Origin: Candidatus Obscuribacterales bacterium
Lineage (GTDB): Bacteria > Cyanobacteriota > Vampirovibrionia > Obscuribacterales > Obscuribacteraceae
Direction of reading: 5' to 3'
NCBI GenBank assembly: GCA_020050835.1
Contig: JAGVKB010000115.1
Coordinates: 1-40,384 of the forward strand
Length of the DNA stretch: 40,384 nt
Part shown: positions 1-40,384 of the stretch, piece by piece
Layout: every line of letters starts with the position of its first letter
How positions within the stretch are numbered: position 1 is the stretch's first letter
Made by a program: the position numbers and the translations under genes
Notes under the pieces: model-generated
Databases searched by the model: none
What the model was told of the DNA's origin: nothing
Seen by the model: only the letters and a program-made list of their open reading frames with translations

Positions 1-76
1 CAGCCTCCAAGGCTAATCTGCCCCGCAACTGATCAACTTATGCGTCTAAGTGGCAATCTTTACTTTGAGCGTACGA

Positions 77-1363
77 TCAAGGTGCTGGTGCGGTTGCCAC
101 GTTCTCCAGCGCTCCTTTCAGTTCGAGCATTGATTGATAACGTTTGCTACAGTCTTTCTCCAGAGTCTTGGACAACAACAATTGAAGGTTGTCCGGAAAG
201 CTCAGCTCCGGTCGCATCTCGACTAAAGACGGCGGAGCCTCTGCTATATGTTTATACATAACCTCGGCAGCGCTTTTTCCCAATAGCGGCGGATAGCCGG
301 TGACCGCCTCATATATTAGGCATCCGAAGGAGTAAATATCCGAGCGCTCGTCAGTGGGGTCGCCATGAACTTGCTCCGGGCTCATATACATGGGGCTGCC
401 GAACACCTGTCCGGTCTGTGTTAATACCGCAGCCTCCGCGGTATTCTTATCATTCAACTTAGCTAGGCCGAAGTCCAGTATCTTTACTGAATGGCTTTGC
501 TCGGCGTCTCCTTTAAGCATGATATTGCTTGGTTTTAAATCACGGTGCAAAACGCCCTTGTGATGCGCATGCGCCATGGCATCACAAATTTGAATCGAAA
601 TCTGCAATGCCCTGGGTAGTGGCAGGAAGTCTTGAGCCTCCAAGACTGCGTCAAGGCTCTGACCTTCTACAAACTCCATCACCATATATCTTTGATTGTG
701 CTCGGTAACACCAAAGTCATAGATGGCTGTAATTCCCGGATGATCGAGGCGACTCACCGCTCTGGCCTCACGCTCGAAGCGTGCCACTATTTCATCTGTG
801 AGCTGTGCTGTATTCAGCATCTTAATTGCTACAAGCTTGTCCAGGTGAGGGTTTCTTGCCCGAAAGACAACTCCGACGGCGCCTTCTCCCAGGACGTCCA
901 GAAACTCGTAGTGGGCGGCAAGTGTTGTTCCAGTAAGATTGCCCTTCTTCAGGACTGCCATATTGTTAGTTCCGAGCGGCTTCGGCGCAGCCTTCTGAGC
1001 CTGAGTCCGGCGTAACAACGCTCGCAGCCTCGAGGACAATTCCTTTGGGTGAAACGGTTTGGTAAGGTAGTCGTCAGCGCCGGCATCCAATCCCAGCGAT
1101 TTGTCGTCTACTTCCTCTCGGCCGGTCAAGAAGAGCACCGGAGTGTTACCGCCGCCGGCACGATACATCCTTAAAAGATCGATGCCCTTAAGATCGGGAA
1201 GATCCCAATCCAGAATGACCAGGTCGTACTCCTGATTCTGAAGTGACTGCCAGGCCGTTAATCCATTTTCGGCGGTCTGCACCTGGTAATCTTCACTGAC
1301 AAGCCAGCCATTCAAAAGATTGCGAAGTTCGGGGTCGTCATCCACCAGGAGAATTCTTGTCAT
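77..1363 (-). CDS. Response regulator receiver fused to Ser/Thr protein kinase
   Basis: The protein has 428 residues. Residues 1-120 form a CheY-like receiver with acidic pocket D8-D10, phospho-acceptor D52 (in ILDWDLPD), T80 and K102 (LTKPF). A linker of about 25 residues leads to a complete Hanks-type kinase, about 150-420, with glycine loop GEGAVGVV, VAIK lysine, HRDLKPSN catalytic loop, DFG and a GSPMYMSPEQ activation segment. All catalytic residues look intact. There is no membrane segment and no PASTA domain, so the kinase is probably cytosolic and controlled by phosphorylation of its receiver. That is inference from architecture; the domain identities are clear. It lies 75 bp downstream of an OmpR-type regulator on the same strand, probably one operon. 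The ATG is preceded by TGAGG about 11 bases upstream. The substrate is unknown. Confidence 0.93.
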   Translation of the reverse strand: MTRILLVDDDPELRNLLNGWLVSEDYQVQTAENGLTAWQSLQNQEYDLVILDWDLPDLKGIDLLRMYRAGGGNTPVLFLTGREEVDDKSLGLDAGADDYLTKPFHPKELSSRLRALLRRTQAQKAAPKPLGTNNMAVLKKGNLTGTTLAAHYEFLDVLGEGAVGVVFRARNPHLDKLVAIKMLNTAQLTDEIVARFEREARAVSRLDHPGITAIYDFGVTEHNQRYMVMEFVEGQSLDAVLEAQDFLPLPRALQISIQICDAMAHAHHKGVLHRDLKPSNIMLKGDAEQSHSVKILDFGLAKLNDKNTAEAAVLTQTGQVFGSPMYMSPEQVHGDPTDERSDIYSFGCLIYEAVTGYPPLLGKSAAEVMYKHIAEAPPSLVEMRPELSFPDNLQLLLSKTLEKDCSKRYQSMLELKGALENVATAPAP

Positions 1364-1438
1364 GCTCGGCCGGCCTCAATTTAAAAACGGTTCGTTTACA
1401 AATTACAAGTACCCGATTCGCTAAAGCGCTCACCAGGC

Positions 1439-2131
1439 TCACGGAGTAATCTCGGGCTCGGCAGTTTGCAATCGATAACCAAGGCCTCTTTCATTCTGAA
1501 TGATTGAAGGCTCTTTACCGCAATCCAGCTTTTCACGCAGTCGCTTAATGAAGACGCGAACAGCTAGAACGCTGGGTTCTCCATCCGACCGCCAGACCCG
1601 AGAAAGCAAAGTGTCAGCGGTGAAAAATTCACCGGGATGTCTCATAAAGAACTCTAGAAGAGCAAACTCCTGACCGGTCAACGGAACTACATTACCGCCT
1701 TTTGTCACTCGGTGAGCAGCTGAATCGAGCATTAACTCACCAACAGTCAAAATGTTTGACTTGACTCCGGATGGTCGGCGCAAAAGAGCCCGTACGCGGG
1801 CAGACACTTCGCGCACGTGAGCCGGCTTGGCGAGGTAGTCGTCAGCTCCCCAATCCAACCCTTGCTCCTTCTCTTCAAGCGCGCCCTTTCCAGTCAGCAT
1901 TAATATAGGACAGTTGCCGCCCGCTGAACGATAGCGCTTCAAAACCTCAAGTCCGTCCATATCGGGTAGATTCCAATCGAGAATGACGATGTCGTACTTC
2001 CCTTGCAACAACAACTCGAGTGCGTCCTTGCCATTGCCTGAGACATCCACTAGGTGACGCTCGCTTAACAGCCATTCTGACAACGTTTTGGACAGGATTT
2101 GGTCGTCCTCGACTAAAAGCACTTTGGCCAT
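1439..2131 (-). CDS. OmpR/PhoB-family response regulator
   Basis: The 230 residues comprise a receiver (about 1-118; D9/D10 pocket, phospho-acceptor D52 in ILDWNLPD, T80, K102) and a C-terminal winged helix (about 127-224) ending with the family-typical GLGYRL. It is a DNA-binding transcription factor activated by a sensor kinase. No histidine kinase is adjacent, so its partner must be elsewhere (possibly the kinase at 30461, unproven). It precedes the receiver-Ser/Thr kinase gene on the same strand. Its receiver closely resembles those of the proteins at 77 and 28640 (shared DWxLP, YR..GG..P, GADDYL and RALLRR blocks), which suggests gene duplication. Confidence 0.93.
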   Translation of the reverse strand: MAKVLLVEDDQILSKTLSEWLLSERHLVDVSGNGKDALELLLQGKYDIVILDWNLPDMDGLEVLKRYRSAGGNCPILMLTGKGALEEKEQGLDWGADDYLAKPAHVREVSARVRALLRRPSGVKSNILTVGELMLDSAAHRVTKGGNVVPLTGQEFALLEFFMRHPGEFFTADTLLSRVWRSDGEPSVLAVRVFIKRLREKLDCGKEPSIIQNERGLGYRLQTAEPEITP

Positions 2132-2236
2132 GAGTCTTATTGCTTCTCCCTGCCAATACTCCTAACAATTCTTACCCAGCACTGGCTGCCACCATTCAGA
2201 AGATCATTGCCGGGCTCCGAAATGGGAGGACGTCCA

Positions 2237-2262
2237 GTGGTTGAGTACATACGGTCAACCAC
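2237..2262. repeat. Inverted repeat, 8-bp arms
   Basis: GTGGTTGA (2237-2244) and TCAACCAC (2255-2262) are perfect inverted repeats around a 10-base spacer. The element lies in the 167-bp gap between the flavoenzyme gene stop (2299) and the start of the OmpR regulator (2131), both on the minus strand. There is no U-run beside it, so a simple intrinsic terminator is unlikely. A dyad operator or a 5'UTR hairpin of the regulator are the alternatives. No further evidence supports a function. Confidence 0.45.
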
Positions 2263-2298
2263 CAGCAAAGGCTTTTCGCGCGGCTCATTGCAGCACAC

Positions 2299-3678
2299 TT
2301 ACACGGTCGCAAAGAGAAGATTGAGACTCTCGGCCATGGTTGGGTGCGTGAAGACTGTATCCCTAACTGTGGTGTATGGCAATTGGGCAAGCATTGCCAT
2401 TTGTACGACCGACATTACTTCTCCGGCGGAATGGCAGAGCAGCGAGCATCCCAGAATGCGATTTGTGTCTTGATCGATTACTGCTTTCAATAAGCCCTTA
2501 ACTTCGCCGGATGTATTTGAGCGAGGAACCTTGTTAGCTGGTATTTTTGCTACCAGTACGTCATAGCCCTTTTTTCTAGCTTGCTCTTCCGTTAGCCCGA
2601 CCCGTCCGAGTTCAGGGTCGATGAAGAGAGTATATGGAATTAGTCTTCCAGTGGTTGTTCTGCCAGCAGCGTGTAAGACATTGTCTTTGATGATTCGGAA
2701 ATCATCCCAGGAGACATGAGTGAAGAGCGGACCACCATTGCAGTCGCCGATGGCCCAGATATTGTCTGCGTTTGTCTCTAGTCTTTCGTTTACCCTGATA
2801 TTGCCCCGCTCATCGGTCGTGACACCAGCCGCGCCAAGGTTCAGTCGATCGGTATTGGGAGTCCGTCCGATCGCAATCATCAAGTGAGTGCACTGAAGAG
2901 ATTTGTCTCCGTCAAGTTGAACCTCGATCCTACCTTCGCCAATCTCTTTGACTGATTGAGTCTTTGCATTGGATCGAAACGAGATTCCCTCATCTTCCAA
3001 GATCTGTTTCACGGCACCAGCGATGTCTTCATCTTCCATCGGTAAGAACCGTTCGCCGCGCAACAGGACAGTTACATTGCTTCCCAACCGGCGAAAGATC
3101 TGGGCAAACTCAAGAGCTATATAGCCACCACCAATGATGACCAGGTGTTCTGGCAGCACGTCCAACTCCATGACGGATGTGCTTGTCAGGTAAGGCGTTT
3201 GGGCTAATCCAGGTATCTCCGGAACAGTCGTGCGGCTGCCAGTGTTGATGTAGATCCGATCTGCTCTTAACATTCTTGTCTCACCACTTTCCAGCGCAAC
3301 TTCAATCTGTCGTGGTCCGACAAATTTTCCAGTGCCAACGATTAGCTCCATATTCGGTGTCGTAGTGAAGAGATTCCAGTGCGCGTCGACCATACCTTTT
3401 ACGATCCTACGCTTTCGTTCTATGATGCCTTGCAAGCTTGGTGCGGCCGCTGCGACATCGATGCCGAAGTTTTTTGCGTGTTTAATCAAGTCAAGCAATT
3501 TTGTGCTGGCTACCATTGTCTTTGTCGGAATACATGCGACGTTGATGCAAGTTCCGCCGATCTGTCCCCTCTCGGTCAGAGCAACTTTATGACCAGCCTG
3601 GCCTAGCGCCATTGCTAATGACTTTCCGCCTTTTCCCCCGCCCAGGACAATGTCATCAAAGGCTTCTTCTGTAGGCAC
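2299..3678 (-). CDS. Class I pyridine nucleotide-disulfide oxidoreductase (mercuric reductase/LpdA-like)
   Basis: The 459 residues carry an N-terminal FAD-binding segment (GGGKGGKSLA, about 13-22) and the redox-active pair C44-INVA-C49 followed by IPTK. A central NAD(P)-binding motif follows (VIIGGGYIALEF, about 180-191), then the second FAD motif (IWAIGDCNGGPLFTH). The C-terminal dimer domain contains the active-site HPTMAE (H445, E450). This is the layout of lipoamide dehydrogenase, glutathione reductase and mercuric reductase. No N-terminal metal-binding domain and no C-terminal Cys-Cys pair are present, so true mercury reduction is not supported. It stands alone, without pyruvate dehydrogenase subunits nearby. 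The start is GTG, preceded by GGGAG at 6-7 bases. The exact substrate is unknown. Confidence 0.9.
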   Translation of the reverse strand: MPTEEAFDDIVLGGGKGGKSLAMALGQAGHKVALTERGQIGGTCINVACIPTKTMVASTKLLDLIKHAKNFGIDVAAAAPSLQGIIERKRRIVKGMVDAHWNLFTTTPNMELIVGTGKFVGPRQIEVALESGETRMLRADRIYINTGSRTTVPEIPGLAQTPYLTSTSVMELDVLPEHLVIIGGGYIALEFAQIFRRLGSNVTVLLRGERFLPMEDEDIAGAVKQILEDEGISFRSNAKTQSVKEIGEGRIEVQLDGDKSLQCTHLMIAIGRTPNTDRLNLGAAGVTTDERGNIRVNERLETNADNIWAIGDCNGGPLFTHVSWDDFRIIKDNVLHAAGRTTTGRLIPYTLFIDPELGRVGLTEEQARKKGYDVLVAKIPANKVPRSNTSGEVKGLLKAVIDQDTNRILGCSLLCHSAGEVMSVVQMAMLAQLPYTTVRDTVFTHPTMAESLNLLFATV

Positions 3679-3813
3679 TGGATTCTCCCAATATTGACTT
3701 GTTTCCGAAGCAACTGCGATATCCTAACATCGGTGTGAGGATTTCCCGAAAAAGTACCTTAAGCATGCACATGAATCTGCCGGAATGTCCATGACGAGAA
3801 CTCTGGTTGCGTC

Positions 3814-4491
3814 CTAATCTTCGTACTGGATTTGGTCAAGGATTCTTGCCTTTTCTACTGGGCGTGGCTCACGACCCTTTGTTTTGCGAAACTCTTCAAT
3901 TGCTTTCATGAGCTTGTCTTTCTTGCTCCTGGCGCTTTTCAATCCTTCGAAAAACCCCAAGTCTTTTTTGGGTTTGCCCTCAATCGCCTGCGCGCGAGCT
4001 GCGAGTTTTGCCGAGGTATCGGGCTCGGACTCCTTCGAGATCGCGCTCAAGGCACGAAGCGGTTCAATAAGCATCTTGTGTTTGGGATTATGGTAGTACT
4101 CTATTTGCTCTATTGCCTTGGTATAGGAGAATTTACTAGATTCGACAAGTCCAATGTCACGAAAGAATTGGGCAATAGACAACGTAAACTCGCATTCCTC
4201 AGGTCCGAATTTCTTGTGTCTTGGCCCTAAAAGCTTTACTTTATCCGGCAAAACCTCCTTCATAACATGTCGCAGGGCCAAGTATCCAAGTCCGGAATCT
4301 CGAACTTTTAGAACTTCCGAGGTCAATTGTACTGATAAGTAAAATGCGGTACCAAGGTCTATACGAGGAATGCTGATTTCCGTACAACTGTGAATCTCTC
4401 CCCAATTTACGCGCCTTCCGTTCAGGCTAAAGCCTGATTGATCGATGACTATCTGTCCATCTTCTTCTGTAAACTTCAAAATATTTGACAC
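3814..4491 (-). CDS. Hypothetical cytosolic protein
   Basis: I do not recognise this 225-residue protein. The first 80 residues look like short beta strands (a small beta domain, perhaps PH-like). Residues about 105-135 form a helix pair resembling one TPR unit. The C-terminal third is highly charged and rich in Lys, Glu and Arg, probably helical. No signal peptide or membrane segment is visible. The start codon is GTG with only a weak GGAA upstream. It is followed by the flavoenzyme gene on the same strand after a 135-bp gap; a functional link is not shown. Confidence 0.75.
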   Translation of the reverse strand: MSNILKFTEEDGQIVIDQSGFSLNGRRVNWGEIHSCTEISIPRIDLGTAFYLSVQLTSEVLKVRDSGLGYLALRHVMKEVLPDKVKLLGPRHKKFGPEECEFTLSIAQFFRDIGLVESSKFSYTKAIEQIEYYHNPKHKMLIEPLRALSAISKESEPDTSAKLAARAQAIEGKPKKDLGFFEGLKSARSKKDKLMKAIEEFRKTKGREPRPVEKARILDQIQYED

Positions 4492-4806
4492 GGCTGCTAT
4501 TCCAAGCGATTGAGCCCCGGGACTCTACGTTTCATTGAAAGCAATTCGTACGAGCTGGAGATCATAGGGAGGGGTAAGTCTAGTATACAAGAGCAGCTGG
4601 TGGCTACTGTGCTGGAAATTGATCGACCGCAATTCAGTCAGCGTTTGTCTGCCTAACTGCCGATAAAATAAAAATGGCAGAGAGCCGAGATGACGGCAGT
4701 GATAATGCGACGTGTTGGTGGTAAGTATAGAGTTGAGTGAGTTTGTGCTAGCAATGGTTCAGCTCCTGGCAAACTCGAAATCATCCCAATTTACCAGGCG
4801 ATATTT
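4492..4806. other. Intergenic region between divergent genes
   Basis: This 315-bp stretch separates the minus-strand hypothetical gene (start 4491) from the plus-strand secreted protein (start 4807), so it should hold promoters for both. I see no convincing gene, tRNA or strong hairpin. A 16-codon ATG frame around 4674 has no ribosome-binding site and is not called. Confidence 0.5.
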
Positions 4807-5898
4807 ATGAATCCAAGTCAGGTGAGCAGTGTAAGAATTTTTGTAGCGCTTACGTTTTCAATTCTCATGTTGCCGTTCGGTGGAGATGCTGTGTTCGGTC
4901 AAGCACAGTCCGGAAAGGCTGTTACTTCGTCCGTGCTGCAATCTAACGGTATGAGAATAGTCAAGTTTGAGCCCCCTGGCGGTTCGGTTGCGGTGAGTTT
5001 TCCTGATGATCTTGTTGCCTCTGATACTATATCTGGTGCGGTGATCGCTACTCCGAGGGCTAATTCTGCTGTCGAGCTCGCATCCAACGCAGAAGAGTTG
5101 CATGGTTATACTCTCGAGCTAATTAACGTCGGCTCTGTGGGAGGACGAGCCGGGCATAAAGGTGGGTCCGGGGTTTCCGCACCGATGAACACTTCGATTG
5201 AAAGCGCTCATGCTCACAATTTTTCTTGTGTCATTCCGGCTGTGGGGGACCACATTCAACTTGTCCTGAAGGATAAAGACCGGAAAGTGGTTGCAACGCA
5301 GGATATTCCTTTTGGACCCAAACCAACAGCGGGGTCCACGAAGCAGAACGCTCTAGTACTTCCGTCCGATGGCGAGTGTGGTCAGCCTATTCGGATAGAA
5401 GGAGATTTTTCTGGTAGTTATACCAGTAGCCACGTAACAATTGGTGGTCAGGCTTGCACAATACAGGCTGAGTCCCCGAGGAGGCTGATCTGTGTCACGC
5501 CGAAAGGTGTAGTCGGACGGACGACGATTCAGTTGCGATCAGCCGGGAAAGCTGCCAAGGCGAAGTTTAATAATAAGCTGTCGACGACAGCTGCGAATGC
5601 AGATCTGCTTGAGGTCAGCGGTGGGTGGACTGGAACACCTGGACCGATCACAATAGTGCAATCTGGACCGTTCGTAACCTGGGACACTGGTTCTATAAAA
5701 TACTGGGGAACGGTTGGAAAGGATAGTTTAGACTTTGAATTTCACAATTACCGATATGAGAGTCGAGGTAAGGGGCATCTGGTGGCGAAGAAGGTGAAGG
5801 GGTACAAGGAATACTTGGACGGATATTATGCCAAAACATCAGTTAACAACAAGCCGGTGTCTAATCCGAAGCATACATGTCATCTTTACCGGCAATAG
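4807..5898 (+). CDS. Secreted protein with TIG/IPT-like segment
   Basis: The 363 residues begin with a signal peptide (hydrophobic stretch about 10-27, plausible cleavage after VFGQA). The mature part is Gly-, Ser- and Val-rich and probably all-beta. Residues about 180-250 (LPSDGECGQPIRIEG, then VTIGGQAC and LICVTPKGVVG) resemble an IPT/TIG immunoglobulin-like domain, in which a pattern of ground-setting strands, a G-G turn and a VTP strand is typical. Several cysteines could pair. The C-terminal 90 residues (WTGTPGPITIVQSGPFVTW) may form another small beta domain. It is likely exported to the periplasm or cell surface. No partner gene is evident: the next gene converges on it from the other strand. 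Confidence 0.8.
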   Translation: MNPSQVSSVRIFVALTFSILMLPFGGDAVFGQAQSGKAVTSSVLQSNGMRIVKFEPPGGSVAVSFPDDLVASDTISGAVIATPRANSAVELASNAEELHGYTLELINVGSVGGRAGHKGGSGVSAPMNTSIESAHAHNFSCVIPAVGDHIQLVLKDKDRKVVATQDIPFGPKPTAGSTKQNALVLPSDGECGQPIRIEGDFSGSYTSSHVTIGGQACTIQAESPRRLICVTPKGVVGRTTIQLRSAGKAAKAKFNNKLSTTAANADLLEVSGGWTGTPGPITIVQSGPFVTWDTGSIKYWGTVGKDSLDFEFHNYRYESRGKGHLVAKKVKGYKEYLDGYYAKTSVNNKPVSNPKHTCHLYRQ

Positions 5899-5964
5899 CC
5901 TCTTCGATGCCTTTCCGTATTCGCCCCGAGAACAGGTTTCACCGGCATGTCGGTGTCCGGTTTA

Positions 5965-7290
5965 CTAGACGCTAAAGCCAATTCTTTCCTTGATTGTCAG
6001 AAGGGCCGCTGCAACGATCGTCTCGGCTTTCTGAGTTTTGGGTTGCACAATGTCCAACATGGTTTTGGGCGTGCTGTCGTTCAGATGCTTTTCCAAATGT
6101 CCGTCTGGAAACTTGGTTAGGCTGCTGCCATCGTTGAACTTAAGCTCAGTGCGACCATCGGGGTACTTTGTAAAAGTGGTGCCGTCCAGGTCTCTTACTT
6201 CCTTCTTCCCATCGGCTGATTTGGTTTCAATGCTACCGTTGGGATGAATGGCAACCGCTGTACCGTCATTGGCAGTATTTATGATAGTTCCGTCTTTCTT
6301 CACTGTTATGGCTGTGAAATCACGCAGCACTGTGGTTGTATCCCCATTCGGCTTGACGACGATCGCCTCTACCTTCTCGCTAACCTTCTCGGGAAAGACT
6401 GTAATGCGTGTTCCATCCAGCTTTTCGCGTATCTCAGTACCGTCGTCTTTGTGCCAAACTTTTGTGCCATCTTCTCTGACCTTTTCAGGTTTTGTGATTA
6501 CACGGTCGCGGTTCGGGCTCTCTACAATTTCAGTACCGTCCGGTTTGTGCGTAATTCTGGTTTGATCTGGCTTGACGATTATCTGTGTAGCGTCGCCCGG
6601 CTTGGTTATTATCTGGGTGCCGTCTTCTTTGATGCGTGTGCGTGTTCCGTCCGGATCCGTCTTGATGGCATCGCCTTGCTTGGGCACAACCAGTACGGAG
6701 CCATTTTTGAAGTGAGTCTCGGTTGAGCCGTTCGGATACTCTTTTACTTTGGTTATGCCAAAAATAGTAGGGGCATCAGCGGGGTATTCAGTTACCTTGA
6801 TGCCTGCTTTTTCGGTAATCTTTACGCCGTCCGGCTTGTAGGTTGTGACAGAGCCGTCGCGGCGCTCTACAATCACTGTAGCAACCGGACCATCATGCCT
6901 CTCTGTGACCTTCTGAACATTTGGATCTTTAGCTTCCTTCTCGGCGATCTGGTGTTGCTTTGCTTCTCTCTTCTCATCAGTAACCACCTTTTGCAGCACG
7001 TCCATAATGCCACCGCCGAGTATTCCACCGTCGCCTTTGTGTCCTTTCGAGTCGGAAGGACCCTTGAGTGCATCAACCGCTTGTTTAATGAAATCCTTCA
7101 GCGGATCATTGGCAAGTTGCTTGAGCAAGTCCTGAGCTGAAGGTAAGGCTGCCGGCAGGTCGGAGGTAAGACCCGGCTTGTTAAATATACTGTTTGATTG
7201 CGAATTCACCAGAAGATCTCCGAGCAGCGGTGGGCGTTCCGCCAACTTGTTGGCAAAGCTGAGGTTCTCGAAGTTTTCATTTTGTGCCAT
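5965..7290 (-). CDS. [D/N]G-repeat protein resembling TCP10/CPAP C-terminal G-box domain
   Basis: The 441 residues split in two. Residues 1 to about 125 are low-complexity and helical, with a Gly-rich HKGDGGILGGG stretch. Residues about 130-420 are a run of short beta repeats with about 20 copies of a [D/N]G turn such as KPDGTE, YPNGST, KEDGTQ, YPDGRT or FPDGHL, spaced about 9-18 residues apart. Alternating charged and beta-branched residues flank each turn. This pattern strongly recalls the G-box repeats of the eukaryotic TCP10_C domain (CPAP/SAS-4), which form a long single-layer beta sheet exposed on both faces. The similarity is by eye only. No signal peptide is visible, so a cytosolic scaffold or fibre is possible, and the function is unknown. 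It is transcribed alone on the minus strand, convergent with the secreted protein at 4807. Confidence 0.85.
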   Translation of the reverse strand: MAQNENFENLSFANKLAERPPLLGDLLVNSQSNSIFNKPGLTSDLPAALPSAQDLLKQLANDPLKDFIKQAVDALKGPSDSKGHKGDGGILGGGIMDVLQKVVTDEKREAKQHQIAEKEAKDPNVQKVTERHDGPVATVIVERRDGSVTTYKPDGVKITEKAGIKVTEYPADAPTIFGITKVKEYPNGSTETHFKNGSVLVVPKQGDAIKTDPDGTRTRIKEDGTQIITKPGDATQIIVKPDQTRITHKPDGTEIVESPNRDRVITKPEKVREDGTKVWHKDDGTEIREKLDGTRITVFPEKVSEKVEAIVVKPNGDTTTVLRDFTAITVKKDGTIINTANDGTAVAIHPNGSIETKSADGKKEVRDLDGTTFTKYPDGRTELKFNDGSSLTKFPDGHLEKHLNDSTPKTMLDIVQPKTQKAETIVAAALLTIKERIGFSV

Positions 7291-7517
7291 GATTTGTCGC
7301 TCCCAATGCTTGCGGACTCAATGCCGCCTATTTCCATTGCTGCGACTTTACAGCGGATATGTATCCGAATTGTTTACGGGCAATATACAAGCTTGAACGT
7401 GGTGCAGTTGCGGAAGCCCCAATCATGTGCTCCAACTACGACAGGCGATGACCGGATTGGCTCGAGCGGATTAACTTCGGGGAGGCAAGCGCTATTGCGT
7501 GTTAACATCGTGTTGTT

Positions 7518-8324
7518 ATGAAGATCTGTCAAGAGGCGATGAATAAACAACTCATGTCTACTGCAGTGGCACCGGCCCTGAGAGCTTTGCTGGAAGGGTT
7601 TATCGATTATGCGGGAGTTTTTCCGCCGGCAAAACTCCCTGTCGATACGGCGATTGCAAATTTTGGCGTCTATCGTGAGAGCGATCATGCATGGATGTTG
7701 CGCTGGTTTGTGATTTCGGCAGCAGAGATGGCTGCTGTTCCTGCCGAGCTGGATGGGTCATTGTCAGTTTTGGGAGCGGCTGATGACGAGCGCGCAGCAA
7801 CTATTGAGAGCGTTGGTGTTGTGAAGGCGCGGCGACCGGTCTATTGTGAAGTTAGCCCGAGTAATCTGGAGCAGCTCGATATTGTTCGGCAGAATGGTTG
7901 TTTCGCCAAGATAAGGACTGGTGGTATCAAGCCGGAGGCTATTCCATCGAGCGCGGATGTATCTTCGTTCATTCTGGCCTGTGCTGAACGAGGTCTTCCA
8001 TTCAAGGCGACTGCCGGCCTGCACCATCCTGTCCGTGCGGAGTATGCGCTCACTTACGAGACAGACGCACCACGGGCAGTGATGCACGGATTTCTCAACG
8101 TCCTAATGGCATCTGCGTTTGCTTGGCATGGGAAGAGGGAGATCGAATCAGTCGTAGCTGAAACGGATCCAACTGCTTTCTGGTTCGATGACAGCGGACA
8201 CTGGCGCAATGAATCGCTCAGTGTGGAAGAGTTACGCGAGGCGCGGTCGAAGTTTGTGCATTCTGTCGGCTCCTGTTCGTTTGAAGAGCCGGTTCAGGAG
8301 TTGCATTTGCTTGGACTGATCTAA
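7518..8324 (+). CDS. Conserved hypothetical protein, possible alpha/beta barrel
   Basis: The protein has up to 268 residues with no signal peptide. Strand-helix alternation and the motifs FIDYAGVFPPA near the N-terminus, FAKIRTGG at mid-length and FKATAGLHHPVR towards the C-terminus look like active-site loops of a barrel-type enzyme, with invariant-looking Lys, Arg and His residues. I recall similar uncharacterised proteins in Acidobacteria-type and Planctomycetes-type genomes but cannot assign a reaction. Three in-frame ATGs (7518, 7539 and 7554) compete and none has a well-spaced Shine-Dalgarno, so the start is uncertain by up to 12 residues. It is a single gene, divergent from the [D/N]G-repeat gene. 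Confidence 0.8.
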   Translation: MKICQEAMNKQLMSTAVAPALRALLEGFIDYAGVFPPAKLPVDTAIANFGVYRESDHAWMLRWFVISAAEMAAVPAELDGSLSVLGAADDERAATIESVGVVKARRPVYCEVSPSNLEQLDIVRQNGCFAKIRTGGIKPEAIPSSADVSSFILACAERGLPFKATAGLHHPVRAEYALTYETDAPRAVMHGFLNVLMASAFAWHGKREIESVVAETDPTAFWFDDSGHWRNESLSVEELREARSKFVHSVGSCSFEEPVQELHLLGLI

Positions 8325-8381
8325 GCTCGTCTGGTGTGAACCTTGCACTGTCTGCGAGAGGCTCATGTGCATCGCCTGATT

Positions 8382-8798
8382 TTACAATCCGACTTTCCTA
8401 ATGAGCTTTTGGACGTCACCGCGCTTAAGTGCTCGTTGTGCCTCGCGCTTTAATTTGTCAGAGATGGCCTTCTGCGAATTCGCCGGTGTTGTCGCATTGC
8501 CAGCAGCATCTGGTGCCAGTTGAACTGTAGCCGGGTCAACCGGATTGACTGTTGTCGGGCTGGCTGCCGGAGTGGCAGTTGGTATATGGTTTGAAGGAAG
8601 AGCTTGTTTTTGTCCGCGTACAATGCCGTGTTCGTCTATATTGATCATCACTGTGCTGCCGGTGTCTGTATTGGTCAGCACGTACTTTCCTTTCGGCAGA
8701 GTAACATGACCGAATGGAGTATCAATCTTGCTTGGAGCGCCGAGGCAAGCTGTGGTGCAAACTAGCCAGGCCGAAAGTCCCACTAACGGTGATTTCAT
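8382..8798 (-). CDS. Small exported protein
   Basis: The protein has 138 residues. The N-terminal signal peptide (SPLVGLSAWLVCTTACLG) could be cut by signal peptidase I after LGA. The TTAC segment is only a poor lipobox, so lipoprotein status is doubtful. The mature N-terminus has a short beta segment (GHVTLPKGKYVLTNTDTGS). A Pro-, Ala- and Thr-rich linker follows (about 70-105), then a basic helical tail (KLKREAQRALKRGDVQKLIRKVGL). No family is recognised. It converges with the gene ending at 8324, and its start is divergent from the catalase gene. Confidence 0.7.
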   Translation of the reverse strand: MKSPLVGLSAWLVCTTACLGAPSKIDTPFGHVTLPKGKYVLTNTDTGSTVMINIDEHGIVRGQKQALPSNHIPTATPAASPTTVNPVDPATVQLAPDAAGNATTPANSQKAISDKLKREAQRALKRGDVQKLIRKVGL

Positions 8799-8856
8799 GA
8801 CAGCAGTCTCCGAGGGCTACACGATCTCTTTACCACCGGCGCCCGATAACTAATCT

Positions 8857-8866
8857 GCTCGCGAGC
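8857..8866. promoter_or_regulatory. 10-bp palindrome upstream of catalase
   Basis: GCTCGCGAGC is a perfect palindrome about 60 bases upstream of the catalase start and about 60 bases upstream of the divergent exported-protein gene. It could be a dyad operator, but ten bases can occur by chance and I do not recognise it as a known regulator site. Confidence 0.2.
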
Positions 8867-8927
8867 TGAATCGATTATGATGTGTGTAACAAAGTTCGGG
8901 GTGTCGCTTTTTAAGCGGGAGGCTGCT

Positions 8928-10421
8928 ATGGCTGATGAGTGCGCAAAAGATCGAAAGGAACTTACGACTGAATCCGGTGCACCGGTAGTCGATAATCAAA
9001 ATTCCCAGAGCGCTGGTAGCGATGGTCCGTTGTTGCTGCAGGATGGGCACCTTTTGGAGAAACTTGCCCGCTTCGATCGCGAGCGCATCCCGGAGCGAGT
9101 GGTGCATGCCAGAGGATCCGGAGCTTACGGACATTTTGAAGTGACAAAAGACGTAACAGCATGGACAAAGGCCAGATTTTTGAGTGCTGTCGGTAAGCGC
9201 ACCGAGCTTTTTATTCGATTTTCGACGGTAGCGTTAGAGAGTGGCTCTCCCGATACAGTAAGAGATCCTCGCGGTTTTGCGCTGAAGCTTTATACCGAAG
9301 ACGGCAACTACGATCTGGTCGGTAATAACACTCCGATCTTCTTCATCAGAGACCCATTGAAGTTTCCAGATTTCATTCATTCGCAAAAGAGAGATCCCTA
9401 CACTCATGTGCAAGAGCCTGACAACGCCTGGGATTTCTTCTCGCTGTCTCCGGAAGCAACTCACCAGTTTACCTGGCTCTTCGGCGATCGCGGTATTCCA
9501 AAGAGTTATCGTCACATGGATGGTTTTGGCTCACATACCTATCAATGGATGAACGCAGCAGGAGAGGCCTTTTGGGTAAAGTATCACTTCAAGACAGATC
9601 AAGGCATAGAGTGTTTGACCTCTAAAGAGGCTGCGGAAATTGCCGGTAATAATCCCAACCATCATCACCTCGATCTACTGCAGTCAATTGATAAAGGCGA
9701 CTTTCCGAGCTGGACGGTTTCAGTTCAGCTAATGCCGCTTGCCGATGCGGTTAACTACCGGTTTAATCCGTTTGATCTGACCAAAGTATGGCCGTTCAAA
9801 GACTATCCAAAACACGAGATTGGTCGCATGGTGCTGGACCGCAATCCGGACAATTATTTTGCGGAGGTGGAGCAATCGGCCTTCAATCCTGCCAACTTTG
9901 TCCCTGGAATCGGGCCGTCTCCCGATAAGATGCTTCAGGGCCGGTTGTTTTCGTACGGCGATGCGCAACGGTATCGCCTGGGAATCAACCACACGGCTCT
10001 GCCGGTAAATAGAGCCAGGGCAACTGAAGCGGCCAATTATGGAAGAGATGGCAGCATGCGTTTTGATTCAAATGGTGGGCGTGTGAAAAACTACGAGCCG
10101 AACAGTTTCAATGGCCCTGCGCAGTCTAATCAGGCCCAGAGCAGACCGCTGGAGATGCATGGTATGTCGGGAGCACAGAAAGCTACGCTTCATCGCGAAG
10201 ATAATGATTTCGTGCAGGCCGGCTCTCTCTATCGCCTTATGACGGAACCGGAGAAAGAGCGCCTTGTAGAGAACATCGCACAAGGGCTGGCAGCTGTTTC
10301 TTGTGATGAGATCATCGAGCGCAGCGTCTCTCACTTCAGCCAAGCCGATGCCGATTACGGACGTCGCATCGCGGAGAGAGTCAAAGCTTTGCGGACTAGC
10401 AAGCGCGGTGTACCGGCCTGA
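8928..10421 (+). CDS. katA: Monofunctional haem catalase
   Basis: Catalase converts hydrogen peroxide to water and oxygen. With this start it has 497 residues, the usual length of small-subunit (clade 3 type) catalases. The catalytic His sits in [11 protein letters not shown] (about residue 60), the Asn in [14 protein letters not shown], and the haem-ligand Tyr in [14 protein letters not shown]. The sequence runs to the usual C-terminal helices with no flavodoxin-like large-subunit domain. I chose ATG 8928 because GGGAGG lies exactly 5 bases upstream. The earlier in-frame ATG at 8877 adds 17 poorly conserved residues and lacks a ribosome-binding site. Probably a cytosolic oxidative-stress defence enzyme, in a single-gene unit. 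Confidence 0.96.
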
Positions 10422-10480
10422 ATCTCCAAGGCTAATCGCCGGTGCTAGAAAAGCAAAATCGCCAAATTCGAAAGGCCGAC

Positions 10481-10498
10481 AGTGAGACTCTCACTTTT
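10481..10498 (+). terminator. Possible short terminator after catalase
   Basis: AGTGAG and CTCACT form a 6-bp stem around ACT, followed by TTT(T)A. It lies 60 bases after the catalase stop, between convergent genes. The stem and U-run are both short, so this is weak. Confidence 0.3.
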
Positions 10499-10519
10499 AG
10501 AGCTTCTGGGCTGTGATAG

Positions 10520-11569
10520 TCATTGCTGTTTAAGGGAAGGTAGGACGTGCTCTTCCCAAACTCGCTGGTTTACGTGCAGCAGGAAGGAGACATTGCTGAT
10601 TACACCTTGCTCCGGATCGTTTTTCGCACCCGGTGGCAAGAGCAGCCTGAGGTCTACTTTCTCTTGGTAGGATTTGCAGACGGAGAGGCTGTATTGGATG
10701 TCGTGAATGGCCGCGATTGGTCCTTTGTCTTTCCGCAATACCGTAATTTTGCACTGCGAATTGATTTCCAGGTTAGTCAGCAGAGTTGCCGGGTCAAACA
10801 CCGCGCTGTCGGTTACATCTACCAGTGTGACACCGGGGGCGACCTCTCTGGCTCGTTCTGCCAGTGTACGAGCGATAGCCACCGCTGAGTCGTAAGCCGC
10901 TACACCTTCTTGCAATAATGCCGAAGCATTTTGATCGCCCTGGACAGCAGCCACCCAGCGAGAGAACAGCTGCTGTTGGGCCTGCTCTCTCTCCTTCGGC
11001 TTTTGAGGATCGTAGGACGGCAATGTAACGATGCCTTTGGCGAGTAATTGGGAGATGTCAGTGCCGGTTACCTGCAAGGCTGGCTCACCGTCAAGTCGCG
11101 CCGCGTCATCATCAAGTCCGTCGTAATAAATCCCCGAGGCCTTCATGGCCGCGGTCAGTCCGTCTGCATCGGGATCGGCGATGATTGCTAGCGCATTCTT
11201 GAATTCTCCAATCGTCACAAGTGTGCTGCAAGCAGGATGAAGCTCGCGCAGCGTAACGTGGCAGTCGTTTCCCAGCATGGTCTCAAGCTTCGCGATTGCC
11301 AGAGACTTTTGCTTGTCTCTAGAATTAGCGGGGGTGCCCTTAAGCCCGTGATGGTCTCGAAAGACTACTCGATAGCCTTCCGCCTTCAGTTTGCGAACGC
11401 ATTCGACCAGTGGTGTCGTAGCTGGTGTGTCGATGAAAAGAATGGTGTTGCTAAAGTTGGTGCAAACTGCGTTTGCTTCGCGAACAAACTCAATTATCGT
11501 GTGAGCATCAGGTGGCGTGAATGCTTGAATGAAAAGAGTTGGAATTGTATTTAGCTTGAGAGTGATCAA
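10520..11569 (-). CDS. DHH-superfamily phosphoesterase-like protein with unusual motif order
   Basis: The 349 residues contain RDHHG (D72-H73-H74), preceded by LFIDTP (D47). Later comes IADPDADGLTAAM (D132, D134, D136). These match motifs II, III and I of RecJ/NrnA-like DHH phosphoesterases, but in RecJ the DxDADG motif comes first, near the N-terminus. Here it follows the DHH motif. The C-terminal part (ITVLRKDKGPIAAIHD) could be a DHHA1-like substrate domain. A metal-dependent nuclease or nucleotide phosphodiesterase is likely by family, but the substrate is unknown. The start is TTG, with GAAGG 5 bases upstream and no nearby in-frame ATG. It starts 31 bp after the ABC-F gene on the same strand, so the two probably share a transcript. 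Confidence 0.75.
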   Translation of the reverse strand: MITLKLNTIPTLFIQAFTPPDAHTIIEFVREANAVCTNFSNTILFIDTPATTPLVECVRKLKAEGYRVVFRDHHGLKGTPANSRDKQKSLAIAKLETMLGNDCHVTLRELHPACSTLVTIGEFKNALAIIADPDADGLTAAMKASGIYYDGLDDDAARLDGEPALQVTGTDISQLLAKGIVTLPSYDPQKPKEREQAQQQLFSRWVAAVQGDQNASALLQEGVAAYDSAVAIARTLAERAREVAPGVTLVDVTDSAVFDPATLLTNLEINSQCKITVLRKDKGPIAAIHDIQYSLSVCKSYQEKVDLRLLLPPGAKNDPEQGVISNVSFLLHVNQRVWEEHVLPSLKQQ

Positions 11570-11600
11570 TTTCGCCTTCGTCCTTTCCCTGAATGACTAA

Positions 11601-13319
11601 TCAGGCGTCTTGCTTCTTCTTTTTTGCCTGCTCTTTCTCTTTTTGCTTGGCACGTTTGGCCGCCAGCCGAGCTGCTTCTTCTTCGGCCGTCTTTGCGGCA
11701 AGCAACTTTTGTTTGGCCTCTTCCTTCTTTTGCAAGTAATAGGAGTATCCGCCAGGATAGCTGTGCAGTTCGCCATCGCAGATTTCAACTATTCGATTAG
11801 CGATCTTGGACATGAAGTAACGGTCATGGGAAATGACGATTACTGTGCCTTCGTAATTGATGATAGCTTCTTCGATCATCTCCTTGGCCGGAATGTCCAG
11901 ATGGTTTGTGGGCTCGTCCAGGATCAGAAAATTGGCCGATTTTAGCATCATCTTGGCCATCGCCAAACGTGCTTTTTCTCCACCGCTCAATGATTCCACA
12001 CGTTTGAAGACATTGTCGGCGCTGAATAAGAATCGGCCTAACAGAGCGCGAATATCTTGGTCTTTCCAATCGGGAGCTTCGTCAGCTACCGTCTCCAAGA
12101 CGGTCTTGGAGAGATCTAAGGCCTCGGCTTGATTCTGTTCGAAGTAGGCTGTAACTATATTGTGCTCACCCAGGCTCACTTTGCCATAGGTGGGTGATTC
12201 CATTCCCATCAATAGCCTGAGCAGAGTCGATTTACCCGAGCCGTTGGGACCCAAGAGTGCAATTCGATCTCCTCGTTCAATTGCCAGCTTTGCTCCCAGA
12301 AAGACAAACTTCTCTCCGTAGGAATGAGTAAGATCTTCGACCGTAGCTACCGAGCGTCCGCTGCGAGCCGAGTTGGGGAAGCGAAACTTGAGTGTCTTTT
12401 CGTCTCCTTCTGGGGCTTCGATCAGCTCAATCTTATCGAGCTGTTTCTCTCGACTTTTGGCCTGTGTGCTGCGAGTGGCGCTCGCTCGAAAGCGATCCAC
12501 AAAAGCCTGCTGCTTTTCCATCTCTCGTTGCTGCCGTTCGTAAGCAGCTAGTTGTGATTCCTGCTGCAGCGCTTTCGCTGTCACATAGGCCGAGTAATTA
12601 CCGAGATATTGATTGGACACGCCGCGTTCTACCTCGATGATGCCTGTGCAAAGTCGGTCGAGGAATTCGCGATCGTGGGACACGATCACCATCGGAGTCG
12701 ATAAGCCCTTCAAGTAGACTTCCAGCCATTCCACTGTTTCTAGGTCGATGTGGTTGGTCGGTTCATCCAGCAGCAGCAGATCGGGCTCCTGCAACATTAT
12801 CTTGCCGAGGCTTATGCGCATCTGCCAGCCGCCGCTGTAGCTCCCCACCAGACGCTCGGCATCTTCCAACGGGATGCCGATGTCGGGCATAACCTTTTCG
12901 GCGCGATGTTCGAGCGCATAACCATTCCTGGCCTCAAACTCTCGTTGAAGTTTGTCCAGTTTGTGCAATAGACGAACCGACTCTTCCGGAGTCGCGGTAA
13001 CTAGTGCATGTTGCACTTCGTGCAGCTCGTGGCGAATCTTGTCCACGTCCTTGAATGCTCTAAGCAGCTCATCCAGAACTGTATTTTCAACGTTGACGTC
13101 AAACTCTTGGCTCAAGCAGGCGATCTTCAGTCCGGACTTCTTGATCACTTCACCTGTAGTCGGCTCGATTTCGCCCATGATTATCTTGAACTGAGTGGTT
13201 TTGCCGCTGCCGTTTGCTCCTACCAAGCCCAGCCGTTCGCCGCTCTTAACTTCCCAGCTCACGTCCTTGAGGGCCTCGCCCATGGGGTAAATTTTGCTAA
13301 TTCGATCTAGTCTGAGCAT
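11601..13319 (-). CDS. ABC-F family ATPase
   Basis: This 572-residue protein has two ABC domains and no membrane segment. Domain 1 has Walker A GANGSGKT, signature YSGGW and LLLDEPTNHID. Domain 2 has GPNGSGKS, LSGGEKAR and LDEPTNHLD. The linker between them (VDRFRASATRSTQAKSREKQ) is the basic helical hairpin that ABC-F proteins insert towards the ribosomal tRNA sites. The C-terminus is a short Lys/Glu-rich helix (EKEQAKKKKQD). ABC-F proteins act on the ribosome, resolving stalls or protecting against antibiotics; which role applies here cannot be told. It is divergent from a second ABC-F gene and upstream of the DHH-like gene. Confidence 0.94.
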   Translation of the reverse strand: MLRLDRISKIYPMGEALKDVSWEVKSGERLGLVGANGSGKTTQFKIIMGEIEPTTGEVIKKSGLKIACLSQEFDVNVENTVLDELLRAFKDVDKIRHELHEVQHALVTATPEESVRLLHKLDKLQREFEARNGYALEHRAEKVMPDIGIPLEDAERLVGSYSGGWQMRISLGKIMLQEPDLLLLDEPTNHIDLETVEWLEVYLKGLSTPMVIVSHDREFLDRLCTGIIEVERGVSNQYLGNYSAYVTAKALQQESQLAAYERQQREMEKQQAFVDRFRASATRSTQAKSREKQLDKIELIEAPEGDEKTLKFRFPNSARSGRSVATVEDLTHSYGEKFVFLGAKLAIERGDRIALLGPNGSGKSTLLRLLMGMESPTYGKVSLGEHNIVTAYFEQNQAEALDLSKTVLETVADEAPDWKDQDIRALLGRFLFSADNVFKRVESLSGGEKARLAMAKMMLKSANFLILDEPTNHLDIPAKEMIEEAIINYEGTVIVISHDRYFMSKIANRIVEICDGELHSYPGGYSYYLQKKEEAKQKLLAAKTAEEEAARLAAKRAKQKEKEQAKKKKQDA

Positions 13320-13338
13320 ACCAATGAACTGTTCCTGA

Positions 13339-13477
13339 ATGAAATGGTTGCCGATTGTGACGGACCAAAGAAGTCCGACGCTTCACTATTAGAGCACTCT
13401 TACGACTTTTCAGCGCTCAGAAATCCCAAAAGCATAATTATTGGCTATGATCCTTGGACGACAGGAGAAAGTTCTTT
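13339..13477 (+). promoter_or_regulatory. Leader of the uup-like gene, with hairpin and possible short uORF
   Basis: The divergent ABC-F genes leave 156 bp once the TTG start at 13476 is accepted. This leader contains a 17-codon ATG frame (13339-13392, MKWLPIV...LHY) and a 5-bp hairpin CGGAC/GTCCG (13361-13377) inside it. Some ABC-F genes are controlled by ribosome-mediated attenuation through leader peptides. The uORF has no good ribosome-binding site, so this is only a suggestion. AGGAG (13463-13467), 8 bases before TTG, is a good ribosome-binding site. Confidence 0.3.
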
Positions 13478-15278
13478 GGCCATACTCGTTAGCTGCCAGT
13501 CCATAGGCAAGGCGTACAGCTCGCGCCCTTTGTTTCGGGACATATCTTTTGGAATAGAGGAGCGCGAGCAGATCGGGTTGATCGGGCCCAATGGCTCGGG
13601 AAAGTCAACATTGCTTAAGATTTTGGCCGGTTTGGTAGAGCCGGATGACGGCGCTGTTGTTTCGCGAAAGCGGCTAAGAGTAGCGGTCTTGTCGCAGAAT
13701 GAAGCGTTCTCGACCGAAAGTACTGTCGAGCAGATTGTCAGGGATGCTGCCACGGAAGTGCAGTTTGAGAATCATGAGCGCGAGGCATCGATTGATTCAA
13801 CACTGGCAGCTGTAGGATTCCCAGACAGGCAAGCCATAGCCGGCTCGTTGTCGGGGGGCTGGCGTAAACGCCTGGCAATAGCCTGCGCACTGGTCAGGCG
13901 ACCCGAACTGCTGCTTCTGGATGAACCCACCAACCATCTCGATTTAGAAGGGGTGATTTGGTTGGAAGCTCTCTTAAAAGCGGCGTCGTTTTCTTTCCTG
14001 TTGGTTAGTCATGATCGGGCGTTTCTAGAAGCCGTCACAAATCGAATTGTGGAGTTGAACCCGGTCTATCCTCAGGGATTCCTAAGCGTCAAAGGAAATT
14101 ACAGCCAATTTCTCGAAGCAAAGGAGGGGCAAGTCGAGGCGCAAGTCAACCTTCAGCAGGCGCTGGCCAGCAAAGTTCGCCGGGAGATTGCCTGGTTGCA
14201 GCGCGGCGCCCGTGCCAGGCAAACAAAGGCGAGAGGTCGAATTCAGGAGGCCGGCAAGTTAATCGATCAACTGGCGGAAGTTAAACAGCGCAACTCGCTT
14301 ACCAGTCCAATTGAGATTGGCTTCGACGCATCAGGGCGAAAGACCAAAGAGCTGCTTTCCGCCAAAGCAATCGGAAAGTCGATTGGTGGACGCTTGTTGT
14401 TCGGCGATTTGAGTTTCGTTCTTTCCCCCGGTATCAAGCTGGGCGTTGTCGGTCGCAATGGCAGCGGCAAAACGACTTTGTTGAAGGTGATAGCAGATCA
14501 ATTAGTGCTTGATTCAGGCTCGGTCAAACGAGCGGACTCGCTGAAGATAGTCTGGTTCGACCAAGATCGCCAGCAGCTTGACCAAGCAAAGTCGCTCAAG
14601 GAATCGCTCTGCCCGTCCGGGGATACGGTGACATATCGCGGACGGAATCTTCATGTTACTTCCTGGGCTAAGCGATTTCTCTTCCGTCCCGATCAGCTGA
14701 ACATGCCGATAAGCTATCTGTCTGGCGGTGAGCAGGCGCGGATTTTAATCGCCAACTTGATGCTCAAGAGCGCCGATATCTTAATCCTGGACGAGCCGAC
14801 CAACGACCTTGATATTCCGTCGCTAGAGGTGCTCGAGGAGAGCCTGGAAGACTTTCCTGGTGCGGTTGTACTGGTTACGCACGACAGACTGATGCTAGAT
14901 CTTGTTTCAACTCATGTTCTTGCTTTGCACGGTGATGGCAGGGCAGAGTTCTTTAGCAACTATGAGCAATGCGAGCGAGCGTTAGCAAATCTCACGCCTG
15001 CCGAGCTGAGCAAGCCGCAACGATTGGAGAAGCAAGACAATCGCCCCGCAAAGGACAAGGCGAAGCTATCCACCGCACAGACTCGTGAGCTGGCCGCCAT
15101 GCCGGATAAAATCGAAAAACTGGAATCAGCCATCAAAGCGCTCCAGGATGACATGAACAAGCCGAATATCGCTACCAATTACGCCAAGCTTGAGGAATTG
15201 ATGCAGCAGCAGCAAGCGACGCAGCGAGAGCTGGATCAGCTCTTCTCTCGCTGGGAAGAGCTTGAGTCGCGTCGTTGA
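13476..15278 (+). CDS. uup: ABC-F family ATPase, Uup-like with C-terminal coiled coil
   Basis: This 600-residue tandem ABC protein has GPNGSGKST, LSGGWRKR and LLDEPTNHLD in domain 1. Domain 2 has GRNGSGKTT, LSGGEQAR and LDEPTNDLD. A linker rich in Arg and Lys (WLQRGARARQTKARGR) lies between them. The last 65 residues are a predicted coiled coil (IEKLESAIKALQDDM, then LEELMQQQQATQRELDQL) of the type that defines Uup and binds DNA in E. coli. The TTG start is chosen because AGGAG lies 8 bases upstream and the conserved domain begins at once (ILVSCQSIGKAY). A longer in-frame ATG frame from 13344 adds 44 residues unlike any ABC-F protein and would leave only 24 bp between divergent genes. Confidence 0.92.
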   Translation: MAILVSCQSIGKAYSSRPLFRDISFGIEEREQIGLIGPNGSGKSTLLKILAGLVEPDDGAVVSRKRLRVAVLSQNEAFSTESTVEQIVRDAATEVQFENHEREASIDSTLAAVGFPDRQAIAGSLSGGWRKRLAIACALVRRPELLLLDEPTNHLDLEGVIWLEALLKAASFSFLLVSHDRAFLEAVTNRIVELNPVYPQGFLSVKGNYSQFLEAKEGQVEAQVNLQQALASKVRREIAWLQRGARARQTKARGRIQEAGKLIDQLAEVKQRNSLTSPIEIGFDASGRKTKELLSAKAIGKSIGGRLLFGDLSFVLSPGIKLGVVGRNGSGKTTLLKVIADQLVLDSGSVKRADSLKIVWFDQDRQQLDQAKSLKESLCPSGDTVTYRGRNLHVTSWAKRFLFRPDQLNMPISYLSGGEQARILIANLMLKSADILILDEPTNDLDIPSLEVLEESLEDFPGAVVLVTHDRLMLDLVSTHVLALHGDGRAEFFSNYEQCERALANLTPAELSKPQRLEKQDNRPAKDKAKLSTAQTRELAAMPDKIEKLESAIKALQDDMNKPNIATNYAKLEELMQQQQATQRELDQLFSRWEELESRR

Positions 15279-15468
15279 GTTGCCGGCTGGCACGATGGCG
15301 CGTACGGCTACCTGGTAGTGTTTGGGCAGATTTCCTTCTTTTGATGTCGGGTCGCGGTTGAAGCTATCTCTGCCCAGATACCTTATGTGCGGCGGAGTTT
15401 TTGTCACAGCTCGGTGAAGTCAAGAGTAAAACTTCTCATACTCCTTCGATTTTGGCGACCTTTTCCCG

Positions 15469-16311
15469 TCACGTAGTTGCGTGTTTAGCCTTCAGCTTAA
15501 ACAGATACGCGTGCAGATGCTCGGTGAACAATCCATGCATGACGAACCGTTGTGACAGACGAAGCGGGCCGACCAGGAAAAGTGGAAATCCGTTGTAGAC
15601 CAGAGAGCTCAACTCCGGTGCAGCGAGTATCCGAGCCACTCTTAGCGCCAGAGTTTGATCGTATTGAAGGGAATTGATCGATCTCTCGTATTCATCAGCC
15701 TTCAGGAACAGGCAGAATGAGGTCTTAAACAGCTCATGAGCAGTCTCGAAGTCGACACATTGTGTCCATCTTGGCTTGAGCGCGCTTTGATCGATTTCGA
15801 CCGGATGAATTGATGAATAATCAACTTCGCCTGGGGAAATCGGCCAGGACTCTTGATCGGTTGAACCCAAGTCGTAGAGTGCATTGAATAGAACAACATC
15901 ATGTTGAATGAAGGAGCAGGTCATTAAATCGTCGATGGTCTTTGGGTAAAGCGTGGATTTTTCTGCTTGTGAGTTCCTGGAATTGTCCACAACGAAGTTG
16001 ATGATGTCCGATTCGGTCCAATAGTGGCGGAGAATTAGGTAGTTGGCCTCCGGAATCACAAACCATTTCATGAACCAGCAGATCATCGCTTGCAATGTAT
16101 TATGCGCGCAGAATTGGATCGGAATTATGCGCTTCAAAAAGTAAGTGGTGCACAACGCCGACGTCGCGAGCAGGCGGCAAACGTGCATGACCGTCATCCG
16201 AAACGGATGCTTCAAGTTAATCAACCAGGCTTCTCGAACAGATGCATCGATCGGTAACGTATCGTCCTTTGCCAGGACGTCGAACAGACTAGGATTGACT
16301 CGGTTATACAT
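15469..16311 (-). CDS. Unknown protein, fourth gene of the ketosynthase operon
   Basis: I do not recognise this 280-residue protein. It is mostly helical and rich in aromatic residues. Residues about 40-85 are hydrophobic with scattered His, Cys and Trp, and IPEANYLILRHYW carries a Glu-Asn-His set. Further His and Asp residues follow (FIQHDVVLFNALYDLG), and a basic C-terminus (HLHAYLFKLKAKHATT). No clear signal peptide is present; it may be membrane-associated. Its ATG overlaps the stop of the upstream di-iron-type gene by 8 bases (ATGTATAA), so translation is coupled and it almost surely works in the same pathway. It could be an enzyme that modifies the ketosynthase product or a carrier or binding protein. 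Confidence 0.8.
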   Translation of the reverse strand: MYNRVNPSLFDVLAKDDTLPIDASVREAWLINLKHPFRMTVMHVCRLLATSALCTTYFLKRIIPIQFCAHNTLQAMICWFMKWFVIPEANYLILRHYWTESDIINFVVDNSRNSQAEKSTLYPKTIDDLMTCSFIQHDVVLFNALYDLGSTDQESWPISPGEVDYSSIHPVEIDQSALKPRWTQCVDFETAHELFKTSFCLFLKADEYERSINSLQYDQTLALRVARILAAPELSSLVYNGFPLFLVGPLRLSQRFVMHGLFTEHLHAYLFKLKAKHATT

Positions 16312-16996
16312 TGCCTAACTCTTCCAGTTGGAGCAGATAGAGACGAGCTACTACCTTGGCTGTTTTGATTATTTCCGGAGCCGTCTTGTCTGCCGATGTC
16401 TGCCCGTCCAATAGTTCATACAATTTCTCAAGGTGAGCTTCGTCGTTCTTGCCGTGATACGAAAGAAAGCTCGTCGCGCTGTCGTCTAGTCCGAGGCATT
16501 CTTGAATCAATCCTGCCCAGCGAGAGGCCATTTTGTTTCCCAGCCCTTCGATAATAAACATGGCTCCCAGCAGGTTGATTGGATTTGGCTTCGAAGATTC
16601 GCTCATCAAGTAACCGGCGAGCGCCTCGGTGCCGATGTTGCGCTGGGCGGACTGAATCTCTTCGAGGCTGCCTCCGACCGAGACGAAGTCTCTTTCAAGC
16701 ATGGTGTAATCGCGATGCTCGTCGACGGCATGCCTGAGCACCAGCGAACGGACTTCAGCGAATTCGGCTGTGAAGCTCGAGGCTGCTCTGGAGATCCAGC
16801 GAGAGCCTTCAATGACTTGTGGTCTCAGATTGAGCAGCAGGGTTTTGTAATCTTCCGGCGTGAATGTCTTTTGTTCTAGCCTGCGAATGATTGGTATGAG
16901 GGAGAGTCTTCTTTCAAAGTCCAGCCAAACGCTCAAAAGATGCCGTAATGTCTCCTGGGCGTTTGCGCCCAGAGTCAATTCTCGTTCAGATAGCAC
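16304..16996 (-). CDS. Haem-oxygenase-like putative di-iron oxidase (iron-containing redox enzyme family)
   Basis: This 230-residue all-helical protein fits the TenA/CADD/UndA haem-oxygenase-like di-iron oxidase (HDO) fold. Candidate metal ligands are spread over the core helices: E63 (VIEGSRW), H89/E93/H94 (RHAVDEHRDY), E150 (FIIEGLGNKMASRW), and H181, D185 and H188 (SYHGKNDEAHLEKL). Such enzymes oxidise or decarboxylate small molecules, often tethered or free fatty-acyl chains, using oxygen. The start is GTG with GGAGG 8 bases upstream, inside the end of the ketosynthase gene (11-base overlap). Its position between a ketosynthase III and an unknown protein suggests that it oxidises the ketosynthase product. 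Fold assignment is moderate; the reaction is inference. Confidence 0.82.
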   Translation of the reverse strand: MLSERELTLGANAQETLRHLLSVWLDFERRLSLIPIIRRLEQKTFTPEDYKTLLLNLRPQVIEGSRWISRAASSFTAEFAEVRSLVLRHAVDEHRDYTMLERDFVSVGGSLEEIQSAQRNIGTEALAGYLMSESSKPNPINLLGAMFIIEGLGNKMASRWAGLIQECLGLDDSATSFLSYHGKNDEAHLEKLYELLDGQTSADKTAPEIIKTAKVVARLYLLQLEELGNV

Positions 16997-18164
16997 TTAC
17001 ATTCCTCCCGGCTGCGACTGTCAGTTTCATGTAGGCGTTGGCGAATCTACCGCTTTCGGGAACTACGCAAAATACTACTTGCCCGGGCTCGAGCTTGCCG
17101 CTGTGAAGCAGCTCGTCCAGGGCGATGAATATTGATGCGCATCCGGTGTTGCCTTTAGTGTAGAGATTGGTAAACCATCTGTCTTCCGGTATGAGAGCGC
17201 CGGCCAGCTTGAGCAGATCTAGGATCCGTCCTTTGAAGTGGTGCGAGGAATAGTGGCAGACGAAATGATCTATCTCCCCCGGCCGAATCTTTCCTTCGTT
17301 GATCAGTTTCAAGAAACCATCGACACCGACTTTTACGACCTCCTCGAGCAGTTTGAGGTTTTGCCTGATCAGCAGCGCTCCGGCTGCCTCCGCTCGACCG
17401 TAGGTGGAATAATCCTGCCATGAAAGCTCGGACGTTTGCGCGGCAGAGGTGATATTGGCTGCCCAGAGGCTCTGGTCGGCGGTGCCGCAAGACATGCAAA
17501 GATCATAGTGTGAAGCAAAAGAGCAAATCTCGATCCACTCAACCTTGTAACTGAGGCCACTCCAGCGTGGTTGGTTTTGAACCAGCATGGCGCCGGCGCC
17601 GTCGGACAACATCCAACGTAAGAACTCGGCTTCGAGATCGATTCGCAGATCGGTTGCTGCCTCGTAACGACTCTTTTTGAGCAGTCTGGACGCGAGCTCG
17701 GAGGCGACGACCAGCGAGTTTTTCTTCTCAGAGAGTCTAACTTGATTGCAAGCTGCTTTCAGCGCCATCATGCCGGCCGAGCAGACACCATGGGTGGTGA
17801 GTATCTCGAGCGGCCCGATCGCCAACTCGGATTGAACCATGCTGGCGAGCCCGGGCAGAGGCAAGTCTCCTTGTGTCGATGCGACCGCGAGCAGATCGAT
17901 CGCCCGCTCGTCGATCTCTGCTCGTTGCAAGCACTGTCTGGCTGCCGCTGCGGCTAGTTGTTTGTTCTGGTGAGTAGAGCGCTGGTGGCGATCTAGAGCA
18001 TAATGCCTGGTCTTTATTCCGTTGCTAGCCAGAATGCGCTTCTTCAGTCTGGAAGGTTTGCTGGCGACCACCCCTAAAATATCTTCGATTTCGTCGTTGC
18101 CTATTGCCGGTCCGGGAAGATAGCTTCCGGTTGAAGTGATGTAGGCATGAGGTGGTTCAGGCAT
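16986..18164 (-). CDS. 3-oxoacyl-ACP synthase III family, StlD/DarB-like ketosynthase
   Basis: With this start it has 392 residues. The N-terminus AYITSTGSYLPGPAIGNDEIE, with SNGIKTRHYALD following, is typical of StlD/DarB ketosynthases that build dialkylresorcinols or cyclohexanediones from two acyl chains. The thiolase-fold triad is visible: C128 (HGVCSAGMMAL), H304 (FVCHYSSHH) and N339 (TKGNTGCAS). A single KS of this class condenses an acyl thioester with a second beta-keto acyl unit. I chose ATG 18164 because it overlaps the upstream stop by 8 bases (ATGCCTGA), the same arrangement as elsewhere in this operon, and the conserved sequence starts there. A TTG at 18245 would add 27 unlikely residues. 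The cyclase/aromatase DarA is not seen in the window. Confidence 0.88.
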   Translation of the reverse strand: MPEPPHAYITSTGSYLPGPAIGNDEIEDILGVVASKPSRLKKRILASNGIKTRHYALDRHQRSTHQNKQLAAAAARQCLQRAEIDERAIDLLAVASTQGDLPLPGLASMVQSELAIGPLEILTTHGVCSAGMMALKAACNQVRLSEKKNSLVVASELASRLLKKSRYEAATDLRIDLEAEFLRWMLSDGAGAMLVQNQPRWSGLSYKVEWIEICSFASHYDLCMSCGTADQSLWAANITSAAQTSELSWQDYSTYGRAEAAGALLIRQNLKLLEEVVKVGVDGFLKLINEGKIRPGEIDHFVCHYSSHHFKGRILDLLKLAGALIPEDRWFTNLYTKGNTGCASIFIALDELLHSGKLEPGQVVFCVVPESGRFANAYMKLTVAAGRNVSAI

Positions 18165-18768
18165 GAGGCGGGAGTCCGGATGAGTTTGGTTGGGAATCTG
18201 AGCTTTCTGATTCTTTGTAGCGATAGCATCTGATGAATTCTTCAATGTAAGGAATTACATCCAGCACTATCAAGGTGAAGAAGTAGTACGTAATGTATTC
18301 GGTGTTGAGTGGATTCTTCTTCCATGCCAGTCCGAGGTTTCCTTGCCAGTTGAAAGTAATGAAATCGACAAAGGCGGGCCAATTGATGCAGATGATTAAG
18401 GCCACAATGACGAATGGCAAGCACTCTAAGAAACTATGAACGTGTGTCTCCAGGATCGATATCTTACGTTTGTGCAGAGCATACTTGACGTCCATGTGGG
18501 CTACCAGCTCATGAAAAATGAGGATAGCAAACATGATTATGAACTGAAGCGCGTTGATTTCAAAGTAAAGCCCCAGTAGGACCGGCAGTCCAACTTGAAT
18601 ACCCATAATGGCATGGAAGACTGATTCTTTCGCGCCGGTCGTTCTCTCAATTTGGGACTGTTTGTGACAATACCAGTCCAGGAAGCCCATAACCAGCCAG
18701 AGCGGCAGGCAGCCGAACATTACGAGATTGAATAACAATACGTCGGGTGGGATGCTTTTCAAGTCCAT
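18157..18768 (-). CDS. His-rich integral membrane protein, first gene of the ketosynthase operon
   Basis: The 203 residues form about 4-5 membrane helices. Histidines and acids cluster at helix ends: D31/H35 (DWYCHK), E48/H52 (ESVFHA), H86-E87/H91/D93 (FHELVAHMDVKYALH), and E107/H109/H111/E115 (ETHVHSFLE). A late D170 and E176/E177 follow (LDVIPYIEE). This recalls membrane di-iron hydroxylases or desaturases, which use His clusters on the cytoplasmic side, but the spacing is not the canonical fatty-acid hydroxylase pattern, so I do not name it. Either ATG 18768 or TTG 18783 may be the start; neither has a good ribosome-binding site. The gene overlaps the ketosynthase start by 8 bases. It probably modifies or exports the lipid-like product. 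Confidence 0.82.
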   Translation of the reverse strand: MDLKSIPPDVLLFNLVMFGCLPLWLVMGFLDWYCHKQSQIERTTGAKESVFHAIMGIQVGLPVLLGLYFEINALQFIIMFAILIFHELVAHMDVKYALHKRKISILETHVHSFLECLPFVIVALIICINWPAFVDFITFNWQGNLGLAWKKNPLNTEYITYYFFTLIVLDVIPYIEEFIRCYRYKESESSDSQPNSSGLPPHA

Positions 18769-18875
18769 TTCGAAGATGCTCAAATAGCTCGCTGTCTAAA
18801 AGGTACCGCAGTCGATTCGAAATCCCCTCTTTACAATTTAATTAAGAGCGGCACACTTTCCCCTCACTTTGTTAC

Positions 18876-18881
18876 TATAAG
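18876..18881 (+). promoter_or_regulatory. gdx: Candidate -10 element for the gdx transcript
   Basis: TATAAG, within TACTATAAGAC, lies about 5 bases before the first riboswitch hairpin. Transcription would therefore begin at about 18886-18888, right at the riboswitch. I see no clear -35 box. Confidence 0.4.
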
Positions 18882-18885
18882 ACTA

Positions 18886-18947
18886 CGCGAGGACGACCTT
18901 GCGTCAATGATGGCAGCATTGGGGACGGCCCCGTTTTCAAAGGGGAG
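18886..18947 (+). promoter_or_regulatory. Guanidine-II (mini-ykkC) riboswitch
   Basis: Two hairpins with ACGR tetraloops define this class. P1 is a 7-bp stem (18886-18892 with 18897-18903, one G-U pair) closed by loop ACGA. P2 is GGGG (18921-18924) with CCCC (18929-18932) closed by loop ACGG. A linker of 17 bases separates them. The ribosome-binding site GGGGAG (18942-18947) is 5 bases before the gdx ATG. The CCCC strand of P2 can instead pair with that GGGG, so without guanidinium the ribosome-binding site would be masked, and ligand-bound P2 would free it. That is the known mechanism of this class. The riboswitch call is nearly certain because the downstream gene is the cognate exporter. 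Confidence 0.93.
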
Positions 18948-18952
18948 TCCGT

Positions 18953-19264
18953 ATGCCGTGGATTATGTTGTTTATTGCGGGATTGCTTGAAGTTGTTTGG
19001 GCTGTCGGTTTGAAGCTGTCTAACGAGCTTTCTCGACCGCTCGTCGTGAGCATTACTGTGCTGGCCCTTGTTTTAAGCATTAGTCTTTTGGCGGTGGCCA
19101 TGCGAAACATTCCGATGGCTACTGCCTATCTGGTCTGGACCGGCATTGGTGCGGTCGGCACCTTCTTGCTGGGAGCCTTGTGGTTCTCCGAGCCGATCAC
19201 GCCGGTAAAGGCTGTCAGCCTGATTTGCGTGATTATTGGCTTGGTTGGACTTAAACAGGGATAG
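18953..19264 (+). CDS. gdx: SMR-family guanidinium exporter Gdx (SugE)
   Basis: The 103 residues form four membrane helices. The sequence follows E. coli SugE/Gdx closely: WIMLFIAGLLEVVWAVGLK carries the essential proton- and substrate-coupling E13 and the Gdx-type W16, and AYLVWTGIGAVGTF is the conserved third-helix region. The protein forms an antiparallel dimer that exchanges protons for guanidinium, as opposed to the broad drug-efflux Qac subtype. The guanidine-II riboswitch upstream supports the substrate. The gene ends 3 bp from the stop of the convergent PEP-utilising enzyme. Confidence 0.96.
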   Translation: MPWIMLFIAGLLEVVWAVGLKLSNELSRPLVVSITVLALVLSISLLAVAMRNIPMATAYLVWTGIGAVGTFLLGALWFSEPITPVKAVSLICVIIGLVGLKQG

Positions 19265-19267
19265 AGC

Positions 19268-21907
19268 TCATTTACCCGGTGTTGAAAGCACTTTTATGAT
19301 CCCGGTCGAGCCATCTACTTCAATCTCAGTGCCGTCTGGCCACAAAGTAGTTGCTTCGGGGATTCCCGAGACGCAAGGCAGCCCGTATTCTCGAGCAACC
19401 AGTGCGCCGTGTTGAAGCATTCCGCCGACTTCGAGAATGACAGCTGCGGCATTGACGAACAACGGTGTCCAGCCGGGATCCGTAGCGCGGGCAACTAAGA
19501 TCTCGCCTCGTTCTAACGGCTTTTCATCGGGCGCATGCAATACCTTCACTCGGCCGCGCGCAATGCCGGCTGAAATTGGCGTGCCGGCCACTTCTCCTTC
19601 GCGAGCCGGACGAGGAGCGGGACGTCTGATCAATCCTCGCGAGTCAATAATCGCCGGCAGCTTCGGTACTCGAGCCAAGCGATCTGGAAACTCGCGGTTG
19701 CGTTTTCCGGCCTGGCGCAGATCGAAATTTTGATCTTTGAGCCCCTGCCCGAGGTTTTCGAGCGAGAGATCGAAAATTTGCTCCGGCTTATCCAATCGTC
19801 CGGCTTTGCAAAGTGTGTTTGCCTCCGACTGCAAGCGCTGACGAACCAAATCGATTCCGAAGATCAAGCAGTATTTGTGCACTTCTCTGTAACCGGAAAG
19901 AGTCTCAAACACTTTGTAAAGCGACTGAAAGTGCTTCACCTGCAGCCAGCCACGATCATGTAGCTCACTGCAAAGCAATTCGTAGTGCTGGTGCCGCTCT
20001 TGTTGCGCGCGGTCGAATCGATCTTGTGGGTTGTCACTATCTGTAGCTGAATTTCTCAGCATCAACAATTGATCCATCAACATTTTTGGATCATCGCGAT
20101 AACGACTGGAAGCGATGTCCAGCTCGACTGGTCCTCGGTGTCCATAAAGGTTGAGGAATTCAGCCCATTCACGCTGAAAAGCTTCGGGAAGAGAATTATG
20201 TTTTAGCCCTTCCTGCAAGTCTTTCGATTTCATATCTTCAGGCAGCAGTTGTGCCAAATGATAGAGCGCCAACCCCATCTCAGTTGTGATGTTATTTGGC
20301 AAGCCCTTTTCCAGTTTGGCGATCGCCTGCTCATCCTTTGAGCCAACTATAGATTTCATCCGATCGAGGGCGACCCTGGATGCTACGAAAAGTGGTAGCG
20401 TCGTGTGGAATACGGTACCGATTACATGTTCAATCACCGCTTGAACAAAGTCCAGAACGGGAAGGTTTTTGGCTGCCAGCGCGCGCGTCTCGTGCATATA
20501 TGTCGCTATCTCACGCTCCGCACGCCGGTGAGCGTGTTCCGGCAGGATTCTTGCTTCCAGAATGTGCAGCCCGACCTCCGGAAGTTGCCACAGCAGATGA
20601 AGCGGAGGATGTTTCGATTCCTTGTGGAGCGGCAGGTATTCCTGCTCGTCAGTCTGCTGCAAAACTTCGGCTGCCAGCGGATCCATGTTGTTGATTAGCT
20701 GGACGAACTTCTCCTTGCCGGCGATTGCAAACAAGTTTGAGAGGTTCAGGTAGAGTCGACCGTTACTTGGCCACGGCACGGACGTCTCTACGGTCTTGAT
20801 TATGTCCTGTCCGAAAATCCGCTTGCCGGCATACTTGAAGAATCCTGTCAGGACTGATGTTCCCATTGGTGACAGCGGTTTGTAGATACCTTGCACGCTG
20901 ATAGTGACGTCCAGATACAGGCGTTTTCTCTCTCCGGGAGCGCTAACCATCTCCGGTGAAAGTGGCACGAAAGTTGTAATCGGTCGTGCTTGCAGGAGAA
21001 AGAGCTCGCCACCGGCAAATGCCCACTCGATATCCGTCGGCTTTTGGTAGAGAGCTTCTACCTGCACGGTCAATTCGGACAAAGCAAGCAGTTGTTCGTC
21101 TGTCAGCGCTAATTCGGCATGGCGAGGATCCCGGCTCTCACTGGTGCCGCCTGACTCTTTCAGCCAGATCGATGTCTCTTTGCCACCGACGACACGGCTT
21201 TTCACGGTGGCGGTGACCTTGTCGACAATGTAAGTATCAGGAGTAGCGATGCCGGCCACGACGGTTTCACCAAGACCCCAGTTGGCGTTGAAAACCGCCT
21301 CGTCATAATTGTTGGTTAATGGATTGAGAGAAAATCCGACGCCGGCAATTTCACTGGCAATCTGCCTTTGAATCACCACTGCGATGCTCGGGTTCTTCGT
21401 ATCGAAACCGTGCTCACGTTTGTAGACGACGATTCGGTAATCCAGGCAAGAGGCGAAAGCTTTTCGAATGCCATCTTCCAGTGATTTCAAAGTGACACCG
21501 AGGATGGTTTCATAGCCACCGGCAAATGATGAGCCCTCGAGGTCCTCTTCCGGGGAGGAAGAGCGGACGGCAAACAGAGACTCCGTTGCATGGTTCTTCC
21601 TGATTGATGCCAGCGCGGCCGCCTGCTCCGGCGAAAACGCCAGCTTGAGCGCTGCTTTTTTGAGGTCGGCGCAGGCGGCCGCCAACTCGGTGTCCTTGGC
21701 ATTGAGGAAGCGGACCCAAATCGGGCCGGACTTTAGTTCTGCAATCCAAGGGTAAAAGAAGTCCACTGGCAGCACCAGCCCGGGTGGAACCGGCAGTCCG
21801 GCTTCCGCCATTTTGATCAGCGACCACCCTTTGCCGCCCACCTTCGATAGTTGAACCTCTCTGCTGCCAGGAAATGGATAAACTTCTGGGATGGTTGAAA
21901 TGGACAT
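19268..21907 (-). CDS. PEP-synthase-like/rifampicin phosphotransferase-like dikinase
   Basis: The 879 residues form three blocks. Residues 1 to about 320 are the PEP-synthase/PPDK ATP-grasp domain (LSKVGGKGWSLIKMAEAGLPVPPG near the start, FAVRSSSPEEDLEGSSFAGGYE, and DIEWAFAGGELFLLQARP at its end). Residues about 325-770 are a long helical middle domain. Residues about 780-879 are the swivelling phospho-His domain with GGMLQHGALVAREYGLP; the active His is H833. The PEP/pyruvate TIM barrel of true PEP synthase is absent. This order and length are those of rifampicin phosphotransferases, which transfer the beta-phosphate of ATP to the antibiotic. Many family members act on other, unknown substrates, so resistance is not proven. 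The ATG has a strong AAGGAGGG about 11 bases upstream. Confidence 0.88.
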   Translation of the reverse strand: MSISTIPEVYPFPGSREVQLSKVGGKGWSLIKMAEAGLPVPPGLVLPVDFFYPWIAELKSGPIWVRFLNAKDTELAAACADLKKAALKLAFSPEQAAALASIRKNHATESLFAVRSSSPEEDLEGSSFAGGYETILGVTLKSLEDGIRKAFASCLDYRIVVYKREHGFDTKNPSIAVVIQRQIASEIAGVGFSLNPLTNNYDEAVFNANWGLGETVVAGIATPDTYIVDKVTATVKSRVVGGKETSIWLKESGGTSESRDPRHAELALTDEQLLALSELTVQVEALYQKPTDIEWAFAGGELFLLQARPITTFVPLSPEMVSAPGERKRLYLDVTISVQGIYKPLSPMGTSVLTGFFKYAGKRIFGQDIIKTVETSVPWPSNGRLYLNLSNLFAIAGKEKFVQLINNMDPLAAEVLQQTDEQEYLPLHKESKHPPLHLLWQLPEVGLHILEARILPEHAHRRAEREIATYMHETRALAAKNLPVLDFVQAVIEHVIGTVFHTTLPLFVASRVALDRMKSIVGSKDEQAIAKLEKGLPNNITTEMGLALYHLAQLLPEDMKSKDLQEGLKHNSLPEAFQREWAEFLNLYGHRGPVELDIASSRYRDDPKMLMDQLLMLRNSATDSDNPQDRFDRAQQERHQHYELLCSELHDRGWLQVKHFQSLYKVFETLSGYREVHKYCLIFGIDLVRQRLQSEANTLCKAGRLDKPEQIFDLSLENLGQGLKDQNFDLRQAGKRNREFPDRLARVPKLPAIIDSRGLIRRPAPRPAREGEVAGTPISAGIARGRVKVLHAPDEKPLERGEILVARATDPGWTPLFVNAAAVILEVGGMLQHGALVAREYGLPCVSGIPEATTLWPDGTEIEVDGSTGIIKVLSTPGK

Positions 21908-22068
21908 AAAAGGTCAGCCCTCCTTTGCGTTCGGTCATTTTACAAGCTTGGCTTCAACTTGGCGCTACCTTAGACCTGCTAAACCAGCGAGCCAATTGAA
22001 GATGGCGATGATATTGTTAAGCGTCGGTGTAGAAATCTTGATCTGAATGCCGCGGTCGCGAGTGGTGA

Positions 22069-23277
22069 ATGCTGAATCTACATGTCCCGGAAGGAATCAA
22101 CTATGAATGCAGCGGCTGCGGTCACTGCTGCCTGGGATGGCCAGTGCCGCTCACGACAGAGGATTATGTTCGCATATGCGAGTACGAGGAAAGTGCTGCC
22201 GGCGGCGCAAGCGGTGCCAGAGCAGCGATGCGAGCGCTTGACGGTGGTTCGGATCCAGCTCTGACAAAATTCACGCACTCGTTGGAAAAGCGAGCGGACG
22301 GGCGTTGCGAGTTTCTGACGGAAGACGACCGCTGCCGTCTACATGTTGAAGCCGGACCGCAGATGAAACCGACTATCTGCCAGCTATTCCCATACAATTT
22401 TACCGAGACTCCCAGTGGGATTTATGCAAGCGTAAGCTTCGTCAGCTCAGCTGCGCTCTTCAACGCTGGGCGTCCGCTTTCGGAGCAGAACGGGCTGCTG
22501 GAGCAAAAATGGGAGCAGTTTCGGCGGGTCTTTCCGGAAGGGTCGCGTAATTGGAGTGAAATTCAGCTGTTCAGCGGGCAGCCGTTGAAGTGGGATGAGT
22601 ACCTTCAAATGGACTCGAGACTATTGGAGCTGCTGCGCGCAGAGCAACCCGAAGGGATAGAGCGAAGGCTGGCAGCCTGCAGCAGATATCTGGTCAGGCA
22701 AGCACCGCGCGGAGTGGATTTCGAACGAATGCCGCCAGTCGAAGCGCGTCCAAAGGTAGTCGATCAGTTGCTCGTCAAGTGGTTGATGGAGTTCTATCTG
22801 ACTGAAGATGTCTATGCCTGCAGCAGTTTCGACCTTTACAGCCAAGCCTTGTTCGCCGATTGCGCTAAGCCACCGCCGGCGGTGATGGTTGCCGACGGCG
22901 ACGCAAAATGCAGTTTCAACCAACTCCTTTCTTTCGAACTGGGGCTGCTCGAGCCGGATTCGGAGGACCTTCTGTCACGATTTGTCTACAACAAGGTCTT
23001 CGGAAAGCTGTATTTCGGTGCCGGCTTGGCTGGGCTGAGCGTGCTCGGAGGCATCCATCATCTGCTCTGGCTGATCGCGCTTATCAGGCTGAAGGCAAAG
23101 ATTCTCTGTATCAGTCAAGAGCGAACCAGGCTCGACTTTCAAGAGTGGGCCGAGATTGTCCGAACACTCGAAAGACGTTTGACGAGGGTGACCTACTCTG
23201 CTGAATCGACTTTCGCCCTGGAGATTCTGATTACGAGTCCGGAGAGAGTTGGGAGGATTTTGACCATAGCCAGGTGA
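22069..23277 (+). CDS. YkgJ/FliB-like cysteine-cluster protein
   Basis: The 402 residues carry an N-terminal Cys cluster: YECSGCGHCCLGWP (four Cys at about 14-20), then CEFLTEDDRCRLHVEAG and PTICQLFPYNF. This is the YkgJ-type (PF03692-like) metal- or Fe-S-binding signature also found in FliB, the flagellin lysine N-methylase. The C-terminal 270 residues are helical. FliB proteins are near this length, but no flagellin or other flagellar gene is in the window, so methylation of flagellin is not supported. It stands alone, 79 bp upstream of the HIT gene. The ribosome-binding site is weak. Confidence 0.85.
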   Translation: MLNLHVPEGINYECSGCGHCCLGWPVPLTTEDYVRICEYEESAAGGASGARAAMRALDGGSDPALTKFTHSLEKRADGRCEFLTEDDRCRLHVEAGPQMKPTICQLFPYNFTETPSGIYASVSFVSSAALFNAGRPLSEQNGLLEQKWEQFRRVFPEGSRNWSEIQLFSGQPLKWDEYLQMDSRLLELLRAEQPEGIERRLAACSRYLVRQAPRGVDFERMPPVEARPKVVDQLLVKWLMEFYLTEDVYACSSFDLYSQALFADCAKPPPAVMVADGDAKCSFNQLLSFELGLLEPDSEDLLSRFVYNKVFGKLYFGAGLAGLSVLGGIHHLLWLIALIRLKAKILCISQERTRLDFQEWAEIVRTLERRLTRVTYSAESTFALEILITSPERVGRILTIAR

Positions 23278-23356
23278 ATTGAGCGGAGAGTTGGCCGCAG
23301 AGCTTTATAATTCTCATGTTGCAAACCGTATCCCTTCAAAGTTACAGCAGTCCGCA

Positions 23357-23839
23357 ATGGAACACATCTGGAGCCCCTGGCGATATCAGTACATCACATC
23401 GGCCGAAAAGCAGCCGGGCTGTATATTCTGCAACTTGATTGCTGAAAATGCCGATCAAAAAAACGGCATACTCTTCCGGGGGGCGCTAAATTACATAATT
23501 CTCAATCTCTTCCCCTACACCAGCGGGCATTTGATGGTTGTTCCCTACCAGCATTCGGCATCACTGGTGGACGTCGATCAAGCGACTTCTACGGAGATGA
23601 TGGAGTTGTCCAAAAAGGTTTTGTGCGCGCTCGAGTCGGAGTATCGACCCCACGGTTTCAATGCCGGCTTCAATTTCGGGCAGTCAGCCGGCGCCGGAGT
23701 AGCAGAACACATTCATATGCATGTAGTGCCGAGATGGAGCGGCGATGCCAATTTCATGACGGTGATCGGTGAGACTCGCATCTTGCCCGAAGAGCTTGGG
23801 AATACTTATCAACGGCTCAAGAAGCATTTTGTAAATTGA
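23357..23839 (+). CDS. HIT-family nucleotide hydrolase/phosphorylase (Ap4A-like)
   Basis: With this start it has 160 residues, which is normal for the family. It begins EHIWSPWRYQYITS, like the bacterial Ap4A phosphorylase/HIT branch. The CIFCNL pair is followed by the core NLFPYTSGHLMVVPYQH. The catalytic HIT motif is AEHIHMHVVPRW (H-x-H-x-H). These cytosolic enzymes cleave dinucleoside polyphosphates or nucleotide adducts. A longer frame from TTG 23279 would add 26 residues and touch the previous stop; ATG 23357 fits the conserved N-terminus. No clear ribosome-binding site is seen for either. Confidence 0.92.
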   Translation: MEHIWSPWRYQYITSAEKQPGCIFCNLIAENADQKNGILFRGALNYIILNLFPYTSGHLMVVPYQHSASLVDVDQATSTEMMELSKKVLCALESEYRPHGFNAGFNFGQSAGAGVAEHIHMHVVPRWSGDANFMTVIGETRILPEELGNTYQRLKKHFVN

Positions 23840-23915
23840 GGGTTGGGAGTCTGACCGAGGAAATTTTGCTGGAAATCTTGTAAGATCGCTCTCTCGCTTG
23901 TTGGAGGGTATTGTC

Positions 23916-24908
23916 ATGAGAATTGTCGAGAGTCTGAAGAAGTTTAACTCGCAGGATGCATTGCTGCTTTCGCTTGCGCTGGCTTCCGCGCTCTCGTTTG
24001 GCTGCCCCGCTTACTCACAAGCGCCACCTCCCAACGGCATCGCGACGATTATGTTGCCGGTGCAACAATCGCCCAACGGACAGCAAGTGGCGACGACCCC
24101 TCGGGGCTTGCAGTTTCCGCTGCCGGGCGCGGGTGTAAACGGCACTGCGGTGCAAGTCTTCACTGGACCGCAAGGTGGTTACTGGTATGTCGATCGCAAT
24201 GGCTCTAACATCACGTTGCTACAGCCCGGTCAGCCGATGCCTCAGCTGCCCTATTACGGGCAGACCTCCTCGTACGCGCCACCGCCCAGCCAACCGACTA
24301 CGCAAAATGTCGAAGTCAACACCGCTCCTAGCTCTTCCGGTTCGTCAGGAAGCAGCGCCGGTGGTGCAATGATGGCTGGTGCGGCCGGCATGATGGCCGG
24401 AACGGCGATGGGTTATGCCATGGGCAATAACAACAACTATTACAATGGAATGCCTTATGGCCATCCCGTCTATTACGGTGGTGGTGGCAAGCCGTACTAC
24501 TACGGAGAAGGCGGCAAGCCGGTCTATGTAAACAACAAGAGCGTCGATGTCAATGCCGTTCAGAACCAGCAGCAGTGGTACAACAAGACGATTCAAAACG
24601 ATCCCCAGACCGCCCAGCATTGGCAGAACGCCCGCAGCCAACAGATGCAGCAGGGACAAGGACAGTTCGATCAGCAGCGGCAAGGTCAATTCAATCAACA
24701 GGCGCAAGGACAACTTAACCAACAGGCGGCTCAACAAGCAGCTCAGCAGGGTGGACGGCGAGGACGCAGAGGCGAGAACGGCCAGCAAGGACAGTTTCAA
24801 GCTAACCAGTCCGGACAGTTGAACAATCGGGAAGCGGCTGGCGGCCGAGGCGGATTCGAAGGACGCGGCGGCGGGCGTGCCGGTGGTGGCGGACGCAGGG
24901 GCAGATAG
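23916..24908 (+). CDS. Secreted Gly-zipper protein with Gln-rich and RGG-rich tail
   Basis: The 330 residues begin with a signal peptide (ALLLSLALASALSFGCPAYSQA). A conserved N-terminal unit follows (QFPLPGAGVNG, then GGYWYVDRNGSN). A Gly/Ala-zipper hydrophobic stretch comes next (GGAMMAGAAGMMAGTAMGYAMG), then Tyr/Gly-rich PYGHPVYYGGGG and KPVYVNNKSV with QQWYNKT. A Gln-rich run follows (QGQFDQQRQGQFNQQAQGQ), and the tail is Arg/Gly-rich (GGRGGFEGRGGGRAGGGGRR). Module for module it parallels the protein at 37475, so the two are paralogs. Gly-zippers can insert into outer membranes; the tail may bind nucleic acid or polyanions, or be structural. Start ATG 23916 has GGAGGG 8 bases upstream. The function is unknown. 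Confidence 0.85.
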   Translation: MRIVESLKKFNSQDALLLSLALASALSFGCPAYSQAPPPNGIATIMLPVQQSPNGQQVATTPRGLQFPLPGAGVNGTAVQVFTGPQGGYWYVDRNGSNITLLQPGQPMPQLPYYGQTSSYAPPPSQPTTQNVEVNTAPSSSGSSGSSAGGAMMAGAAGMMAGTAMGYAMGNNNNYYNGMPYGHPVYYGGGGKPYYYGEGGKPVYVNNKSVDVNAVQNQQQWYNKTIQNDPQTAQHWQNARSQQMQQGQGQFDQQRQGQFNQQAQGQLNQQAAQQAAQQGGRRGRRGENGQQGQFQANQSGQLNNREAAGGRGGFEGRGGGRAGGGGRRGR

Positions 24909-24910
24909 CC

Positions 24911-25294
24911 TTAAACCGGCTGATTGATCAAAAAGGTTGCGAATTCAATGAAGAATTCGTTGAGCACCGCTCGATGCGCGGCGAATTCTTCAACTTTGTA
25001 GAGCGCATCGTTCATGTTGACCAGCCAGGCGTCGCGCTCGGCTACCCCGATTTTGAAAGGCATATGACGGCCCCGCATGCGAGGGTGCCCGCGCTCCTGG
25101 CTGTACGTCCCATGTCCCCCGGTGCGCTGAATGAGAAAGAGCGAGAGATGGCGCTTCGATTCGGTCAAATCTTGAGGATAAAGTGGCCTGAGCACCGGGT
25201 CTCTTTCTACCCCGTTGTAAAACTCTTCGACCAGCTGATGATATGGCTCGTCGCGCCCGATGTCTTTGTAGATCTTGCCTAATGGATCTTGCAT
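24911..25294 (-). CDS. glbO: Group II truncated haemoglobin
   Basis: The 127 residues match truncated haemoglobin O throughout. Y26 is at B10 (EEFYNGV), Y39 at CD1 (LRPLYP), proximal His H77 lies in RGHPRMRGRHMPF, and W90 is at G8 (ERDAWLVNM). These residues define group II. The protein binds haem in the cytosol and is associated with oxygen or peroxide/NO chemistry. It converges with the Gly-zipper gene (2 bp between stops). The start ATG has AGG only 4 bases away. Confidence 0.95.
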   Translation of the reverse strand: MQDPLGKIYKDIGRDEPYHQLVEEFYNGVERDPVLRPLYPQDLTESKRHLSLFLIQRTGGHGTYSQERGHPRMRGRHMPFKIGVAERDAWLVNMNDALYKVEEFAAHRAVLNEFFIEFATFLINQPV

Positions 25295-25369
25295 GCAGCC
25301 TATTTTAACGCGGACGGTCTCTGCTTATCGGGGCCAGATTCCTAAAACTGCTGGAAGAGGCTCGACTGA

Positions 25370-25993
25370 TCATTGGTCCTCTAGCATTTTTACTTCCTCA
25401 AAGCCGCGAGGTAGTAGAAACGGACTCATATCAGGCTGTCTGCGCCAACCGGGACGATCTACATCTTTGGGTGGATGACCGAAATTCATGTGGTTGAATC
25501 GCCAGTTGGATTCTCGTACAAGCCTGTTTTCGTCCAGTACCAGACCGAGATAATAACCGTCGCGATTAATGTAGGCTGCCAGCGCTTCGTTCCAGTGTCC
25601 GATAAACTTGCCGGTTGGAGTGTACAAACAACCCTCCGTCTCGGTGGCAATATGCCGTCCACGAGCGCTGAACAGACTACGGTCGGTTTCGACCGGCAGA
25701 GCCTGCTCGGCGATTGCCGCCGGCTTGATCGCTTGTACGCTTTGCTTGCTCTCGGCAGGTTGCTGTTGCTGATTGGTGCTGGCGGTTCTCGCCTTGATTC
25801 CCTTAATCTGGTTCTCGAGATCAACTGCCTGATCGATCTTTCCGAAATGGCGCAACAGCCCAGCATATTGCTCTAACTTAGCCAATGACTGAGGGTGTTG
25901 AAGCCCGTGCTCCAATACTGAATCTCGTAGGCTAAGCTCCGCAGCTCTCAAGAGCTCGGCGTTGGCAGGTGACCCCTTGCTTTCAGAAGACAT
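25370..25993 (-). CDS. Hypothetical protein with C-terminal beta module
   Basis: The protein has 207 residues from ATG 25993; a GTG at 26021-26023 would add 10. Residues about 10-70 are helical (LLRAAELSLRDSVLEHGLQ, then LAKLEQYAGLLRHFGKIDQAVDLENQIKG), like one TPR-type helix pair. A Gln/Ala-rich linker follows (about 80-105). The C-terminal part has RHIATETEGCLYTPTGKFIG, NRDGYYLGLVLDENRLV and a Pro-rich end, probably a small beta domain. I do not recognise the family. It is probably cytosolic, since no signal peptide is visible. It lies upstream of glbO on the same strand, 75 bp away. Confidence 0.75.
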   Translation of the reverse strand: MSSESKGSPANAELLRAAELSLRDSVLEHGLQHPQSLAKLEQYAGLLRHFGKIDQAVDLENQIKGIKARTASTNQQQQPAESKQSVQAIKPAAIAEQALPVETDRSLFSARGRHIATETEGCLYTPTGKFIGHWNEALAAYINRDGYYLGLVLDENRLVRESNWRFNHMNFGHPPKDVDRPGWRRQPDMSPFLLPRGFEEVKMLEDQ

Positions 25994-26186
25994 TTTGTCT
26001 ATCTCACTGTGGCAACCCCTCACTTAGAATTTTAACCTCGCCGGAGCGACTCTATAACAGCGTGATTGACTTTTAGGTTAAGACGGCGGTCAGTGCGCGA
26101 AAGCAGCCCGATGGCAAGGAGGCAGCGGCTAAATGGACAGCAATCTCCATTATCGGGACTAATGCCTTGCGTGGAATAACGGATAA

Positions 26187-28253
26187 GTGTCGCAAGTCCT
26201 TGAAACAGAGCAGATAACTGACGCCGTTATGAGTTTGGAAGTAACTGTTCTAGAAGAAGATGAGCATCTTACCGAGCTGATCACTTCGTTGCTCGAGACG
26301 AGAGGACATTCTGTGTTCGTCTGCGCCTCTGGCACTGAAGGTTTGCGCGTTATCCGTGAGACTCCGCCGGATCTCGTCATTGTCGGTGATGCGCTCTCTG
26401 ATATGGATGGCATTACATTTATTGCAAAGATTCGGAAGTCGGAAAGCAAGGTTAAGACTGTGCTCGTCTCGCGTACTTGGCCTGAGCCGGACCTTTATCG
26501 GGCGCTGATCAAGGAATTGCAGGTGTCGCTTGTATTGCAGCGCCCAGTTAGATCTGGACTGTTTGGACCACAGATTGAGGCGCTTTTTCAAGATCAAAAG
26601 CCTCAAAGCAGCGATCAAGACGATCAGTCAGAAGACTCGATTCTGCTTTCGTTCAAGCAAAAGTTTTTAGCATCGTTGCCCGAGCGCTTGAGACAGATGG
26701 AGCACATGCTGAATGATTTGAACTGCCGGCGAACAGACATTCTGCTTGCCAGGGAGCTAAGACGCCGAGCGCATAGTTTGAAAGGGACGGCGCGCTCTTG
26801 TGGGTTTGATCGAATCGGCGGTGAAGCTGAAACTTTCGAGAAGGCGCTCAATGGTTTTATTGATTGCACCGGCGAGCAATCGGACGAGTTACTGGAGACA
26901 GTCGGTGGGGCTTTAGCAAGGGCAATCGAGCTGTTGCGGGAGCTGTCGATCGCAGAACCTAAGTTTGAGGAAGAGCAGATAGATGGGGAGAGTTCACTTG
27001 AGCATTTATCACATGTACAAGTGATGCTATTAGGGCGGAGCGAATCACCCAGTTTCCCGTCTGATAAAAATGCTCTGTCGACCGTCGACCTTGTCTTTGT
27101 ATTGGACTTAGCGGATGCACTGAATAAGGCTACTTCGGGCGTAATTGACGCTGCTTTGATCGATTTTTCGCCGGAAGCGTTTGCACAAGCCCGGGCGATT
27201 CGGAGTTTGTCGAATTGTGAAGAGCTGCCGATCGGTGTTGTTTGTCAGACCGGCGAAGTGATCGATCGAGCCGATGTAGCACATGCCGGCATCTCGATAG
27301 TGATCGAGCAGCCTTGCCTGCCGGACGAGCTCGATTGGACGCTCCAAAAACTGGTCGCTGCGCGGGAAGGAAGAAGAGCCAAAATCCTGGTCGTAGATGA
27401 TGACCCTGATTTCGCTGCAATCGTTGCGCTGGCACTGGGACGAGAAGGAATGCTGGTTCGTACCGTCTACTGTTCATTAGAGGCGCTGTCTGTAATTGAA
27501 GACTTCGCTCCCGATCTGGTTTTGCTCGATGTGATGATGCCTGGTATGAGTGGATTCGAACTCTGTCGCAAGCTCAGATCTTCGGCGCGCTGGCAGGATC
27601 TTCCGATCCTCTTTCTTACGGCCCAAACCGATCTGCAAGCGCGCTTGAATGCTTTTGACTCTGGAGCAGATGACTATCTTCCCAAGCCGGTGGCAAATGT
27701 CGAGCTGACTACTCGCGTGAAGGCGCGTCTGGAACGAGTGCGTCTGCTCAAAGAGAGAGCAGAGCGTGATGCGTTGTCTGGATTGTTGCTGCGTGGTGCG
27801 TTCGTTCAACAAGTGACCGCTTTGTTATCGGAGGCCAGCAGGAATGAACTGACATTTAGTCTGGTCTTGCTCGATGTGGACCACTTCAAGTCAGTCAATG
27901 ATGAATACGGACATCTGGCTGGTGACAGGGTAATCGCCGAGCTGGGCAAGTTGCTGAGAAGGCGCTTTCGTGCTGAGGATTTGCGCGGTCGATGGGGCGG
28001 ACAAGAGTTCATACTGGTCTTTCGTAACGAGTCGAAAGATACAATGTCAAAAGCTCTTCACCTGGTTTGCGACGAATTTCGCGCAATGAATTTCAGGGGC
28101 GATGCGGATCAGCGGTTTCGCGTAACGTTTAGCGCTGGTATAGCCAGTTATCCGCAAGATGGTAATGGTCTTAGTGATCTGCTTCAAGCGGCGGATCGCC
28201 GGTTGTACGTGGCAAAGGCCGCTGGCAGAGATCGAATTGTGATAGACGGTTGA
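26187..28253 (+). CDS. Multi-domain regulator: REC (degenerate)-Hpt-REC (degenerate)-REC-GGDEF
   Basis: The 688 residues hold five modules. Residues about 19-130 are a receiver-like domain whose phospho-acceptor site reads VIVGDALSDMDG: alignment places Gly where Asp should be. The usual Lys is Arg (LQRPV). Residues about 155-255 are an Hpt domain with the His motif RRAHSLKGTARS. Residues about 270-395 are a second, strongly degenerate receiver. Residues about 396-515 are a canonical receiver (VVDDDP, LLDVMMPGMSG, FLTAQ, YLPKP). The end is a GGDEF domain whose signature reads GGQEF (G604) with an intact RAED inhibitory site. It probably makes cyclic-di-GMP under phosphorelay control. The start is GTG 26187, or ATG 26229; both have weak ribosome-binding sites. 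Confidence 0.92.
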   Translation: MSQVLETEQITDAVMSLEVTVLEEDEHLTELITSLLETRGHSVFVCASGTEGLRVIRETPPDLVIVGDALSDMDGITFIAKIRKSESKVKTVLVSRTWPEPDLYRALIKELQVSLVLQRPVRSGLFGPQIEALFQDQKPQSSDQDDQSEDSILLSFKQKFLASLPERLRQMEHMLNDLNCRRTDILLARELRRRAHSLKGTARSCGFDRIGGEAETFEKALNGFIDCTGEQSDELLETVGGALARAIELLRELSIAEPKFEEEQIDGESSLEHLSHVQVMLLGRSESPSFPSDKNALSTVDLVFVLDLADALNKATSGVIDAALIDFSPEAFAQARAIRSLSNCEELPIGVVCQTGEVIDRADVAHAGISIVIEQPCLPDELDWTLQKLVAAREGRRAKILVVDDDPDFAAIVALALGREGMLVRTVYCSLEALSVIEDFAPDLVLLDVMMPGMSGFELCRKLRSSARWQDLPILFLTAQTDLQARLNAFDSGADDYLPKPVANVELTTRVKARLERVRLLKERAERDALSGLLLRGAFVQQVTALLSEASRNELTFSLVLLDVDHFKSVNDEYGHLAGDRVIAELGKLLRRRFRAEDLRGRWGGQEFILVFRNESKDTMSKALHLVCDEFRAMNFRGDADQRFRVTFSAGIASYPQDGNGLSDLLQAADRRLYVAKAAGRDRIVIDG

Positions 28254-28263
28254 AAGGTGTTGT

Positions 28264-28617
28264 GTGGCAAGAATCTTACTCGTGGAAGACGATCCGGACT
28301 ATAGAGAGACTACCGAGGCTCTTTTGGCTGTCAACGGACACAGCGTGGAGTCGGTAGATTCTGGACTGGAGGCGCTGGAGTGCATGCGGACGGACTGTTA
28401 TGACATCGTTTTGCTGGATTGGCATCTCCCGCAATTGGAAGGGGGCGAAGTTGTGCGGAGATTTCGAGCCGCTGGCGGTGCTACGCCGGTGTTGATGCTT
28501 ACCGGTGAAGACTCACAGACCGAACAAATGCTCAAATGCGGAGCGAACGACTGGCTTCGCAAGCCGTGTGATCTTCAGGATCTGTTAAGTCGAATCGAAA
28601 AGTTGCTTTCCAGTTGA
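28264..28617 (+). CDS. Single-domain response regulator
   Basis: The 117 residues are just one CheY-like receiver. It has the acidic pair in VEDDPD, phospho-acceptor D52 in LLDWHLPQLEG, T in LTGE and K in LRKPC. No output domain follows. The GTG start has GAAAGG about 5 bases upstream and lies 10 bases after the GGDEF protein stop, so it is co-transcribed and may act as a phosphate shuttle or sink with that protein's Hpt. It has the same DWxLP and FRAAGG blocks as the other receivers in the window. Confidence 0.92.
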   Translation: MARILLVEDDPDYRETTEALLAVNGHSVESVDSGLEALECMRTDCYDIVLLDWHLPQLEGGEVVRRFRAAGGATPVLMLTGEDSQTEQMLKCGANDWLRKPCDLQDLLSRIEKLLSS

Positions 28618-28639
28618 GCGCGAACGCAAGCGCATGACG

Positions 28640-29311
28640 TTAAGGCTGGAGCTTGTAGCCCACCCCGTGAATCGTGCGAATTATTGAAGGTTCTGACTCC
28701 AAATCGACTTTCTTGCGCAGGCGCTTAATGCAAGTAACTACCGCATCAGGAGTGATGTCCGCTTCCGAAATCCAGACGCGATCGAGCAGCGCTTCGGCGC
28801 TGAATACCTCTCCGGGATGGCGCATGAAAAACTCCAGCAATGCAAACTCTTTCGGTAGGAGCCGAAGTTCTACACCATCCCTGGTGACATTGTATAAACC
28901 GGGTTCGAGGACAATGTTGCGAACTTTCAACGTAGTCTCGTTGAATCTGCCGGTGCGCCTCAGCAGTGCCCGCACTCTTGCTGCCATCTCCTTCATGTGG
29001 AACGGTTTTGTCAAGTAATCATCAGCGCCAGCATCCAAGCCGGTTTCCTTTTCCGAGACAGCGGATTTGCCGGTCAAGATTAAGATTGGTGCTGTGCCTC
29101 CGGTTGCTCGATATTTTTTGCAAATGTCTACGCCGCTCATTCCAGGTAATTCCCAGTCGAGAATCAAGACATCATATTTGTATATGTTCAGTCGCTCATG
29201 CGCATCTGTACCGTCCGCCACGGATTCGACCGTGTGGTGCTCGTGCTCCAGCCAGCGTTGCACCGCCTCGGCGAATTCCGAATCATCTTCGACGAGCAGG
29301 ATTTTCGCCAT
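28640..29311 (-). CDS. OmpR/PhoB-family response regulator
   Basis: The 223 residues comprise a receiver with phospho-acceptor D52 (ILDWELPGMSG), T80 and K102 (LTKPFH), and a C-terminal winged helix with LLPKEFALLEFFMRHPGE and a final GVGYKL. It is close in sequence to the regulator at 1439 and its receiver to the one at 77, so a recent paralogous expansion is likely. It converges with the single receiver gene and is divergent from the TPR and histidine kinase pair at 29470-32290, its likeliest partner by position. Confidence 0.93.
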   Translation of the reverse strand: MAKILLVEDDSEFAEAVQRWLEHEHHTVESVADGTDAHERLNIYKYDVLILDWELPGMSGVDICKKYRATGGTAPILILTGKSAVSEKETGLDAGADDYLTKPFHMKEMAARVRALLRRTGRFNETTLKVRNIVLEPGLYNVTRDGVELRLLPKEFALLEFFMRHPGEVFSAEALLDRVWISEADITPDAVVTCIKRLRKKVDLESEPSIIRTIHGVGYKLQP

Positions 29312-29469
29312 GTGTGTCCTTGAGTGGGCCTTCTACCAGCTGATCATTCCATTACATACCACGGCGACGAAATCTCACTACACTTGCTCTACTGCAGGAG
29401 ATTCAAAAGTTAGAAATTGCTGGTTGTATGATAGGCAATGAACAGATTGCCGGGAAGTGTCGGATTAGC

Positions 29470-30444
29470 ATGACGGCTCACAGAATCAATCTGGCTTTGA
29501 TGATTGTTTTGGCTTTGAGTTTCCAGGGCAGCCTTTATTCTGTCGCAATTGCATTGAATAATGCGGAATCTGATGGGTTATGGGCTTTCCGGAAGCATAA
29601 CTACAAAGCAGCGAAGGAGTCTTTTGACGCTGCGCTTAATCACGATGTCGACCTGAGCAAAAATCAGGAGCGACGGGCGTTTGTCTTGTACCAACTCGGT
29701 TTGACCGAAGCGAAACTAGGGGCTAACAGTCAAGCTGAGCAGCATTTACTGCAGTCTCTGGCGCTGAGGGAGAAGGTATTGCGACCGACACACCCCGATA
29801 TCGTGCAAACCTGCCGGGCTCTGGAGTCGACTTGCGAACAGTCCGGCAATTACAAAACTGGCGCCGATTGTTACCGGAAGGAGTTTGACGCATTGCGAAC
29901 TTTGTTTGGAGCTGACAGCCAGATCGCCTTAGATTGTTTGGAGAATCTTACGCAATATTGCCAGAAACACAGCCTCTGGGAGCAGTGGGGTGAATCTTTG
30001 AAGTTGAAGTTGGCGCTCCAGGAGATGCGCTGGGGCAACGATCCAACCAAAGAACAGCTGTTTCAGATGTCGGTAACCCGAGAGTTGCTGGCCGATTCGT
30101 ACAAAGCCACCGGAAATTTGGCTGAACAAGAGAACCAGTTGCGAGCGGTGCTCAAACTAAGACAGAGTGTTTTGGGCTCCGATCGCTTCGAGGGTGGTGA
30201 TGGCATTATTGCGGCGCCGCTGCTAAATCTTGGCATTATCAGAATAAAGCAGCATAAGCTCAGCGATGCGGAAACATTTATCAGGCGTTCGGTCGAAATG
30301 GTTGTGAAACTTGGCGATCCCAATCGAGCAACTGTCTATCTAAATGAGGCCGCCCAGAATTGTGTTGCCAGCGGGCAGGCTGCTGGTGCCGAACCGTATT
30401 TGAAGCAGCTGGATGCTCTTAAGGGTAAAAGTGGTGCCAAATGA
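29470..30444 (+). CDS. Exported TPR protein
   Basis: With this start the 324-residue protein opens with a signal peptide or anchor (HRINLALMIVLALSFQGSLYSVAIA). It is followed by tandem TPR-like helix pairs: DGLWAFRKHNYKAAKESFDAAL, then LYQLGLTEAKLGANSQAEQHLLQS, SCEQSGNY-type units and a final LGIIRIKQHKLSDAETFIRRS. TPR stacks bind partner proteins. It is immediately followed (16 bp) by a histidine kinase, so it may modulate that sensor from the periplasm; this is inference. An in-frame ATG at 29428 would add 14 residues ahead of the signal peptide and is less likely. Confidence 0.85.
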   Translation: MTAHRINLALMIVLALSFQGSLYSVAIALNNAESDGLWAFRKHNYKAAKESFDAALNHDVDLSKNQERRAFVLYQLGLTEAKLGANSQAEQHLLQSLALREKVLRPTHPDIVQTCRALESTCEQSGNYKTGADCYRKEFDALRTLFGADSQIALDCLENLTQYCQKHSLWEQWGESLKLKLALQEMRWGNDPTKEQLFQMSVTRELLADSYKATGNLAEQENQLRAVLKLRQSVLGSDRFEGGDGIIAAPLLNLGIIRIKQHKLSDAETFIRRSVEMVVKLGDPNRATVYLNEAAQNCVASGQAAGAEPYLKQLDALKGKSGAK

Positions 30445-30460
30445 AGCCGGTGAGAACACC

Positions 30461-32290
30461 ATGAAAGCTCCGTTTGGCCTTAAGCTCTGGCACAAGGGCT
30501 TCATACTGATCGCTGTTCCGCTTTTTTTCGAGCTGCTCCTGCTGTCATTTTTGATGATCTTGTTGATTGATATGGAAAAGAAGGCAGATCGACTGGATCG
30601 CTCGAAAACCGTCGTGCAGGATGCAAGCCAGCTAATCAGCTTGTATGTGGATGCAGCAAACTCTCTTACCGGTTATGCATTCAAGAAGGATCCAAAAATG
30701 GGCGATCAGTACGATCGCGATATATTGCAGCTGACTGACTCGACGAGAGAGCTCATCAAGGTCATGGCTGACGATCCGGCGCAGCTTTTGACGGTAGAGC
30801 GCTTGGCTGTGGAAGGGGATCGCTTGATCGAGATCACGGATGCTGTGAAGTATTCAGTAGACATCAAGCAATCCGAGTCTCTTTATGACACTCAGAGTCG
30901 AGTGATGGAAGCGCATGCGCTCCTGGACCGTCTGATCGAACAGCTCAGAAAGTTCGTGCACGAAGAACAACTCAAGCAGCTGGGTGACCCGGACAAGTTG
31001 GCGAAATCACGCATGCTGGTCAATCTGGCAATTGCAGCTGGAGTAGTGGTGAGCATTTTGATCGCTCTGACTCTCGCGATCATTTTCAACAGCGGGACCG
31101 CGACCAGGCTCAAGCGATTGATGGATAACACCGCGCGGCTGGCGGAGCAACAACCGCTTTATCCGGAGATTGGAGGCAGCGACGAGTTAGCACACCTGGA
31201 CACTGTCTTTCACCAGATGGCTGAAACTTTGGCTGAAGCTTCCCGAAAGGAGCGAGCGGTTGTCGACAATGCCCAGGATGTGATCTGCTCGCTCGATGCT
31301 GCCGGGACCTTTCTAAAGGTTAACCCGGCATCCTTGAAGGTCTGGGGCTATGACTCCAAGCGGCTGATTGGGAAACCGTTGATGATGCTGGTATCTAAAG
31401 ATGACGCAGAGGCAACGATCGCCTGGCTGGAGTCGGTCAAGAGGGAAAATACCGGCAGCTCTTTCGAAAACAGGATAGTGCACAAAGATCGCTCCTTGAT
31501 TTATACACTTTGGTCTGCATACTGGTCTGCAACAGATGAAGCAATTTTCTGCGTCGCTCACAATATCACAGCACGCAAACAGCTCGAGCAACACAAGCAG
31601 GAGTTCGTGGCGATGGTCAGCCACGATTTGAGAAGTCCGATTGGAGCGATTCATAACTTTCTCTTGCTGCTGGCCACGGGAAATGTCGGCAGCTTGAACG
31701 AAATGGGCAACAAACTCTCAAAAGCTGCCGAGCGTAGCTGTAAAAGGTTAATCGCCTTGATCAACGATCTTCTGGACCTCGAAAGGCTGGAAGCCGGTGA
31801 AATGCCGATGGAATTCGCAATGGTATCCGTGCGGGATGTCTTCGAGCGTTCAGTCGACTCGGTGGGACCGACCGCCGATAGCGAGGAGGTCATCCTGGAG
31901 ATCGATGGCACCGGCGTGGAAGCATACGCAGATGGAGATCGCCTGGTGCAGGTGCTCGTGAATCTGATCTCAAATGCAATCAAGTATTCCCCAAAGGGTG
32001 GCAAAGTGTCGCTTACTGCCGAGTGTATCGATGACCAGGTGGAAGTTAGAGTGACCGACCAGGGACGCGGTATTCCTGCTCATCTGCTGGACTCCGTCTT
32101 TGAACGATTTCAGCAAGTAGAGATGGCTGACGCTAAGAAAAAGGGTGGAACCGGTCTTGGTCTGGCAATTTGCCGAGCAATTGTCGACCAGCATCAAGGC
32201 ACGATCGGTGTGTCAAGCGAGGAGGGCAAAGGCAGCACCTTCTGGTTCAGAATTCCCAAGGCGAAGGACAATCGCTCTAATCAAGTGTGA
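30461..32290 (+). CDS. Membrane sensor histidine kinase (CHASE3-like, HAMP, PAS)
   Basis: The protein has 609 residues. TM1 (about 13-37) and TM2 (about 185-210) flank an extracytoplasmic helical sensor resembling CHASE3. A HAMP domain follows (about 212-262), then a PAS domain (about 270-385; DAAGTFLKVNPASLKVWGYD). The HisKA phospho-acceptor is H388 (VAMVSHDLRSP). The HATPase domain has an N box with N501/N505 (NLISNAIKYS), a G1 box (DQGRGIP), FERFQQ and a G2 box (GGTGLGLAI). It autophosphorylates on His and donates to a receiver. ATG 30461 has GGTGAG about 6 bases upstream and lies 16 bp after the TPR gene stop. No regulator follows on the same strand; the OmpR regulator at 28640 is a candidate partner. 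Confidence 0.94.
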   Translation: MKAPFGLKLWHKGFILIAVPLFFELLLLSFLMILLIDMEKKADRLDRSKTVVQDASQLISLYVDAANSLTGYAFKKDPKMGDQYDRDILQLTDSTRELIKVMADDPAQLLTVERLAVEGDRLIEITDAVKYSVDIKQSESLYDTQSRVMEAHALLDRLIEQLRKFVHEEQLKQLGDPDKLAKSRMLVNLAIAAGVVVSILIALTLAIIFNSGTATRLKRLMDNTARLAEQQPLYPEIGGSDELAHLDTVFHQMAETLAEASRKERAVVDNAQDVICSLDAAGTFLKVNPASLKVWGYDSKRLIGKPLMMLVSKDDAEATIAWLESVKRENTGSSFENRIVHKDRSLIYTLWSAYWSATDEAIFCVAHNITARKQLEQHKQEFVAMVSHDLRSPIGAIHNFLLLLATGNVGSLNEMGNKLSKAAERSCKRLIALINDLLDLERLEAGEMPMEFAMVSVRDVFERSVDSVGPTADSEEVILEIDGTGVEAYADGDRLVQVLVNLISNAIKYSPKGGKVSLTAECIDDQVEVRVTDQGRGIPAHLLDSVFERFQQVEMADAKKKGGTGLGLAICRAIVDQHQGTIGVSSEEGKGSTFWFRIPKAKDNRSNQV

Positions 32291-32316
32291 GCAGTTCGAC
32301 CCAGGCATCGCCGGAG

Positions 32317-32550
32317 TTATCTAAGAGCCGAAACCACAGCTGTGAGAACCTTGTTTTGAGCGATCACTTTGTACATCTGCTTTTGCTCGAGATTGGTCAA
32401 ACCAATTACGGATAGTAAGCTGACCAGCATAATGATGCTGCCGATACCGGCGTGATTTTTGCAGCCGACCGAACCTTGCATTTGAACAAAGTACTTGTTG
32501 TAAGCATTGGTTGATTGCTTGTCGCTCATTCTCGCTGCATAGGTAGACAT
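32317..32550 (-). CDS. Small membrane protein
   Basis: The protein has 77 residues. A polar N-terminus (about 1-32) leads to one hydrophobic helix (GIGSIIMLVSLLSVIGL, about 35-52), followed by a basic, helical end (LEQKQMYKVIAQNKVLTAVV). ATG 32550 is chosen because AGGAG lies 8 bases upstream; a longer in-frame frame to 32664 has no such site. It is convergent with the histidine kinase gene. The function is unknown. Confidence 0.65.
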   Translation of the reverse strand: MSTYAARMSDKQSTNAYNKYFVQMQGSVGCKNHAGIGSIIMLVSLLSVIGLTNLEQKQMYKVIAQNKVLTAVVSALR

Positions 32551-32722
32551 CTGCTTTCTCCTTGGAATCATTCGATTGCCAACCGCCCATGACTCAAAGT
32601 TACTCAGCTTTGCAGGCAGAGTTCGGACAGAATTATGGCAAAACGCTGACATCGCCCGAAGCAAGCTTAAGTAGTGAAAAAACAGCTGGGAAGTAAACCG
32701 AAATTTGGGCTGTAGCCCGAGC

Positions 32723-33427
32723 TTAGCTGGTCATCTGTCCGCTGCGCATAAGTTGCTTGGCACCTTCTTTGAAGCTCAAAGGAGAGAGCCGCTGCTTGTG
32801 TTTCAAAAGGAATTTTTTTACTGCATCGGGAGCCGTATAGCTGTATTCGCGCAGCGCCCAGCCGATCGCCTTACGAATGAAGAACTCCTTTTCGTGGCTG
32901 ACCTTGAGGCAGAGCGCAAACAGCTGTGTTTGGTCCGTCGCTCCCTTGTGATGATTCTGAGAGATGATCGCCGCGCGGCGTATCCACATGTCCTGATCGG
33001 CTGCCCATTTTGTCATTACCGGAGAGAGCTCGGCGCGATCCACCAGTAAAGCCTGCCCGACCAGATCGATGGCGATCGCATCCACAAAATCCCACCAGGC
33101 ACCTTCACGAATCATGCGCTCATATAGCGACAGCGACTGATGATTAGTGAACTCTTTAAAGGCAGTTGCAAACGCTATTGCGGCGTACTTTTCCTCCCGA
33201 TGCGGAAGCTTCCAGAGCGCTAAAACCGACTGTTTATACTGGCTGGCGCTTTCAGGACGAAAGCGTTTCTTGAATTGACGGTAAACAGCCAGCCGTTCTG
33301 GCTTCTGGATGCCGTAGAACGGCATATCGGTCTTCATGTACTTTGCCATCGGCTCAGCCTTTTCCGGGCAGGCTAGGAGCTGGAACTCCCTGTGCACAAA
33401 ATCAACGAGCACTTCTGCCGCTTTCAT
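32723..33427 (-). CDS. alkD: AlkD-type DNA alkylation repair protein
   Basis: The 234 residues are all helical, of the HEAT-repeat DNA glycosylase type. Family blocks are KYMKTDMPFYGIQKPERL, EGAWWDFVDAIA, DQDMWIRRAAIIS and KEFFIRKAIGWALREYSY, which hold the Trp, Asp and Arg residues typical of AlkD. These enzymes excise alkylated purines (7-methylguanine, 3-methyladenine) by capturing the damaged base stack. ATG 33427 lies 1 base after the stop of a 33-codon peptide gene and has no separate good ribosome-binding site, so its translation is probably coupled to that gene. Confidence 0.92.
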   Translation of the reverse strand: MKAAEVLVDFVHREFQLLACPEKAEPMAKYMKTDMPFYGIQKPERLAVYRQFKKRFRPESASQYKQSVLALWKLPHREEKYAAIAFATAFKEFTNHQSLSLYERMIREGAWWDFVDAIAIDLVGQALLVDRAELSPVMTKWAADQDMWIRRAAIISQNHHKGATDQTQLFALCLKVSHEKEFFIRKAIGWALREYSYTAPDAVKKFLLKHKQRLSPLSFKEGAKQLMRSGQMTS

Positions 33428-33428
33428 A

Positions 33429-33530
33429 TCAATTACCGTTACTAGGGTTGAGTGGGACAGTCAGAGTAGGTGCAGCAGCCAAGCCAACCAATGAGACTCC
33501 AGTCAAGAAAAAGCTCAGGCATTTATGCAT
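33429..33530 (-). CDS. 33-residue hydrophobic peptide coupled to alkD
   Basis: This short frame reads MHKCLSFFLTGVSLVGLAAA followed by PTLTVPLNPSNGN and a stop. It looks like a signal peptide with a short polar tail: a Lys start, a hydrophobic core and a small-residue cleavage region. GGAGGA (33538-33543) is 7 bases upstream of the ATG. Its stop leaves just one base before the alkD ATG, giving TGATATG. Without it, alkD would have no convincing ribosome-binding site. It could be a small membrane or exported peptide, or a leader peptide whose translation controls alkD. A family is not recognised. Confidence 0.6.
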   Translation of the reverse strand: MHKCLSFFLTGVSLVGLAAAPTLTVPLNPSNGN

Positions 33531-33550
33531 TGTCTGCTCCTCCAGCCGGC

Positions 33551-35014
33551 TTACTTGCCGTACGGATACCACCAGGATTTCGGCGTCGTAGAAAACTCCC
33601 AGTGTACGTGTTTGGTTTCGCGAAACTCATCAAGCCCTTCTTGACCCAGCTCTCGCGCTCCGCCGCTCAATTTCATGCCACCGAATGGTCCAGCATAATT
33701 GTCGGTCAATGGGTCGTTGATCCAGATTGTTCCAGCCTTGACTTCTTCCAGAAAGATTTTTGCCTTCATCGGATCGCCAGTCAGCAAACACGCTCCTAAG
33801 CCGTAGATGCAATCGTTCGCTAACTCGATCGCCTGGTCGAACGAGTCGTATTCCATGATTGGAATCGCCGGACCGAAGGTTTCCTCTCGCATGATCAGCA
33901 TGGAGTGATTGACATTGGTGATGACGGTTGGCTCGTAGTAGTAACCACGCTCCAATTGCTGCGGGCGGCGCCCGCCGGTAAGTACTTTTGCGCCTTTGCT
34001 GACCGCTTCTGCGACGTGTCCTTCCACCTTTTCTCGATAAGTGGAGCCGATCATCGGCCCCATATCCGTGGATGCTTCGATACCGGGCCCGAGCCTCAAA
34101 CTGTTGACGTGCGCGACCAGCGCTTCAGTGAACTGAAGTGCCTTCGAACGCGGCAGATAGACCCGTTCGGTGGAGGTGCAGACTTGGCCGGCGTTGGTCA
34201 GGGCTGCATAGGAGAGAGCCCGCGCGGCCAGGTCCGGATCGGCATCCTCCGCAATTACAAATGCGTCTTTGCCGCCCAGCTCCAGGTGGAGCTTTTTCAT
34301 CATCGGGGCAGCCAGGGAGGCTATTCTTTGGCCGGTGGCAAGGCTGCCGGTGAAGGCGATTACCGGCACATCCGGATGCAGGACCAGCGGTTCTGCAACA
34401 TCCTTACCGACTCCATTTAAAACGTTGATTACACCAGCGGGAAAGTGATCGAAACAATGCTCAGCGAGATAGAGTGTCGAAAGCGGCGTCAATTCGCTTG
34501 GCTTGATGATCACCGTGTTGCCTGCCGCCAGGGCGGGAGCTACTTTCCATGCCATCAAAAGCAGTGGGTAGTTCCAGGGAATAATACAGAGCGCAACTCC
34601 GAAAGGCTCCTTGATCACCAGATTCAATTGCGAATACTCACCGGAAGGCAGCACTCGTCCACGCTCATGCCGTCCCAGCTCTGCATAATAATCGAAGGTG
34701 TTTGTGACCCATTCGAACTCTTCTTCATTTTCGGGAACCGGTTTGCCTTCTTCCAGAGTCAACAGATGGACGATCTTCTCTTTGTGGGCGCGCATCTTTG
34801 CTGCGGCTTCGTGCATCAAATTTGCTCGCACATTTGCCGGCGTTCGCTTCCAGCTGTTGAAAGCCGTCTTGGCAGCTTTACAAGCTGCCTCCGCGTCTTC
34901 TCCTGTTCCGCGAGGGACAGTGTCCAGCACCTTTTCGCTGGCCGGATCCAGAACATCAATCGTGCTGGTGCCACTACCTTTGGTGAACTCGCCATTAATG
35001 TAATGAAGAGCCAT
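33551..35014 (-). CDS. NAD(P)-dependent aldehyde dehydrogenase
   Basis: The 487 residues have the full aldehyde dehydrogenase fold. The N-terminus is YINGEF. The cofactor-binding region has IIPWNYPLL and GNTVIIKPSELTP; AFTGSLATG is followed by LHLELGGKDAF. The catalytic E245 lies in that last motif and the nucleophile C279 in NAGQVCTSTERVY, with EETFGP and the tail GGMKLSGGARELGQEGL later. It oxidises an aldehyde to an acid in the cytosol. Substrate cannot be assigned; succinate-semialdehyde- and betaine-aldehyde-type enzymes are close relatives. A strong AGGAG lies 7 bases upstream and a TATAAT box 47 bases upstream. Confidence 0.95.
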   Translation of the reverse strand: MALHYINGEFTKGSGTSTIDVLDPASEKVLDTVPRGTGEDAEAACKAAKTAFNSWKRTPANVRANLMHEAAAKMRAHKEKIVHLLTLEEGKPVPENEEEFEWVTNTFDYYAELGRHERGRVLPSGEYSQLNLVIKEPFGVALCIIPWNYPLLLMAWKVAPALAAGNTVIIKPSELTPLSTLYLAEHCFDHFPAGVINVLNGVGKDVAEPLVLHPDVPVIAFTGSLATGQRIASLAAPMMKKLHLELGGKDAFVIAEDADPDLAARALSYAALTNAGQVCTSTERVYLPRSKALQFTEALVAHVNSLRLGPGIEASTDMGPMIGSTYREKVEGHVAEAVSKGAKVLTGGRRPQQLERGYYYEPTVITNVNHSMLIMREETFGPAIPIMEYDSFDQAIELANDCIYGLGACLLTGDPMKAKIFLEEVKAGTIWINDPLTDNYAGPFGGMKLSGGARELGQEGLDEFRETKHVHWEFSTTPKSWWYPYGK

Positions 35015-35060
35015 TGCTTACTCCTGTCTCGCTGTTGGAAGAAATCAATTCGAGCCATTG

Positions 35061-35066
35061 ATTATA
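35061..35066 (-). promoter_or_regulatory. Candidate -10 box for the aldehyde dehydrogenase gene
   Basis: A perfect TATAAT on the minus strand lies 47 bases upstream of the ATG at 35014. The -35 region is T-rich but not consensus. A start at about 35054 would give a 40-base leader with a good ribosome-binding site. Confidence 0.45.
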
Positions 35067-35131
35067 CCGCTGTTGAATATGATAAAACCCGGCATCGCTT
35101 GGAGCGACGTTTGGAAAGAAGCGAAGGCTGC

Positions 35132-35152
35132 CAGCAGCTTGTTTGGCTGCTG
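35132..35152 (-). terminator. Hairpin downstream of the small membrane protein gene
   Basis: CAGCAGC (35132-35138) and GCTGCTG (35146-35152) form a perfect 7-bp stem around a 7-base loop, about 50 bases after the stop of the gene ending at 35201 on the minus strand. A short pyrimidine tract follows but no true U-run, so termination is only a possibility. Confidence 0.3.
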
Positions 35153-35200
35153 ATTAGCCGATTGGCTCGACTGCTTGCGGGCATAACTGTTGTGTGGTTT

Positions 35201-35647
35201 TTACGGGCTGGCAGGACCGAGAAATGGATAGCGGTCGACAACTATCTTAAGCAGGCTTGGGGCCCAGATCGGCAAAAAATAGGTAAAGCCCAAAAAGGCT
35301 CCGCCAAGCGAGAAGCAGGAGATAAACGACTTGTGTGTTGTGACTGCCCGGTAAACGCCCGAAAAGATCAGGACAGCCCCCCACAGTCCAAAACCAGTCT
35401 GCAACGAATTGACCAGAATTGTTGCCCAGGTCTCGACATAGAGATTGCCGGATGGGTCCGTATTGCGCCAGCTGCCGGGCGGCATCGGCAACAGATAGGC
35501 GGAGTCGAAGCGGCCATCTTTGAATGTTGAAACGGCTGCCCATATAACGACAGCGATCCAGAAAGTAGCCCAAACTCTGCCAAGAAAGACGTCGGGGCGC
35601 GTTTCGTGGCGAAATGTCAATCGCAGTGAATTGCCTGGTTTATTCAT
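35201..35647 (-). CDS. Integral membrane protein of unknown function
   Basis: The 148 residues have three or four hydrophobic helices (FLGRVWATFWIAVVIWAAVS, then TILVNSLQTGFGLWGAVLIFSGVY and SCFSLGGAFLGFTYFLPIWAP). A short loop with KDGRFDSAY and two Pro-rich turns (LLPMPPGSWRNTDPSG) lies between the first two. No known family is evident. It is next to the 226-residue unknown protein upstream on the same strand (78 bp), possibly one transcript. Confidence 0.7.
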   Translation of the reverse strand: MNKPGNSLRLTFRHETRPDVFLGRVWATFWIAVVIWAAVSTFKDGRFDSAYLLPMPPGSWRNTDPSGNLYVETWATILVNSLQTGFGLWGAVLIFSGVYRAVTTHKSFISCFSLGGAFLGFTYFLPIWAPSLLKIVVDRYPFLGPASP

Positions 35648-35725
35648 ACTTTCGCAAGCAGTATTTAATCAGCTTGGCAGCCGGCTCGGTTTGATCAGTC
35701 CGGCCGCGGCACGCGGTTCTCAATT

Positions 35726-36406
35726 TCAAGACTGCTGCGGTTGACGCCATTGCAGGGAAGTCATAGCGGCTCTGACGTCGGCGAGATAGCGGGCGAATTC
35801 CAGTTTGGGAGCTTGATAATGAATCTCCTGTACGATTGTTCCGGTGCCATCCACGTCGGCAAAAATGGAGTAAGTGTCTTGACCGCTCTGAATGAATCGG
35901 CCTTCGACCGTTAGCACTCGCTTACTATTAACCTGGCGGGTAGCGGCTTGCAAAAGCTTGAACGTGGCAGTGTTTCCCAGGTCGCGCACAATTTCGGACG
36001 TAGCCTTAAACTCCGACTGTTTGAGAAAGTGATCCGGTGAGGAGAGCAGGCTCAAAAAGCTTGCCGCTGCTTGCTCGCTGACACGGTGACCGCGAAAGAA
36101 GAAGCAGAGTTGAGCTGACGGCGTGTCGGATTGATTGAAAATGCGCGAGCGACCTTGCTGTGGTTCCGCTTGCCCGAAATTACTCTCCACCCAACCCGAT
36201 GGCAATGTGAAAGACGAAACCACGCCGAAATTAGCCACCTCGAGCCTCGGCAGCTCCTGCTGAGCTTTACGCCCGCGCGCTCCTCTCTTGGCCTTGATTG
36301 CGTCCTCGTCGAAGATGTTGTCCAGCTCGGTGCTCAAATTCTGCTTGAATTTGGCGAGAGCATCTTCGAACGATTCAGCGGGCTTTTTCTCTTCCGGGCT
36401 GGTCAT
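35726..36406 (-). CDS. Hypothetical cytosolic protein
   Basis: The 226 residues begin with an acidic helical segment (SFEDALAKFKQNLSTELDNIFDED, about 12-35) and a basic patch (KAKRGARGRK). A beta-rich domain of about 160 residues follows (FGVVSSFTLPSGWVESN, then LCFFFRGHRV, FKLLQAATRQVN and VEGRFIQSGQDTYSIFADVDG). The C-terminus is helical. There is no signal peptide. I do not recognise it. The beta domain has the look of a small lipid- or ligand-binding fold, but that is a guess. It is divergent from the Ala-rich secreted protein. Confidence 0.72.
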   Translation of the reverse strand: MTSPEEKKPAESFEDALAKFKQNLSTELDNIFDEDAIKAKRGARGRKAQQELPRLEVANFGVVSSFTLPSGWVESNFGQAEPQQGRSRIFNQSDTPSAQLCFFFRGHRVSEQAAASFLSLLSSPDHFLKQSEFKATSEIVRDLGNTATFKLLQAATRQVNSKRVLTVEGRFIQSGQDTYSIFADVDGTGTIVQEIHYQAPKLEFARYLADVRAAMTSLQWRQPQQS

Positions 36407-36503
36407 TTTGTCAATCTTTCTGCATTTCGGCAGTTAGAGGCGCTTCTCAAATTATATAGTGCTTCAAAGGTTGAGGTCATAAACGTTTCAATCACCTGGA
36501 GCT

Positions 36504-36572
36504 AACCGGTCAGCCCGGTCGTCCATAAATAGTCGACCGGGCCCTGCCCGTTAACTGGTTGTTGCCGGTCAG
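36504..36572. repeat. CCGGTC-repeat and hairpin element in a divergent intergenic region
   Basis: GCCCGGTCG (36513-36521) and CGACCGGGC (36534-36542) are perfect 9-bp inverted repeats around an AT-rich 12-base loop. An outer stem, AACCGGT (36504-36510) with ACTGGTT (36554-36560), has one G-U pair. CCGGTCAG is repeated directly at 36506-36513 and 36565-36572. In total four CCGGTC cores (one inverted) sit within 67 bp, between two divergent genes. It may be an operator array or a structured 5' leader of the gene at 36628. Confidence 0.6.
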
Positions 36573-36627
36573 AGTTGGGTAGGTGAAGTTTAGGCGTGCT
36601 AGGGTAGGATGCCTTGCTGGGGGCCAT

Positions 36628-37350
36628 GTGAAGCTGGACCTGATTATCACTTTTGCTTCTACGTTTATCGCCTGCATTTTAGCCTTGCTCTCATCTACTC
36701 AAGGTCCGGCGGAGGCACAGCGGTTGGATCGCATGCTCAACGCGGTAGATAACCCGGTGGGCTGGTCTAATACTCCGGTCTCGGGGGGGGCTCCCGCCAG
36801 CCCGGCACCGGTGGGCTACGGCCCGCCTGGCTCTCAAAATCCGGGCACGCTGGCCCATCCCTTTATGAATCAAGGTGCGCAACCTTGGGTGAGTCGCCGT
36901 TCGACCGTTCCGGCTGTTTCGACGGCAGCTCCGACGTGGTCTCAATCCACAGCTGTTGAACAGTATCCAAATCGTCTATTTACCAGGCAACAAGTAATGC
37001 GGACATTGCTGGAAGGCAGTGGCGGCGGTGGAGCATATTCACAGGGTGGCGGTTACAGCCAGACCGGCTCGAGCGACGTCTATGCCAATTGGCAAACGGC
37101 TGAAAATCAAGCCAGCAGAGCGCATAACTTCGCCCAGCAAGCTCGCTATGGCACTGATAAATGGAGCCGAAAGCAATATGCATCGCAAGCTCAGTATGCT
37201 GCTGATGCAGCCAGAGCCGCCTCAGACCGGGCTTATCAGGCATCCCAGAGCGGCTCAAAATCGGCTTGCAGTTATGCAGCTAAAGCCAGAGCCGCGGCGG
37301 ATCGCGCTCGGGCGGATGCGAATCGGGCCAATTACAATGCCAATCAATGA
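36628..37350 (+). CDS. Secreted Ala-rich helical protein
   Basis: With start GTG 36628 the 240 residues open with a signal peptide (KLDLIITFASTFIACILALLSS). The middle is Pro-, Gly- and Ser-rich (SGGAPASPAPVGYGPPG), followed by a Gly/Ser/Tyr run (GSGGGGAYSQGGGYSQ). The C-terminal 90 residues are a low-complexity Ala-rich helix with repeats such as AADAARAASDRAYQAS and KARAAADRARADANRAN, likely an amphipathic coiled coil. An alternative start at GTG 36583 adds 15 basic residues before the signal peptide. No homolog is recognised. Its composition resembles cell-envelope or stress-related proteins, but the function is unknown. Confidence 0.75.
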   Translation: MKLDLIITFASTFIACILALLSSTQGPAEAQRLDRMLNAVDNPVGWSNTPVSGGAPASPAPVGYGPPGSQNPGTLAHPFMNQGAQPWVSRRSTVPAVSTAAPTWSQSTAVEQYPNRLFTRQQVMRTLLEGSGGGGAYSQGGGYSQTGSSDVYANWQTAENQASRAHNFAQQARYGTDKWSRKQYASQAQYAADAARAASDRAYQASQSGSKSACSYAAKARAAADRARADANRANYNANQ

Positions 37351-37474
37351 CCGCAGCAGTTTCGCTTGAAGCGTCGATCGGTTGCCGAAAGCTGATACTG
37401 AATGTGGTATCGTTCCCGAGAAAGCCTTCAGTTAGTGGACAACATTTGTCAGCTAGCTCTGAGCTGCTCGAGCT

Positions 37475-38488
37475 TTATCGCCTGCGGCCACCACCGCCAC
37501 GGCGCCCGCCCATCCCGCCTTCCCGACCTTCGCCTTCGTGACGGCCTTCCATACCACCTTCGCGGCCCTCAACTTCGCGGCGCTCGCCCATTCTGCCCTC
37601 GCGTCCCTCTCCTTCTCGCCTATCGCCCATCCCATCCTGGCGTTGTTCGCCATTCTGACGCTGGTCGCCTAGTCCATTTTGCTTCTCTTCTCGGCGTTGC
37701 TCTTTTTCTTCCCGTCGCTCCTGTTTGCTCTCTTGCTGCGGATTGTTCGGGTTATTACCTTGCGCAGGGTTGTTTTGAGGGTGCCAATTGTTGGGGTTGT
37801 ATCGCCCGTTTGGATCGTTGACTTGTTTGTTGTACCAATCATGCTGGTTTTGCCACTGATTGTAGTGCTCGCTGTTGATATTGGTATTGTTGACATAAGT
37901 TCTCTGTCCGCCAGCACCGCCATAATAGGCACCGCCACCGCCGCCATAACCGCCGTACATCGGAGTTCCGTAGGGAACTCCGCTCACAGAGTTGCCGAGC
38001 ATCGATCCCACCATCGATCCCACTGTCGCTCCTGCCATACTGCCGAGCATGCTGCCAGCCATGCTGCTGCCTCCGCCTCCGGAGCCGCTTGAGGGTTGGC
38101 TGTTTACTGTGACGTTTTGACTAGGCTGACTGTTGGATTGTTGTGGAGGGTATTGTGACTGCTGTCCGTAGTATGGTTGTTGCCCGCCATAACTGTAAGA
38201 GTTATAAGGTAAATCAACCTGCTGTCCATTTCTGTCTACGTACCACTGAGCACCATTTTGTCCCGAATAAACCGGAACTTGTTGTGCGGCTACACCTGCT
38301 CCCGGCAGCGGCATTGCTTGTCCCGAGGGGCTGAGATAGAACTGTTGACCGCTACCGGCCGTGACGACATGATAGAGAGTCATTCCGACACCGGGCTCTT
38401 GGTTCGGCGCTTGCCCCATCGCGGTGTCAGTTAGCCCGAGCGACAGAGCCAATTGAAGTATCAGTCCAACGATCGCAGACTTTCTCAT
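37475..38488 (-). CDS. Secreted Gly-zipper protein with RE/RGG-rich tail, paralog of the gene at 23916
   Basis: The 337 residues show the same order of modules as the protein at 23916: a signal peptide (AIVGLILQLALSLGLTDTAMG), MPLPGAGVAAQQVPVYSG, WYVDRNGQ, a Tyr/Gln/Pro-rich segment and SQNVTVNSQPSS. Then come a Gly-zipper (GSMLGSMAGATVGSMVGSMLG), GVPYGTPMYGGYGGGGG, RTYVNN and HDWYNKQVN. The tail differs: charged repeats such as EGREGRMGER and GREGGMEGRHEG, closing with GGRRGGGGRRR. The ATG is at the edge of a signal-peptide-type N-terminus. It is likely an envelope protein; function is unknown. Confidence 0.85.
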   Translation of the reverse strand: MRKSAIVGLILQLALSLGLTDTAMGQAPNQEPGVGMTLYHVVTAGSGQQFYLSPSGQAMPLPGAGVAAQQVPVYSGQNGAQWYVDRNGQQVDLPYNSYSYGGQQPYYGQQSQYPPQQSNSQPSQNVTVNSQPSSGSGGGGSSMAGSMLGSMAGATVGSMVGSMLGNSVSGVPYGTPMYGGYGGGGGAYYGGAGGQRTYVNNTNINSEHYNQWQNQHDWYNKQVNDPNGRYNPNNWHPQNNPAQGNNPNNPQQESKQERREEKEQRREEKQNGLGDQRQNGEQRQDGMGDRREGEGREGRMGERREVEGREGGMEGRHEGEGREGGMGGRRGGGGRRR

Positions 38489-38759
38489 GTGCAGTATCCT
38501 CTTGAATGCTTCAGTTGTCGTTAAAATGCTAGCGGCGCCGGACCGCTTGCTCTTTCACGTTCTCGACAGCGAACGGATCGAGCAAATAAATCTTACCTTG
38601 AAACAATCCGACCTGCTGCACGGCCGGATCCGTCAAACCATAGCCTTACTGCTTGCAGAGTCCAGCAAAATTATCAGACGCAGGGTTGCCGGTGCCGGTT
38701 AGTTACGATTTCAGCGAAAGCCGGGAATTCTCGAATCATACACCGGCAAGTTCACCTAG
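38489..38759. other. Intergenic region without a supported gene
   Basis: This 271-bp gap lies upstream of the secreted Gly-zipper gene on the minus strand. A plus-strand frame of 71 codons crosses it, but no ribosome-binding site, domain or strong coding signature supports it. It should contain the promoter of the Gly-zipper gene; I cannot point to a convincing -10/-35 pair. Confidence 0.4.
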
Positions 38760-39179
38760 CTAGTTGATGCCTCTGCTCTTTTCCTGTCCGCGCTGAATCA
38801 GGCGCTCGCTAACTGTCTTTGGACCGAGCGCCTCAACGAGCACCGGGACACCCAGCTCCGGCTTGCATTCCTGCCCGCAGGTAAAGCAGTCCCAGAAGAG
38901 AACTCCCGACTCCGGATAAGTATGCAAGCTAGCGTGGCTTTCCGCTAGTAGGAGAAGAACGGTTACACCCTGAGGCGAGAATCGATGTGATACCATCTGC
39001 AGTACCGAAGCGCCAGTAGCCCGAGCGGCTCTCTGTGCCAAATCTCTCAACGTTTCCTCGTCATTGAGTAGAGCGAAGGAGCAGCCCGACAGGTTGAGAA
39101 GCAGATGAGTTCCACTCGCTTCAAACTCCGGTGAACTATCGCTCTCAGTTTTTTCTGTCGGTGTAAGTGGTGTCTGCAC
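38760..39179 (-). CDS. speD: S-adenosylmethionine decarboxylase proenzyme
   Basis: The 139 residues contain the self-cleaving motif AESHASLHTYPESG. Cleavage before S81 would create the pyruvoyl group, with H86 and C101 (FTCG) as catalytic partners, in the spacing known from bacterial SpeD. The enzyme makes the aminopropyl donor for spermidine. A 20-residue N-terminal extension (EKTESDSSPEFEASG) precedes the core. The start is GTG with AAGGAGGA about 9 bases upstream; an ATG between them is out of frame. No spermidine synthase is in the window. It follows the FemX-like gene by 14 bp, so it is probably in the same operon. Confidence 0.95.
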   Translation of the reverse strand: MQTPLTPTEKTESDSSPEFEASGTHLLLNLSGCSFALLNDEETLRDLAQRAARATGASVLQMVSHRFSPQGVTVLLLLAESHASLHTYPESGVLFWDCFTCGQECKPELGVPVLVEALGPKTVSERLIQRGQEKSRGIN

Positions 39180-39193
39180 GAAAACATTCCTCC

Positions 39194-40327
39194 TTATGAG
39201 GAGTATGAGGAGATCAGGGATGAATTCGCGTTAGCAGAGGGGAGATGCTTCTCCGGTTGAACGGTGCGCTCTGAACTCGATTTAGGTGAAGGTTTATCTG
39301 TATGCGGAATTTCATTGATGGCTTTGATTACAACGTCAGCTAATGAATCAAGGAAAAAGTAGTCATGTCCGCCCATAATGCGCATGACAGTACCGCCAAA
39401 CTGGCGCTTGAAGCGGGAGAACCTAGCATAATTGTTGTAAGGTGATCCGAATTGATCGAATCCAAACATGTCATAAGTCCTACAGCCGAGTGATTTAGCT
39501 GTAACAATTGCTGCCCATTGCATAGCATATCCGGCCATCAGGTTGCGCTTGCGATTGCTGATTCCACCATAGAGATAAGTTCCTCGTTCGCCAAAGCTTG
39601 TAAGAAGGAGCGCACCGAGTGTGTCGCCTTCATGTTCGGCGAAAATAAAGCGTGCTAGTCCCGGCGGGCAAAGTGTTTCGGCGAGAACGGCAAAATGAGG
39701 GAGTGGCTCGATGGGAAAATTGTCACGGCAGCTGGCTTCTCGCAACATAGGGTAGAAACGCTTGATTGCTTCGACTGTGGTGTCCTGACAAATTTTGACG
39801 CCATGTCGTTGGGCCAGTCTGATGTTGTAGCGGCATTTCGGCTTGAGCGATAGGAGCAGGTCTTCTTCGCTTTCTGTAAGGTCTAGATAAAGTGTCTCAC
39901 GAGGAATCAGGTTGACCGGTGCGCGTCCGAAACCACGCATGGAATCAGGCACCGGTGGCGGAAGGCGCGGCTCGATTCTAACTGCCATCACGTCATACTC
40001 AGCAGCAGAGCCTTCTGCTGCGCGCACTAAGAGCTTAAGACCCTCACTCGACAGCGGCTGATTATTCCAGGGCAAGACAGGCCCCTCAGGCGCCACCAGA
40101 AATCCGGCTCCCCGGTTTCTGGCAGCCGTATAAAACAGAGCGCCCCCAATTAGCTTCTCGAATTGATAAAGACCAAGATGCAGCGCCCGCAGTCCTTGTT
40201 TGCGTTTGAAGCTGGACCAGTGCAGGCTCTGCATCATACCGCTGGATGGATTAGAAGCAACCAAAGTCTCCCATTCTTTTCCGGCAGCCGATTCCGGACT
40301 GAGGTCGCCTAAAATCCTAACTTCCAT
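39194..40327 (-). CDS. FemX/FemAB-like aminoacyltransferase
   Basis: The 377 residues have two GNAT-like halves of the peptidoglycan-bridge FemABX type: SGMMQSLHWSSFKRKQG early, LKPKCRYNIRLAQRHGVKI in the middle (the typical K-x-R-x-NIR region), then LYGGISNRKRNLMAGYAMQW and FGFDQFGSPYNNYARFSRFKRQFGG in the second half. Fem enzymes use aminoacyl-tRNA to add residues to the lipid II stem peptide, but many bacterial relatives act on other targets. The Ser/Pro-rich end (about 345-377) is unlike the core. It is the first gene of a unit with speD, 14 bp downstream. Confidence 0.88.
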   Translation of the reverse strand: MEVRILGDLSPESAAGKEWETLVASNPSSGMMQSLHWSSFKRKQGLRALHLGLYQFEKLIGGALFYTAARNRGAGFLVAPEGPVLPWNNQPLSSEGLKLLVRAAEGSAAEYDVMAVRIEPRLPPPVPDSMRGFGRAPVNLIPRETLYLDLTESEEDLLLSLKPKCRYNIRLAQRHGVKICQDTTVEAIKRFYPMLREASCRDNFPIEPLPHFAVLAETLCPPGLARFIFAEHEGDTLGALLLTSFGERGTYLYGGISNRKRNLMAGYAMQWAAIVTAKSLGCRTYDMFGFDQFGSPYNNYARFSRFKRQFGGTVMRIMGGHDYFFLDSLADVVIKAINEIPHTDKPSPKSSSERTVQPEKHLPSANANSSLISSYSS

Positions 40328-40348
40328 CTGTCTCTGACTAGCTCCTTT

Positions 40349-40384
40349 TTACTTGAGATTTGCCAGGAGTTTGTTGGCGGCATC
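40349..40384 (-). CDS. Possible 3' end of another minus-strand gene
   Basis: The last 36 bases read, on the minus strand, DAANKLLANLK followed by TAA. The stop lies 21 bases before the FemX-like ATG, and an AAGGAG follows it. The piece is too short to identify, but it looks like a genuine C-terminus of an upstream operon gene. Confidence 0.3.
   Translation of the reverse strand, partial: DAANKLLANLK

Follow-up and report, generated by a model that had tools for sequence, protein, structure and literature searches.

Four consecutive genes in the window analysed here (40,384 nucleotides of contig JAGVKB010000115.1 from Candidatus Obscuribacterales bacterium) form a real and widely conserved bacterial biosynthetic unit, a conclusion which is well supported. 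Their products are a His/Glu-rich membrane protein (HisMem), a ketosynthase (KS), a putative oxidase of the haem-oxygenase fold (HDO) and a DUF6999 protein. Obscuribacterales, Myxococcota and Gammaproteobacteria carry these four genes with order and orientation preserved, at 35–80 % identity. In cyanobacteria, and likewise in some other Pseudomonadota, a single fused protein combines KS and HDO and is followed by DUF6999. No paper naming DUF6999, or describing this unit or a KS–HDO pair or fusion, was found in the open-access literature.

Layout and conservation of the gene cluster

According to the ORF listing, the four genes lie on the minus strand in the order HisMem–KS–HDO–DUF6999. HisMem (18157..18768) and the ketosynthase III (16986..18164) are given from their ATG starts, the codons of which were checked; their residue numbering begins at TTG codons at 18783 and 18245, respectively. 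HDO (16304..16996) has a GTG start and is followed by the gene of the DUF6999 protein (15469..16311). The ORF coordinates confirm the four genes and the stop/start overlaps of the original prediction, with 8 bases between HisMem and KS (18157..18164, minus strand), 11 bases between KS and HDO (16986..16996, minus strand), where the true fusion is found in the lineages mentioned above, and 8 bases between HDO and DUF6999 (16304..16311, minus strand). The view that the genes are made together is strengthened by the KS–HDO gene fusions. A gene for an acyl carrier protein was not identified adjoining the cluster.

All seven full carriers in Obscuribacterales, the order of the window, keep the four-gene order. 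Among 81 distinct DUF6999 loci, which were fetched via DUF6999 with duplicates left out, a sampling that favours complete clusters, 48 show a KS–HDO fusion adjoining DUF6999 and 27 four separate genes. Two more loci with KS, HDO and DUF6999 lie at the edge of a contig or contain a frameshift, and four are without a full KS–HDO locally; three of these four genomes were searched as a whole, and each has a KS–HDO fusion at another place or at the edge of a contig (3/3). In the reverse direction, all cyanobacteriote genomes in which a KS of the cluster type is intact (G000, which is the genome of the window, G039, G060, G123 and G129) possess DUF6999, and G099, which has a broken KS–HDO, is without it. 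The flanking genes are not conserved beyond close relatives: further recurrent genes around the four were seen only among close Halomonadaceae, Ole-pathway genes were not found as recurrent neighbours of the four-gene clusters, and no viral contigs were found. Chance neighbourhood is ruled out by the conservation across phyla, on which the original prediction had let its pathway idea depend, together with the KS–HDO fusions.

The ketosynthase and its fusion to HDO

Among the NCBIfam models, 'StlD/DarB family beta-ketosynthase' (NF005293) fits the KS best with 371 bits (E 6.5e-111), below the naming cut-off of 450, and the DarB model NF053539 reaches 313.7 bits, below its cut-off of 550. Since the KS remains below both cut-offs, its substrate choice may differ from that of DarB. 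One KS of a cyanobacterial cluster exceeds the NF005293 cut-off with 450.4 bits. The best solved relative is StlD, and the catalytic residues Cys155, His331 and Asn366, aligned to the StlD triad, are invariant in 16 KSs. In a pattern search the His and Asn motifs were present in 83 of 83 KSs and the Cys motif in 79 of 83. The phylogenetic tree, which included no OleA, places the cluster KSs as one clade (94/83) on the StlD/DarB side and splits them with 100/100 from 14 FabH-like proteins, among them the one encoded by the genome of the window itself. The protein therefore lies outside the FabH clade, the position by which the original prediction would have fallen. Its assignment as an StlD/DarB-like ketosynthase holds with regard to the best model, the StlD relative and the side of the tree; however, the scores stay below the naming cut-offs and the cluster KSs form a sister clade to StlD/DarB, not nested within DarB, so they are filed as such and not as DarB. 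With StlD and DarB of the stilbene (Photorhabdus), dialkylresorcinol and cyclohexanedione pathways they share the KS superclade, the Cys-His-Asn positions and about 34–43 % identity. In contrast to these enzymes, the KS of the window is coupled, and elsewhere fused, to an HDO, is accompanied by DUF6999 and has no DarA-like partner in its genome.

The absence of a DarA-like gene had already been part of the original prediction and was confirmed for the genome of the window with a flavodoxin-like query, which is called DarA-like by its position only. This query found no match in that genome or in 14 of 15 other carriers, and as a positive control it found matches in three genomes with a classical DarB. 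The exceptional carrier is a Catenovulum, which has a DarA-position protein on another contig, next to a second DarB of the classical type. Cyanobacterial bartoloside and dialkylresorcinol clusters (DarA, DarB and a glycosyltransferase) have a DarB-type KS in common with the unit described here (L144, L145), but they are without HDO and DUF6999 and include a glycosyltransferase as well as the flavodoxin-like protein in the DarA position.

When mapped on the KS tree, the fusion state requires at least two changes, and a single fused clade is disfavoured by the AU test (p-AU 0.028); the KS–HDO fusion is present in two separate lineages. Such fusions predict that substrate is handed over between the condensing and the oxygen-activating enzyme.

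HDO, DUF6999 and HisMem

HDO matches PF14518 above the gathering score (41.1 vs. 28.9 bits). The residues H89, E93, D96, E150, H181, D185 and H188 are invariant. Haem-oxygenase-like dimetal oxidases carry the metal motif E-H-E-H-(D/E)-H (PMC11363339); an alignment to 3dde shows E93-x2-D96 instead of E-x2-H in helix alpha1, and the remaining metal positions are met, namely the alpha2 Glu (E150) and H-x3-D-x2-H in alpha3 (H181, D185, H188). The invariant H89 lies one helical turn before E93. As the canonical His is absent from the first metal helix, the cofactor is uncertain, and the protein is classed by sequence as a haem-oxygenase-fold, putative non-haem (di)metal oxidase with an atypical motif. 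UndA, CADD, SznF and MboA share PF14518, the alpha2 Glu and the alpha3 motif with it; the HDO of the window differs from them in E93-x2-D96 and H89 and by belonging to a family which is fused to a ketosynthase in some lineages.

The fourth protein, left as unknown in the original prediction, belongs to DUF6999 (PF22523; 292 vs. 27 bits, model positions 2–275 of 275), with R95, H96, H137, D138, D187, E189, E207, H259 and E264 as invariant residues. Its confident structure model is all-helical and without a solved relative. A fold search yielded only noise-level matches (best Z 3.4), which does not show a new fold. A relationship as a diverged HDO was rejected since an hhalign comparison with the HDO profile was negative, and a Foldseek match to PolF, an HDO, is meaningless (E 1.7, TM 0.14).

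HisMem is predicted to span the membrane four times and belongs to a family without a name or Pfam match. In an alignment of 24 sequences E53, H57, H91, E92, H96, D98, E112, H114, H116 and E182 are invariant. The AF2 model (pLDDT 92.8) has no PDB match, and the fold search remained within noise (best Z 6.4), which is no demonstration of a new fold either. The protein occurs once per genome and inside the cluster in 9 of 9 four-gene carriers tested and is absent from 20 of 20 cyanobacterial carriers. Pseudomonadota without HisMem often have a gene for a fatty-acid desaturase in this position: FA_desaturase (PF00487) directly precedes the fusion in six pseudomonadotal loci and FA_hydroxylase in two, and one myxococcal locus has both HisMem and a desaturase. 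Like these membrane di-iron enzymes (PF00487, PF04116), HisMem is rich in His and acidic residues and adjoins the KS; however, it matches neither family (0 of 22 members near the Pfam cut-off, best PF04116 with E 0.11), its alignment lacks an HxxHH box, and an hhalign profile comparison with the neighbouring desaturases was negative, so a relationship to them was rejected. Two metal-dependent oxidation steps had been proposed to flank the condensation. This is supported for HDO; for HisMem it is only suggested by the conserved His, Glu and Asp residues and the replacement by a fatty-acid desaturase in another lineage. Since both HisMem and an adjacent desaturase are missing from the cyanobacterial carriers, the membrane step is not essential.

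A candidate lipid pathway and its alternatives

As a tentative reading which falls somewhat short of probable, the operon may encode a lipid pathway which depends on O2 and is based on a DarB-like condensation of two chains, with HDO oxidising the product in place of DarA. For such a pathway we infer substrates, order of steps, product and metal content as follows. KS would join two acyl thioesters, as with StlD/DarB most likely one beta-ketoacyl and one alpha,beta-unsaturated acyl group, giving a two-chain product of the cyclohexanedione type or a related one. HDO, either as a neighbour of KS or in fusion with it, would oxidise this product by dehydrogenation/aromatisation, hydroxylation or C–C cleavage, so that O2 and iron would do the job of DarA in the classical dialkylresorcinol pathways. 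DUF6999 would act as an obligate partner, either as a second enzyme or as a hand-over protein, and HisMem, or the fatty-acid desaturase in other lineages, might provide a variable membrane step that tailors the acyl chain before or afterwards.

An acyclic two-chain route appears unlikely. Here an OleA-like KS would form a long-chain ketone or beta-keto acid and an UndA-like HDO would remove carbon dioxide or a C1 unit, so that an alkene, ketone or alcohol with a long chain results. KSs of the head-to-head type are known (PMC4578411), UndA is a fatty-acid decarboxylase and the substrates of characterised HDOs are mostly fatty acids or amino acids (PMC13108848), and a desaturase as neighbour is consistent with a hydrocarbon-like chain. 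On the other hand, in the tree without OleA the KS clade is that of StlD/DarB, StlD is the nearest named relative, and further recurrent neighbours such as Ole-pathway genes were not found around the four-gene clusters. It is similarly improbable that HDO acts before KS, desaturating or hydroxylating an acyl thioester to provide the unsaturated donor of the DarB-like KS, with KS as the last core step towards an unaromatised cyclohexanedione or pyrone. HDO desaturases such as MboA and VarO exist (PMC13185094), StlD/DarB use an alpha,beta-unsaturated acyl donor (PMC4578411), DarA is absent and the fusion fits transfer in either direction; however, fatty-acid synthesis already yields unsaturated acyl-ACP as a regular intermediate, and a dedicated O2-dependent step would seem costly. 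Ordinary fatty-acid initiation by a FabH paralogue with unrelated neighbours, to which the Pfam label ACP_syn_III could point, is almost certainly wrong and refuted on both counts by the tree and by neighbours which are conserved and fused to the KS.

If HDO indeed follows a DarB-like condensation, the unit could bear on whether the role of DarA can be taken over by an oxygenase that aromatises or diverts products of the DarB type, and on what an HDO does with an Asp replacing a metal-binding His. With similar reserve, it is conceivable that a KS–HDO bifunctional synthase makes an undescribed class of O2-dependent two-chain lipids, perhaps a redox-active resorcinol or quinone, which cyanobacteria, Obscuribacterales, Myxococcota and Pseudomonadota would share; DUF6999 would then be a new enzyme family and HisMem a new membrane metal enzyme. 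Among the culturable carriers are Halomonas, Colwellia and cyanobacteria, for example Leptolyngbya PCC 6406 and Nodosilinea PCC 7104. By linking two orphan protein families with a defined chemistry, namely the condensation of acyl groups and oxidation by non-haem iron, the unit opens a direct route to their function.

Gene layout and conservation of the four-gene unit

The cluster comprises four minus-strand ORFs, HisMem (18768-18157), KS (18164-16986), HDO (16996-16304) and DUF6999 (16311-15469), which overlap by 8, 11 and 8 bases, just as the original prediction had described. The closest models to KS are StlD/DarB in Pfam and NCBIfam, HDO is assigned by sequence to the haem-oxygenase-fold oxidases (PF14518), DUF6999 matches PF22523, and HisMem has no match among Pfam and NCBIfam models. 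The window is contig C1 of a 7.0 Mb genome, and in the gene tree its nearest named neighbours are the MAGs Cyanobacteria bacterium TGS_CYA1 and SZAS-4; judged by these names, the genome presumably represents an Obscuribacterales-like lineage of non-photosynthetic Cyanobacteriota.

HisMem, KS, HDO and DUF6999 form a unit, of which no description was found in the open-access literature. Neighbour order was checked across genomes and is conserved: the same four genes recur on the annotated megaplasmid of Pseudoalteromonas sp. THAF3 and, in identical order, in all seven full-length DUF6999 cases of the window's taxonomic order, where 8 of 53 genomes match DUF6999 (the eighth case is a fragment). 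Scanning public genomes with a DUF6999 profile gave 80 named loci, or 81 with the Pseudoalteromonas plasmid locus. At 48 of them KS and HDO are fused into one protein, encoded next to DUF6999, and another 27 have four separate genes for HisMem, KS, HDO and DUF6999. The window's order is kept free of inserts at 24 of these 27; it is rearranged at L021 and L023, and an ORF is inserted at L098. KS, HDO and DUF6999 were found at two loci, one at a contig edge and one in a frameshifted MAG. DUF6999 lacks a full local KS-HDO at the remaining four; a KS-HDO fusion lies elsewhere or at a contig end in all three of these genomes that were searched whole, and the fourth locus (L037) shows the C-terminal end of HDO at its contig edge.

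The unit is rare in the samples of both phyla, with DUF6999 over the cut-off in 7 of 292 genomes of Cyanobacteriota and in 9 of 398 of Pseudomonadota, a sample drawn around a known carrier. When the search was reversed and started from the KS model, DUF6999 was also present in those sampled cyanobacteriote genomes whose cluster-type KS is intact. Since sampling began from DUF6999, the estimate of how often KS-HDO genes stand alone is less secure. In genome G099 the KS-HDO gene is broken and DUF6999 is absent; this cyanobacterial fusion gene, interrupted by a stop (L146, 9386-10981), represents decay of the whole unit. A genome related to that of the window carries a DUF6999 relic (residues about 201-251; L178, 5649-5801), with no other cluster genes found nearby.

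Ketosynthase class and the DarA position

In a tree of 51 proteins, all StlD/DarB-type proteins split at 100/100 from the FabH-like ones, two of which come from the genome of the window, and KS stands outside the FabH-like group, membership of which had been raised as a check on the original prediction. Every cluster KS falls in one group (94/83), whose neighbour is a KS from a Streptomyces plasmid; StlD and the cyanobacterial DarB proteins lie outside it. Cys155, His331 and Asn366 (numbered from the TTG at 18245) align with the catalytic residues of StlD. The earlier designation as StlD/DarB-like thus holds for nearest model, side of the tree and triad; because the score is below the NCBIfam naming cut-offs, KS is called a sister clade and not DarB. 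Judged from its tree place and these aligned residues, KS should perform a DarB-like two-chain condensation.

DarA is the DAR-aromatase listed next to DarB (PMC3949708). In Catenovulum, two cyanobacteria and Streptomyces plasmids, classical DarB genes adjoin a flavodoxin-like protein, taken as DarA-like by its position. The window's genome lacks this protein, in agreement with the earlier statement that no DarA-like gene is seen; of the other DUF6999 carriers tested, only Catenovulum has it. In addition to the four-gene cluster, C. agarivorans has on a different contig (C8; L164, 5623-7678) a second system, a complete classical DarA-DarB pair; the two systems can therefore coexist and are not substitutes within one genome.

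Two Streptomyces plasmids (L147, 11763-21339; L151, 8772-18333) share an unnamed cluster of ACP, DarB-like KS, DarA-like protein, FAD monooxygenase, SCP2, FabF, P450, ACP, FabG and LLM oxidoreductase. On Prevotella, Bacteroides and Phocaeicola plasmids (L148, 8373-10143; L149, 7406-9131; L150, 5406-7131) a lone StlD/DarB-like KS directly follows a TetR/HTH regulator, with no annotated DarA or ACP; these are possibly plasmid-borne signal or lipid gene pairs.

Partner proteins and proposed pathway

Fused and separate KS-HDO require at least two state changes on the KS tree, and constraining all fused KSs to one clade is disfavoured (p-AU 0.028). Their history would comprise either two fusions or a single fusion and a later split; under either, the association of KS with HDO goes beyond a single inherited accident. 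In HDOs that have been characterised, two metals are bound by E-H of helix alpha1, E of alpha2 and H-(D/E)-H of alpha3 (PMC11363339, PMC13185094). In HDO, E150 and H181-x3-D185-x2-H188 are invariant. By sequence alignment, the alpha1 pair is E93-x2-D96, with D96 at the position where the solved relative 3dde has its His, and H89, one turn before this pair, is invariant as well; either H89 fills the place of the missing His or the predicted site is unusual. Where KS and HDO are fused in other Pseudomonadota, Gln stands in place of H94.

The AF2 models of DUF6999 and HisMem are confident (pLDDT 91.5 and 92.8), and neither has a PDB match above noise. In the all-helical DUF6999 about 29 residues are invariant; His, Asp, Glu and Arg account for many of these, and the set resembles an active site. 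HisMem contains four membrane helices and conserved D-x3-H, E-x3-H, H-E-x2-A-H-x-D and E-x-H-x-H motifs. All 9 four-gene carriers tested have exactly one copy of it, located in the cluster, and all 20 cyanobacterial carriers lack it. At six loci of other Pseudomonadota a fatty-acid desaturase (PF00487) directly precedes the fused KS-HDO gene, accompanied in two by a fatty-acid hydroxylase (PF04116), and one myxococcal locus has HisMem and desaturase together. HisMem may be a membrane metal protein for a comparable acyl-chain step.

In the most likely scheme, KS would make a two-chain product, which HDO, coupled or fused to KS, would oxidise with O2; DUF6999 would perform or assist a further step, and membrane oxidation would tailor the chain. 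Rival readings place HDO before KS or assign to HDO an UndA-like decarboxylation. The pathway originally proposed is supported in part. The gene order, the fusions, the KS class and triad, the HDO fold as read from sequence and the lack of a DarA-like protein in the window's genome are established here; the substrates, metal, product and biological role, and the order of HDO and KS, are what we infer.

Genes flanking the cluster

No genes beyond the four recur at the loci, except among close Halomonadaceae. Divergent from HisMem lies a SugE-like small multidrug resistance transporter (18953-19264, plus strand), which is not conserved beside the cluster elsewhere. It is followed by a PEP-synthase/rifamycin-phosphotransferase-like protein (19268-21907, minus strand), well under every curated cut-off, and by a CxxCxxCC-domain protein (22069-23277, plus strand) resembling the flagellin lysine-N-methylase FliB with a score below cut-off. 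On the other side, two adjacent divergent ABC proteins of the ABC-F type (11601-13319, minus strand; 13344-15278, plus strand) carry two ABC_tran domains apiece.
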